Shown: positions 1 to 45,700 of the stretch, piece after piece
Layout: every line of letters starts with the position of its first letter
Numbering within the stretch: the first letter of the stretch is position 1
Assembly: GCA_945906765.1 (NCBI GenBank)
Contig: CAMDRF010000011.1
Span: forward strand, 1-45,700
Origin: Nitrosovibrio sp. Nv4
GTDB taxonomy: Bacteria; Pseudomonadota; Gammaproteobacteria; Burkholderiales; SG8-39
DNA: 45,700 nucleotides
Direction of reading: 5' to 3'
The notes under the pieces: generated by a model
What the model saw: only the letters and a program-made list of their open reading frames with translations
What the model was told of the DNA's origin: nothing
The model's database searches: none
Program-made: the position numbers and the translations under genes

Positions 1-272
1 AAATGCTTGATCTGCTCTTCGAAGGACGGCTCCTGTGCGCCGCGCAGCTCGTGCATCAGCACCCAGCGCCGCGACGAGGTGACCAGCACCTCGCTCGCGC
101 CCGCATGCCGGTGGCGATAGGAATCCTTGCCCGGATGGTCGACATCGAAGGTATGGTGTGCGTGCTTGATCAAGGAAACGCGCAGGCCACGCTTTACGAA
201 CAACGGGATCAGCTTCTCGATAAGCGTGGTTTTCCCGCTGCCTGACCATCCTGCAAAACCGAAGGTTTTCAT
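1..272 (-). CDS. mobB: Molybdopterin-guanine dinucleotide biosynthesis protein B (3' end outside window)
   Basis: Only the first 90 residues are visible because the gene runs off the left edge. They begin MKTFGFAGWSGSGKTT, a Walker A P-loop at residues 8-16, followed by LIKHAHHTFDVDHPGKDS, the conserved GTPase segment of MobB. MobB is a GTP-binding partner of MobA in making the bis-MGD form of the Mo/W cofactor. It lies 22 nt downstream of arsS on the same strand, at the end of the tup block. mobA is elsewhere in the window (31013-31576), so the two partners are split. Family assignment is firm. Whether the missing part is intact cannot be seen. Confidence 0.93.
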   Translation of the reverse strand, partial: MKTFGFAGWSGSGKTTLIEKLIPLFVKRGLRVSLIKHAHHTFDVDHPGKDSYRHRHAGASEVLVTSSRRWVLMHELRGAQEPSFEEQIKH

Positions 273-294
273 TGACCGGCAAATGTCTTCATTG

Positions 295-1317
295 TCAGGC
301 TGTCGCGCCGCCGCAGGAACTGCCCGCGCCCGCGGTGCAGCCCAGGCAATGATCGTCGAAACGAATGCGCCGCCCGAGCGCCTGGTCGAAATTGAAGTCG
401 AAGATGCTGAGCGCCCTGCCGCGCGCGTCCACCGCGTCCATTTCCAGCATCTGGTTGAAGTCGCAGTCGTAGATCCTGCCGTCGTGGCCCACGCTGATCA
501 GACTGCGGCACATCACGCCGTCAGCCGCCGCCGGATTGAAGGACGCGAGCAGTTTCTCCATGTACGCCTCGTACTGACCAGACTTGTCCAAGTGCAGCTT
601 GAAGCGGTTAATCGGCATGTTGGTGATGGTGTAGAGGCGATTGAACACCAGGCCGTATTTGTGCCTGAGTTCGCGCTTGTAATCGGCTTCAAGACCGGCC
701 TGCGCCGCAGGCAGGTACGGACCGACCGGGTTGTACACCAGGTTCAGCGCGAGGCCGCTGCCCTCGACGCCATAGCCAAGCGCATTCAGCCGCTGCATCG
801 CTTCCATGCTCTTTTTGAACACGCCCGAGCCACGCTGCGCATCGGTGAAATATTCCTGGTAGTACGGCAGCGAGGAAATCACCTCGATGCGGTTTTTCGC
901 GAAGAACTGCGGCAGGTATTCCTTGCTCTCGCCGGTCTGCGGATGGCCGTCCAGCTGCACCGTCAGATTGTGCCGCACCATGACGTGCTTGCCCAGCGCC
1001 ACTGCCCGCTCGACGAACCTGTCGAAGCCGGGATGCAGCTCCGGCGCCCCGCCCGTGATGTCGAGTTTCGTGATCTGCGGATGCCGCTCCAGAATCTCGA
1101 GACATTTTGCAACGCCTTCGGGCGAGAGCATCTCCTTGCGCTGGGGCGAGGCGTCCACATGGCAATGCCGGCAGACCTGGTTGCACAGCTTGGTGATGTT
1201 GACCTGCAACGTTTCAATGGAAACCGGCGGCAGCTCGATGCCGCGCGCGCGCAGCAGCCCGACGAAGCCGTAGTTCGACGCCGCAGGCACGACCTTCAGC
1301 TGGACAATGGATTTCAA
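295..1317 (-). CDS. arsS: Arsenosugar-biosynthesis-type radical SAM protein ArsS
   Basis: This 340-residue protein carries a CxxxCxxC radical SAM motif (C45, C49, C52, in LCNQVCRHCH), then the TGGAPELHP glycine-rich SAM segment. The C-terminal half is DUF3641-like, with Cys at MCRSL, YDCDFNQ and DHCLGC that may bind further Fe-S clusters. The architecture fits ArsS, which in known arsenosugar loci transfers a SAM-derived 5'-deoxyadenosyl group to methylated arsenic. I place the start at TTG 1317, whose TTGA overlaps the stop of the upstream AhpD-like gene. No ATG is available in frame between there and the conserved region. No arsM methyltransferase is visible nearby, so the substrate is an inference. 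Confidence 0.85.
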   Translation of the reverse strand: MKSIVQLKVVPAASNYGFVGLLRARGIELPPVSIETLQVNITKLCNQVCRHCHVDASPQRKEMLSPEGVAKCLEILERHPQITKLDITGGAPELHPGFDRFVERAVALGKHVMVRHNLTVQLDGHPQTGESKEYLPQFFAKNRIEVISSLPYYQEYFTDAQRGSGVFKKSMEAMQRLNALGYGVEGSGLALNLVYNPVGPYLPAAQAGLEADYKRELRHKYGLVFNRLYTITNMPINRFKLHLDKSGQYEAYMEKLLASFNPAAADGVMCRSLISVGHDGRIYDCDFNQMLEMDAVDARGRALSIFDFNFDQALGRRIRFDDHCLGCTAGAGSSCGGATA

Positions 1318-1649
1318 AGGACCATCTTCTTCAGGTGGTTCTGCATCTGCACCGAGTGCACCAGCGTGATCCCGGCCTGCATGACCGCCGCAACATGCAC
1401 CGCTTCCATCATCTGCTCGGGGTTGGCCCCCGTCTCGAGACACTGGGTGGTATAGGCATCGATGCAGTAAGGGCATTTCTGGGCGTGCGAGACGGCCAGC
1501 GCGATCAGCGCCTTCTCGCGCTTGGTCAGCGCGCCGTCGGTGCCGGTGACGTTGCCGTAATACCTGAAGAAGTCGTCGGCGAGCGCCTTGGCGTGCTGGC
1601 CGATGTCGCCGAATTTCTTCAGGTCATCCGATTCGTAATAGTTGCTCAT
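1314..1649 (-). CDS. AhpD-like protein associated with arsenosugar synthesis
   Basis: A 111-residue all-helical carboxymuconolactone decarboxylase/AhpD-fold protein with the redox motif C59-P-Y-C62 preceded by SHAQK and followed by IDAYTTQC. Proteins of this subfamily are typically encoded next to ArsS and are called arsenosugar-biosynthesis-associated peroxidase-like proteins. Its role there is not established, though the CxxC suggests thiol-disulfide or peroxidase chemistry. It starts at ATG 1649 behind a GGGGA-type ribosome site. Its TGA overlaps the TTG start of arsS, so the two are probably translated together. The upstream TSUP gene ends 25 nt before it. Confidence 0.85.
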   Translation of the reverse strand: MSNYYESDDLKKFGDIGQHAKALADDFFRYYGNVTGTDGALTKREKALIALAVSHAQKCPYCIDAYTTQCLETGANPEQMMEAVHVAAVMQAGITLVHSVQMQNHLKKMVL

Positions 1650-1674
1650 AGGGGTCCCCTAAGGAAGGCGCAAT

Positions 1675-2421
1675 CTACACCAGAACCATTTTGCCGCCGG
1701 CGATCGCGAGGACCACCGCCAGCACGCGGCGGATGAGCGGATTGGCGAAGCGCCGGCTGCCGTACTCCGCGCCCGCCCATCCCCCCACAAGCACCGCCGC
1801 CATCAGCCACCAGGCATAGTCGGGCGGCGGGGTAGGATTCCTTACAAAGTCGGCCGCCAGCGCCGCGAGCGAATTGACCAGGATGAAGGGCGCGGCGACC
1901 GCGGAAGTCTGCTTGGTTCCCGCCCAACCGAACAGCAGCAGGATCGGGCTGAGGAAAATGCCCCCGCCCACGCCGGTCAGCCCGGAAAGCACGCCCAGCA
2001 CCGCGCCGATCGCCATCGCCAGCGGCACAGGCACCTTGCGCGCAGGCCGAAGTTCCTCGCCGGCCCGCGCGCTCCACCAGAGCTGCCAGCCGGCATACAG
2101 CAGCACCAATCCGACGAGTAACTTGTAGGCCGTGCCTGGCAGGGTGATCGCCCCGCCGAGATAGGCAGCCGGGATCGAGACCACCGCGAACGGCCAGAAA
2201 AGCCCCCAGCGGAAGTGGCCCGCGCGATAGAACTTGACGGTCGCGATGGTCGACACCAGCACGTTGAGTTGGAGTGCGATCGGACGCATTTCCGCAGGTA
2301 CCATCCCGGCGATAGCCATCACCGCAAGGTAGGCTGAGGCTCCGCCGTGGCCAACCGACGCATAGAGGAATGCGGCCACGATCATTCCGGACGCAATCAG
2401 GGCAACGAGGATCGGGTCCAT
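1675..2421 (-). CDS. TSUP (TauE/SafE) family membrane transporter
   Basis: A 248-residue polytopic inner-membrane protein with about eight hydrophobic segments. It has the family's two-fold repeat signatures: ASVGHGGASAYLAVMA near residues 21-36 and SGLTGVGGGIFLSPILL near the middle. TSUP members move sulfite, sulfonates or related organic and sulfur anions. The substrate here is unknown. The context is unusual: the gene follows tupBCA and the ModE-like regulator, and a ModE-type palindrome sits 12-37 nt upstream of its start. That suggests molybdate or tungstate status controls it. Start ATG 2421 has GAGGG at a suitable distance. Confidence 0.85.
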   Translation of the reverse strand: MDPILVALIASGMIVAAFLYASVGHGGASAYLAVMAIAGMVPAEMRPIALQLNVLVSTIATVKFYRAGHFRWGLFWPFAVVSIPAAYLGGAITLPGTAYKLLVGLVLLYAGWQLWWSARAGEELRPARKVPVPLAMAIGAVLGVLSGLTGVGGGIFLSPILLLFGWAGTKQTSAVAAPFILVNSLAALAADFVRNPTPPPDYAWWLMAAVLVGGWAGAEYGSRRFANPLIRRVLAVVLAIAGGKMVLV

Positions 2422-2432
2422 AGCTTTGACCC

Positions 2433-2458
2433 TCGTTATATACCATAAGATATAGCGA
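2433..2458. promoter_or_regulatory. ModE-type operator palindrome
   Basis: On the plus strand the left arm reads TCGTTATAT (2433-2441) and the right arm ATATAGCGA (2450-2458), separated by 8 nt. The right arm reverse-complements to TCGCTATAT, so the arms agree at 8 of 9 positions. This matches the known ModE operator, which has TCG(C/T)TATAT arms facing each other. It lies between the modE-like stop (2461) and the TSUP start (2421). Read on the minus strand it includes TATAAC, a possible -10, so binding would probably repress the TSUP gene and perhaps the genes downstream. Confidence 0.75.
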
Positions 2459-2460
2459 AC

Positions 2461-2823
2461 CTAGCGTGGCTTTTCCGTCTTCCGCAATTTGGCCTCAAAT
2501 CGCCTCAGATCAGCCGCAATTGCCGCCGAAGCCTTGCCCTCCATCGCTCGAAACTGGGCCACCAGCCTCTGCCCGAAAGAGGTTACGGTCGCTCCGCCGC
2601 CACGTGATCCTCCTGTCGCAGTCGTTACCACGGGTTCGTCAAAACTCTTATTGAGCCCTTCCACCAGTTGCCAAGCGCGGCGATACGACATCCCCATCGC
2701 TCGCGCCGCGGCGGATATTGATCCAGTCTGCCCGATGCGTTCGACTAGCTCGGCCTTGCCGGGTCCCATGGCGGGCGCTGAGCGGCCCAGCACTCTCAGT
2801 GTCAACCCACGATAGCGCCGCAT
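2461..2823 (-). CDS. ModE-like winged-helix regulator lacking the molbindin domain
   Basis: A 120-residue protein consisting of little more than the ModE/LysR-type N-terminal winged helix. The helix-turn-helix lies around residues 34-58 (GSISAAARAMGMSYRRAWQL), followed by the wing region with SRGGGATVTSFG. Classical ModE carries C-terminal TOBE/Mop domains that bind molybdate or tungstate. They are absent here, so the protein either cannot sense the metal directly or acts with a partner. The start overlaps the end of tupA by 22 nt, showing tight coupling with the importer. The best candidate target is the palindrome at 2433-2458, immediately behind its stop. Confidence 0.85.
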   Translation of the reverse strand: MRRYRGLTLRVLGRSAPAMGPGKAELVERIGQTGSISAAARAMGMSYRRAWQLVEGLNKSFDEPVVTTATGGSRGGGATVTSFGQRLVAQFRAMEGKASAAIAADLRRFEAKLRKTEKPR

Positions 2824-3629
2824 TTCACCCCCCCTGCGTTGGGGACGAATAGCCGCTCACCCCCAATCTTGTAGTCGGAGATCGCTCTCTGGCCTTCCGG
2901 CGAGACTACCCAGTCGATGAACGCCTGCCCCAGTTCCTTCTTGACGCTCGGATGCTTCGCCGGATTCACCAGAATGATGCCGTATTGATTGAACAGGCGC
3001 CGGTCTCCCTCCACCACAACAGTGAGTTCTCCACGATTCTTGAACGACAGCCACGTGCCCCGGTCGGTGAGTGCGTAGGCGTTCATTCCCGAGGCAGTGT
3101 TGAGCGTCGGGCCCATGCCGGAGCCGGTATCGCGGTACCAGGGTCCTTTGGCCTTCGCGATGTCGATACCGGCGGCTGTCCAGAGATCCAACTCCGCGAA
3201 ATGAGTGCCGCTCTTGTCGCCGCGCGAGGCGAATGGCGCCTGTGCCGCTCTGACCTTCTGCAGCGCCGCGACGATGTCCTTGCTCCCGGCGACTTTCGCC
3301 GGATCCGATTTTGGCCCGACCAGCACAAAGTCGTTGTACATGACCTCGAAGCGCCGCACGCCGTAGCCTTCGGCGACGAACTTCTCCTCGAGCAACTTCG
3401 CGTGCACCAACACCACATCCGCATCGCCCCGTTTGCCCATGTCGAGCGACTGCCCCGTGCCGAGCGCCACCACGCGCACCTGGATGCCGGTTTTCTTCTC
3501 GAATAACGGCAGCAGGTGCCTGAACAACCCCGACTGCTCGGTCGACGTTGTGGAAGCCACGGTAATGAAGCGTTGTTGTGCTTCTATTGAAAAAGAAAGA
3601 AACAAGGAAAGCGCTAACAGCAATCTCAT
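2802..3629 (-). CDS. tupA: Tungstate ABC transporter, periplasmic binding protein TupA
   Basis: This 275-residue protein has a short Sec signal peptide (MRLLLALSLFLSFSIEA) and the TupA hallmark STTSTEQSGLF at residues 26-36, where consecutive Ser/Thr contribute oxyanion contacts in this family. Later segments such as ASRGDKSGTH and YRDTGSGMGPTL are also typical of TupA rather than ModA or WtpA. I chose ATG 3629, which makes a TGATG overlap with the tupC stop, over the GTG nine bases upstream. Tup systems are selective for tungstate, but specificity over molybdate cannot be read from sequence. Confidence 0.9.
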   Translation of the reverse strand: MRLLLALSLFLSFSIEAQQRFITVASTTSTEQSGLFRHLLPLFEKKTGIQVRVVALGTGQSLDMGKRGDADVVLVHAKLLEEKFVAEGYGVRRFEVMYNDFVLVGPKSDPAKVAGSKDIVAALQKVRAAQAPFASRGDKSGTHFAELDLWTAAGIDIAKAKGPWYRDTGSGMGPTLNTASGMNAYALTDRGTWLSFKNRGELTVVVEGDRRLFNQYGIILVNPAKHPSVKKELGQAFIDWVVSPEGQRAISDYKIGGERLFVPNAGGVKCGAIVG

Positions 3630-4357
3630 CAGACCCACGGAAGCTCTCCCTTGACGAATGCCGCCGCTTCGGTGGAGGTGGGTTGCCTGAAAAATGCGTC
3701 CACCGAAGCGCGTTCGACCAGACGCCCCTGGTGAATGAACAGCACCTCGTCGCCGAGGCGCCGCGCCTGGCCGAGGTTGTGCGTTGACATGACGATCTTG
3801 GTCCCCGATGCATCGAAAGCCTTGATCACGTTCTCGATTTCGCGCGTCGCGCCCGGATCCAGGTTTGCGGTCGGTTCATCCAGAAACAGCACTTCGGGAT
3901 GCAGCGCCCAGGCGCGCGCGAGCGCGAGGCGCTGCTGCTCGCCGCCCGAGAGCACGCGCGCGGGCCGCTGCGCGACCTCCGCGAGGCCCACCTCGCGCAG
4001 CGCATCCATCGCCTGCGCTTCGCGCCCGGCCGCCGGCACGCGCGCGAGTTCCAGCGCGTAAAGAATGTTGGCGAGCGCCGAACGGCGCAGCATCACCGGG
4101 CGCTGGAACACCATCGCCTGCGCGCGCCGCACGCGCTCCGCGCCCTGCCCGTGCCACGCGATTTCTCCCGAGGTGGGCCGCAGCAGGCCGTGCATCAGGC
4201 GCATCAGGACGCTTTTCCCGGCGCCGTTGGCGCCCAGGATGATCGTGGTCGGGCCTGCCGCGATCTCCGACGAGATGCCGTCGATGATGTTGCGCCCGCC
4301 CGCCATGTAGCGCACCTCGCGCAGCGTCAGGGGAAGGATGCCGTGGGCGCCGGACAT
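3629..4357 (-). CDS. tupC: Tungstate ABC transporter ATPase TupC
   Basis: A 242-residue ABC ATPase with Walker A GANGAGKS (42-49), signature LSGGEQQ (136-142), Walker B VLFLDEP (156-162) and the H-loop histidine in STHN (about 193). It would power import through TupB. The ATG at 4357 overlaps the tupB stop by one base, and its own stop overlaps tupA in the same way. The order B-C-A puts the binding protein last, which differs from the usual A-B-C order. No TOBE domain follows the ATPase core, unlike ModC. Confidence 0.9.
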   Translation of the reverse strand: MSGAHGILPLTLREVRYMAGGRNIIDGISSEIAAGPTTIILGANGAGKSVLMRLMHGLLRPTSGEIAWHGQGAERVRRAQAMVFQRPVMLRRSALANILYALELARVPAAGREAQAMDALREVGLAEVAQRPARVLSGGEQQRLALARAWALHPEVLFLDEPTANLDPGATREIENVIKAFDASGTKIVMSTHNLGQARRLGDEVLFIHQGRLVERASVDAFFRQPTSTEAAAFVKGELPWV

Positions 4358-5007
4358 CAGCCGTAGCGCCGCTGCGCGGCTTCCTTGATGAGGTGGGCCG
4401 CCGCATTCAGCGCAATCACCAGCGCGATCAGCACGAATCCGAGCGACAGGGCGAGCGGCAGGTCGCCCTTCGAGGTCTCGAGCGCGATGGTGGTGGTCAT
4501 CACCCGGGTGACGCCGTCGATGTTGCCGCCGACGATGATCACCGCACCCACCTCGGCGAGCGCGCGCCCGAGCCCCGCCAGCACTGTGGTCACCAGCGAG
4601 AACCGGATATCCCAGACCAGCGTCAGCGCCGCGCGCAGACCGTGCGCCCCCAGCGAACGCAGCTGTTCCTCGTACTCGACCCACGCGTCCTCCACCGACT
4701 GGCGGCAGAGCGCGGCAATGATCGGCAGCACCAGGAAGGTCTGCGCGATCACCATCGCGGGAGGTGTGAACAGCAGGCCGAGTTCTCCCAGCGGGCCCGC
4801 GCGCGACAGCAGCAGGTAGACCAGCAGGCCCACCACCACCGGCGGCAGGCCCATGAGCGCGTTCAGCAGCACGATCAGCGCGCGCCGTCCCGGAAATCTC
4901 CCGACCGCGATCGCCGCGCCGAGCGGCAACCCGAGCAGCGTCGCCAGCAGCACCGCCGAGAGGCTCACCGCCAGGCTGAGCGCAACAATCCCGCCAAGCT
5001 CGGACAT
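4357..5007 (-). CDS. tupB: Tungstate ABC transporter permease TupB
   Basis: A 216-residue permease of the ModB/CysT superfamily with five to six hydrophobic segments. The cytoplasmic coupling loop, YEEQLRSLGAHGLRAALTLV, resembles the EAA motif that docks onto the ATPase. Segments such as LLNALMGLPPVVVGLLVYLL and GRALAEVGAVIIVGGNIDG are typical of TupB. It is the first gene of the minus-strand block, and the 237-nt region upstream separates it from divergent chrB. The start is ATG 5007; a purine-rich stretch precedes it on the minus strand. Confidence 0.9.
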   Translation of the reverse strand: MSELGGIVALSLAVSLSAVLLATLLGLPLGAAIAVGRFPGRRALIVLLNALMGLPPVVVGLLVYLLLSRAGPLGELGLLFTPPAMVIAQTFLVLPIIAALCRQSVEDAWVEYEEQLRSLGAHGLRAALTLVWDIRFSLVTTVLAGLGRALAEVGAVIIVGGNIDGVTRVMTTTIALETSKGDLPLALSLGFVLIALVIALNAAAHLIKEAAQRRYG

Positions 5008-5244
5008 CTGATTTTTCTCTTGTATTTTTACCGACGAAATATGGCTCTATTAGAGCAGATGCCGACATGGGATCCGGCAAGACTCCGCATTTGGGCCGGG
5101 GCCCTGGCTCTGGCAGTGGCTTGACAACAGCGCGCCTTTGCGCGCATCCTTCGCGCCTCGGGGAACGCAGGCTCCCGGGGCAATTGCCTTACCCAACAAG
5201 ACGCCGGTGCGTCCAAGCTCTGCAGGACTCTTAAGGAGAGAGCC
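5008..5244. promoter_or_regulatory. Divergent tupB / chrB control region
   Basis: This 237-nt intergenic region is the largest in the window. On the chrB side it has TTGACA at 5121-5126, directly followed by a perfect hairpin GCGCGC-CTTT-GCGCGC (5130-5145), a second small G/C stem near 5160-5185, and the chrB ribosome site AAGGAGAG just before 5245. The tupB side is AT-rich (5011-5060), consistent with a promoter. It holds the half-site-like word CGAAATAT but no convincing full ModE palindrome. The hairpin in the spacer could be an operator, since ChrB proteins can act as chromate-sensing regulators. Confidence 0.4.
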
Positions 5245-6027
5245 ATGGACGCACCCGCAATCTCAGTAGCTTCCCTACGCCAGTCTCAGGCATCCGCGCG
5301 GCCGCCGCTCGTCATCGACGTGCGCAAGGGCCCCACGTTTCTCGGCGCCCCCGACCTGATCCGCGGCGCGCTGCGGCGCGACCCGCAATGCGTTGCCGAG
5401 TGGGGCAAGACACTGCCCGGCGAAGCCGACGTCGTCGTCTACTGCGTCCATGGCCACGAAGTCAGCCAAGGCGCCGCGAAGGCGTTGGGCGCCCACTACC
5501 TTGAAGGCGGCATCGAGGCTTGGCGTACTTGCGGCGGAGAACTGTTCGGCAAACCTGAAGGCGCAAGCTCCCGCTGGATAACCCGTGAGCGACCCAAGAT
5601 CGATCGCATCGCCTGCCCCTGGCTAGTGCAGCGGTTCATCGATCCGGATGCCGAGTTCCTCTACGTACCGACGCCCGAGGTGAAGGCAGTGGCCGCGGAG
5701 CGTCAGGCAGTTCCCTACGACATCCCTGGCGTCGAATTCACGCACGAGGGCGATCTATGCAGCTTCGATGCATTCATTGCTCGGTACCGGCTGAAGGACC
5801 CGGCGCTGGATGAACTCGCGCTCATCGTGCGTGGTGCGGACACAGGGCGGCTCGATCTTGCCCCTCAGTGCGCCGGTCTCGCGGCTTTCTCACTTGGTTT
5901 ATCTCTTAACTTCAAAAATGACCACGAGATGCTGGAGCGGGGCATGACCATGTACGACGCGCTTTACCGCTGGTGCAAGGAAGGAAAGGCGGAGACGCAC
6001 ACGTGGAACCCGAAGGCCTGCAAATGA
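5245..6027 (+). CDS. chrB: Chromate resistance protein ChrB with N-terminal rhodanese domain
   Basis: This 260-residue protein has a rhodanese-like domain at about residues 20-100, with the active-site loop YCVHGHEVSQ containing C67. It is joined to a ChrB C-terminal domain starting SRWITRERPKIDRIACPWL (about 109-127). ChrB is needed for full chromate resistance and acts as a chromate-responsive regulator in some bacteria. The rhodanese half suggests sulfur-transfer or reductive chemistry. The gene begins at ATG 5245 behind AAGGAGAG. Its TGA overlaps the next ATG, starting a coupled chrB / SOD-rhodanese / chrA operon. Confidence 0.9.
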   Translation: MDAPAISVASLRQSQASARPPLVIDVRKGPTFLGAPDLIRGALRRDPQCVAEWGKTLPGEADVVVYCVHGHEVSQGAAKALGAHYLEGGIEAWRTCGGELFGKPEGASSRWITRERPKIDRIACPWLVQRFIDPDAEFLYVPTPEVKAVAAERQAVPYDIPGVEFTHEGDLCSFDAFIARYRLKDPALDELALIVRGADTGRLDLAPQCAGLAAFSLGLSLNFKNDHEMLERGMTMYDALYRWCKEGKAETHTWNPKACK

Positions 6028-6605
6028 ATCCGGCGATTCGTCCTTTGTCTTTCGATCCGGCGAAGCTGCGAGGCCTCTCGGAGCGTCTGCTTCAATCTCA
6101 TCACCAGAACAAATATGGCGGTGCCGTCAAGCGGCTGCACGCCATCCGCGCCGAACTCGCCGCGCTCGACCTGTACGAACACGCCTACCACATGGATTTC
6201 GGCGCGGACGCCAAAGCCTACGTCGCCGCTTTCATGGAGAACATCGACTGGGACGGCGTGGCGCTGCGCTACGCGGCCGCAGTCGAGGGTTCCACGGCAG
6301 CGCTTGCGATCGGCGCGGAGGAAATCCAGAATGCGAATTCCAGGCGCATCGACGTACGCCGCAAGGGCGCCTACGACGCCGCGCCGGAGGTGATCGAAGG
6401 CGCCGTCTGGCGCGACCCGGAGAAGGTCGACGAATGGGCGGGCGAATGGGCAGGCGCTGAGGTGGTCGTCTACTGCGTATACGGACATGAAGTCGGGCAA
6501 TCGACCGCCGCCCGCCTGCGCGACGCCGGTGTCTCCGCGCGCTTCCTGAGCGGGGGAATCGAGGACTGGAAAACCGCCGGGCGACCGGTAAGGCGCAAGG
6601 CGTGA
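6024..6605 (+). CDS. Shortened Fe/Mn-SOD (ChrC-like) domain fused to rhodanese
   Basis: 193 residues. Residues 1-47 match the start of ChrC-type Fe superoxide dismutase (LLQSHHQNKYGGAVKRLHAI, with the first metal-ligand His). Residue 49 onward (DLYEHAYHMDFGADAKAYV) matches the far C-terminal part, with the Asp and His ligands D49 and H53. The roughly 110-residue middle, which normally supplies the second His ligand and much of the fold, is absent, although the frame is open. A rhodanese domain follows (about 105-190), with C151 in YCVYGHEVGQ, very similar to the ChrB rhodanese. Dismutase activity is unlikely; the rhodanese may work. ATG 6024 overlaps the chrB stop; the end overlaps the chrA start as GTGA. 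Confidence 0.8.
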   Translation: MNPAIRPLSFDPAKLRGLSERLLQSHHQNKYGGAVKRLHAIRAELAALDLYEHAYHMDFGADAKAYVAAFMENIDWDGVALRYAAAVEGSTAALAIGAEEIQNANSRRIDVRRKGAYDAAPEVIEGAVWRDPEKVDEWAGEWAGAEVVVYCVYGHEVGQSTAARLRDAGVSARFLSGGIEDWKTAGRPVRRKA

Positions 6606-7930
6606 GCACAGAACGCCCGCACGGCGTTTCCTTCGCCGAAGCATTTTTCGTCTGGCTGAAGATCGGCTGCTTCGGCTTCGGCGGTCCGGCGGGCCAGATC
6701 GCGCTGATGCACCGGATCCTGGTGGACGAGAAAAAATGGGTCGAGGAGTCGCGCTATCTGCACGCGCTCAATTTCTGCATGCTGTTGCCCGGCCCGGAAG
6801 CGCAAAAGCTCGCCACCTACGTCGGCTGGCTGTTGCACGGCACGCGCGGCGGGCTTGCGGCGGGAATCCTGTTCGTGCTGCCGGGTGCGCTGGTGATGCT
6901 GGCCGTCAGCTTTCTTTACGTGCTGGGGCGCGGCGTCCCGGTCGTCGAAGGTGCGTTGTTCGGCATCAAGGCCGCCGTGCTGGTGATCGTGGTGGAGGCG
7001 TTGATAAGGATCGGCCGGCGCACTCTCAAGACCCGGTTGCTGGTCGGGCTTTCGGGCCTCGCCTTCGTCGGCATCTTCTTTCTTGACCTGCCGTTTCCGT
7101 TGATCGTGGCGGCCGCCGGCGCAACGGGTTTCGTCGTCGCTCGAACATCGCCCGCCCTGCTCGGTCTGAAGGCTGGAGAAATGCACTTGTCTGCGCCCGA
7201 GCCCGGGCGCTGGGGCCAGGCGACTGCGGCCTTGGCCATCGGCCTCGTCCTGTGGTGGGCGCCAGTCGCAATGGCGGCCGTACTGCTTGGCGCCAACCAT
7301 GTGATGGTCGACATCGGTCTGTTTTTTTCCAAGCTGGCGGTGGTGAGTTTCGGCGGCGCCTACGCGCTGCTTTCCTACATGGCGCAGCAAGCGGTCGAGA
7401 CCTACGGCTGGATGACGGCGCCCGAGATGGTGGACGGCTTGGGCCTCGCAGAAACGCTGCCCGGCCCGCTCATCAAGGTGACGCAATTCGTCGGCTTTCT
7501 CGGCGCCTACCGGGCCGCCGAGCCCCTCTCCCCGGTAGCCGCAGGAATCATCGGCTCGGCGCTGGCCACCTGGGTGACGTTCGTGCCGCCGATGCTGCTC
7601 ATATTCGCCGGCGCCCCTTTCGTCGAGCAGTTGCGCTCGAACCATAGGCTCTCGGGTGCGCTCGCCGCGATCACTGCGTCGGTGGTCGGCGTGATCCTCA
7701 ACCTCACGCTCTGGTTCGTGCTGCATGTGCTGTTTGCCCAGGTCGAGGAAATGCGCGCCGGCCCGCTGCGCTGGTATGCGTTCGACCCATGGACGATCGA
7801 CCTGAAGGCCGCAGCCCTTGCCCTGATCGCGGCTGTGCTGGCGTTTCGCATGCATCGCGGCCTGATCGAGATAGTGGCGATCATGGCGGTGCTCGGAGTC
7901 GCGGTACGATTGCTGTCCGGCCCAACCTGA
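6602..7930 (+). CDS. chrA: Chromate transporter ChrA
   Basis: A 442-residue inner-membrane protein of the long CHR family, made of two homologous halves. The first half has CFGFGGPAGQIALMH (about 24-38) and LLPGPEAQKLATYVG. The second has SFGGAYALLSYM and ETLPGPLIKVTQFVGFLG. ChrA expels chromate using the proton gradient. The GTG start at 6602 overlaps the stop of the SOD-rhodanese gene. A hydrophilic linker of about 25 residues (LKAGEMHLSAPEPGRWGQ) joins the halves. Family assignment is firm; specificity is inferred from the chrB neighbour. Confidence 0.93.
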   Translation: MSTERPHGVSFAEAFFVWLKIGCFGFGGPAGQIALMHRILVDEKKWVEESRYLHALNFCMLLPGPEAQKLATYVGWLLHGTRGGLAAGILFVLPGALVMLAVSFLYVLGRGVPVVEGALFGIKAAVLVIVVEALIRIGRRTLKTRLLVGLSGLAFVGIFFLDLPFPLIVAAAGATGFVVARTSPALLGLKAGEMHLSAPEPGRWGQATAALAIGLVLWWAPVAMAAVLLGANHVMVDIGLFFSKLAVVSFGGAYALLSYMAQQAVETYGWMTAPEMVDGLGLAETLPGPLIKVTQFVGFLGAYRAAEPLSPVAAGIIGSALATWVTFVPPMLLIFAGAPFVEQLRSNHRLSGALAAITASVVGVILNLTLWFVLHVLFAQVEEMRAGPLRWYAFDPWTIDLKAAALALIAAVLAFRMHRGLIEIVAIMAVLGVAVRLLSGPT

Positions 7931-7942
7931 GCGAGGAAACCC

Positions 7943-8230
7943 GTGGCAGCGTACGTCATCGTGGAAGTGAACGTCACCGACCAGCAACTGTTTTCCGAAT
8001 ACGCCAAGGGCGTGCCCGCGACCATCGCCGCCTACGGCGGGAAGTACCTGGTCCGCGGCGGCGCCGTGGAATCGAACGAAGGCGGGTGGGCGCCGAAGCG
8101 CGTGGTGGTCCTCGAGTTTCCCTCGATGGACCAGGCGCGTAAGTGGTACCACTCGCCGGAGTACAAGCCGCTGCTCGAAATGCGGCTCAAGGCCGGGAAC
8201 GCGAAGCTGATCCTTGTCGAAGGCGTTTAG
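7943..8230 (+). CDS. DUF1330 family small protein
   Basis: A 95-residue ferredoxin-fold (dimeric alpha-beta barrel) protein with the DUF1330 pattern AYVIVEVNVTD, YGGKYLVRGG and SMDQARKWYHSPEYKPL. No catalytic role is established for the family. The GTG start at 7943 has GAGGAAA six bases upstream and lies 12 nt after chrA, so it is probably the next gene of the chr transcript. The following MFS gene starts inside its last codons. Confidence 0.88.
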   Translation: MAAYVIVEVNVTDQQLFSEYAKGVPATIAAYGGKYLVRGGAVESNEGGWAPKRVVVLEFPSMDQARKWYHSPEYKPLLEMRLKAGNAKLILVEGV

Positions 8231-9413
8231 TCCAGCCGGGGCCATTTTCCTCGCCCGGGCGATCCGGGATTTCGGCGACGGTTTCGTCGCCATCCTGCTG
8301 CCGGTCTACCTCATCGCGCTTGGCATGTCGGCCTTCGAGGTCGGCGTGGTGGCGACGCTGGCGCTGTTCGGATCGGCCCTACTCACGCTCGCGATCGGCT
8401 TCCTTGGCTCCCGCCATGACCAGCGCGCGCTGCTGCTCGCGGCCTCCGCGCTCATGGCGGCGACCGGCCTCGCCTACGCTGCGGCGAGCGACTACACGGT
8501 GCTGCTGCTCGTCGCCTTCGTCGGCACCATCAATCCCTCCGGCGGCAGCACCAGCATCTTCGTGCCGCTCGAACACACGCTCTTGTCCGGTGCGGTGGCG
8601 CCAGCGGCGAGAACCGGGGCATTTGCGCGTTACAGCCTGATCGGCGCTCTCGCAGGCGCGCTCGGCGCGCTCGCCGCCGCGCTGCCGGACAGCCATGCCG
8701 CGCTCGGCCTGGGCAGGCTGGATGCCATCAGGATGATGTTCCTGGCCTACGCCGTCCTTGGAGCGCTCGGAGGACTCGCGTACGCGCGCATTCCGCGCCG
8801 TACGCACATCGAAAAACGCCCGAACGCCGCGCTCGGCCCCTCGCGCGGCATCGTCTACAAGCTCGCCGCGCTGTTCAGCATCGATTCGTTCGCCGGCGGC
8901 TTCGTGGTTCAGTCGCTGCTGGCGCTCTGGCTGTTCGAGCGCTTCGAGATGTCGCTCGCCGCCGCGAGCCTGTTCTTCTTCTGGAGCGGCGTGCTGTCGG
9001 CCTTCTCCTTCCCGGTCGCCGCCTGGATCGGCGCCCGCATCGGCTTGATCAACACCATGGTATTCACGCACATCCCGTCCAGCCTCTGCCTCATCGCCGC
9101 CGCGTTCGCGACCTCTCTCGAATGGGCACTGGGACTGCTGCTGGTGCGCGCCGCGCTTTCCCAGATGGACGTGCCGACCAGGTCCTCCTACGTGATGGCT
9201 GTGGTCACCGAGGCCGAGCGCCCGGCAGCCGCGAGCGTTACCGCGGTTCCCCGCAGCCTCGCCGCTGCAGCAAGCCCGGTACTTGCCGGCGCGCTGTTCG
9301 CGTCCGGCCACCTGATCCTGCCGCTGCTGCTATGCGGCGGCCTGAAGATCCTTTACGACCTGCTGTTGTTGGCGGCCTTTCGCCATATCAAGCCGCCAGA
9401 AGAAAAAACCTAG
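8214..9413 (+). CDS. MFS transporter
   Basis: A 399-residue major facilitator with about twelve hydrophobic segments and the inter-helix loop GFLGSRHDQRALLLA, a variant of MFS motif A. The substrate is not recognisable. The earliest supported start is TTG 8214, inside the end of the DUF1330 gene; there is no in-frame ATG before the first helix. Its TAG stop lies within CTAG, which is also the stop of convergent sodC, so the two coding regions overlap by four bases. Position suggests co-transcription with chrA. Confidence 0.85.
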   Translation: MSKAFSPAGAIFLARAIRDFGDGFVAILLPVYLIALGMSAFEVGVVATLALFGSALLTLAIGFLGSRHDQRALLLAASALMAATGLAYAAASDYTVLLLVAFVGTINPSGGSTSIFVPLEHTLLSGAVAPAARTGAFARYSLIGALAGALGALAAALPDSHAALGLGRLDAIRMMFLAYAVLGALGGLAYARIPRRTHIEKRPNAALGPSRGIVYKLAALFSIDSFAGGFVVQSLLALWLFERFEMSLAAASLFFFWSGVLSAFSFPVAAWIGARIGLINTMVFTHIPSSLCLIAAAFATSLEWALGLLLVRAALSQMDVPTRSSYVMAVVTEAERPAAASVTAVPRSLAAAASPVLAGALFASGHLILPLLLCGGLKILYDLLLLAAFRHIKPPEEKT

Positions 9414-9934
9414 CTGCGCTGAATCACCCCACAGGCGCTGCGTGCACCCGCATTGCCGACCGGCTGGGATTTGTAGTCGTCCGGCTGCACGTGAACGATC
9501 AGGCCACGGCCGACGATGCTGGTGGCCCCGGGCGAGATGGTGATCACGTCCAGGTCGGCGCTCAGCATGGCATTGCCGCTGGCATCGGATTCCAGGTTGG
9601 GCATGTCGCCGGCGTGGCGCTCCATCGTCGTGTGATGGCCATGCGGCTTGGTGAGCGGATTGAAGTGGCCCTTGGCGCTCATGCCGTCGCCCGAACTGCA
9701 GTCGCCGGCTTCGTGGACGTGGAACCCGAACTGGCCATTGGGCTTTAGTCCGCTGACATTGACCGTCACCCGCACCTTGCCGTCGAACTGCACGAAGTTC
9801 GCGGTGCCGCGCACGGTGCTGCCTTTGGTCGGCTGCAGGCTTGCGGTCGCCCGCGGCGCGTCAGACGGGATGCTCTGGCAGGCGGCGAGCAGCGTCAACA
9901 CGCCAATTCCGAGTACAGCTTGAAATGGCTTCAT
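9410..9934 (-). CDS. sodC: Cu-Zn superoxide dismutase, lipoprotein
   Basis: A 174-residue periplasmic SodC. The N-terminus is a lipoprotein signal (MKPFQAVLGIGVLTLLAAC), so the protein is probably membrane-tethered. Copper and zinc ligands are visible in GFHVHEAGDCSS, GHFNPLTKPHGHH and HAGDMPNL, and the late His in GLIVHVQPDD. The second disulfide Cys is in ARSACGVIQ. I use ATG 9934, which has AGGAGGG upstream, rather than an earlier in-frame ATG. It lies 28 nt downstream of the last gene of the formate dehydrogenase cluster and may be transcribed with it, protecting the periplasmic enzyme from superoxide. Confidence 0.93.
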   Translation of the reverse strand: MKPFQAVLGIGVLTLLAACQSIPSDAPRATASLQPTKGSTVRGTANFVQFDGKVRVTVNVSGLKPNGQFGFHVHEAGDCSSGDGMSAKGHFNPLTKPHGHHTTMERHAGDMPNLESDASGNAMLSADLDVITISPGATSIVGRGLIVHVQPDDYKSQPVGNAGARSACGVIQRS

Positions 9935-9962
9935 ATGGTCCCTCCTATGGGACCGCAATGCA

Positions 9963-10232
9963 CTACTTCTTGCCGGAGGTGGAAGCGGCAGTCGTTTTGG
10001 CCGCCTTGGGCTCGACGATGCCCTTGTTCTTCTTGTAGTTGGCGACCGCCTTGTCCATGTACTTGTTGTTCAGCTCGGCCTCCTTCGCCTTGGTGGCGGC
10101 GGCTTTATCCGCCTCGGCGGCCTTCTCGGCATCGCTCTTGGGCGGTGACGGCGGCAGCTTGGCCTGCACGGCGGCAAGCGAACCGATTCCCAGACCTGCG
10201 GCGAGCGTGACGGCAATCGCGAGTTTTTTCAT
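9963..10232 (-). CDS. Small secreted Lys/Ala-rich protein of the FDH operon
   Basis: 89 residues: a clear Sec signal peptide (MKKLAIAVTLAAGLGIGSLAAVQA), then a short Pro-rich stretch (LPPSPPK) and a charged helix-forming region rich in Ala, Lys and Glu, ending in a low-complexity KTTAASTSGKK tail. I recognise no domain. ATG 10232 is preferred over the ATG nine bases upstream because AGGAGGA lies at the right distance. It follows the cytochrome b subunit by 14 nt in the same operon, so a periplasmic role near formate dehydrogenase is plausible but unproven. Confidence 0.75.
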   Translation of the reverse strand: MKKLAIAVTLAAGLGIGSLAAVQAKLPPSPPKSDAEKAAEADKAAATKAKEAELNNKYMDKAVANYKKNKGIVEPKAAKTTAASTSGKK

Positions 10233-10246
10233 GGTATTCATCCTCC

Positions 10247-11317
10247 TCAGCGCTGCGCCTGCGGCGCGGCGCCTGCCTTGGCAGCCACCTTGCCGGATTT
10301 GACGTCGTCGTACCAGTACTGGTGGTGCTCCTTGGCCCAGGTTTCGTCGGTCACGCCGTCGCGCATGTTGCCGTAGGCGCCTTCGACCCCGACCGTGCCC
10401 ATGTAGATGTGGCCGATGCCCGCTGCGATCACCAGCACCGACGCGATAGCATGCACCACGCTCGCTTGCTGGAAGGTGGCCCGCAATTCGAACGCCGCGA
10501 TATTCGGGAACAGCAACATCACCCCCGAGACGCTGATCACCAGGCACAGCACCACCACGCCACCCCAGAACCACGCCTTCTCGCCGGCGTTGAACCGCCC
10601 CGAAGGCAGGTGCTCGCCCTTGAACATCTTCCAGCCGTTCAGGAGCCACGACAGGTCGCCCTTCTCCGGCAGGTTGTCCTTGACGTACATGACGATGAAG
10701 ACGAGCAGGCTCGCGATGAACAGCGGGGCGACGAAATTGTGCAGGTTCTTCGCGAGCGCGCTCAGCCACGCAAACAGCGTGTAGCCGATGACCGGCAGCA
10801 GCACGTGCTTGCCGAACAGCAGGATCAGCCCCGAGACGGCCAGCACGCAGAAGCTGATCGCCATCACCCAGTGCGCCCAGCGCTCGGCGAGCGTGAAGCG
10901 CTCGATCGTCCGGCCGCTCGGCTTGTCATGCAGCCTGATCGGCCCCATGGCGAAATAGATCGCCGCCATGATCGCGCCCACCAGCACCACCAGCCAGCCG
11001 CCGTAAAACGTAATCGGTCCGTTCCTGAACTTGCGCCAGGCCTCGCCCGCGGTGGTCATGGCGTCCTGGCCCGGAAAGCGGGCCTGCGGCTGGATCAGCA
11101 CGCCGGCTTCGCGGCCTTGCGTGCTGGTGTAGTTCGGCGCACCCGAGCGCACGTCGCGCCACACCGGCGCGTTGTTGCCGGGCTGGTCGACGCCGCGCTG
11201 CTGCTGTTGCTTGATCGGATCGACCGCTGGCGCCTGCTGCTGCGTCTGCGCCGTGACAGGCGTTGAAAACGCAAGCGCCAGAACCAGCCAACCCATCAGG
11301 CGAGAGAGCGTGTGCAT
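10247..11317 (-). CDS. fdoI: Formate dehydrogenase gamma subunit, cytochrome b
   Basis: A 356-residue membrane subunit. An N-terminal signal-like helix and a periplasmic Gln/Pro-rich extension of about 90 residues precede four membrane segments of the formate dehydrogenase cytochrome b556 family (ERWAHWVMAISFCVLAVSGL, KNLHNFVAPLF, VVHAIASVLVIAAGIGHIY). The histidines in these helices would ligate two hemes b and pass electrons from the Fe-S subunit to quinone. The start is ATG 11317 with GGAGCAGGA upstream. The extension is longer than in the E. coli FdoI type and resembles versions common in Alpha- and Betaproteobacteria. Confidence 0.92.
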   Translation of the reverse strand: MHTLSRLMGWLVLALAFSTPVTAQTQQQAPAVDPIKQQQQRGVDQPGNNAPVWRDVRSGAPNYTSTQGREAGVLIQPQARFPGQDAMTTAGEAWRKFRNGPITFYGGWLVVLVGAIMAAIYFAMGPIRLHDKPSGRTIERFTLAERWAHWVMAISFCVLAVSGLILLFGKHVLLPVIGYTLFAWLSALAKNLHNFVAPLFIASLLVFIVMYVKDNLPEKGDLSWLLNGWKMFKGEHLPSGRFNAGEKAWFWGGVVVLCLVISVSGVMLLFPNIAAFELRATFQQASVVHAIASVLVIAAGIGHIYMGTVGVEGAYGNMRDGVTDETWAKEHHQYWYDDVKSGKVAAKAGAAPQAQR

Positions 11318-11330
11318 AGCGTCCTGCTCC

Positions 11331-11567
11331 TTATTGGTAAATCCGCCGGTCCTCGTGCTGGGCAAGCTGGCGCTGCTTGATCTGCTCTTCCCAGCCCGTG
11401 CGGTCGCCCTTCTTCCACTTCGGGCCGATCGCGAGCGGCTCGTTGTTCCAGGCCGCGGTGTCCCGCCTGACCGTCTGGCCGGCCTGCCTGTCCGGAGAGC
11501 TGACCTGCTCAACTTCCATGCAGCCGGTGAAACTCAGCACTGCAGCGGCAAGCAGCAGGCGCCGCAT
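11331..11567 (-). CDS. Small lipoprotein inside the FDH operon
   Basis: 78 residues with a lipobox-type signal (MRRLLLAAAVLSFTGC, Cys16) and a short hydrophilic domain containing WNNEPLAIGPKWKKGDRTGW and a Gln/Arg-rich helix. No family is recognised. Its ATG 11567 overlaps the stop of the Fe-S subunit gene as TGATG, and the cytochrome b gene follows 13 nt later. Such close coupling between two structural subunit genes suggests a role in assembling or anchoring the complex; this is inference. Confidence 0.8.
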   Translation of the reverse strand: MRRLLLAAAVLSFTGCMEVEQVSSPDRQAGQTVRRDTAAWNNEPLAIGPKWKKGDRTGWEEQIKQRQLAQHEDRRIYQ

Positions 11568-12214
11568 CACGACTTGCCTCCGGCAGGAGCCGCGGGCGCC
11601 ACGCCGCCTTGCGCCCCTTTGGGCGGCTGGCCGTAAGCGCTGCCCCAGCCCCAGGCCTCCGCGCCCTTGCTGCCGCGGCGCGCGACGCGCTCGCGGTAGA
11701 TGTCGGCGATCACATCGCCATCGCCACCGAGCAGCGCCTTCGTGGAGCACATTTCCGCGCAGGCCGGCAGCTTGCCTTCCGCCAGACGGTTGCGGCCGTA
11801 TTTCTTGAATTCTGCATTGCTTTTGTCGTCTTCCGGGCCGCCGGCGCAGAACGTGCACTTGTCCATCTTGCCGCGCAGGCCGAAGGCGCCCGCCTGCGGG
11901 AACTGCGGCGCGCCGAACGGGCAGGCGTAGAAGCAGTAGCCGCAGCCGATGCACAGGTCCTTGTCGTGCAGCACCACGCCATCCGCGGTCTTGTAGAAGC
12001 AATCCACCGGACAGACCGCCATGCAGGGCGCATCCGAGCAGTGCATGCAGGCGACCGAGATGGACTTCTCCGCGCCGATCACGCCGTCATTGATCGTGAC
12101 CACGCGGCGGCGGTTGACGCCCCAGGGCACTTCGTTCTCGTTCTTGCAGGCCGTAACGCAGCCGTTGCACTCGATGCAGCGCTCGGCATCGCACAGGAAT
12201 TTCATTCTCGCCAT
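11567..12214 (-). CDS. fdoH: Formate dehydrogenase beta subunit, 4Fe-4S
   Basis: 215 residues with four ferredoxin-type Cys clusters: CIECNGCVTACK (13-24), CMHCSDAPCMAVCP, CIGCGYCFYACP, and a fourth formed by KCTFC with the later CAEMC. This is the electron-transfer subunit linking the catalytic subunit to the cytochrome b. There is no C-terminal transmembrane helix like that of E. coli FdnH/FdoH; the tail is a Gly/Ala/Pro-rich stretch. It follows fdoG by 12 nt. Confidence 0.93.
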   Translation of the reverse strand: MARMKFLCDAERCIECNGCVTACKNENEVPWGVNRRRVVTINDGVIGAEKSISVACMHCSDAPCMAVCPVDCFYKTADGVVLHDKDLCIGCGYCFYACPFGAPQFPQAGAFGLRGKMDKCTFCAGGPEDDKSNAEFKKYGRNRLAEGKLPACAEMCSTKALLGGDGDVIADIYRERVARRGSKGAEAWGWGSAYGQPPKGAQGGVAPAAPAGGKS

Positions 12215-12226
12215 GGCTCTGTCTCC

Positions 12227-15193
12227 TTAAGCCTGGAACTTCGCGACTTCGCAAAGCGTCGTCTTGGTTTCCTGCATCATCGTCACCCGGTCATAGCCGT
12301 AGGTCGTGACGGTGTTGACCGCCTCGCCGCGCACGATCGGCTCCGCGCCCGCCGGGTAGTAGGCCAGCATGTCCTGCCCCTGCCACCACCCCGAGAAGTG
12401 GAACGGGATGAACACCGTATCGGGGCCGACCCGCTCGGTGACTTGCGCCTTGACCTTGATCTTGGCGCCGTTCGGCGAGCTCACCCAGGCGTACTCGCCG
12501 TTGCGGATGCCGCGGTCGGCCGCCGTCTTCGGGTTGATCTCGACGAAGTTGTCCTGCTGCAACTCGGCGAGCCACGGATTGGAGCGCGTCTCCTCGCCGC
12601 CGCCCTCGTACTCCACCAGCCGGCCGCTGGTGAGGATCAGCGGGTACTTCTTGTGCATCTCCTCCTTGACCGCCTTCTGCTGCACCGACTTGAACAGCGT
12701 CGGCAGGCGCCAGAGCGTCTTCACGTCGTCGTGGGTCGGGTATTTCTCGACCAGATCCGGGCGCGGGCTGTAGAGCGGCTCGCGATGCTGCGGAATGCCG
12801 TCGGGGAAGTTCCAGACGATCGCGCGCGCCTTGGCGTTGCCGAACGGGTGGTTGCCGTGCTTCATCGCCACGCGCTGGATGCCGCCGGAGAGGTCGTTCG
12901 CCCAGGTCTTGCCTTCGGCCTCCTTCTTCTCCTCCTCGGTCAGATCGTCCCACCAGCCCAGCTTCTTCAGCAGCACGTGATCGAACTGCGGATGGCCGGT
13001 GGTGATTTCCGCGCCCTTAGGATGCACGCCATCCTCGGCCAGCAGGTTGACGCCATCCTTTTCCACGCCGAACAGGGCGCGGAAGTTGCCGCCGCCGCCC
13101 ATCATGTGTTTGGAGTTGTCGTACAGGTTCGGCGAACCGGGGTGCTTGAGCGCCGCGGTGCCGTAGCAGGGCCACGGCAGTCCGAAGTAATCGCCGGTGA
13201 GGTCGTAGCCGGTCTTCGCGTCCTTGCCGCCCTTCGCCTTCAGCGTCTTGACGTCGAACAGGTGCATGTTGCGCATGTGCGCCTGCAGCCGCTCCGGCGA
13301 TTGCCCCGTGTAGCCGATGGTCCAGGCGCCGCGGTTGATTTCGCGCAACGTGTCCTCCATCGAGGGCTCTTCCATGCCGCCCTTGGCTTTGACGAGACGG
13401 ATATTCGGCTTGCTGCCCCCCTTGATGCCGATGAACTCCTTGTCGAAACCAAGCTTCTGCGCCAGCTGGTACATGATCATGTGGTCGGTGCGCGACTCGA
13501 ACATCGGGTCGATCACCTTCTCTCGCCATTGGAGAGAGCGGTTGGACGCGGTCGCCGAGCCCTCGGTTTCCAACTGCGTAGCCACCGGCAGCAGGTAGGC
13601 GCCGTCTTTGCGCACCATCGCGAACATCGCCGCACTCGCCGACGGATAAGGATCCAGCACCACCATCAGGTCGAGCTTCTTCATGGCTTCCAGCATCTCG
13701 GGGCCGCGCGACTGGCTGTTCGGCGCGTGGCCCCAGTAGAAGATCGCGCGCAGATTCGGGCCCTGGTCGATAGCGTCGTTCTTCTCCAGCACGCCGTCGA
13801 TCCAGCGCGACACGGTCATGCCGGGTTTTGCCTGCATGCCTGGCGCATAGCGCTCCGCGATCCATTTCGGGTCCACGTTCCAGACCCGCGACCAGTGCGC
13901 CCACGAGCCGGGCACCGCGACCGGGTAGTAGCCGGGCAGCGTGTCCGGGTTCGGCCCGACGTCAGTCGCGCCCTGGACGTTGTCGTGGCCGCGGTAGATG
14001 TTGCAGCCGCCGCCCGAGCGCCCGACGTTGCCGAGCGCCAACATCAGGATGTTGCTCGCGCGCACGACGGCGTTGCCGTTGGTGTGCTGCGTCTGGCCCA
14101 TCGCCCAGATGATCATGCCAGGACGGTTCTCGGCCAGGGTCTTGGCGACGTTGAAAACCTCGGCTTCCGCAACGCCGGTGGCCTCGGTCACCTTGTCCGG
14201 CGTCCACTTGGCCATGACCTCCTTCTTGACCTCCTCCATGCCGTAGACACGGTCATGGATGTACTGCTTGTCCTCCCAGCCGTTCTTGAACACGTGGTGC
14301 AGGATACCGAAGATGAATGGGATATCGCTGCCCGAGCGGAGGCGTACGTAAGTGTCGGCCTTCGCCGCCGTGCGCGTGTAGCGCGGGTCGGCGACGATCA
14401 CCTTGCAGCCGTTCTCCTTGGCATGCAGCGTGTGCAGCATCGACACCGGATGCGCCTCGGCCGCGTTCGAGCCGAGGAACAGCAGCGATTTCGAATTCTG
14501 CTCATCGTTGTACGAGTTGGTCATCGCGCCGTAGCCCCAGGTCTGGGCCACGCCGGCAACGGTGGTCGAGTGGCAGATGCGCGCCTGGTGATCGCAGTTA
14601 TTGGTGCCCCAGAGCGACACCCACTTGCGCAGCAGGTAGGCCTGCTCGTTGTTGTGCTTGCTCGATCCGACCACGAACAGCGCGTCCGGCCCGCCCTTTT
14701 CCTTGTCGTCGCGGATCGCGAGCAGCTTCTTCGAGATTTCATCGTAGGCCTGGTCCCAGGAGAGGCGCTTCCACTTGCCGCCCTCGAGCTTCATCGGGTA
14801 TTTGAGGCGGTGCGAGTCGTGCGTGATGCCGTGCTCGCGGATCGAGGCGCCCTTGGCGCAATGCGCGCCGAGGTTGATCGGCGAGTCGAACACCGGCTCC
14901 TGGCGGATCCAGACGCCGTTCTGCACCACCGCGTCGACCGCACAGCCTACGGAACAGTGCGTGCACACCGTGCGCTTGACCTCGATCTTGCCGCCGGCAG
15001 CTTCCTTGGCCGCCTCCGCGGTGCCGATCATGCTGAACGGCAGTTGCGCTGCGGCCACTCCGGCGCCCGCAGTCATGCCGGAGCGCTTGAGGAAGGTACG
15101 GCGATCGATGGTTTTCGCGAGGACGCCCGAAAGCCCCTGCGCAAGACGAGATTGACTGGCGACGCTTGCGTTCGCTTTCCTGGTGAGCAGCAT
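12227..15193 (-). CDS. fdoG: Formate dehydrogenase catalytic subunit, Mo/W-bis-MGD, Tat-exported
   Basis: 988 residues. The N-terminus has a twin-arginine signal (DRRTFLKRSGM, about 30-40) after an unusually long n-region, so the enzyme acts in the periplasm. The 4Fe-4S motif is C77, C80, C84, C112. The metal ligand is Cys, not Sec: RICHSTT with C207-H208, where selenoenzymes have U-H. The rest follows the molybdopterin oxidoreductase pattern through the C-terminal cofactor domain (ending near GYDRVTMMQETKTTLCEVA). It oxidises formate to CO2. Tup, Moa, Moe and Mob genes in the window fit its need for a Mo or W cofactor. Confidence 0.95.
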   Translation of the reverse strand: MLLTRKANASVASQSRLAQGLSGVLAKTIDRRTFLKRSGMTAGAGVAAAQLPFSMIGTAEAAKEAAGGKIEVKRTVCTHCSVGCAVDAVVQNGVWIRQEPVFDSPINLGAHCAKGASIREHGITHDSHRLKYPMKLEGGKWKRLSWDQAYDEISKKLLAIRDDKEKGGPDALFVVGSSKHNNEQAYLLRKWVSLWGTNNCDHQARICHSTTVAGVAQTWGYGAMTNSYNDEQNSKSLLFLGSNAAEAHPVSMLHTLHAKENGCKVIVADPRYTRTAAKADTYVRLRSGSDIPFIFGILHHVFKNGWEDKQYIHDRVYGMEEVKKEVMAKWTPDKVTEATGVAEAEVFNVAKTLAENRPGMIIWAMGQTQHTNGNAVVRASNILMLALGNVGRSGGGCNIYRGHDNVQGATDVGPNPDTLPGYYPVAVPGSWAHWSRVWNVDPKWIAERYAPGMQAKPGMTVSRWIDGVLEKNDAIDQGPNLRAIFYWGHAPNSQSRGPEMLEAMKKLDLMVVLDPYPSASAAMFAMVRKDGAYLLPVATQLETEGSATASNRSLQWREKVIDPMFESRTDHMIMYQLAQKLGFDKEFIGIKGGSKPNIRLVKAKGGMEEPSMEDTLREINRGAWTIGYTGQSPERLQAHMRNMHLFDVKTLKAKGGKDAKTGYDLTGDYFGLPWPCYGTAALKHPGSPNLYDNSKHMMGGGGNFRALFGVEKDGVNLLAEDGVHPKGAEITTGHPQFDHVLLKKLGWWDDLTEEEKKEAEGKTWANDLSGGIQRVAMKHGNHPFGNAKARAIVWNFPDGIPQHREPLYSPRPDLVEKYPTHDDVKTLWRLPTLFKSVQQKAVKEEMHKKYPLILTSGRLVEYEGGGEETRSNPWLAELQQDNFVEINPKTAADRGIRNGEYAWVSSPNGAKIKVKAQVTERVGPDTVFIPFHFSGWWQGQDMLAYYPAGAEPIVRGEAVNTVTTYGYDRVTMMQETKTTLCEVAKFQA

Positions 15194-15204
15194 GGCGCGC
15201 CTCC

Positions 15205-15402
15205 TCAGACCTTGGTGGTGCGGTAGTAGTTGTTGATGTGCTCGCTGACCTTGTAACCGCTGGTCGCGCGCTTGTCCCTGCTATCCGACTCCGCCGGAGT
15301 CGGGGCGTTCTTGCCGACGATGGCCGCCGCGGTCGCTACGCCGCCGGCACCTACCGTCAACAGAAAATTTCTGCGGGAGAGGATCGATTTCTTCTGGCTC
15401 AT
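15205..15402 (-). CDS. Formate dehydrogenase region Tat-signal protein
   Basis: A 65-residue protein that is mostly a twin-arginine signal (LSRRNFLLTVGAGGVATAAAI) plus a short tail ending YKVSEHINNYYRTTKV. It belongs to the small formate dehydrogenase-region Tat-target family found just upstream of fdoG in many Proteobacteria. Its function is unknown, possibly a co-exported partner or membrane-anchored assembly factor. It is the first gene of the FDH operon, 11 nt before fdoG. Confidence 0.88.
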   Translation of the reverse strand: MSQKKSILSRRNFLLTVGAGGVATAAAIVGKNAPTPAESDSRDKRATSGYKVSEHINNYYRTTKV

Positions 15403-15591
15403 ACCTGCCTCCTGTCCTGTGTTATGCGTCCGGCCCCTTGCACCATCCTCGCACTATTTCGGGGCTGTTATGAGGAATCTGTCACAAGTTACTCGTCTTT
15501 TACTCATTGATCAATAGTGAAAAACGGCCCAACCGAAAATAATTCTTACCTGGCAAGATGCAGTTAATAGCCATTCATCATGCACGGTTTT
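15403..15591. promoter_or_regulatory. Upstream region of the formate dehydrogenase operon
   Basis: This 189-nt region lies between the chaperone gene stop and the first FDH gene, both minus strand. It is AT-rich from 15470 to 15591. The clearest element is the perfect 10-bp palindrome ATTGATCAAT at 15506-15515, flanked by T-rich and A-rich tracts, about 90 nt upstream of the first start. It resembles an FNR/Anr half-site pair but lacks the usual 4-nt gap. I see no convincing -35/-10 pair, no sigma-54 site and no T-tailed terminator. Confidence 0.35.
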
Positions 15592-16209
15592 TCACAGCAT
15601 TCCGAAAGCCTCGCGCTCAATCTCAAAAAATGCGCGCGTGAATCCGGCGACACGACGGTAAAAAACGGCTTTGGGTGAAGCGCTTACCGCATCGCAAAAC
15701 GCCATTCCGCCGCGATGGATGAAGTGCTCGAAGAAGTTTTTCTGTTCCTCATCGGTGCGATGTTGCACCGCAATAGCAAAACGCATGGTTTCGCAGACCC
15801 CGGCAATGTGATCTTCCGGCTCGTTCACGCTGTCGCGCCGCGCCATTCCCCAGCGGATCAACTGCTGGCGCAATTCGACCAGCGGATTGTCGGTCGCGTA
15901 TTTGATGGTGTAGTGCGTGAGGTAGGGCGTCACCTCCGCCCTGCCGGTGCCGATGAACAGCTCTGTGTGCTCGTTTACCAGCGTCACGGGAAACACTGTG
16001 CGGCAGGCTTCCGCCATGTCGTGCCAGGCGGCGGCGAGCGCCCCGCTCGCCGCGCTGCCGGGTTCGAAAACCTTTGTATGCAACAACTCGCCGATCAACT
16101 GCTCGTCCGGGGGCGCGTAGAACAGCCGCGCGATCAGGCCGTAGAAGGCCGCCCGCGCCTCGTCCTCGGGCTGCAGTCCGGGTTCCGCCGCCTGCGCCGT
16201 TCCGGTCAC
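15592..16209 (-). CDS. TorD/DmsD-family chaperone for formate dehydrogenase
   Basis: A 205-residue helical protein of the TorD-like molybdoenzyme chaperone family. Signatures are ARAAFYGLIARLFYAPPDEQLI near the N-terminus, LVNEHTELFIG and EPEDHIAGVCETMRFAI, the last being the characteristic E-P-x-D-H motif. Such proteins bind the apo-enzyme signal peptide and help insert the cofactor before Tat export. The start is taken as GTG 16209, in a GTGA overlap with the upstream polyferredoxin stop; a GTG 75 nt further upstream is possible but would overlap more. The likely client is FdoG, encoded just downstream. Confidence 0.87.
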   Translation of the reverse strand: MTGTAQAAEPGLQPEDEARAAFYGLIARLFYAPPDEQLIGELLHTKVFEPGSAASGALAAAWHDMAEACRTVFPVTLVNEHTELFIGTGRAEVTPYLTHYTIKYATDNPLVELRQQLIRWGMARRDSVNEPEDHIAGVCETMRFAIAVQHRTDEEQKNFFEHFIHRGGMAFCDAVSASPKAVFYRRVAGFTRAFFEIEREAFGML

Positions 16210-18326
16210 TTGCGACCCGTGTAATCGAAGATCGAAGGTTCGTCCTTCGAACTCGCCATGTCGATCACGCGGCAGTCGCCGCACATCTGCAGGCGCTTGA
16301 GCGCGCCGCCGGCAGCGAACATCGAGTGCGTGCCCAGCTTGCCTACCATGTTATCGACCATGCGCTTGGTGCCGAAGGGCTTGGCGCAGCGGATGCAGTT
16401 GAACGGCTCGGCTTCGTTCAGAACGACCGCCTCTTTTGCCTGCGCGCCGAACAGCAGCCTCGGCACCAGACGAATCGCGTCCTCGGGACAGGTCGTGGCG
16501 CACAGGCCGCATTGCACGCAGTTGCGCTCGATGAAGCGCAGTTGCGGCGCCTCAGGCGAATCCAGCAGCGCCGCTTCCGGGCAGGCGCCGATGCAGGCCT
16601 TGCACAAGGTGCAGGTCTCCTTGTTGACGGTCAAAGCGCCGAACGGCGCCCCCGCGGGAAACCCTATTGCCTGAATTTTGCTTTTCGATTCCTTGAGTAG
16701 AAAATCAAAAATAAAGTCCAGCGAAGTGCGCTTTTCCGGGGAAAGGTTGAACGTCGCGGGCCTGGCAACGCTGCTGGCGGGCGCGAGAACCCAGAGGTTC
16801 TGTTCAAGATTGCCGCTCTCGATCACGCCGAAGTGCTCCCCCGCGTAGCCAAGTCCCTCGAGGATCGCGGCGGCGAACGACATTTGTTCCTTCAGGGCCG
16901 CGATGTATCCATCGGCTTCACGCCCCGTCACCAGCAAGCGCACCTGGCTCGCGCCGTAGCAGATCGCGCCGAGCAGCAGATCGATGCCGATCGAGGCCAC
17001 GTGAAAGCATTCGAACGGGATCACGCGCGCCGGCAGCCCGCGGCCGGCGCCCTTGCGGCCGAGCCCGCGTTCGCCGAACCCCGCGCGCCGGCCAAGCGCC
17101 TGGACGAGCTTGCGGCCCGACTCGATGTCGTGAACGAGCAGGCACGCATCGCGGCCGCCCGCCTCGCGGTACGTCGAGAGCAGGGTCTTCAGCCGCATGC
17201 CCAGATCGGGCACCCGCGGATAGGCGTACGTCATCGCTCCCGACGGGCACACGGTCGCACAGCCGCCGCATCCAGCGCAAAGATGTGGCTCCACCCTGAC
17301 GTAATCGCCGTCGGCATGGATCGCCCCGGTCGAGCACACGTCCAGGCATTTCGTGCAGCCGATCTTGCCCGAGCGGCTGTGCGCGCAAATGCGCTCGCGG
17401 TACTGGGTGAAGCGCGGCTTCTCGAACTCGCCCACCAGGGCTTCGAGCTTGCGCACCGCGAGCGCCTGCGCGAGCGGATCGGCGCCCGGGGCGGCGTAAC
17501 CCTGCGGCAAATCATGCAATCGAATGAGCGGCTCTCTCGACAGATCGAGCACCAGGTCGAAGCGCTCCGTGCGCGCGGTGGCCGTGCGCGAGAAATCCAC
17601 CGCGCCGATCGCGCCGCAGGCCTTCACGCATTCGCGGTGCCCCTTGCACTTGTCGAGGTTGATCTGGTAGGTGAAATCAATTGCGTTCTCGGGGCAGGCG
17701 CGCACGCAGGCGTTGCAGCGCGTGCAGATGTCCAGGTCAATCGGGTTTTCCTGCTGCCACTCGACCTCGAAGGCGCCGAGCCAGCCCGAGAGCTTCGTCA
17801 CGCGCCCGGACCAGACCGGATATTTGCGCTCAGGGGGCAGCTCGCCCGCTTGGGCGCGCGTCATCAGCACGCGCACCTCGAGCTCGCCCGAGAGCCGCTC
17901 GGCCCAGTCGATCGCTGCCTCCGACGGCCCGATAATGAGGAGTTGCCCGCCCGACTTGTAAGTGACCTCCGGCACCGGCTCGGGCTCCGGCAGCGCCGCC
18001 GCGGCGAGCAAGGCCGCGATCTTGGGCCCGGCGTCCTTGCCCTCGGACGACCAGCCGGCGGCTTCGCGGATATTGAGGAAGGAAATCCTTGCCTGCGACT
18101 GCGCCGCCGACGCGAGCTCGGCAAACAGCGGCGCCTCCTGCGTGCAGGCCACGATCACGTCCGGATCGGCGAGCGCCGACTGGAACGCGCCCGCCTCCTT
18201 GCGGCACAGCTCACGGTGCACGGTGAGCGGCTGCTTCGTCTTCAGCGCCTCGGCGAGGCGTCTCGGATCGAGCGCAATGGTGCCGTTGCAGGAACAAAGC
18301 TTAAGCGTCTTGCTTTCCAGGGACAT
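16206..18326 (-). CDS. Large multi-4Fe-4S polyferredoxin of the FDH locus
   Basis: A 706-residue cytoplasmic protein with no membrane segments. Cys motifs in order: CSCNGT (N-terminal), CTRCNACVRACP, CKGHRECVKAC, CAHSRSGKIGCTKCLDVC, CAGCGGCATVCP, CTLCKACIGACP, CVQCGLCATTCP, and a terminal CIRC/CGDC pair. It could hold six or more 4Fe-4S clusters. Proteins like this occur with DUF3305/DUF3306 beside formate dehydrogenases in Betaproteobacteria. The function is unproven; electron transfer or enzyme maturation are both possible. The ATG 18326 start overlaps the DUF3306 gene by 26 nt. An AT-rich codon stretch lies at 16672-16735. Confidence 0.85.
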   Translation of the reverse strand: MSLESKTLKLCSCNGTIALDPRRLAEALKTKQPLTVHRELCRKEAGAFQSALADPDVIVACTQEAPLFAELASAAQSQARISFLNIREAAGWSSEGKDAGPKIAALLAAAALPEPEPVPEVTYKSGGQLLIIGPSEAAIDWAERLSGELEVRVLMTRAQAGELPPERKYPVWSGRVTKLSGWLGAFEVEWQQENPIDLDICTRCNACVRACPENAIDFTYQINLDKCKGHRECVKACGAIGAVDFSRTATARTERFDLVLDLSREPLIRLHDLPQGYAAPGADPLAQALAVRKLEALVGEFEKPRFTQYRERICAHSRSGKIGCTKCLDVCSTGAIHADGDYVRVEPHLCAGCGGCATVCPSGAMTYAYPRVPDLGMRLKTLLSTYREAGGRDACLLVHDIESGRKLVQALGRRAGFGERGLGRKGAGRGLPARVIPFECFHVASIGIDLLLGAICYGASQVRLLVTGREADGYIAALKEQMSFAAAILEGLGYAGEHFGVIESGNLEQNLWVLAPASSVARPATFNLSPEKRTSLDFIFDFLLKESKSKIQAIGFPAGAPFGALTVNKETCTLCKACIGACPEAALLDSPEAPQLRFIERNCVQCGLCATTCPEDAIRLVPRLLFGAQAKEAVVLNEAEPFNCIRCAKPFGTKRMVDNMVGKLGTHSMFAAGGALKRLQMCGDCRVIDMASSKDEPSIFDYTGRK

Positions 18327-18768
18327 TCTTGGCATCCAGTGGCGGCACTTCGGCCTGCGGGGTTTCGGGCGACGATGGCTGCGCCTCTTGCGCGGCCTGT
18401 GCCGCCTGCGGCGGCTCCTCGAACAGCAGCTGCTTCGCGTGGTTGAGCGTCTTGAGCATCTCCATCGGGATCGGTTCGCCGACGGTCCAGTCCTCGGAAT
18501 AGGCTTCGAAGGGGTCGGGAATGTTGTAGTGCGCATCGGTAAAGAGTTTCTTGAGCGCGGCGCGGCGCGTTTCGCCGTCCACCTTCGGGTTCATGAACGG
18601 CACGAAGTCCGAATCCGGATTGAGCTCTTCTATGGGTGGCAGCGCGACGGCGGGCTCGTCCTTCTGCGCCCTATCCAACGATGGCGGCAGCGGCTCCGGC
18701 GGCTCCTCGGCCTGCTCGAGCTTGCGCCGGGACCAGCGCTCCAGGAACACTTCCTTGTCCTGCGTCAT
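18301..18768 (-). CDS. DUF3306 protein
   Basis: 155 residues: an N-terminal basic helix (EVFLERWSRRKLEQAEE) typical of DUF3306, a central conserved stretch (FVPFMNPKVDGETRRAALKKLFTDAHYN, then DPFEAYSEDWT), and a low-complexity Pro/Ala/Gln tail. The function is unknown; the family travels with DUF3305 and formate dehydrogenase genes. It is coupled to DUF3305 by a 4-nt overlap at 18765-18768 and overlaps the polyferredoxin start. Confidence 0.85.
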   Translation of the reverse strand: MTQDKEVFLERWSRRKLEQAEEPPEPLPPSLDRAQKDEPAVALPPIEELNPDSDFVPFMNPKVDGETRRAALKKLFTDAHYNIPDPFEAYSEDWTVGEPIPMEMLKTLNHAKQLLFEEPPQAAQAAQEAQPSSPETPQAEVPPLDAKNVPGKQDA

Positions 18769-19244
18769 CTTTCCACCCGGTCCTTCGGATGGACGAAGGA
18801 ACGCGGCTTGATGCGCTTCTTCGGCTCAGGCCGGTAATTTTTTTCCACGTACTCGCCGACCCAGGCGAAGATTGCCGGCGGCATCGTCACGCTGTCCACC
18901 GAGTTCCCGCCATCCAGCCAGCGCCCGCCTTCGTCATAGCTGGCGGTCACCTGCAATGGTACGGCGCTTTGATTTTCCTCGTCCATGCGCCAAAGGACGA
19001 AGATCCTCGGCGAACCCGAAGACACATTCAGGTAGTAACCCTCCGTCTCGTCGCGGTGTATCGTCAGTTCGAATCCCGGATGCAGCCACTGCGCGGCATC
19101 GGGCTGCTCCACCAGGAGACGCCGCTCTCCTGCCGGCTCGTCGGATTCCAGCACCGCCCAGGGCTCCCAGGCAACGCTCTGCCACCGATTGCCGGTGGTG
19201 CGGCGCTGCATGATCACGGCGAGCGTTTTCTTCGGTTTTTCCAT
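18765..19244 (-). CDS. DUF3305 protein
   Basis: 159 residues beginning MEKPKKTLAVIMQRR, with the conserved NRWQSVAWEPWAVL and a C-terminal basic tail. It matches DUF3305, a family with no known activity that is consistently encoded next to DUF3306 and formate dehydrogenase genes. ATG 19244 is preferred because conservation begins there. It is the first gene of the minus-strand group running through the polyferredoxin and chaperone, and it diverges from moaA. Confidence 0.85.
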   Translation of the reverse strand: MEKPKKTLAVIMQRRTTGNRWQSVAWEPWAVLESDEPAGERRLLVEQPDAAQWLHPGFELTIHRDETEGYYLNVSSGSPRIFVLWRMDEENQSAVPLQVTASYDEGGRWLDGGNSVDSVTMPPAIFAWVGEYVEKNYRPEPKKRIKPRSFVHPKDRVER

Positions 19245-19334
19245 GTGTAAGAGGCGCTTCCGGCGCATCTTCCGGCGTTGGGCGAACTATACTGTTATAT
19301 CATCATCGCAGCAGTCTGAAGCACCAATAAACCT
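19245..19334. promoter_or_regulatory. Divergent DUF3305 / moaA promoter region
   Basis: This 90-nt gap contains ACTATACT at 19286-19293, which gives TATACT on the plus strand (toward moaA) and TATAGT on the minus strand (toward DUF3305). Each lies 41 nt from its start codon. Overlapping -10 boxes of this kind would let the two operons compete or be co-regulated. No strong -35 is seen for either. A TTATAT word follows, but a full ModE palindrome is not present. Confidence 0.35.
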
Positions 19335-20436
<1,102 letters not shown>

Positions 20437-20444
<8 letters not shown>

Positions 20445-21276
20445 GACTTACCGACCACAACTTACCAACGCCGCCCGCCCCGCGACCTACGAGGTCGAAG
20501 CGTTCAACGAGCGTGGCGAGATGGTGCCGACCTCGATCGCAGGCGAGCATCCGCTGACGCTGTACCTCGACAAGCGCGAACTGGTCACCCTGATGACGCT
20601 TGGCCACGCGCCGGAGGCACTGGCAATCGGCTTCCTGCGCAACCAGCGCCTCGTCGCGGCGCTCGAAGACATCAAGGCGGTGCAGGTGGACTGGGAAACG
20701 CAGTCCGTGGCCGTCACGACGAACAGAAAATCCGACATCGCGAAAAAAACCCGCAAAAAAACCGTTACCACCGGCTGCGGCCAGGGCACGGTTTACGGCG
20801 ACCTCATGGAGGAGATCGACAGCATCAAGCTTCGCGACGATGTAACGCTCGCCGATGCGGACCTCTACGTGCTGCTCGAGAAGGTGCGCAGGCACGAGAC
20901 CATCTACAAGCAGGCGGGTGCCGTGCATGGTTGCGCGCTCGCTGCGCGCGACGGCGAAATCCTGATGTTTGTCGAGGACGTCGGCCGCCACAACGCGGTC
21001 GACGCGATCGCCGGCTTCATGTGGCTCGATGGAATAGACGGCTCCGACAAACTGTTCTACACCACTGGCCGCCTGACCTCGGAGATGGTGATCAAGTGCG
21101 CGCAGATGGGCATTCCGTTCCTCGTCTCGCGCTCCGGCCTCACCAAGATGGGGCACGACATCGCGCAGCAAGTCGGCCTGACAATGATCGGCCGTGCGAG
21201 CGGGCGGCACTACCTGGCGTTCACCGGCAAGCACCGGCTGAAGCACACTGCGCCGCAGCCCACCGCGGTTGCGTGA
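20437..21276 (+). CDS. fdhD: Formate dehydrogenase sulfurtransferase FdhD
   Basis: 279 residues. FdhD passes sulfur from a cysteine desulfurase to the Mo/W-bis-MGD cofactor, which activates formate dehydrogenase. Recognisable segments are [43 protein letters not shown] and SRSGLTKMG. The catalytic loop reads [11 protein letters not shown] (C114), so the CxxC of E. coli FdhD is CxxG here. Start GTG 20437 overlaps the moaA end by eight bases. Two A7 runs, each followed by CC, lie at 20743-20749 and 20755-20761. Confidence 0.93.
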
Positions 21277-21316
21277 GAGGTTTTACTTGAGTCAGTAGTT
21301 AGTTTAGTATTAGTCC

Positions 21317-21565
21317 ATGAAAAAGCTCAACATTCACGAGGCCAAAACCCACCTCTCGGCCATCCTCACAAAATTGAAACCCGGAGACAAGATTCTGATT
21401 TGCCGTAGAAATACACCCATCGCGGAGCTTAGAGCTCTGCCTACGGTACCCCGCAAACCCAGGCCTTTTGGGCTGGATTCAGGGAGATTGAAAGTACCGC
21501 CCAGCTTCTTCGAGTCGCTGCCTGAGGATGTTCTGAATCTATTCGAGGGCAAGCCGGAGCGATGA
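21317..21565 (+). CDS. Phd/YefM-family antitoxin
   Basis: 82 residues with the Phd/YefM N-terminal dimerisation and DNA-binding fold (MKKLNIHEAKTHLSAILTKLKPGDKILICRRNTPIAEL) and a C-terminal tail that would wrap the toxin. Such antitoxins also repress their own promoter. The ATG is 40 nt after fdhD. A repeated TTAG-type stretch lies between (21297-21312), a possible operator. Its ATGA overlaps the PIN toxin start, the classic TA arrangement. Confidence 0.88.
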   Translation: MKKLNIHEAKTHLSAILTKLKPGDKILICRRNTPIAELRALPTVPRKPRPFGLDSGRLKVPPSFFESLPEDVLNLFEGKPER

Positions 21566-21948
21566 GACTTCTGCTCGACACCTGCGCCTTCCTCTGGATT
21601 GTTGCGGGTTCGGGCAAGATGTCAGCGCGCGCGCGAGTGGCCTGCGCGGATCCGGATAACGAGTTGTTCCTGAGTGCGGTATCGGCATGGGAAATCGCGC
21701 TAAAGAATTCCGCGGGCAAACTGCCGCTCCCCGAACCACCCGTTCGATACGTTCCCTCTGAGCGAATCCGCCATGGCATAGAGCCACTACCCCTGGATGA
21801 GGAAGCCACTCTGCATCTGTCGAAGTTGCCCGCGCTGCACCGGGATCCCTTTGACCGCATGCTGATCTGCCAGGCAATCGCACATGGACTGGAAATCGTG
21901 ACCCCCGATCCCGCCATCGCACAGTACCCGGTGCGTACGCTCTGGTAA
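21562..21948 (+). CDS. vapC: PIN-domain toxin (VapC-like ribonuclease)
   Basis: A 128-residue PIN domain with the acidic metal site visible: D6 in LLLDTCAFLW, E44 in SAWEIALK, and the later aspartates in RDPFDRMLICQA and TPDPAIAQY. PIN toxins cleave RNA, often tRNA, when their antitoxin is degraded. The two-gene module stands alone between fdhD and an acyl-CoA dehydrogenase-like gene. That position is unlikely to be functional for formate metabolism and suggests an inserted module. Confidence 0.9.
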   Translation: MRLLLDTCAFLWIVAGSGKMSARARVACADPDNELFLSAVSAWEIALKNSAGKLPLPEPPVRYVPSERIRHGIEPLPLDEEATLHLSKLPALHRDPFDRMLICQAIAHGLEIVTPDPAIAQYPVRTLW

Positions 21949-21961
21949 ACGCCTCGGCGCG

Positions 21962-22894
21962 GTGTTAGGCACGCTCCTCACCTCCTCGGCGCAGGCCAAG
22001 ACTTGTGAAACCGTCAGTGAGTGGTGGCCGCGCCATCGCTCGCTGGCCGCCGGGCATCCAGCAACCGTTCACCAGGCGATCATCGGCGGCTTTTTTGCGG
22101 ACCGGGTCGGCTGGGCATTTGCCTCAGGCTACCAGGCCGCGCTGCACGCGCTCTTCCCGGATGCGCCGGACGAGCGCATCTGCGCTCTGTGCGTCACTGA
22201 AGCCGGCGGCAACAGTCCGAAGGCGATCAAGAGCAGCCTGCAAAAGGAGGGCGAACGCTGGCTGCTGAACGGCGCCAAGCGCTGGACTACGCTGGGGCCC
22301 GACGGCGCGCTGTTCTTCGTCGCCGCGCGTGACGAAACCACGTCCGGAGAACGACCGGCGATCAAGATCGTCAAGGTTTGGTCTGGTTCCGCGGGATTGA
22401 ATATCCAAGCCATGCCGCAGACCAAGTTTGTACCTGAAGTCCCCCACGCACAGCTTCAATTCGAGAATTTGATACTCAAAGAAACGGAAATACTGCCAGG
22501 CGACGGCTACGACCAGTACGTCAAGCCGTTCCGCACCGTGGAAGACGTCCACATCAACGCGGCGATCCTCGCCTACCTCGTGCGCGAAGCCAGGCGGCTG
22601 GACTGGCCGGCGCAATGGATCGAGAAAACGTTTTCTCTGCTGATTGTTTTTCAGGAACTTTCAAAAGAAGATCCGTCGGCGCCGGAAACCCATATCGCCC
22701 TCGCCGGCGCGCTCGCCATCGGCGCCGGGCTGACCGCCGAGGCCGACGGACTCTGGGACAGGACGCCTGCCGATCCGGCGGCAGCGCGCTGGAAGCGCGA
22801 CCGCGCCTTGTTCGGCGTCGCCGCGCAGGCGCGCGCAGCGCGTACCGAGCGCGCGTGGCAAGGTCTTGCACGTGGTGCAATCGGCGCCCAGTAG
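21962..22894 (+). CDS. Acyl-CoA dehydrogenase-like flavoprotein, short N-terminus
   Basis: 310 residues. The middle shows the acyl-CoA dehydrogenase FAD/substrate signature in altered form: LCVTEAGGNSPKAIKSS, then EGERWLLNGAKRWTTLGPDG. The usual N-terminal helical domain is cut to about 60 residues and the C-terminal domain is also small. No confident catalytic Glu was identified. It may be a divergent family member with another role. The start is GTG 21962, 13 nt after the toxin gene, with no strong ribosome site. Codon use is AT-rich around 22372-22500 and 22625-22675. Confidence 0.7.
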   Translation: MLGTLLTSSAQAKTCETVSEWWPRHRSLAAGHPATVHQAIIGGFFADRVGWAFASGYQAALHALFPDAPDERICALCVTEAGGNSPKAIKSSLQKEGERWLLNGAKRWTTLGPDGALFFVAARDETTSGERPAIKIVKVWSGSAGLNIQAMPQTKFVPEVPHAQLQFENLILKETEILPGDGYDQYVKPFRTVEDVHINAAILAYLVREARRLDWPAQWIEKTFSLLIVFQELSKEDPSAPETHIALAGALAIGAGLTAEADGLWDRTPADPAAARWKRDRALFGVAAQARAARTERAWQGLARGAIGAQ

Positions 22895-22918
22895 CTGCTA
22901 ACCCTGCAGTCGCAGCTA
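22892..22918. terminator. Inverted repeat spanning two convergent stop codons
   Basis: TAGCTGC at 22892-22898 and GCAGCTA at 22912-22918 form a perfect 7-bp stem with a 13-nt loop. Each arm contains the TAG stop of one of the convergent genes. It could act as a weak bidirectional terminator, but no U-tract follows on either side. Confidence 0.3.
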
Positions 22919-24151
22919 TCCTGCCTGCGCGGCAAGCTTTTCCCTGTTGGCGGTGAGCTCGGCCCGCGAGGGGAAGAAGAACGAGGACACGGACACGCCG
23001 CAAGCCAGCACCGCGAGCACCAGGAACACGTTGGCGAAGCCGCCTTCGGTGCGGTGCAAGGTCGAAATCATCGGCACCGCGACCGCCGCCACCCCAAGTG
23101 AGACGACATAGCGGATCCCGAGCACCCGCGCGCGGTATTCATCGGCGACGTAGCGGCCGACGATGGCGTCGTTCAGGGGAATCTGCCCGAACACCGCCAG
23201 CATCATCAGCAGCGCCACCCCCAGCATCGCCCAACCCTCCAGGTTGGCCGCGAGCCATAGCATCGGGATCTGCACCAGGCCCACGCCAATCATCAGGCGG
23301 CGCAGCTCCATGCGGTCGATGAGCGCGCCCATCACGACCTGCGCGAAGGCGGCCATGGTATAGACCACCGCCACCAGCGCGCCTATGCCAAGGTTGCTCT
23401 GGGTCAGCGCGGAAAGACGCTCGTCGAACACCTTCGGCATCGAGATGGTGGTCGAGTTGAAGATGATCCCGCCGAACGCGGTGGCGACCAGCATGATCGA
23501 AAAAATGCGCGCCATCATGCGCGCATCCACGTGCAACCCCAGCGATTTGGAACTCTTTTTTGCCTGTCCAGGGTCTTTTACGAGAATCAGGAAACAGATT
23601 CCAGCCAGCACACAGCAGACGCCCGGCACCCAGAACGCCGCGCGCCAGCCAAAAGCATCCACCAGCGCGCCGCTGAGCAGCGCCGCCGAAGCGAGCCCCA
23701 GGTTGCCCCACAGGCCGTTCCAGCCGAGCGCGCGGCCCATTCTCCCGGGCGCCGCCACCAGCATCGCGATGCCCACAGGGTGATAAATGGCTGCAAACGC
23801 ACCGACAAAGCACAGACCGAGGGCGATCAGCCAGGGCGTCTGCGCGAATCCGGTGACGAACAGCGACACGCCGATGCCGAAGTAGAACAGCGCCATCACC
23901 TTGTAGCGGCTCCAGTGGTCCGCCAGCCAGCCTGCGGGAATGGCAAACACGCCGAACGCGATGAAGCTGCCCAAGGCGAGCGGCAACAGTTCGGAATACG
24001 GCCGGCCCCACTCGCGCCCGATCGCCACGACCGCAGTCGGAAACACCAGCATTGCAAGGTGATCGAGCAGGTGCCCGAGATTAAGGAAAGGTGCCAGCCA
24101 GCGGTTCTGCATGTCGCGCACGATACCCGAATTAGCCGCGCCGGATGGCAT
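22916..24151 (-). CDS. MFS transporter, fosmidomycin-resistance-like
   Basis: A 411-residue major facilitator with twelve predicted helices. LNLGHLLDHLAMLVFPTAVVAI at the N-terminus and FGVFAIPAGWLADHWSRYKVM (motif A) resemble the Fsr/fosmidomycin-resistance group. The substrate is unknown. The start is uncertain: ATG 24151, a TTG at 24184 and ATG 24112 are all in frame without a strong ribosome site. It diverges from ccmA, with less than 50 nt for both promoters. An AT-rich stretch encodes VKDPGQAKKSSKS at 23545-23590. Confidence 0.82.
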   Translation of the reverse strand: MPSGAANSGIVRDMQNRWLAPFLNLGHLLDHLAMLVFPTAVVAIGREWGRPYSELLPLALGSFIAFGVFAIPAGWLADHWSRYKVMALFYFGIGVSLFVTGFAQTPWLIALGLCFVGAFAAIYHPVGIAMLVAAPGRMGRALGWNGLWGNLGLASAALLSGALVDAFGWRAAFWVPGVCCVLAGICFLILVKDPGQAKKSSKSLGLHVDARMMARIFSIMLVATAFGGIIFNSTTISMPKVFDERLSALTQSNLGIGALVAVVYTMAAFAQVVMGALIDRMELRRLMIGVGLVQIPMLWLAANLEGWAMLGVALLMMLAVFGQIPLNDAIVGRYVADEYRARVLGIRYVVSLGVAAVAVPMISTLHRTEGGFANVFLVLAVLACGVSVSSFFFPSRAELTANREKLAAQAG

Positions 24152-24198
24152 GGTTTCGCTACCGGTGTTAGCCGGGGTTCTCAAGTAAAATCAGAGAC

Positions 24199-24810
24199 AT
24201 GCTAGAGACTTCGGCGCTCGCCTGCGAACGCGGCGGGCTGCGCCTGTTCTCCGATGTCAACCTGACGCTTGCCCCAGGCGGCCTGCTGCGGGTGCGCGGC
24301 GCCAACGGCAGCGGCAAGACCACGCTGCTGCGCACGCTGGCCGGGCTGACGCGCCCGGCCGCCGGCGAGGTGCGCTGGCGCGGCAACCCGATCGGCGACG
24401 ACTACCGGAGAGAAATGTTGTTCCTCGGGCACGCCGCCGCAGTCAAGGATGAACTCACGGTTTTGGAGAATTTGGAATTTTCTTCTCGATTTTCCTGTTT
24501 GGAAATCTCTGAATCGAAAATCAAAAGCGCGCTCGAAAGTCTCGGCATTGCACGCCTCGCGGATCTACCGGCCCGGTACCTGTCGCAGGGCCAGCGCAAG
24601 CGCGCCGCCCTCGCCCGGCTCGCTCTGTCCGCGGGCGTGCCGCTCTGGCTGCTCGACGAGCCGTTCGCCGCGCTGGACGACGAGGGTATCGCGCAACTGA
24701 GGAAAATCTGCGCGGCCCATCTCGCCGGCGGCGGGATGCTGGTGCTCACCTCGCACCAGGACGTGGAGATCGCCTGCGCCGCGGCCTGGTCCGTCGAGCT
24801 GCGGGGCTGA
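24199..24810 (+). CDS. ccmA: Heme exporter ATPase CcmA
   Basis: A 203-residue ABC ATPase with Walker A GANGSGKTT, a signature loop YLSQGQRKRAALARL (the Ccm-type LSxGQ variant) and Walker B LWLLDEPFAALD. With CcmB and CcmC it releases holo-CcmE during System I cytochrome c maturation. It is the first gene of a complete ccmABCDEFGHI operon. The segment 24460-24532 changes abruptly to AT-ending codons (for example GAATTTTCTTCTCGATTTTC). Confidence 0.93.
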   Translation: MLETSALACERGGLRLFSDVNLTLAPGGLLRVRGANGSGKTTLLRTLAGLTRPAAGEVRWRGNPIGDDYRREMLFLGHAAAVKDELTVLENLEFSSRFSCLEISESKIKSALESLGIARLADLPARYLSQGQRKRAALARLALSAGVPLWLLDEPFAALDDEGIAQLRKICAAHLAGGGMLVLTSHQDVEIACAAAWSVELRG

Positions 24811-24819
24811 GCGGCGGCG

Positions 24820-25485
24820 ATGCACTCTTTCGTCTCGGTCCTTCGCCGCGAACTGCAGATCGCGCTGCGCCGCAAGGGCGATGCGCTCAACGTGCTCGTG
24901 TTCTTCATCGTCGTGGCGAGCCTGTTCCCGTTCGGCGTCGGGCCGGAGGCCAACCAGCTGCGCGCGATGGCCGCCGGGGTGGCCTGGATCGCCGCGCTGC
25001 TTGCCGCGGTACTGTCACTGCCGCGCTTGTTCGCCGCCGACCATGCCGACGGCACGCTGGAACAGATGCTGGTGGCGCCGCAGCCGCTTGCCTTGGTCGT
25101 GCTGGCGAAAATCACCGGACACTGGCTGCTGACCGGACTGCCGCTTGCCCTCGCCGCGCCCCTGATCGGCCTGCAGTACGGCCTGCCGGCGGACGCGCTC
25201 GGCCTGCTGATCGTCTCGCTGCTCATCGGCACACCAGTGCTCAGCTTCCTCGGCGCTGCGGGTGCGGCACTGACGCTGGGCGTGCGCGGCGGCGGCGCGC
25301 TGCTGGCGCTGCTCATCCTGCCGCTGTTCGTTCCGGTGCTGGTATTCGGCGCCGGTGCGGTCACGGCCGGCTTGACGGGGATCAATCCCTCGGCGCACCT
25401 GTCGCTGCTTGGCGCAATTCTTGCAGTATCCTCGCTTATCGGCCCTTGGGCTGCCTGCGCGGCCCTCCGGGTCGCCCTCGATTGA
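24820..25485 (+). CDS. ccmB: Heme exporter permease CcmB
   Basis: A 221-residue protein with six hydrophobic segments matching CcmB (LRRELQIALRRKGDALNVLVFF at the N-terminus, then LFAADHADGTLEQMLVAP). It is the membrane partner of CcmA. The ATG lies 10 nt after ccmA, and the stop overlaps the ccmC start as TGATG. Confidence 0.94.
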   Translation: MHSFVSVLRRELQIALRRKGDALNVLVFFIVVASLFPFGVGPEANQLRAMAAGVAWIAALLAAVLSLPRLFAADHADGTLEQMLVAPQPLALVVLAKITGHWLLTGLPLALAAPLIGLQYGLPADALGLLIVSLLIGTPVLSFLGAAGAALTLGVRGGGALLALLILPLFVPVLVFGAGAVTAGLTGINPSAHLSLLGAILAVSSLIGPWAACAALRVALD

Positions 25486-26222
25486 TGACTTCTCGGTTGT
25501 TCCAATTCGCCGCTCCGCAGGCATTTTTCCCGATCGCCGGGAAACTGATTCCGTGGTTTGCGGTCCTAGCAGGCGTGCTCGCGCTTGCCGGACTCTATGT
25601 CGCGTTTTTCATCGCCCCCACCGACCACCAGCAGGGCGAGGCGTACCGGATCATCTTCATCCACGTGCCGGCGGCCTGGGTGTCGATGTTCCTCTACCTC
25701 GTGATGGCCGGCTGGGCCGGCCTGGGATTGGCGCTGAACACGCGGCTCTCCGGCATGATGGCCTCGGCGATCGCGCCCACCGGAGCGATGTTCACTTTCC
25801 TCGCGCTGTGGAGCGGCGCGCTCTGGGGCAAGCCGACCTGGGGCACCTACTGGGTGTGGGACGCGCGCCTGACTTCGGAGCTCGTGCTGCTCTTCCTCTA
25901 CCTCGGCTTCATGGCGCTGAAGGCCGCGATTCCCGACCCGGTGCGCGCCGATCGCGCCGGCGCGATCCTCGCGCTGCTCGGCGTGGTCAACGTGCCGATC
26001 ATCTATTTCTCGGTGCAATGGTGGAACACGCTGCACCAGGGCGCCTCCGTGAGCCTGACGCGCGCGCCGTCGATGGCTGCTACCATGCTTCTCGGCATGC
26101 TGCTGATGGCGTTCGCGGCGTGGATGTACAGCTTCGCGACCGCGTTCTCGCGCGTGCGCGCCATAATCCTCGAGCGAGAGCGCGACGCCGAATGGGTGCG
26201 GCTGCAGAGAGCTGCGGCATGA
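25485..26222 (+). CDS. ccmC: Heme-handling protein CcmC
   Basis: A 245-residue, six-helix protein with the tryptophan-rich WWD-type periplasmic motif seen as WGKPTWGTYWVWDARLTSELVL and flanking His residues (FIHVPAAWVSM, QWWNTLHQGAS). CcmC presents heme to CcmE. ATG 25485 overlaps the ccmB stop. An ATG 39 nt upstream is in frame but would sit inside ccmB. Confidence 0.95.
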   Translation: MTSRLFQFAAPQAFFPIAGKLIPWFAVLAGVLALAGLYVAFFIAPTDHQQGEAYRIIFIHVPAAWVSMFLYLVMAGWAGLGLALNTRLSGMMASAIAPTGAMFTFLALWSGALWGKPTWGTYWVWDARLTSELVLLFLYLGFMALKAAIPDPVRADRAGAILALLGVVNVPIIYFSVQWWNTLHQGASVSLTRAPSMAATMLLGMLLMAFAAWMYSFATAFSRVRAIILERERDAEWVRLQRAAA

Positions 26223-26359
26223 ACTGGGGCAGCCTGAACGAGTTTCTCGCCATGGGGGGATACGGTGTCTACGTTTGGGGCTCGTATGCGATGGCGGTTT
26301 TTTGTATTTCTCTTGAAGTGTTTTTTTTGAATAGATCAATGAAGAAAGGACAGGAATGA
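26219..26359 (+). CDS. ccmD: Heme exporter accessory protein CcmD
   Basis: A 46-residue single-helix protein ([27 protein letters not shown]...) with the CcmD pattern of an aromatic-rich N-terminus, one membrane helix and a short basic tail (RSMKKGQE). It stabilises the CcmABC-CcmE complex. The start overlaps the ccmC stop and the end overlaps the ccmE start. The second half uses AT-rich codons (26279-26350), including a run of eight T. Confidence 0.9.
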
Positions 26360-26823
26360 AACCTCGCCACCAACGCATGATCGCGATCGCCGCGGGGGTC
26401 GCGCTGATCGCCATCGCCGCGGCGCTGGTGCTGAACGCCTTCCAGGGCAATGTCGTGTTCTTCTTCAGCCCGAGCCAGGTCGCGGCGAAGGAAGCGCCGC
26501 TGGACCGGACCTTCCGCGTCGGCGGCATGGTCGAACAGGGCAGCCTCAAGCGCCGCGCCGACGGGCTCACGGTGGATTTCGTCGTCACCGACACGGCGAA
26601 GACCATCCCGGTGGTCTACAGCGGCATCCTTCCCGACCTGTTCAAGGAGGGCAAGGGCGTGGTGGCCCAGGGCAAGCTCGGACCCGACGGCGCGTTCCAC
26701 GCCAGCGAAGTGCTCGCCAAGCACGACGAGAACTACATGCCGCCCGAAGCCGCGCACGCGCTCTCGAAAGCGGAAGCGGACAGGGCGGCCAAGAGCGTCA
26801 TTTCGCCAGGGGGTACTCGATGA
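26356..26823 (+). CDS. ccmE: Heme chaperone CcmE
   Basis: 155 residues: an N-terminal membrane anchor ([21 protein letters not shown]) and a periplasmic OB-fold domain. The heme-binding His lies in [13 protein letters not shown], matching the family's covalent heme-attachment site (LAKHDExYxP). Start and stop both overlap the neighbouring ccm genes. Confidence 0.95.
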
Positions 26824-28784
26824 TTCCGGAAATCGGCAACTTCGCACTCATCGTCGCGCTCGCGATAGCGCTCGCGCAGGCCGCGCTTTCGCTTACTGGC
26901 GCGGCGCGCCGCATCCCGGCCTTCGTCGCCGTCGCGCGCCCCGCGGCGCAGGGCCAGTTCGTGTTCGTGGCCGCGGCGTTCGGCTGCCTCGCCTGGTCGT
27001 TCTACAGCAACGATTTCTCCGTGCTCAATGTGGCAAGCAACTCCAACTCCAGCCTGCCGGCGGCGTACCGCATCGCCGCCACCTGGGGCAGCCACGAGGG
27101 CTCGCTCCTGCTGTGGGTGCTGATGCTCTCGGCATGGATGCTGGCGGTGTCGGTGTTCAGCGGCAGCCTGCCCGCGGACATGCTGGCGCGCATCCTCGGG
27201 GTCATGGGCCTGATCAACGTCGGCTTCCTTTCGTTCATGCTGTTCACCTCGAACCCCTTCGACCGCCTGCTGCCCGCCGCCGCGGACGGCCGCGACCTGA
27301 ACCCGCTGCTGCAGGATATTGGAATGATCTTCCACCCGCCGATGCTCTACATGGGCTACGTCGGCTTTTCGGTCGCCTTTGCGTTTGCCATCGCGGCGCT
27401 GCTCGACGGGCGCCTGGATGCGACCTGGGCGCGCTGGTCGCGGCCCTGGACCACCGCGGCCTGGGTGTTTCTCACCCTCGGCATCGCGCTCGGCAGCTGG
27501 TGGGCCTACTACGAGCTGGGCTGGGGCGGCTGGTGGTTCTGGGATCCGGTGGAAAACGCCTCCTTCATGCCTTGGCTGATCGGCACCGCGCTGATCCACT
27601 CGCTCGCAGTCACGGAAAAACGTGGCGCCTTCAAGGCCTGGACCGTATTGCTTGCCATCATCGCGTTTTCGCTCAGCCTGCTCGGCACCTTCCTGGTGCG
27701 CTCGGGCGTACTGACCTCGGTGCACGCCTTCGCCACCGATCCGAAGCGCGGCATCTTCATTCTCGCATTCCTCGCCGTGGTCATCGGCGGCTCGCTGGCG
27801 CTGTACGCCTGGCGCATGAACAAGGTGGCGCCGGGCGCGCGCTTCGAACTGCTGTCGCGCGAGTCTATGCTGCTCGCCAACAGCGTGCTGCTGGTGGTGG
27901 CCTGCGCCGCGGTGCTGCTCGGCACGCTGTATCCGCTGTTCCTCGATGCGCTGGGTCTGGGCAAGATCTCGGTGGGACCGCCGTACTTCGATTCGGTGTT
28001 CGCGCCGCTGATGGCGCCCGCGGTGCTGCTGGCGGGCATCGGTCCGCTGCTGGCCTGGCGCAAGGGCGATGGCGCGCAGCTCGCGCGGCGCCTGCGCTGG
28101 GCGGCGATCGTGGCGCTGATCGGCGCGCTGTTCCTGCCGCTCGCGTTCGGCCGCTGGGCCGCGCTCACCAGCGTGGGCCTGCTGCTCGCGTTCTGGATTA
28201 TTTCCGGCGCCGTCACTGCGTTCATCATTCGATATCGCATGAAAACCAGTATGAGCGCGGCATTCTTCGGCATGCTGCTCGCGCACGCCGGGATCGGCGT
28301 GTTCATCGTCGGCGTGACGCTGGTCAAGAGCTACGAGACCGAGCGCGACCTGCGCATGGAGCCGGGAGACACGGCCATGCTCGGCGGCTACAGCTTCCGC
28401 TTCGAGGGCGTGCGCGAGGTGCGCGGCCCGAACTACGCCGCGGCGCGCGGCGCGATCACCGTTCAGCGTGATGGCGAGACTATCGCCCGCCTCGCGCCGG
28501 AAAAGCGCACCTATTTCGTGCAGCGCAACCCGATGACCGAGGCCGCGATCAACGCCGGCATCTCGCGCGACATCTTTGTGGCGCTGGGCGACGCGGTGGG
28601 CGGCGATGCATGGACGGTGCGCATCCACATCAAGCCCTTCATCCGCTGGATCTGGTTCGGTTGCCTGATGATGGCGTTTGGCGGCCTGCTCGCCGCGAGC
28701 GACCGGCGCTACCGCATCGCCGCGCGCCGGCCCGAGGACGCGTCGGCAGCGGACGCGACCCTTATCCGGAGCGGCGCGGCATGA
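26820..28784 (+). CDS. ccmF: Heme lyase subunit CcmF
   Basis: A 654-residue polytopic protein with the WWD motif ([20 protein letters not shown], about 234-253) and conserved His-bearing loops such as [12 protein letters not shown]. CcmF with CcmH and CcmI ligates heme to apocytochrome CxxCH motifs. The length is normal for the family. It overlaps ccmE and ccmG by four bases each. Confidence 0.96.
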
Positions 28785-29301
28785 AGCGCTTCCTGTGGCC
28801 GCTCGGGATATTCATCCTGCTGGTCGGCTTTCTCGCGGTGGGATTGACGCTCAAGCCGCGCGAGGTCCCCTCGCCGCTGGTCGGCAAGCCCGCGCCCGCG
28901 TTCGATCTGCCGGTGCTGCACCAGCCGGACAAGCGCTTCGTCCCCGGCGAGATGCGCGGCAAAGTGTGGCTGCTCAACGTCTGGGCCTCGTGGTGCGTGT
29001 CCTGCCGCGAAGAGCACCCCGTGCTGGTGGAGCTCGCGAAGCGCGGCGTGATGCCGATCCTCGGCCTGAACTACAAGGACAAGGGCGACGAAGCGACCGC
29101 GTGGCTGAAGCGCTTCGGCGATCCGTATCAACTCTCGGTGGTCGATGCCGACGGGCGCATCGGCATCGACTACGGCGTCTACGGCGTGCCCGAGACCTAC
29201 CTGATCGACGCCGAGGGCGTGATCCGCTTCAAGCAGATCGGCCCGCTCACCATGGCGATCGTCGAACAGAAGGTGCTGCCGCTGGCGAAGGCGCTGCAGA
29301 A

Positions 29302-29305
<4 letters not shown>
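28781..29305 (+). CDS. ccmG: Thiol-disulfide oxidoreductase CcmG/DsbE
   Basis: A 174-residue periplasmic thioredoxin-fold protein with an N-terminal anchor helix and the WCVSC active site (NVWASWCVSCREEHPV). The cis-proline loop is GVYGVPETYLID. It keeps apocytochrome cysteines reduced before heme attachment. ATG 28781 overlaps the ccmF stop. Confidence 0.95.
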
Positions 29306-29780
<475 letters not shown>

Positions 29781-29784
<4 letters not shown>

Positions 29785-30995
29785 TGCTGTTCTGGGCGAT
29801 CGCCGCGGCGCTGACCGTGGCGGCCCTCCTGTTCCTGCTGCCACCGCTGATGCGCCGCCGCACCACCGCGCCGGACACGCGCGTCGCCGCCAACGCCGCC
29901 ATCTACCGGGAGCAACTCGAGGAGCTCACCGCCGAGCTGCGGCGCGGCGCCCTCACGGAGCAGGAATTCGAGCGTGCCAGCCGCGAGATCGAGCACCGCA
30001 TCGTGTCGGAGTACGGCGAGCCGGCCGCCCCGCGGCCCGCAGGGCGGCGACCACACATGTCGGCGGCACTCGCGGTCGGGCTGCTGCTGCCGCTTGCCGT
30101 CGTGCTTGGCTACCTGCAACTGGGCAACCCCAACGCACTGAGCGGCGCCGCAGCTCCAGGCGGAACCGCCAGCGAGCCCGCGCATTCGGTCACCCCCGAG
30201 CAGATGGAGTCGCTGGTGGAACGCCTCGCCGCCCGGCTGCAGCAGGCGCCCGAGGACGGTGAAGGATGGATGCTCCTTGGCCGCTCGCTCAGCGTGCTGG
30301 GACGATACGATCGCGCCGCAGAGGCCTACGCGCGGGCGTCGCAGCTCTCGCCGAAGAACGCCGGACTCCTCGCCGACTACGCCGACACCCTCGCCATGGC
30401 GCGCGGCCGCAAGCTCGACGGAGAACCGTTGGCGATCGTCAAGCGCGCGCTGGAGATCGACCCGGAGCACGTAAAGGCGCTCGCGCTGGCGGGAAGCGCC
30501 GAATTCGAGCGCCGCAGTTACGCCGCGGCGATCGGCTATTGGGAACGCGTTCTCAAGGTCGCGCCACCGCAATCCGAGTTCGCCCGCTCGGTGGCCGAAA
30601 GCATTGCCGAGGCCCGCACGCTCGGCGGCGGTGCGCTAGCGCAGAAGGGCAATCAATCCCTGCAGGGCATTGTCAGCATCGAACCGGCCCTCGCCGCCAA
30701 GCTATCGCCCGGCGACACGGTCTTCGTGCTTGCCCGGTCCGTCAGTGGATCGCGCATGCCGCTCGCTGTCGCGCGCACCACGGTCGCAGCGCTTCCCTAC
30801 CGTTTCACGCTCGATGACAGCATGGCAATGGCGCCGGGCGCCACGATCTCGAGCCATGCCAAGGTCGTGGTTGCGGCGCGGGTGTCCAAATCGGGCAACG
30901 CCATCCCGCAGAAAGGTGACATCGAAGGCACGAGCGCGCCTGTCGCGCCCGGCGCTGCCGGCGTGCAGGTCGTACTTTCGAAAACCATCGACTGA
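29781..30995 (+). CDS. ccmI: Cytochrome c maturation TPR protein CcmI
   Basis: 404 residues: an N-terminal helix, a cytoplasmic segment (YREQLEELTAELRRGALTEQEFERASREIE), a second helix, and a periplasmic TPR region (EDGEGWMLLGRSLSVLGRYDRAAEAYARASQLSPKN is split over two repeats). The C-terminal domain resembles the apocytochrome-binding part of fused CcmHI proteins. It chaperones apocytochromes to the CcmF/H lyase. It is the last ccm gene and is followed by mobA after 17 nt. Confidence 0.92.
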
Positions 30996-31012
30996 AACCT
31001 GGAATCAACCCC

Positions 31013-31576
31013 ATGCGCGGCGTGACCGGAATCGTGCTCGCGGGCGGCCAGGGACGCCGCATGGGCACCGTCGACAAGGGCCTGCAACTGCTGCACGGCA
31101 AGCCGATGGTGGCGGCCGTGATCGCGCGGCTGGCGCCGCAGGTAGACGAAATCCTGATCAATGCCAACCAGAACCTCAAGGCCTACGAAGCCTTCGGCCA
31201 TCGCGTGGTGCCGGACGCCATCGGCGGCTTCGCCGGTCCGCTCGCCGGGCTGCATGCGGGGTTGAGCGCGGCCAGCCATCCGTTCGTGCTCACCGTGCCC
31301 TGCGATTCGCCCTTCCTGCCGCTCGATCTTTTTTCAAGATTGAAAAGTGCAATGAAAGACAATGATCTTGCGGTCGCAAAGACCGGAGACCAGCCGCACC
31401 CGGTATTCGCCCTGGTCAGGAAGACCGTCCAACAGAACCTCGAGGACTTTCTGTCCCGGGGGGGCAGGAAAATCGACGCCTGGTATGCCTCGCTCAAGGT
31501 GATCGAGGTGTCGTTCGACGACGAGGCGGATGCCTTCCGCAACATCAATACGCGAGAAGAGCTGGACAAAGCATGA
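31013..31576 (+). CDS. mobA: Molybdenum cofactor guanylyltransferase MobA
   Basis: A 187-residue nucleotidyltransferase with the N-terminal LAGGQGRRMG loop (about 9-18) and the metal-binding segment TVPCDSPFLPLDL. It attaches GMP to molybdopterin to form MGD, the cofactor used by FdoG. It is placed after the ccm genes and coupled to moeA through ATGA. An AT-rich patch encodes DLFSRLKSAMKDNDLA (31325-31378). Confidence 0.95.
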   Translation: MRGVTGIVLAGGQGRRMGTVDKGLQLLHGKPMVAAVIARLAPQVDEILINANQNLKAYEAFGHRVVPDAIGGFAGPLAGLHAGLSAASHPFVLTVPCDSPFLPLDLFSRLKSAMKDNDLAVAKTGDQPHPVFALVRKTVQQNLEDFLSRGGRKIDAWYASLKVIEVSFDDEADAFRNINTREELDKA

Positions 31577-32856
31577 GCACCATCGCGCAAGTGGTGAGTT
31601 GTCTGGACGGCTACGACCCGGACGCACTGCGCGTCGACAAGGCGGGCGCTGCGATCCGCGCCTGCCTCGCCCCGGTAACGCAGGCCGAGACCGTCGCCAT
31701 CCGCGATTCTCTGGGCAGAGTGCTGGCGCAGGACATCGTGCCGCGGATCAATGTGCCGGGACACGACAACTCGGCCATGGATGGTTACGCGGTTCGTTTT
31801 TTGGATTTGAATTCAAGTAACGAAAAAAAAGAAACGATCCTTCGTCAAATCGGCGCCGCTTTCGCCGGCAAGGTCTTCCAGGGGAAGGTTCAAGCCGGCG
31901 AGTGCGTGCGCGTGATGACCGGCGCGGTGATGCCGCAGGGCGCCGATAGCGTCGTGGTGCAGGAAGTTTGCCGTGCCGACGGGGAAAGGATCACCATTCC
32001 AGCGGGCCAGAGGGCGGGCCAGAACGTGCGCGCCGCGGGCGAGGACCTGAAGGCGGGCGTGGCAGTGCTGCGCCCCGGGCAGCCGGTGCGCGCCGCGGAG
32101 CTGGGATTGATGGCATCGCTCGGTATCGCCGAAGTAAAGGTGGTTCGCAGGCTGCGCGTCGCGTTCTTTTCCACCGGCGACGAGCTTGCCTCGATCGGCA
32201 CGCCGCTCGCGCCCGGCCAGGTCTACGACTCCAACCGCTACACGCTGCACGGCATGCTCTCGTGCCTTGGCGTGGAGATCATCGACATGGGCGTGGTGCG
32301 CGACGATCCGACCCAGCTGGAGGCCGCTTTCGCCGCCGCCGCGGCGAAAGCGGACGCCATCATCACCACCGGCGGCGTCTCGGTGGGCGAGGCCGATTTC
32401 GTCAAGCAGCTGATGGCGCGGCTGGGCGAGGTGCTGTTCTGGAAAATCGCCATGCGGCCCGGCCGGCCGATGGCTTTCGGCAGGATCACGTCCGGCGGGC
32501 ATTCGGCAATCCTGTTCGGGCTGCCCGGCAATCCGGTCGCGGTAATGGTGACGTTCCACCAGTTCGTCCGCGATGCGCTGCTGGTCCTGGGCGGGCGGAC
32601 GGATAGCGTCGGCGTTCCCCTGCTGCAGGCCGTCAGCGCGACATCAATCCGAAAGGTCGCCGGAAGAACCGAGTACCAGCGCGGCGTGCTGTTCGAGGAA
32701 AACGGCGCCCGCAAAGTGCGCACCACCGGCCAGCAGGGCTCGGGGGTGCTGCGCTCCATGTCGGAGGCGAACTGCTACATCGTGCTCGAGCATGAACGCG
32801 GCAAGGTCGAGGCCGGGGAGCTGGTAAGCGTGCAGCTGCTGGCGGCGCTGGCGTAA
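31573..32856 (+). CDS. moeA: Molybdopterin molybdenumtransferase MoeA
   Basis: A 427-residue protein with standard MoeA segments: NVPGHDNSAMDGYAVR, MTGAVMPQGADSVVVQE, STGDEL, YDSNRYTLHGML, TTGGVSVGEADFVK and GLPGNPVAVMVTF. It inserts molybdate (or tungstate) into adenylated molybdopterin. The AT-rich stretch 31793-31845 encodes a 15-residue insert-like loop (LDLNSSNEKKETILR). Confidence 0.96.
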   Translation: MSTIAQVVSCLDGYDPDALRVDKAGAAIRACLAPVTQAETVAIRDSLGRVLAQDIVPRINVPGHDNSAMDGYAVRFLDLNSSNEKKETILRQIGAAFAGKVFQGKVQAGECVRVMTGAVMPQGADSVVVQEVCRADGERITIPAGQRAGQNVRAAGEDLKAGVAVLRPGQPVRAAELGLMASLGIAEVKVVRRLRVAFFSTGDELASIGTPLAPGQVYDSNRYTLHGMLSCLGVEIIDMGVVRDDPTQLEAAFAAAAAKADAIITTGGVSVGEADFVKQLMARLGEVLFWKIAMRPGRPMAFGRITSGGHSAILFGLPGNPVAVMVTFHQFVRDALLVLGGRTDSVGVPLLQAVSATSIRKVAGRTEYQRGVLFEENGARKVRTTGQQGSGVLRSMSEANCYIVLEHERGKVEAGELVSVQLLAALA

Positions 32857-32865
32857 TCCCGTCTC

Positions 32866-33897
32866 ATGAATCCCATTCATCCGGATCTTGCGCCGCTCGC
32901 GGGAGAGGACCGCGGTGCGGTGGCCGCCTGGCTGTTCATCTGCGCCGCCTTCACCTTCGCCATGGTCGTGGTGGGCGGCATCACGCGCCTCACGGAGTCC
33001 GGCCTCTCTATCGTCGAGTGGCAGCCGCTCGCCGGCGCCCTGCCGCCGCTGTCGCAGGCGGACTGGGAAACGCTGTTTGCCAAGTACCGCGAGACCCCGC
33101 AATACCGGAAAGTGTTCTCGGAGATCGGCCTGGATGGATTCAAGCGCATCTTCTGGTGGGAGTACGCGCACCGCCTGCTTGGGCGCGTGATCGGCTTGGT
33201 ATTTCTTGTTCCGTTTTTAATCTTTTATTTCACGAACAAATTATCCAGGCCGCTGGCCTGGAAACTCGCGGGCCTGTTCGTCCTTGGCGGCCTGCAGGGC
33301 GCGATGGGCTGGTACATGGTGAAAAGCGGCCTGGTGGACGATCCGCGCGTCAGCCACTTCCGCCTCACCGCGCATCTCGGACTGGCTCTGCTGATTTTTT
33401 CCCTGGAGTTCTGGCTTGCCCTTGATCTGCTGAATCCTTCAGGAAAGCAAACGAACGGCTTGCCGCTCCTGGTCCTGGGACTCGTTTTCCTGATGGCGCT
33501 TTCCGGCGGCTTTGTCGCCGGCCTGCGCGCGGGACATTCTTACAACACGTTTCCGCTGATGAACGGCCACCTTGTCCCGCCGGAAGCGTTCATGCTCGAG
33601 CCCTGGTGGCGGAATTTCTTCTGGAACGTGGCCACCGTGCAACTCGTGCACCGCTCGATCTTCTGGCTGCTGCTGGTGCTGATCCCGATGCTCTGGTGGC
33701 AAGCGCGGGGCACCGCGGGGAAAATCGCCGTGCATCATCTGCTCGTGATGTTCCTGGTCCAGGCAACGCTCGGCATCTCCACTTTGTTGCTGGCCGTGCC
33801 GGTGCCGCTCGCCGCGCTGCATCAGGCAGGCGCGGTGCTGCTGCTGGCCGCGGCGCTCTGGACCGCGCAAAGCCTGCAGGCGCGCCGCTCTGCGTAG
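32866..33897 (+). CDS. ctaA: Heme A synthase CtaA/Cox15
   Basis: A 343-residue protein with eight hydrophobic segments and the Cox15-type motifs GGITRLTESGLSIVEWQP, WWEYAHRLLGRVIG, HFRLTAHLGLAL and LVHRSIFWLLLV, whose histidines bind the hemes. It oxidises heme O to heme A for aa3-type oxidases. Its type resembles the alphaproteobacterial/mitochondrial Cox15 group. It follows moeA by nine nt. An AT-rich patch lies at 33198-33248. Confidence 0.94.
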   Translation: MNPIHPDLAPLAGEDRGAVAAWLFICAAFTFAMVVVGGITRLTESGLSIVEWQPLAGALPPLSQADWETLFAKYRETPQYRKVFSEIGLDGFKRIFWWEYAHRLLGRVIGLVFLVPFLIFYFTNKLSRPLAWKLAGLFVLGGLQGAMGWYMVKSGLVDDPRVSHFRLTAHLGLALLIFSLEFWLALDLLNPSGKQTNGLPLLVLGLVFLMALSGGFVAGLRAGHSYNTFPLMNGHLVPPEAFMLEPWWRNFFWNVATVQLVHRSIFWLLLVLIPMLWWQARGTAGKIAVHHLLVMFLVQATLGISTLLLAVPVPLAALHQAGAVLLLAAALWTAQSLQARRSA

Positions 33898-33933
33898 AGA
33901 ACGGCCGTGACGCCGCGCGCGCGACCGGCAGCG

Positions 33934-34302
33934 TCAGTGCGGGGCGAAGCCAGTGGCTGCCGTTGCCGCCCAGAACGAGACCGCGGCGTTGAACTCTCCC
34001 GCATGGAAGGCCCAGGCTTCGGCTCCCGCCTCATCGCCGGCAAAGCGTCCGAGCCGCCGGGCGCAATCAAAAAAACCTGGGGCTGGGAGGCCGCCGCGCG
34101 CCTTGCTGATGACGATGGCCGCGATGAAGGGGCGGTCGGCCGCCGCATCCTCCGCCATGAGATGCTCCAATGCCTCGGTCACCTGATGAATGGTGTTCGG
34201 GGGTGTCAGCCCCAGAGCCTTGGCAAGCTCCCGATAGGTGATCGGAACCTGCTGCTCGGCGATCTTTTGAAGGTGCTGCCGAAGCCGTGGAGCGATCGAC
34301 AC
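33934..34302 (-). CDS. Unrecognised protein at the end of the SUF operon
   Basis: 122 residues, starting at GTG 34302, five nt after the nfu stop on the same strand. The N-terminal part (ITYRELAKALGLTPPNTIHQVTEALEHLM) looks like a small helix-turn-helix. The rest (FIAAIVISKARGGLPAPGFFDCARRLG, then ending FWAATAAT) is unlike any domain I can name. It contains a single Cys. Position suggests a link to Fe-S assembly or regulation, but that is inference. ctaA converges on it with a 36-nt gap. Confidence 0.72.
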   Translation of the reverse strand: MSIAPRLRQHLQKIAEQQVPITYRELAKALGLTPPNTIHQVTEALEHLMAEDAAADRPFIAAIVISKARGGLPAPGFFDCARRLGRFAGDEAGAEAWAFHAGEFNAAVSFWAATAATGFAPH

Positions 34303-34307
34303 GCCGT

Positions 34308-34868
34308 TTAGATCGCGACGACTTCGATGTCGGGCTCTATCGACTTCACCAGATTCCCGATGCTGGTAAGCGTGCCCGAGATCGAGCTCGGACAGGTGCC
34401 GCACGCGCCCTGGTAGTGCACGCTGAGTGTGTTGCCGTCGAGGCCGAGCACGTGGAGGTCGCCGCCGTCGCCTTGCAGATAGGGGCGTATCTGCTCGTCG
34501 AGCAGCGTGTTGATCTTATCGAGGCGCTGCTGGTCCTCGGGACTCAGGCCGGCGATCGCAGTGCTCGCCGCCGCAACCGTGGCGGCTGATTGCGCATCCG
34601 CCGCCGGGGCGGCGCGGATCGGCTCGGCGACTTTGCGTGTCAACTCCTGCCAGTCGGCGCCGCCGTCTTGCGTGACCGTGATCCAGTGATCGACGTAAAA
34701 CACGTTGGTCACATGCTCGATGTCGAACAGTGTGGAGGCGAGCGAATCGTCCTTCGCCTGCCCGGCATTCTCGTACGAGCGCGTGATCCCCCAGGTCAAC
34801 GGCTCCTTGAGGATGAACTTCATCGCGTTCGGATTGGGCGTGCCTTCGATTTCAGCGATTTTCGGCAT
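34308..34868 (-). CDS. Nfu-type Fe-S scaffold/carrier
   Basis: 186 residues: an N-terminal Nfu/NifU N-like domain (EGTPNPNAMKFILKEPL), an Ala-rich linker, and a NifU C-terminal domain with the cluster-binding C156-G-T-C159-P (GACGTCPSSISGTL). This domain order is that of mitochondrial-type Nfu1. It carries 4Fe-4S clusters to targets. It follows sufU by two nt. Confidence 0.93.
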   Translation of the reverse strand: MPKIAEIEGTPNPNAMKFILKEPLTWGITRSYENAGQAKDDSLASTLFDIEHVTNVFYVDHWITVTQDGGADWQELTRKVAEPIRAAPAADAQSAATVAAASTAIAGLSPEDQQRLDKINTLLDEQIRPYLQGDGGDLHVLGLDGNTLSVHYQGACGTCPSSISGTLTSIGNLVKSIEPDIEVVAI

Positions 34869-34870
34869 CT

Positions 34871-35356
34871 TCAGGCATTACCGATCGGTGCGTGCATCGG
34901 ATCGTCCTCAGCCTCGGTCGAGGTGCTGGCGACAGAATTGAACGCCGCATGCAGCGTATGCCACGGCAGGATCGCGCATTTGACGCGCGTCGGCAGGTCG
35001 CGCACCCCGGCGAACACCGCGAGCCGTCCGAGGTGGTGATGGCCGTTGAGGTCGAGCTTGCTCATCGCCATATCGCGGAATTCCTGGATCAGCGTTTCGG
35101 CGTCCGCACGCGTTTTGCCCTTGACGGTGGCAGTCATCATCGACGCCGACGCCTTGCAGATCGCACACGACTCACCCTGAAACGCGATGCCGTCGATGCG
35201 CTCGCCATCGAGATTGAGCATAACGCTGAGGTGGTCACCGCACAGCGGGTTGTGGCCCTCAGCTTGGTGGCTCGCGTTGCCGAGCGTGCCGTAATTGCGC
35301 GGCTTCCTGTTGTGGTCGAGGATGACCTCTTGATAGAGTGCTTTGGTGTCCGCCAT
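34871..35356 (-). CDS. sufU: SUF scaffold/sulfur acceptor SufU
   Basis: A 161-residue IscU-fold protein of the SufU type, with zinc/sulfur ligands C39 and D41 (LCGDHLS), C64 (ESCAICKAS) and C127 (RVKCAILPWHTL). The region between residues 75 and 100 carries the extra segment typical of SufU, and the LPPVK Hsc-binding motif of IscU is absent. SufU takes persulfide from SufS. It overlaps the sufS stop (TAATG). Confidence 0.93.
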   Translation of the reverse strand: MADTKALYQEVILDHNRKPRNYGTLGNASHQAEGHNPLCGDHLSVMLNLDGERIDGIAFQGESCAICKASASMMTATVKGKTRADAETLIQEFRDMAMSKLDLNGHHHLGRLAVFAGVRDLPTRVKCAILPWHTLHAAFNSVASTSTEAEDDPMHAPIGNA

Positions 35357-36615
35357 TACGAGAAAACCTTTTGCACGCTGCGGATGCCTGCGATCAATGC
35401 ATCGACTTCGGCCATGCTGTTGTAAAACGCGAACGAGGCACGCGACGTCGCCGCCACCTTGAAGCGCTGCATCACCGGCTGCGCGCAGTGGTGGCCGGTG
35501 CGTATCGCGATACCGTCCTCGTTCAGCAGCGTGCCGACATCATGCGGATGCACGCCGTCGACAGCGAACGACAACACGGCGGCTTTTTTCTCGGCGGTGC
35601 CGATGATGCGCACGCCCGGCATGCCGTTAACCTGCTCCGTGGCGTAATTAAGCAGGTCAAGTTCGTGCGCGGCGATTCTACCCATGCCGATTGCCGAGAG
35701 ATAGTCCACGGCGGCGCCCAGTCCGATCGCGGCGGCAATCGGCGGCGTGCCGGCTTCGAATTTGTGCGGAATCGTGTTGTAGGTAGTCTTCTCGAACGTC
35801 ACCGACAAAATCATGTCGCCGCCGCCCTTGAACGGCTGCATGCGCTCGAGTATCGCGGCTTTGCCGTAGAGGATGCCAATGCCGGTCGGTCCACAGAGTT
35901 TGTGCCCGGAGAACGCGTAAAAATCGCAATCGAGTGCCTGCACGTCGACCGGCAGGTGAGGCGCGGCCTGCGCGCCGTCGATCAGCACCGGCACGCCGCG
36001 CGCATGCGCGAAATCAATCATGTGCTTGACCGGGTTGATCGTGCCGAGCGCATTCGATACATGCATGACGCCGACGAATTTGGTGCGCTCGTTGAAGAGC
36101 TTCTCGTATTCGTCGATCAGGAGTTCGCCCGCATCGTTGATCGGCACGACGCGGATTTTCGCGCCCTTCTCTTCCGCCAGCATCTGCCACGGCACGATGT
36201 TCGAATGGTGCTCGAGCGTGGTGAGGATGATTTCGTCGCCGGCACCGATGAACTTGCGGCCGTAGCCGTGCATCACCAGGTTGATCGCATCGGTGGTGCC
36301 GCTGGTGAAGATCACTTCTTTATCTTCGCGCGCGTTGATGAAGCACTGCAGCTTGCGGCGCGATTCCTCGTATTCCGAGGTAGCTGTTTCCGACAGGTAA
36401 TGCACCGCGCGGTTGATATTGGCGTGCTGCGTGGTCTGGTAGCGCAGCAGGCGGTCGATCACCGGCCGCGGCATCTGGCTGGAGGCCGCGTTGTCGAGAT
36501 AGACCAGCGGCTTGCCGCCGACCTTGAGCTTGAGGATCGGGAAGTCAGCGCGGATACGTTCGACGTCGAACGTCGGGGCGAGCCGCGGGCTCGAAGCAGG
36601 CTCAACGAGTTTCAC
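35356..36615 (-). CDS. sufS: Cysteine desulfurase SufS
   Basis: A 419-residue group II desulfurase. PLP-binding K239 is in FSGHKLCGPTG and catalytic C377 in RTGHHCAQP; EHHSNIVPW is also typical. It supplies sulfur for clusters, and perhaps for FdhD, since no other desulfurase is visible here. It follows sufD by three nt. Confidence 0.95.
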   Translation of the reverse strand: MKLVEPASSPRLAPTFDVERIRADFPILKLKVGGKPLVYLDNAASSQMPRPVIDRLLRYQTTQHANINRAVHYLSETATSEYEESRRKLQCFINAREDKEVIFTSGTTDAINLVMHGYGRKFIGAGDEIILTTLEHHSNIVPWQMLAEEKGAKIRVVPINDAGELLIDEYEKLFNERTKFVGVMHVSNALGTINPVKHMIDFAHARGVPVLIDGAQAAPHLPVDVQALDCDFYAFSGHKLCGPTGIGILYGKAAILERMQPFKGGGDMILSVTFEKTTYNTIPHKFEAGTPPIAAAIGLGAAVDYLSAIGMGRIAAHELDLLNYATEQVNGMPGVRIIGTAEKKAAVLSFAVDGVHPHDVGTLLNEDGIAIRTGHHCAQPVMQRFKVAATSRASFAFYNSMAEVDALIAGIRSVQKVFS

Positions 36616-36618
36616 GCT

Positions 36619-37932
36619 TCAGTTGCTCTGGGTTTGTTCGAGCACCGTCTGCTCGAGCCGGCGCTTGAGCGATGCGATGGGTATGCGGTCGATGATTTCC
36701 GCGCCGAACGCATAAGTCAGTAGATTGCGCGCTGCGGCGTCGGACAGCCCGCGGCTTCGCAGGTAAAACACTTCCTCGGCGTCGAGCTGGCCCACGGTCG
36801 CGCCGTGCGCGCACTTGACATCGTCGGCGAAGATTTCGAGCTGCGGCTTGGTGTCGACGCGCGCCTTGCCGGTGAGCAGCAGGTTACGGCTCGATTGCGA
36901 TGAGTCGGTGCGTTGCGCGCCGGGGCGCACCATGATCTTGCCGTTGAACACCGCATGCGCGGCGCCGTCGACGATGCACTTGTGCAACTGCCGGCTCACC
37001 CCGTGCGGCTGGGCATGGTCGATGAGCGTATGGGTATCAGCGAGCTGCTGACCACCGATCAGCGCCAGCCCGTCGACCGCGCACTCGGCGCCCTCGGCCG
37101 CTAGCCGCACGTTCAGGTTATAGCGCGAAATGCGTGCGCCCAGCGCGACGCTGACCGACTGATAGCGGCTCGCATGCGCGAGTGACACCGCGCAGTTCGC
37201 AATGTGAAACGCCTGATCGCTATCGCGCTGCACCCGGATGTGGTTAACGCGCGCATTATCGGCCAGGGCGATTTCGGTCACCGCGTTAGTGAAATAGGCT
37301 ACATCCCGCAACGCAACGTAATCCTCGATGACCGTCACAGTGCTGCCGGATTCGGCCACCACCAGGCAGCGCGGATAGCTTGCCGCTTCCTTTTGCGTCG
37401 CGATGAACAGCAGATGCACCGGCGCCGCAACCGACGCGTCGCGCGGCACGACGATCAATGCACCGTCGTGCAGAAATGCGGTATTGAGCGCGGCGAACAC
37501 ATTGTCCTGAAATGCGGTATGCCGGCCGAGATGCGGCGCGATCGCCGCCGCGTGCGCGGATACCGCCGCCGACAGATTCATCACCACCACGCCGAGGTCC
37601 CTGGCGACGCTGGACAGTTGCGGCGCATACCCGCCGTCGACGAACACGAGCCGGGTGGTCGCTTCTGCGAGATAAAAGCGTTCGACGTCTGCGGCCTGCA
37701 GCGGCGATGCGGTGCGCACCGGCTGGAACGACAGCTTGCTGAGCGGCGAAATATCGGTGAAGCGCCACTCCTCGTCGTGCGTGGTCGGCACTGTCAGCGC
37801 GCCGACTCGATCGACTGCGTTGGCACGCAACTGGGTGAGCCACGCCAACGCCGGTGACGAAAAAGCCGCCGGCCGTTGCGGCCGCCCTGCAAGCAGGCTA
37901 TCGAGATAGCTGTTGCCGGCAACTAACCTCAT
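36619..37932 (-). CDS. sufD: Fe-S assembly protein SufD
   Basis: A 437-residue SufBD-family beta-helix protein. Recognisable are the C-terminal DDVKCAHGATVGQLDAEEVFYLRSRGL motif (the conserved CAHGAT) and DEEWRFTDISPL near the N-terminus. It partners SufB and SufC in the scaffold complex. ATG 37932 overlaps the sufC stop. Confidence 0.94.
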   Translation of the reverse strand: MRLVAGNSYLDSLLAGRPQRPAAFSSPALAWLTQLRANAVDRVGALTVPTTHDEEWRFTDISPLSKLSFQPVRTASPLQAADVERFYLAEATTRLVFVDGGYAPQLSSVARDLGVVVMNLSAAVSAHAAAIAPHLGRHTAFQDNVFAALNTAFLHDGALIVVPRDASVAAPVHLLFIATQKEAASYPRCLVVAESGSTVTVIEDYVALRDVAYFTNAVTEIALADNARVNHIRVQRDSDQAFHIANCAVSLAHASRYQSVSVALGARISRYNLNVRLAAEGAECAVDGLALIGGQQLADTHTLIDHAQPHGVSRQLHKCIVDGAAHAVFNGKIMVRPGAQRTDSSQSSRNLLLTGKARVDTKPQLEIFADDVKCAHGATVGQLDAEEVFYLRSRGLSDAAARNLLTYAFGAEIIDRIPIASLKRRLEQTVLEQTQSN

Positions 37933-38723
37933 GCCGCCGCTCCCGCCGCGGCGCGAGGCTCGACGCTGACCCAGTCGTAGCCGCGGTTCTCAAGCTCGAG
38001 CGCAAGCGCCTTATCGCCGGTCTTGACGATGCGGCCCGACTCCATCACATGCACGTAATCGGGCACGATGTAGTTAAGCAGGCGCTGATAGTGCGTGACC
38101 AGCAAAACCGCGTTGTCCTTGTTCGCAAGCTGATTCACGCCGCCGGCAACCACCCGCAATGCGTCGATGTCGAGGCCCGAATCGGTCTCGTCGAGCACCG
38201 CCAGCCGTGGCTCGAGCAGCGCCATCTGCAAAATTTCATTGCGCTTCTTCTCACCACCCGAAAAACCTTCGTTGACGCTGCGGTCGAGAAAATCCGGGTT
38301 CATCTCGAGCAGTTTCATTTTTTCGCGCACGAAATCGTCGAACTCGAGCGGATCGAGTTCGTCCCTGCCGCGCTGCGCCTGCATAGTGTTGTACGCGAGG
38401 CGCAGAAACTGGCTATTGGCCACGCCTGGTATTTCGATCGGATACTGAAAGGCGAGAAACACGCCGGCACGCGCACGCTCTTCGGGCTTCAACTCGAACA
38501 GGCTCTTGCCTTCGAACGCCACTTCGCCGCCCGTGACTTCATAAGCCGTGTGACCAGCGAGCACCTTGGCGAACGTGCTCTTGCCCGAGCCGTTCGGCCC
38601 CATGATCGCGTGTACTTCGCCGCTTCTGACCGTGAGGTCGATGCCTTTGAGTATCTCGACGCCGTTCACGGTCGCGCGCAGCCCGCGCACTTCGAGCAGC
38701 GTTTTGCTGTCCTGGTAAATCAT
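37929..38723 (-). CDS. sufC: Fe-S assembly ATPase SufC
   Basis: A 264-residue soluble ABC ATPase: Walker [10 protein letters not shown] (42-50), signature [11 protein letters not shown], Walker [15 protein letters not shown]. It drives conformational changes in SufBD. Both ends overlap neighbours by four bases. Confidence 0.96.
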
Positions 38724-40156
38724 CCGACACTTCCTTCGAGCTTGAAACCGAGCAGCTTGGTCGCCTCGACCGCAAACTCCATCGGCAGTTGTTGAAACAC
38801 GTCCTTGCAGAATCCGTTGATGATCATCGACACCGCTGCCTCGGCGCCGATGCCGCGCTGCGCGAAGTAGAACAACTGCTCCTCGCCGATCTTCGAGGTC
38901 GACGCTTCGTGCTCGACTTTGGCGCTGTTGTTATTCACCTGAATGTAGGGGAAGGTGTTGGCGGCGGACTGGTCGCCGATCAGCATCGAATCGCATTGCG
39001 AGTAATTGCGCGCACCGGCAGCAGTAGGCGCGATCCTGACCAGCCCGCGGTAGCTGTTGTTGGAATGGCCGGCCGAGATGCCCTTGCTGACAATGGTACT
39101 GCGCGTATTTTTGCCGATGTGAATCATCTTTGTGCCGGTGTCGGCCTGCTGATGGTTGTTGGTGACCGCGACCGAGTAGAACTCGCCGACCGAGTTGTCA
39201 CCCCGCAAAATACAGCTCGGATACTTCCATGTGATCGCCGAGCCGGTTTCGACCTGGGTCCACGAAATGCGCGAATTGACGCCTTTGGCCAGGCCACGCT
39301 TGGTGACGAAGTTGTAAATGCCGCCGATGCCATTTTCGTCACCCGCGTACCAGTTCTGCACGGTTGAATACTTGATGTCGGCGTTATCGAGCGCAACGAG
39401 CTCGACCACCGCCGCGTGCAATTGATTGGTGTCGAACTTGGGCGCGGTGCAGCCTTCAAGGTAGGACACCGACGCCCCCTCCTCGGCAATGATCAGGGTG
39501 CGCTCGAACTGGCCGGACGCTTCGGTATTGATGCGGAAGTAGGTCGACAGGTCCATCGGGCATTTGACGCCCTTGGGGATGAAGCAGAACGAGCCGTCGG
39601 TGAACACCGCCGAGTTGAGCGCGGCGTAATAGTTATCGCCGACCGGCACTACGCTGCCGAGGTACTGCTTCACCAGTTCGGGATGCTCCTGCACGGCTTC
39701 CGAAATCGAACCGAAAATAATGCCGACCTCGGCGAGCTTTGCCTTGTAGGTGGTCACCACCGACACGCTGTCGAAAATCACGTCGACCGCGACGCCGGCA
39801 AGCTTCGCCCGTTCGTTCATCGGCACGCCGAGCTTCTCGAACGTGCGCAGCAGTTCGGGATCGACTTCATCCATGCTGGCGAGCTTTTTCTTCGACTTCG
39901 GCGCCGAGTAATAGCTGATCGCCTGGAAATCGATCTTCGGATATTTGACGTTCGGCCACTTCGGCTCGTCCATCTTGAGCCATTGCTGATACGCCTTGAG
40001 CCGGAACTCGAGCAGCCACTGGGGCTCGTTTTTCTTGGTCGAAATCAGCCGGATGGTGTCTTCGTTCAGCCCTTTCGGCGCGACATCGGACTCGATGTCG
40101 GTGACGAAACCGTGCTTGTAGGGCTGGTTGACCAGGTTTTGCAGTACCGCACTCAT
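38720..40156 (-). CDS. sufB: Fe-S assembly scaffold SufB
   Basis: 478 residues, full length for SufB. Visible are the conserved [16 protein letters not shown] region, [20 protein letters not shown] and the C-terminal [17 protein letters not shown] 40156 is preferred to an earlier in-frame start inside the erpA-sufB gap. The gap to the upstream erpA gene is 11 nt. Confidence 0.95.
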
Positions 40157-40167
40157 TTGGGCTCCGA

Positions 40168-40524
40168 TTAAACCGAGAAGGACGACCCGCAACCGCAGGT
40201 AGAAGTAGCGCCGGGATTCTTAATTACAAACTGCGAACCCTCCACCCCATCCTGATAGTCAATTTCCGCGCCCATCAGATACTGCAAGCTCATTGGGTCA
40301 ATCAGCAACTGCACGTCATTCTTGTTCAGCACGGTGTCGTCTTCATTGGTCACTTCGTCAAAAGTGAAACCATACTGAAAGCCGGAACAGCCGCCGCCGC
40401 TGACGAACACGCGCAACTTCAAGCCGGCGTTGCCTTCTTCCTCGATCAGCCGCTTCACCTTGTTGGCCGCGCTGTCGGTAAACAGCATCGGGGCTTGCAT
40501 TTCCATTTCGGTTACCGCGTTCAT
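40168..40524 (-). CDS. erpA: A-type Fe-S carrier ErpA
   Basis: 118 residues with the A-type cysteines C46 ([11 protein letters not shown]) and C110/C112 ([11 protein letters not shown]). The sequence is closest to ErpA, which delivers clusters to essential enzymes. It is the third gene of the SUF operon, 13 nt after a second A-type carrier. Confidence 0.92.
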
Positions 40525-40537
40525 GAGTACCTCCGTA

Positions 40538-40930
40538 TCAGGACGTGCTTGGTGGTTCAGCCGTTACACTTTTGCTCACTTTTACGATTGTTTTTTCCGC
40601 TTCAGCTTTCAGGTTGAAGCTCTCGCCGCAGCCGCACTCGCTCTCGACATTGGGATTGTCGAACTTGAACGTCTCCTTGAACCCCTCCTTGACGAAATCA
40701 ACGCGCGAGCCGTCGAGGAACGGCAGGCTTTCGGCGTCGACCACTACGTTGGCGTTATGCGACTCGAACAATTGATCGCCCGCGCGCACTTCGTCGGCGT
40801 AGTCGAACGTGTAGGCAAAGCCGTTGCAGCCGACTTTTTTCACGCCGACGCGCAGGCCCAGTCCTTTGCCGTGTTTCGCAAGCTGCGTCTGGATTTGTTT
40901 TGCCGCGCGTTCAGTCAATGCAATCGCCAT
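40538..40930 (-). CDS. A-type Fe-S carrier, IscA/SufA-like
   Basis: 130 residues with C35 ([11 protein letters not shown]) and C99/C101 ([10 protein letters not shown]). It is longer than ErpA at the C-terminus by about 20 residues ([17 protein letters not shown]). I assign it to IscA/SufA without choosing between them. ATG 40930 is used because family similarity begins there. It lies 14 nt after iscR. Confidence 0.9.
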
Positions 40931-40944
40931 CGCTATTCTCCATT

Positions 40945-41427
40945 TCAAACCGGTACCGAGGTGCGGTCGCGCCTAGGCAAGATCTCGCGCATGTCTTGCA
41001 CTTGCGCCACGCCGTTCTGCTTCGCTTTCTGGTCGTCGACCAGTTGCTTCAGCGTCACCGCGCCAAGGTAAGCGGAAATGTGCGCATTAAGTTTTGCCCA
41101 CAGGTCGTGGGTGATGCACTTCTTGTCGTCGTGGCAGTTTTCCTTGCCGCCGCATTGGGTCGAGTCGATCGGCTCGTCAACGGCATCAATGATGTCGGCA
41201 ACCGACACCCGCCCCATGTCCTTGGCGAGGCGATAGCCGCCGCCCGGACCGCGCACGCTGTTGACCAGTGCGCGGCGGCGCATTTTGCCGAACAACTGCT
41301 CGAGATAAGACAGCGAGATCTTGTGACGCTGGCTGATTTCGGCGAGCGTCACCGGGTCACTGCCATGCTGCATCGCGAGGTCCAACATCGCGGTAACCGC
41401 AAACCGCCCTTTAGTCGTCAGTCTCAT
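40945..41427 (-). CDS. iscR: Fe-S cluster regulator IscR
   Basis: A 160-residue Rrf2-family winged helix. Cluster ligands sit at C92, C98, C104 and H107, the same numbering as E. coli IscR. The DNA-binding part is LAEISQRHKISLSYLEQLF. It is the first gene of the SUF operon and very likely represses it through the operator at 41473-41497. An IscR-headed operon of Suf genes replaces the iscSUA set normally found with IscR. Confidence 0.95.
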   Translation of the reverse strand: MRLTTKGRFAVTAMLDLAMQHGSDPVTLAEISQRHKISLSYLEQLFGKMRRRALVNSVRGPGGGYRLAKDMGRVSVADIIDAVDEPIDSTQCGGKENCHDDKKCITHDLWAKLNAHISAYLGAVTLKQLVDDQKAKQNGVAQVQDMREILPRRDRTSVPV

Positions 41428-41472
41428 GGGTCACCTCTAAACATTATTTAAAACAAACACATCCTAGCGTTT

Positions 41473-41497
41473 ATACCTTAGTAATATGCTCAAGTAT
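41473..41497 (-). promoter_or_regulatory. IscR type 1 operator overlapping the iscR/SUF promoter -10
   Basis: Read on the minus strand, this 25-bp site begins ATACTTGAG and ends CTAAGGTAT. It agrees at about 21 of 25 positions with the type 1 IscR consensus, the form bound by 2Fe-2S IscR. It covers the -10 hexamer at 41493-41498, so binding would block transcription, giving autorepression. Confidence 0.75.
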
Positions 41498-41521
41498 CAA
41501 TTACCCGATTAATTTTGTCAA
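41493..41521 (-). promoter_or_regulatory. Sigma-70 type promoter of the iscR-suf operon
   Basis: On the minus strand TTGACA (41516-41521) and GATACT (41493-41498) are separated by exactly 17 nt, a strong -35 and a good -10. The start codon is 66 nt downstream of the -10. The surrounding 41428-41540 is AT-rich. The remainder of the gap to 41591 holds no other recognisable element. Confidence 0.75.
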
Positions 41522-41591
41522 CAATTTTATCGACACAATTTTATTGAGATGGTTCGCATCCAGCTTGGGTGTAGTCCGCAAAAATCTGAGA

Positions 41592-42623
41592 TCACGTTGC
41601 CAGCACGCCGACTCCCAGCGCGTGGCCCGTAAAATACGTGATGGCGGCTGCCAGTGCGCCGATCCCCAGCATCCGGAGGCCGCTGAAGAGCATGTTGCGT
41701 CCGGTGAAGATCGAAATCAACGCGCCGACGATGAAGAGAGAAACGCCGCAGACGAGGCTGCTTGCGACGAACGCCGTTCGGCCGCTAGCCAGCAGATAGG
41801 GCACGACGGGAATCAGCGCGCCGGTCGCGAACGCGAGGAACGCGCTGGAAGCCGCTACCCACGGAGACCCCAGCGCCGAAGGATCCAGTCCCAGTTCCTC
41901 GCGGGCCAGTGTATCGAGGGCTGTTTCCGGATTGGAGAGAATCTGCGCGGCCAGTTCCTGCGCTTCCAGGGCAAGCTGTTGTTCGTAGAACTCGCGCTGC
42001 GAGCGGACCGAGACGTATTCGCAGGCCGCCATGGAGAACGCGCCCGCCAGCAGCCCCGCGACGCCGGCGAGCAGAACAAATCGGGGTTCCGCATTGGCGC
42101 CCGTGACACCCATCACGAGACTGAAATTGGAAATCAGGCCGTCGTTTGCGCCGAATACAACGGCACGAAGACTGCCTCCGTAGCTCGTGCGATGCCAGCG
42201 TTCCGACTTCAGAATCGAGCTGGCGCCGCCGCGCTGTTCCATAACCCGGAGCGTTCGGCTGTGCGCGCGCTCCGCAGCCGGCAGGCCTGTGGCTTCCGCC
42301 TGTCCCGTGTATTCGCCCTGGTCGCGCGATTCCAGCCCGCTCACGACAGGCAGGACATGCTGGGCGCCCACGTTTCGCGAAAGCCAGGCCAGCAGCAGAA
42401 TTCTCCATCCCGGCTTGTATTTGGGGACTTCGGCGTCACCGGACTCCATCAGCCGCGCCCATCGGACGGCATGCCGCTCTTCCGCCGCCGCCAGCTTCTC
42501 GAAAATGTCGGCGCGCGCCGAATCCTTCTCGGCCCTGGCAAGCGCGCGGTACAGCGCAATGCCGTCCTGTTCCTTGAGGTAGTTCTCGCGATATCGGCGA
42601 AGATCGCCGCTGATGGCCGTCAC
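41592..42623 (-). CDS. Ferritin-like / VIT1-CCC1 fusion iron transporter (MbfA-like)
   Basis: 343 residues. The first 140 form a rubrerythrin/ferritin-like four-helix domain with acidic metal ligands (YRENYLKEQDGIALY, then AAAEERHAVRW with E48, E49, H51). The rest is a CCC1/VIT1 membrane domain of five helices (AVVFGANDGLISNFSLVMGVTGA, GAFSMAACEYVSVRSQREFYEQQLALE). The arrangement matches membrane-bound ferritin MbfA, which exports iron. It lies upstream of iscR on the same strand with a 164-nt gap; no Irr- or Fur-type site was recognised in its short 5' region. Confidence 0.9.
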   Translation of the reverse strand: MTAISGDLRRYRENYLKEQDGIALYRALARAEKDSARADIFEKLAAAEERHAVRWARLMESGDAEVPKYKPGWRILLLAWLSRNVGAQHVLPVVSGLESRDQGEYTGQAEATGLPAAERAHSRTLRVMEQRGGASSILKSERWHRTSYGGSLRAVVFGANDGLISNFSLVMGVTGANAEPRFVLLAGVAGLLAGAFSMAACEYVSVRSQREFYEQQLALEAQELAAQILSNPETALDTLAREELGLDPSALGSPWVAASSAFLAFATGALIPVVPYLLASGRTAFVASSLVCGVSLFIVGALISIFTGRNMLFSGLRMLGIGALAAAITYFTGHALGVGVLAT

Positions 42624-42703
42624 GAAGCTATCCTAAGGATCACATCTGTCCGGTCGATTTTGAAGTCACTTGGCTTTAATCCAACAATGACGCGGGTTTA
42701 GAC

Positions 42704-43060
42704 GTGATTCCCGATTCCGACGATTTCAGATCGCAAGCGGTTTTTGCCCCGTATCGTTGCCAGTTTTCTTGGCAAACGAGGGAGCACGATGAATCGCGTT
42801 ATGTTGCCTGCGAACTTAAGCGTCGCCGCTGGTTAGGTATAGAACTTGGCCCCGTCGATGAAATCGTCCATCGGTTCAAGCGCATCAATGAGGATCGCGA
42901 GTATCTTGAGAGAATTCGTCAAGGCTACAACCATCTTTTCCTTCCGCGCGTAGCCGCGGAGCGCCGCAAGCGCGGTCTTTGGACGGCGGATTCGGTGAGA
43001 AAAGTTAGCTCGCAGGAAATTCCTGCGCAGTTTCAGTTGGAAATGTCTGAACGGAAGTAA
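42704..43060 (+). pseudogene. Probable remnant of a DNA methyltransferase C-terminal region
   Basis: An open frame of 118 codons from GTG 42704. Residues 33-100 (YVACELKRRRWLGIELGP, then EYLERIRQGYNHLFLP and RRKRGLWTADSVRK) resemble the tail of site-specific DNA methyltransferases, where the motif-I loop is followed by a RRWLGIEL-type strand. A GST-containing, motif-I-like stretch lies just upstream in a different frame (about 42756-42797), suggesting a frameshifted fragment. Codon use is less GC-rich than in neighbours. The identification is tentative; it may simply be an unrecognised small gene. Confidence 0.35.
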
Positions 43061-43082
43061 AAGCGCGGTGATAGCTGCACAA

Positions 43083-44183
43083 TCAGGAACGGCGAGCAGA
43101 TCCTCGACTGGCGCCTGAAGCAGAAATCCCGAGCAGCCGCGCCGCGTTTCCGCCCATGATCTTGTTTTTATTAATAGTATTCAATTCGGAAACCCGGTTA
43201 ATGAACCCCACCGGATCTTCCACGCCCATGTCGTAGGGATAATCGGTGCCGAGCAGCACGTGGTCGGCGCCGAAGCGCTCGATCAGCTGTTTCAACATCC
43301 CGGCATCGAAGGTGATGGTGTCGAAGTAGAACTTCTCCAGCGAGCTGGAGGGCTTTTTCTTCAGCACGGTGCGGCAGTCGGGCCGCGCCTTCCAGGCGTG
43401 ATCCATGCGCGCCCAGTAATGCGCGAGGTAGCCGCCGGCGTGCGGCAGCACGACTTTCAGCTTCGGATGGCGCTCCATCACGCCGTCGAAGATCAGGTGG
43501 CTCGCGGCGACCGTGGTCTCGAGCGGGTTGCCGATGACGTTGTTGAAATAGTGGTCCATCAGGCGCTCGCCCTGCGTGTAGCCGATGGGGTGCATGAACA
43601 CGACGGCGTTCAGCTTTTCCGCGGCGGCAAAGAATTTTTCAAGTGACAGGCGGGCATCCGTCAGATCCATGCCGTTGACGTTCGGATTGATTTCGACGCC
43701 TTTCAAACCCAATTTGCGAATCAAATATTCAAGTTCGCCGACCGCCAGTCCCGGATCCTGCAACGGGATGGTGCCCAGGCCGACGAAGCGGTCGGGCCAC
43801 TTGGCGACGATCTCGGCGATGCGTTCATTCACCGAGCGCGCGAGCTCCGCGCCCAGGCCGGGATCGGTCCAATAGTAGGTCTGGTTCGGCGCCGGCGATA
43901 TCGCCTGGATGTCGATGCCCATGCGGTCCATGTGCTTCAACCGGACCGCGATCTCCGTGAGCATTGGCGCGCGGTCCTTCATCTGCTTGACGTTCACTTC
44001 GCGCGTCAGGGCATTGGCAAACGTGATCGATGGCTCGTACTGGGCCGGATTGAGGTGCGCGACCTTCGCCGCCACGTCCCGGTTCAGGTAGTGGCAGTGA
44101 ATGTCGATCTTCAGGCTGCCTTTTTTCCTGCTCTTGACCGTCGCTGTCGAAGCGCCGGAGGCCGGGCTGCAGCTGTACATCAT
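43083..44183 (-). CDS. Amidohydrolase-2 family metal-dependent hydrolase/decarboxylase
   Basis: A 366-residue TIM-barrel protein of the ACMSD-like amidohydrolase family. Metal-site residues: IDIHCHYLN (HxH, 29-31), VFMHPIGYTQG, VVLPHAGGYLAHYW and LLGTDYPYDMG. Related enzymes decarboxylate aromatic or unsaturated acids. The substrate is unknown. The first 24 residues look non-conserved, so an internal start is possible. ATG 44183 overlaps the stop of the GST-like gene. Confidence 0.88.
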   Translation of the reverse strand: MMYSCSPASGASTATVKSRKKGSLKIDIHCHYLNRDVAAKVAHLNPAQYEPSITFANALTREVNVKQMKDRAPMLTEIAVRLKHMDRMGIDIQAISPAPNQTYYWTDPGLGAELARSVNERIAEIVAKWPDRFVGLGTIPLQDPGLAVGELEYLIRKLGLKGVEINPNVNGMDLTDARLSLEKFFAAAEKLNAVVFMHPIGYTQGERLMDHYFNNVIGNPLETTVAASHLIFDGVMERHPKLKVVLPHAGGYLAHYWARMDHAWKARPDCRTVLKKKPSSSLEKFYFDTITFDAGMLKQLIERFGADHVLLGTDYPYDMGVEDPVGFINRVSELNTINKNKIMGGNAARLLGISASGASRGSARRS

Positions 44184-44530
44184 GGCGTCACCAGCGACTC
44201 AGGCGCTTCAGCCTGTTTCGAAGGATGCGCCTTCGCAAAGGCGTCGAGCTTCATGCATTCGCCGTAGATGCGCAGCGCCGTCGGTACGCCCGAGACGTCG
44301 CAGTTGAAATACGAGGTCGCCGCGATCAGCGACAGCCCCCGCACCCGCCGCGCGTCTTTCGGCAGAAGCGCCGGCACGACGCTTTGCGGGTTTAGGGCTT
44401 TGTACTCGTCGGTGAACTGCTTCCCTTTGAGGATGTCGATCGATATTTCCTCGGCCGCAAGGCCCTTCAAGCCAAGCGCGACCCGCACGCGATACGTGGC
44501 GAGCGAACGCCAGAAGCCGTAGAGCTTCAC
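44180..44530 (-). CDS. Internally shortened maleylacetoacetate isomerase (zeta GST)
   Basis: 116 residues where maleylacetoacetate isomerase usually has about 210-220. The N-terminal glutathione-binding start is normal (VKLYGFWRSLATYRVRVAL, then YKALNPQSVVPAL). The sequence then jumps to LPKDARRVRGLSLIAA and again to SYFNCDVSGVPTALRI, which belong to the linker and to the far C-terminal domain. Roughly 30 and 75-80 residues appear to be missing, both in frame. The end (LDAFAKAHPSKQAEAPES) is normal. Start GTG 44530 overlaps the Bug receptor stop, so it is still coupled in an operon. Activity is doubtful. Confidence 0.8.
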   Translation of the reverse strand: MKLYGFWRSLATYRVRVALGLKGLAAEEISIDILKGKQFTDEYKALNPQSVVPALLPKDARRVRGLSLIAATSYFNCDVSGVPTALRIYGECMKLDAFAKAHPSKQAEAPESLVTP

Positions 44531-45480
44531 TGGTTTACCTTGATATTTGAGTCCTTGATCAGGCGGGCGTACTTGTCCATCTCGGCCCTGATGAAGCTGC
44601 CGAACTGCTCGGGCGTGCTGCTCACCGCCTCGACGCCCAGATCGGCGAATTTCCCTTTTATGACCGGGTCCTGCATCACCTTGACCATGTCGGCGTGAAA
44701 TTTGTCCACGATCGCCCTGGATACCCCTGCAGGGAAAAGTACGCCCCACCAGTTCACCACCACCAGGCCCGGAACCGAGGAATCGCAGGTCGGCAGCTCG
44801 GAGAGCAGCGCGAATCTCTGCGCCCCGGTGGTGCACAGCGCGCGCAGCTTGCCGGCGCGGATGTGCGCTATCGCCGGGAGCGCGTCGGAAAAGATCAGCT
44901 GTATCTGCTGGCCCAGCAGATCCTGCACCGCGAGCACCCCGCCCTTGTAGGGAATCTCGACCATGCTCGCCTTGGTGAGGTTTTTCAGCATCTCGGTGCT
45001 CAGATGCGAAACGCTGCCCGGCCCGCTGGTGCCATAGGAGAGCTTGCCGGGGTTGGCGCGTGCGTAGGCGAGCACCTCGTCGAACGATTTCACCTGCCAG
45101 GCCGAGTTCACGACGAGCACGTTGGGCCCGGTCGAAATCAGTGACACCGGGACGAAGTCCTTCTCCATGCTGTAGGGCACTTTCGAGAGCAGCGGATTGA
45201 CCGCGGCCGGGCCGATGTTGCCCACCACGAAGGTGTAGCCGTCGGCCGGCTGCCGCGCCGTGTATTCCATGCCGATGGAACCCGCGGCGCCGGGTTTGCT
45301 CTCGATGATGACCTGCTGGCCCCAGACTTCGGACAGCTTCTGGCCGAAGACGCGCGCCATCAGGTCGGAACTTCCGCCGGGCGGATAGGTCACGATCAGC
45401 CTGACGGGTTTGGATGGAAAGCTCTGCGCGAGGACGTTGCTGCAGACAAAACCCAGTATCAGAACGAAAATCCTGAACAT
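44527..45480 (-). CDS. Bug/TctC-family tripartite tricarboxylate transporter receptor
   Basis: 317 residues: a signal peptide (MFRIFVLILGFVCSNVLAQ), then SFPSKPVRLIVTYPPGGSSDLMAR, IESKPGAAGSIG and FVVGNIGPAAVNPLL, the classical Bug pattern. These periplasmic receptors capture small carboxylates. Betaproteobacteria encode many without membrane partners, as here. It heads a three-gene operon with the GST-like and amidohydrolase genes. ATG 45480 gives a proper signal peptide; an in-frame upstream start would not. Confidence 0.92.
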   Translation of the reverse strand: MFRIFVLILGFVCSNVLAQSFPSKPVRLIVTYPPGGSSDLMARVFGQKLSEVWGQQVIIESKPGAAGSIGMEYTARQPADGYTFVVGNIGPAAVNPLLSKVPYSMEKDFVPVSLISTGPNVLVVNSAWQVKSFDEVLAYARANPGKLSYGTSGPGSVSHLSTEMLKNLTKASMVEIPYKGGVLAVQDLLGQQIQLIFSDALPAIAHIRAGKLRALCTTGAQRFALLSELPTCDSSVPGLVVVNWWGVLFPAGVSRAIVDKFHADMVKVMQDPVIKGKFADLGVEAVSSTPEQFGSFIRAEMDKYARLIKDSNIKVNQ

Positions 45481-45533
45481 GATCTCTCCTTTTTCACTTG
45501 CACGAATTCTTACCTGAACAGTACCCTTGCGCA

Positions 45534-45700
45534 ATGATCAAGGCACTGTCTTTCAATATGCGTCTCCTCGCCCACCACGAGCTGCAGGGCTTCGGCGGCA
45601 TCGGCGAGGGCATGGCGCTGCAGCAAACGCGCGGCGGACGCCGCATCCTGTGGCTCGCGCACGAGGCGGCGCCGAAAAACTTCACTGGCGTCGACGTCAC
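45534..45700 (+). CDS. Start of an unrecognised gene (3' end outside window)
   Basis: The first 55 codons read MIKALSFNMRLLAHHELQGF, then GGIGEGMALQQTRGGRRILW and LAHEAAPKNFTGVDV. The GC3 pattern and residue makeup look like genuine coding sequence. The start resembles proteins with LVIVD-type beta-propeller repeats, from memory only. It diverges from the Bug receptor gene with a 53-nt gap. Function cannot be judged from this fragment. Confidence 0.55.
   Translation, partial: MIKALSFNMRLLAHHELQGFGGIGEGMALQQTRGGRRILWLAHEAAPKNFTGVDV

Follow-up and report, generated by a model that had tools for sequence, protein, structure and literature searches.

The TSUP permease gene behind tupBCA and modE in this window (the whole 45,700-nucleotide stretch of Nitrosovibrio sp. 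Nv4 DNA analysed here) probably encodes a secondary molybdate uptake carrier that is repressed by ModE and replaces ModABC, a reading to which we assign a probability of about 0.64. The genes are arranged on the minus strand in the order tupBCA-modE-TSUP-AhpD-ArsS-mobB (Table 1), with a ModE-type box in the modE-TSUP gap. In the mechanism that we infer, the HTH-only ModE would bind this palindrome and, when molybdate (or finished Moco) is plentiful, would switch off TSUP together with the downstream AhpD-ArsS-mobB genes. TSUP would import molybdate in place of ModABC, and tungstate uptake would keep going, since tupBCA and modE lie ahead of the box. Repression, rather than activation, is suggested by the position of the box and by the silencing of modABC that is usual for ModE.

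Table 1. Features of the tupBCA-modE-TSUP locus, numbered by position in the window
Feature	Position	Strand	Basis
tupB, ABC permease	4357..5007	-	NF041773 1.3e-44, 152.7 bits (below cut-off 320); NF038017 above cut-off
tupC, ABC ATPase, without TOBE match	3629..4357	-	ORF and domain profile matches
tupA, tungstate-type periplasmic binding protein	2802..3638, likely start 3629	-	NF041772 8e-69, 231.9 bits (below cut-off 400)
ModE-like regulator, HTH domain only, 120 aa	2461..2823	-	TIGR00637 2e-24; PDB 2ijl 1.3e-25
Putative ModE-type operator palindrome, modE/TSUP gap	2433..2458	.	Sequence pattern; kept in relatives retaining modE
TSUP (TauE/SafE, PF01925) permease, 248 aa; proposed molybdate importer	1675..2421	-	Pfam TauE 6e-34
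AhpD-like 'arsenosugar biosynthesis-associated peroxidase-like' gene, downstream of TSUP	1314..1649	-	TIGR04169 above cut-off
ArsS radical SAM protein (DUF3641), behind TSUP; start uncertain	295..1323	-	TIGR04167 above cut-off
mobB, Moco nucleotide biosynthesis adaptor, runs past window edge	3..272	-	PF03205 3.3e-35

A sequence-only reading of this DNA had placed a palindrome by the TSUP start, directly behind a 120-residue ModE-like gene that follows tupBCA, and the letters and open reading frames agree. The palindrome reads TCGTTATAT-ACCATAAG-ATATAGCGA (pattern TCGTTATAT-N8-ATATAGCGA); it is imperfect, its arms being complementary at 8 of 9 positions, and its core TCGNTATAT-N8-ATATANCGA has zero mismatches. 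The modE-TSUP gap is 39 bases long; the palindrome fills 26 of them, and the TSUP start codon lies 11 bases beyond it. Against the E. coli ModE consensus ATCGNTATATA-N6-TATATANCGAT, taken from an excerpt of PMC545781, it matches 17 of 20 letters, the runner-up in the window matching 13. Together with the conservation of the box alongside modE (see below), this match bears out the same reading's proposal of a ModE-type operator directly before a Mo/W-linked TSUP. The full 26-mer pattern at up to three mismatches gave zero matches in 100 dinucleotide shuffles of the window; a looser 24-mer at the same tolerance gave 5 matches versus 6.3 expected, only that at 2433-2458 being mismatch-free. In the genome from which the window comes (3.1 Mb, 149 contigs), this is the sole site with at most two mismatches, with one other at three, and no second box near tupB was found within the window at up to three mismatches of the full pattern.

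The modE gene overlaps the end of tupA by 22 bases. TupA and TupB of the window fall below their NCBIfam equivalog cut-offs (Table 1), and homology to TupABC makes the Tup genes tungstate-type, with a putative specificity for W. TSUP scores 118.2 bits against the PF01925 gathering score of 32.6 and belongs to this Pfam family, which it shares with TauE/SafE sulfite exporters and CysZ-type sulfate carriers. Unlike these, neither TSUP nor any of the five relatives tested reached an NCBIfam equivalog cut-off, and its context is one of Mo, Moco and nitrogenase.

Within the family, TSUP is interchanged with modABC and MOT1, which are known molybdate transporters, in one slot. We sampled 98 family genomes, 23 of which hold a locus with a close TSUP (a score above 340 bits; G011, in which the gene is fragmented, was excluded). 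The conservation in relatives proposed as a check by the sequence-only reading holds, with tupA upstream within 1.5 kb in 23/23 loci and the box tracking modE; mobB is visible in 22 loci and is followed by moeA in many with enough flank. In sister genomes, the slot behind modE and the box is filled by modABC (L067, L069, L070, L077, L078, L080) or by MOT1 (L085, PF16983 193.5 bits; L086; L087). Both belong to protein families different from that of TSUP, which comes without a dedicated binding protein or ATPase.

ModABC is nearly absent from TSUP genomes. In the family sample, modB passed its cut-off in 37/98 genomes, and strong MOT1 (over 60 bits, our own threshold) was found in 22/98. Only one of the 23 close-TSUP genomes has modB (G090) and none has strong MOT1, whereas one or the other occurs in 49 of the 75 remaining genomes (one-sided Fisher, 9.5e-8), leaving 26 with neither modB nor true MOT1. 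Many family genomes are incomplete, and the exclusion test within genera is weak: with labels permuted within genera, one overlap was seen against 3.6 expected (P 0.02), and among genomes at least 90% complete, zero against 1.3 (P 0.19). TSUP genomes and modB genomes are both present, with zero overlap, in genera g1, g5, g15 and g17; genus g3 holds the overlap genome G090. At Pfam's own cut-off, MOT1 is found in 41/98 genomes, including 7 of the 23 TSUP genomes. The 8 weak matches in those 7 score far better as SulP sulfate permeases (3) or BenE benzoate transporters (5), so the 60-bit threshold is fair. In the window's genome, modB gave no match over the cut-off, and the lone weak MOT1 match is a SulP-type protein. 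More distant TSUPs (44-48%) coexist with MOT1 or modB in G068, G073, G077 and G095. An order-level search of 300 genomes detected TSUP at E 1e-20 or better in 20, three of them from the window's own genus. Tested genes lie within 1.5 kb in only five of the 18 out-of-family loci of that order (mobB in L166, modE and mobB in L168, tup in L169 and L172, modC-like in L179), so there the slot type is largely characteristic of the family.

Across phyla, TSUP relatives recur in a Moco and nitrogenase context. A GTDB genome scan with the TSUP alignment gave relatives in many phyla, and the best 80 of 578 were analysed; the closest among the matches listed is L180, a Burkholderiales MAG (88% identity). 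Neighbours were searched by tblastn with seeds taken partly from those same cross-phylum loci. Among the best 80 of 578, minus L180, a Moco, modE/tup or nifDKEN-type gene lies no more than 3 kb away at 30/79 loci, and 49/79 carry none of the tested genes within this distance; near TSUP, the density of tested genes is 0.27 per kb within the first kb and drops to 0.01 per kb at a distance of 6-7 kb. In Nitrospirota, three loci (L212, L230, L232) have TSUP flanked on both sides by nitrogenase-type genes, and such genes also occur within 3 kb in deltaproteobacterial L216 and L234 and in archaeal L185, L187 and L199 (31-36% identity), a context that points to molybdenum rather than tungsten. By Pfam, the immediate upstream neighbours in the best 80 of 578 include MoCF_biosynth (7/77), MoeA_C (6/77) and MoaA-type Mob_synth_C (4/77), ABC ATPases being as frequent as MoCF domains (7/77); the immediate downstream neighbours include nitrogenase (3/77), MobA-like (3/77) and NifQ (1/77) domains. 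The modE-box-TSUP arrangement recurs in an Opitutus-type genome (L236, Verrucomicrobiota), and an Emticicia-type genome (L252, Bacteroidota) has box-TSUP followed by modE.

To what extent these relatives occur with ModABC was assessed in 49 of the 78 cross-phylum genomes, L252 excluded. The modB cut-off was passed in 4/49 of these genomes from the best 80 of 578 (L206, L233, L238, L248): 2 of the 28 picked as Mo- or nif-linked (27 with a gene within 3 kb, plus L224 at 3.6 kb) versus 2 of the 21 others. In twelve further genomes modB matches fell short of the cut-off, 7 of them lying in adjacent pairs, the arrangement expected of sulfate permeases; some may be divergent ModB proteins. According to an excerpt of PMC6147048, ModABC is present in 88.8% of Mo-using bacteria, a figure from a sample of different make-up and thus only a yardstick for 4/49. 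In a second sample, of 395 genomes from Bacteroidota, the phylum to which L244 belongs, TSUP was found at E 1e-30 or better in 72 and modB over the cut-off in 132, with both in 1 versus 24 expected. This lone co-occurrence (G616) involves a 32% TSUP, and with TSUP at 1e-50, modB is found in 0/48. Among the best 30 Bacteroidota loci, one being the query's own, 26 have moeA, mobA, moaA, moaE or modE within 1.5 kb (moeA in 25, mobA in 15, modE in 3). The exclusion in Bacteroidota may partly follow clade lines. The genomes that hold both TSUP and modB (G090, L206, L233, L238, L248) can be used to ask whether the two are redundant or specialised.

From these data, we lean modestly towards a broader proposal, in which this TSUP subfamily, from Burkholderiales to Bacteroidota, Planctomycetota, Nitrospirota and archaea, would form a separate, dedicated class of molybdate importers that replaces ModABC, serves both Moco and nitrogenase, and is controlled by ModE where ModE is kept. 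Such a class would fill part of the gap left by Mo-using bacteria with no known molybdate transporter, which an excerpt of PMC6147048 puts at 278/3683, adding that there may be further uptake systems. A testable candidate that comes with its regulator, its operator and a Moco/nitrogenase setting would alter the way Mo use is deduced from genomes, and would correct 'sulfite exporter' annotations.

Other substrates and directions were weighed against molybdate uptake. TSUP could be a ModE-switched exporter that vents excess molybdate or tungstate brought in by Tup: all 23 close family loci carry tup beside TSUP, so export could balance uptake, and there is the precedent of TunR, with TSUP genes reportedly predicted to be repressed in Mo/W homeostasis. 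TauE is also described as a sulfite exporter in the title of a work cited by PMC5840216. We nevertheless regard export as unlikely, because TSUP holds the slot taken elsewhere by modABC or MOT1, because TSUP genomes nearly always have neither of these, a loss for which an exporter would not compensate, and because TSUP relatives lie among nitrogenase-type genes. Carriage of tungstate, one of the roles suggested by the sequence-only reading, would make TSUP mainly a partner of Tup in supplying W enzymes. TSUP remains with tup even where modE is lost, and the gene order seen in the family is similar to that of the moeA1-mobB-tupBCA tungsten cluster that an excerpt of PMC13197769 describes in Methylorubrum extorquens. 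This role is improbable: Tup is, by homology, already a W importer, Moco and nitrogenase contexts without tup occur across phyla, and PF00174 (sulfite-oxidase-type) molybdoenzyme matches are found in 14/23 TSUP genomes (none in 9; two in the window's genome). Molybdate is more likely than tungstate for three reasons: modABC or MOT1 fills this slot elsewhere, genomes seldom combine TSUP with ModABC, and TSUP relatives lie in Moco and nitrogenase-type clusters.

A sulfur compound (sulfite, thiosulfate or sulfide), moved for the assembly of the Moco dithiolene or of metal clusters with ModE responding to cofactor demand, would fit the family annotation of TSUP, and Moco and FeMo-co both contain sulfur. 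The TSUP family is generally tied to sulfur compounds in an excerpt of PMC5840216. Such a role is more doubtful still, since it leaves unexplained both the alternation with modABC and MOT1 and the absence of ModABC. Contextual support for the clearance of sulfite or thio-oxyanions, put forward by the sequence-only reading, was not found in the loci analysed. We conclude that TSUP is probably neither a sulfite exporter nor chiefly a tungstate carrier, and retain molybdate uptake as the preferred function.

The distribution of the box ties it to TSUP and to ModE. Sites with at most two mismatches occur in 30/98 family genomes, versus 7 for a reversed control pattern, and 32 of 33 sites were inspected (the second G086 site was left out). 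Eighteen of these have 0-1 mismatch: 9 precede TSUP, one of them (L074) being shared with a divergent moeA, 8 precede modA-like genes (34-100% to seeds), and the remaining one lies 123 bases behind modE, close to a contig end. The 14 sites with two mismatches comprise 3 before MOT1, 3 before modA, 1 by modE, 1 by a tupA paralog, 1 between moeA and modE, and 5 with none of the tested genes within 1 kb, so these weak sites include chance matches.

The box is conserved together with modE. A short modE is absent from 13/23 family TSUP loci, and a box with at most three mismatches lies near the TSUP start in 10/10 loci with a short modE versus 1/13 without (Fisher 9.6e-6). At most two mismatches, the counts are 7/10 versus 0/13 (Fisher 4.9e-4), the 23 loci being related rather than 23 independent events. 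Decayed copies of the box are present at an equal distance in L104 and L119, and one half survives in L110; they look like operators left after loss of the regulator. A family-wide ModE search of the 13 TSUP genomes without short modE gave no match in 4 and matches only in 334-451-residue frames in 9. That the box controls modE or nothing, with TSUP as a passenger, could be argued from its position inside a run of genes and from a consensus scan of 1500-5300 that gave no sigma-70-like promoter, yet is very improbable given that the box ends 8-14 bases ahead of the TSUP match in 7/9 family sites, lies between moeA and TSUP in L074, where modE is located ~1 kb behind TSUP, and also precedes TSUP in Verrucomicrobiota (L236) and Bacteroidota (L252).

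The regulator has a ModE-type winged HTH, with a match to E. coli ModE (1o7l, 3e-12) besides those listed in Table 1. Its TIGR00637 score of 85.5 bits is below the cut-off of 98.5, a value reached by none of the 98 family genomes. No TOBE domain was found in its 120 residues by Pfam at E 0.01, as the sequence-only reading had indicated; the C-terminal Mop/TOBE metal-binding domains place full-length ModE proteins apart from this one. The HTH is of the ModE/LysR type and not the recombinase-type DNA-binding domain of TunR. As the regulator has no TOBE domain, metal would be sensed via a partner or an unrecognised site. An HTH-only ModE has been solved as PDB 2ijl. An excerpt of PMC545781 reports such proteins from two Desulfovibrio species and from D. 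psychrophila, and calls metal sensing by the Desulfovibrio proteins not clear. The compact systems described here are suited to asking how an HTH-only ModE senses metal. Elsewhere in the family, L068 encodes, at 2305-3504 (-) and divergent from tupB, a long regulator that joins a ModE-type HTH to a MoeA-fusion-like C-terminal part.

Several elements of this system are already known, namely HTH-only ModE proteins, ModE boxes, modE beside tupABC and moeA-mobB-tupBCA clusters; modE adjoins tupABC in Geobacter bemidjiensis, according to an excerpt of PMC2996986. The operator type and the HTH family are those of ModE regulons. However, the usual target of these regulons is modABC, whereas here it would be the TSUP gene, and the operator is placed after tupBCA, with the regulator gene on one side and the target on the other. 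For a TSUP gene under a Mo/W regulator, there is a precedent in the TunR regulators of sulfate reducers, which have reportedly been predicted to repress TSUP genes in Mo/W homeostasis, and which carry a recombinase-type DNA-binding domain and recognise a different site. TSUP-family transporter genes under a Mo/W regulator would thus be common to both systems, which differ in that the regulator here has a ModE-type HTH and TSUP stands in place of modABC. In the titles, abstract openings and passages searched, all from open-licence PMC papers, we found no mention of a TSUP subfamily taking over from ModABC or being located among nif genes.

In a quick tree of 75 rows, in which 30/72 inner branches are open, the close TSUPs of the family group together in a single clade (SH-aLRT 100), next to a mostly Moco-linked clade (17/23 rows; support of 87 for the joining branch). 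Another tup-linked clade (L126, L127, L129, L168, L169, L172) is separate, and the nif-linked rows require 3 changes. The AlphaFold model of the window's TSUP displays ten helices and is confident (mean pLDDT 93.1, pTM 0.90); two short helices, at 28-37 and 154-163, adjoin the conserved motifs VGHxGASxY and GLTGxGGGIFLSP. No solved TSUP relative was found by sequence, and a fold search against solved structures gave no match at E 0.001, the best being BacA at 0.014; since these fold matches are weak, we make no argument from a pocket.

Three further observations concern neighbouring genes. The AhpD-like and ArsS radical SAM pair, located between TSUP and mobB in the window (295-1649, -), follows TSUP in 6/23 family loci, adjoins modB-like genes in L075 and L076, and adjoins modE in L065; the 'arsenosugar' names of these genes may hide a Mo-linked role. 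In L252 (4213-6846), two ModE boxes lie by the start of a divergent TonB-dependent receptor ORF and upstream of TSUP, a hint that ModE may control Mo uptake across the outer membrane in Bacteroidota. Finally, divergent from tupB in the window, a chrB-b RNA (RF03086) is located at 5158-5223 (+), ahead of ChrB/rhodanese-type chromate genes.
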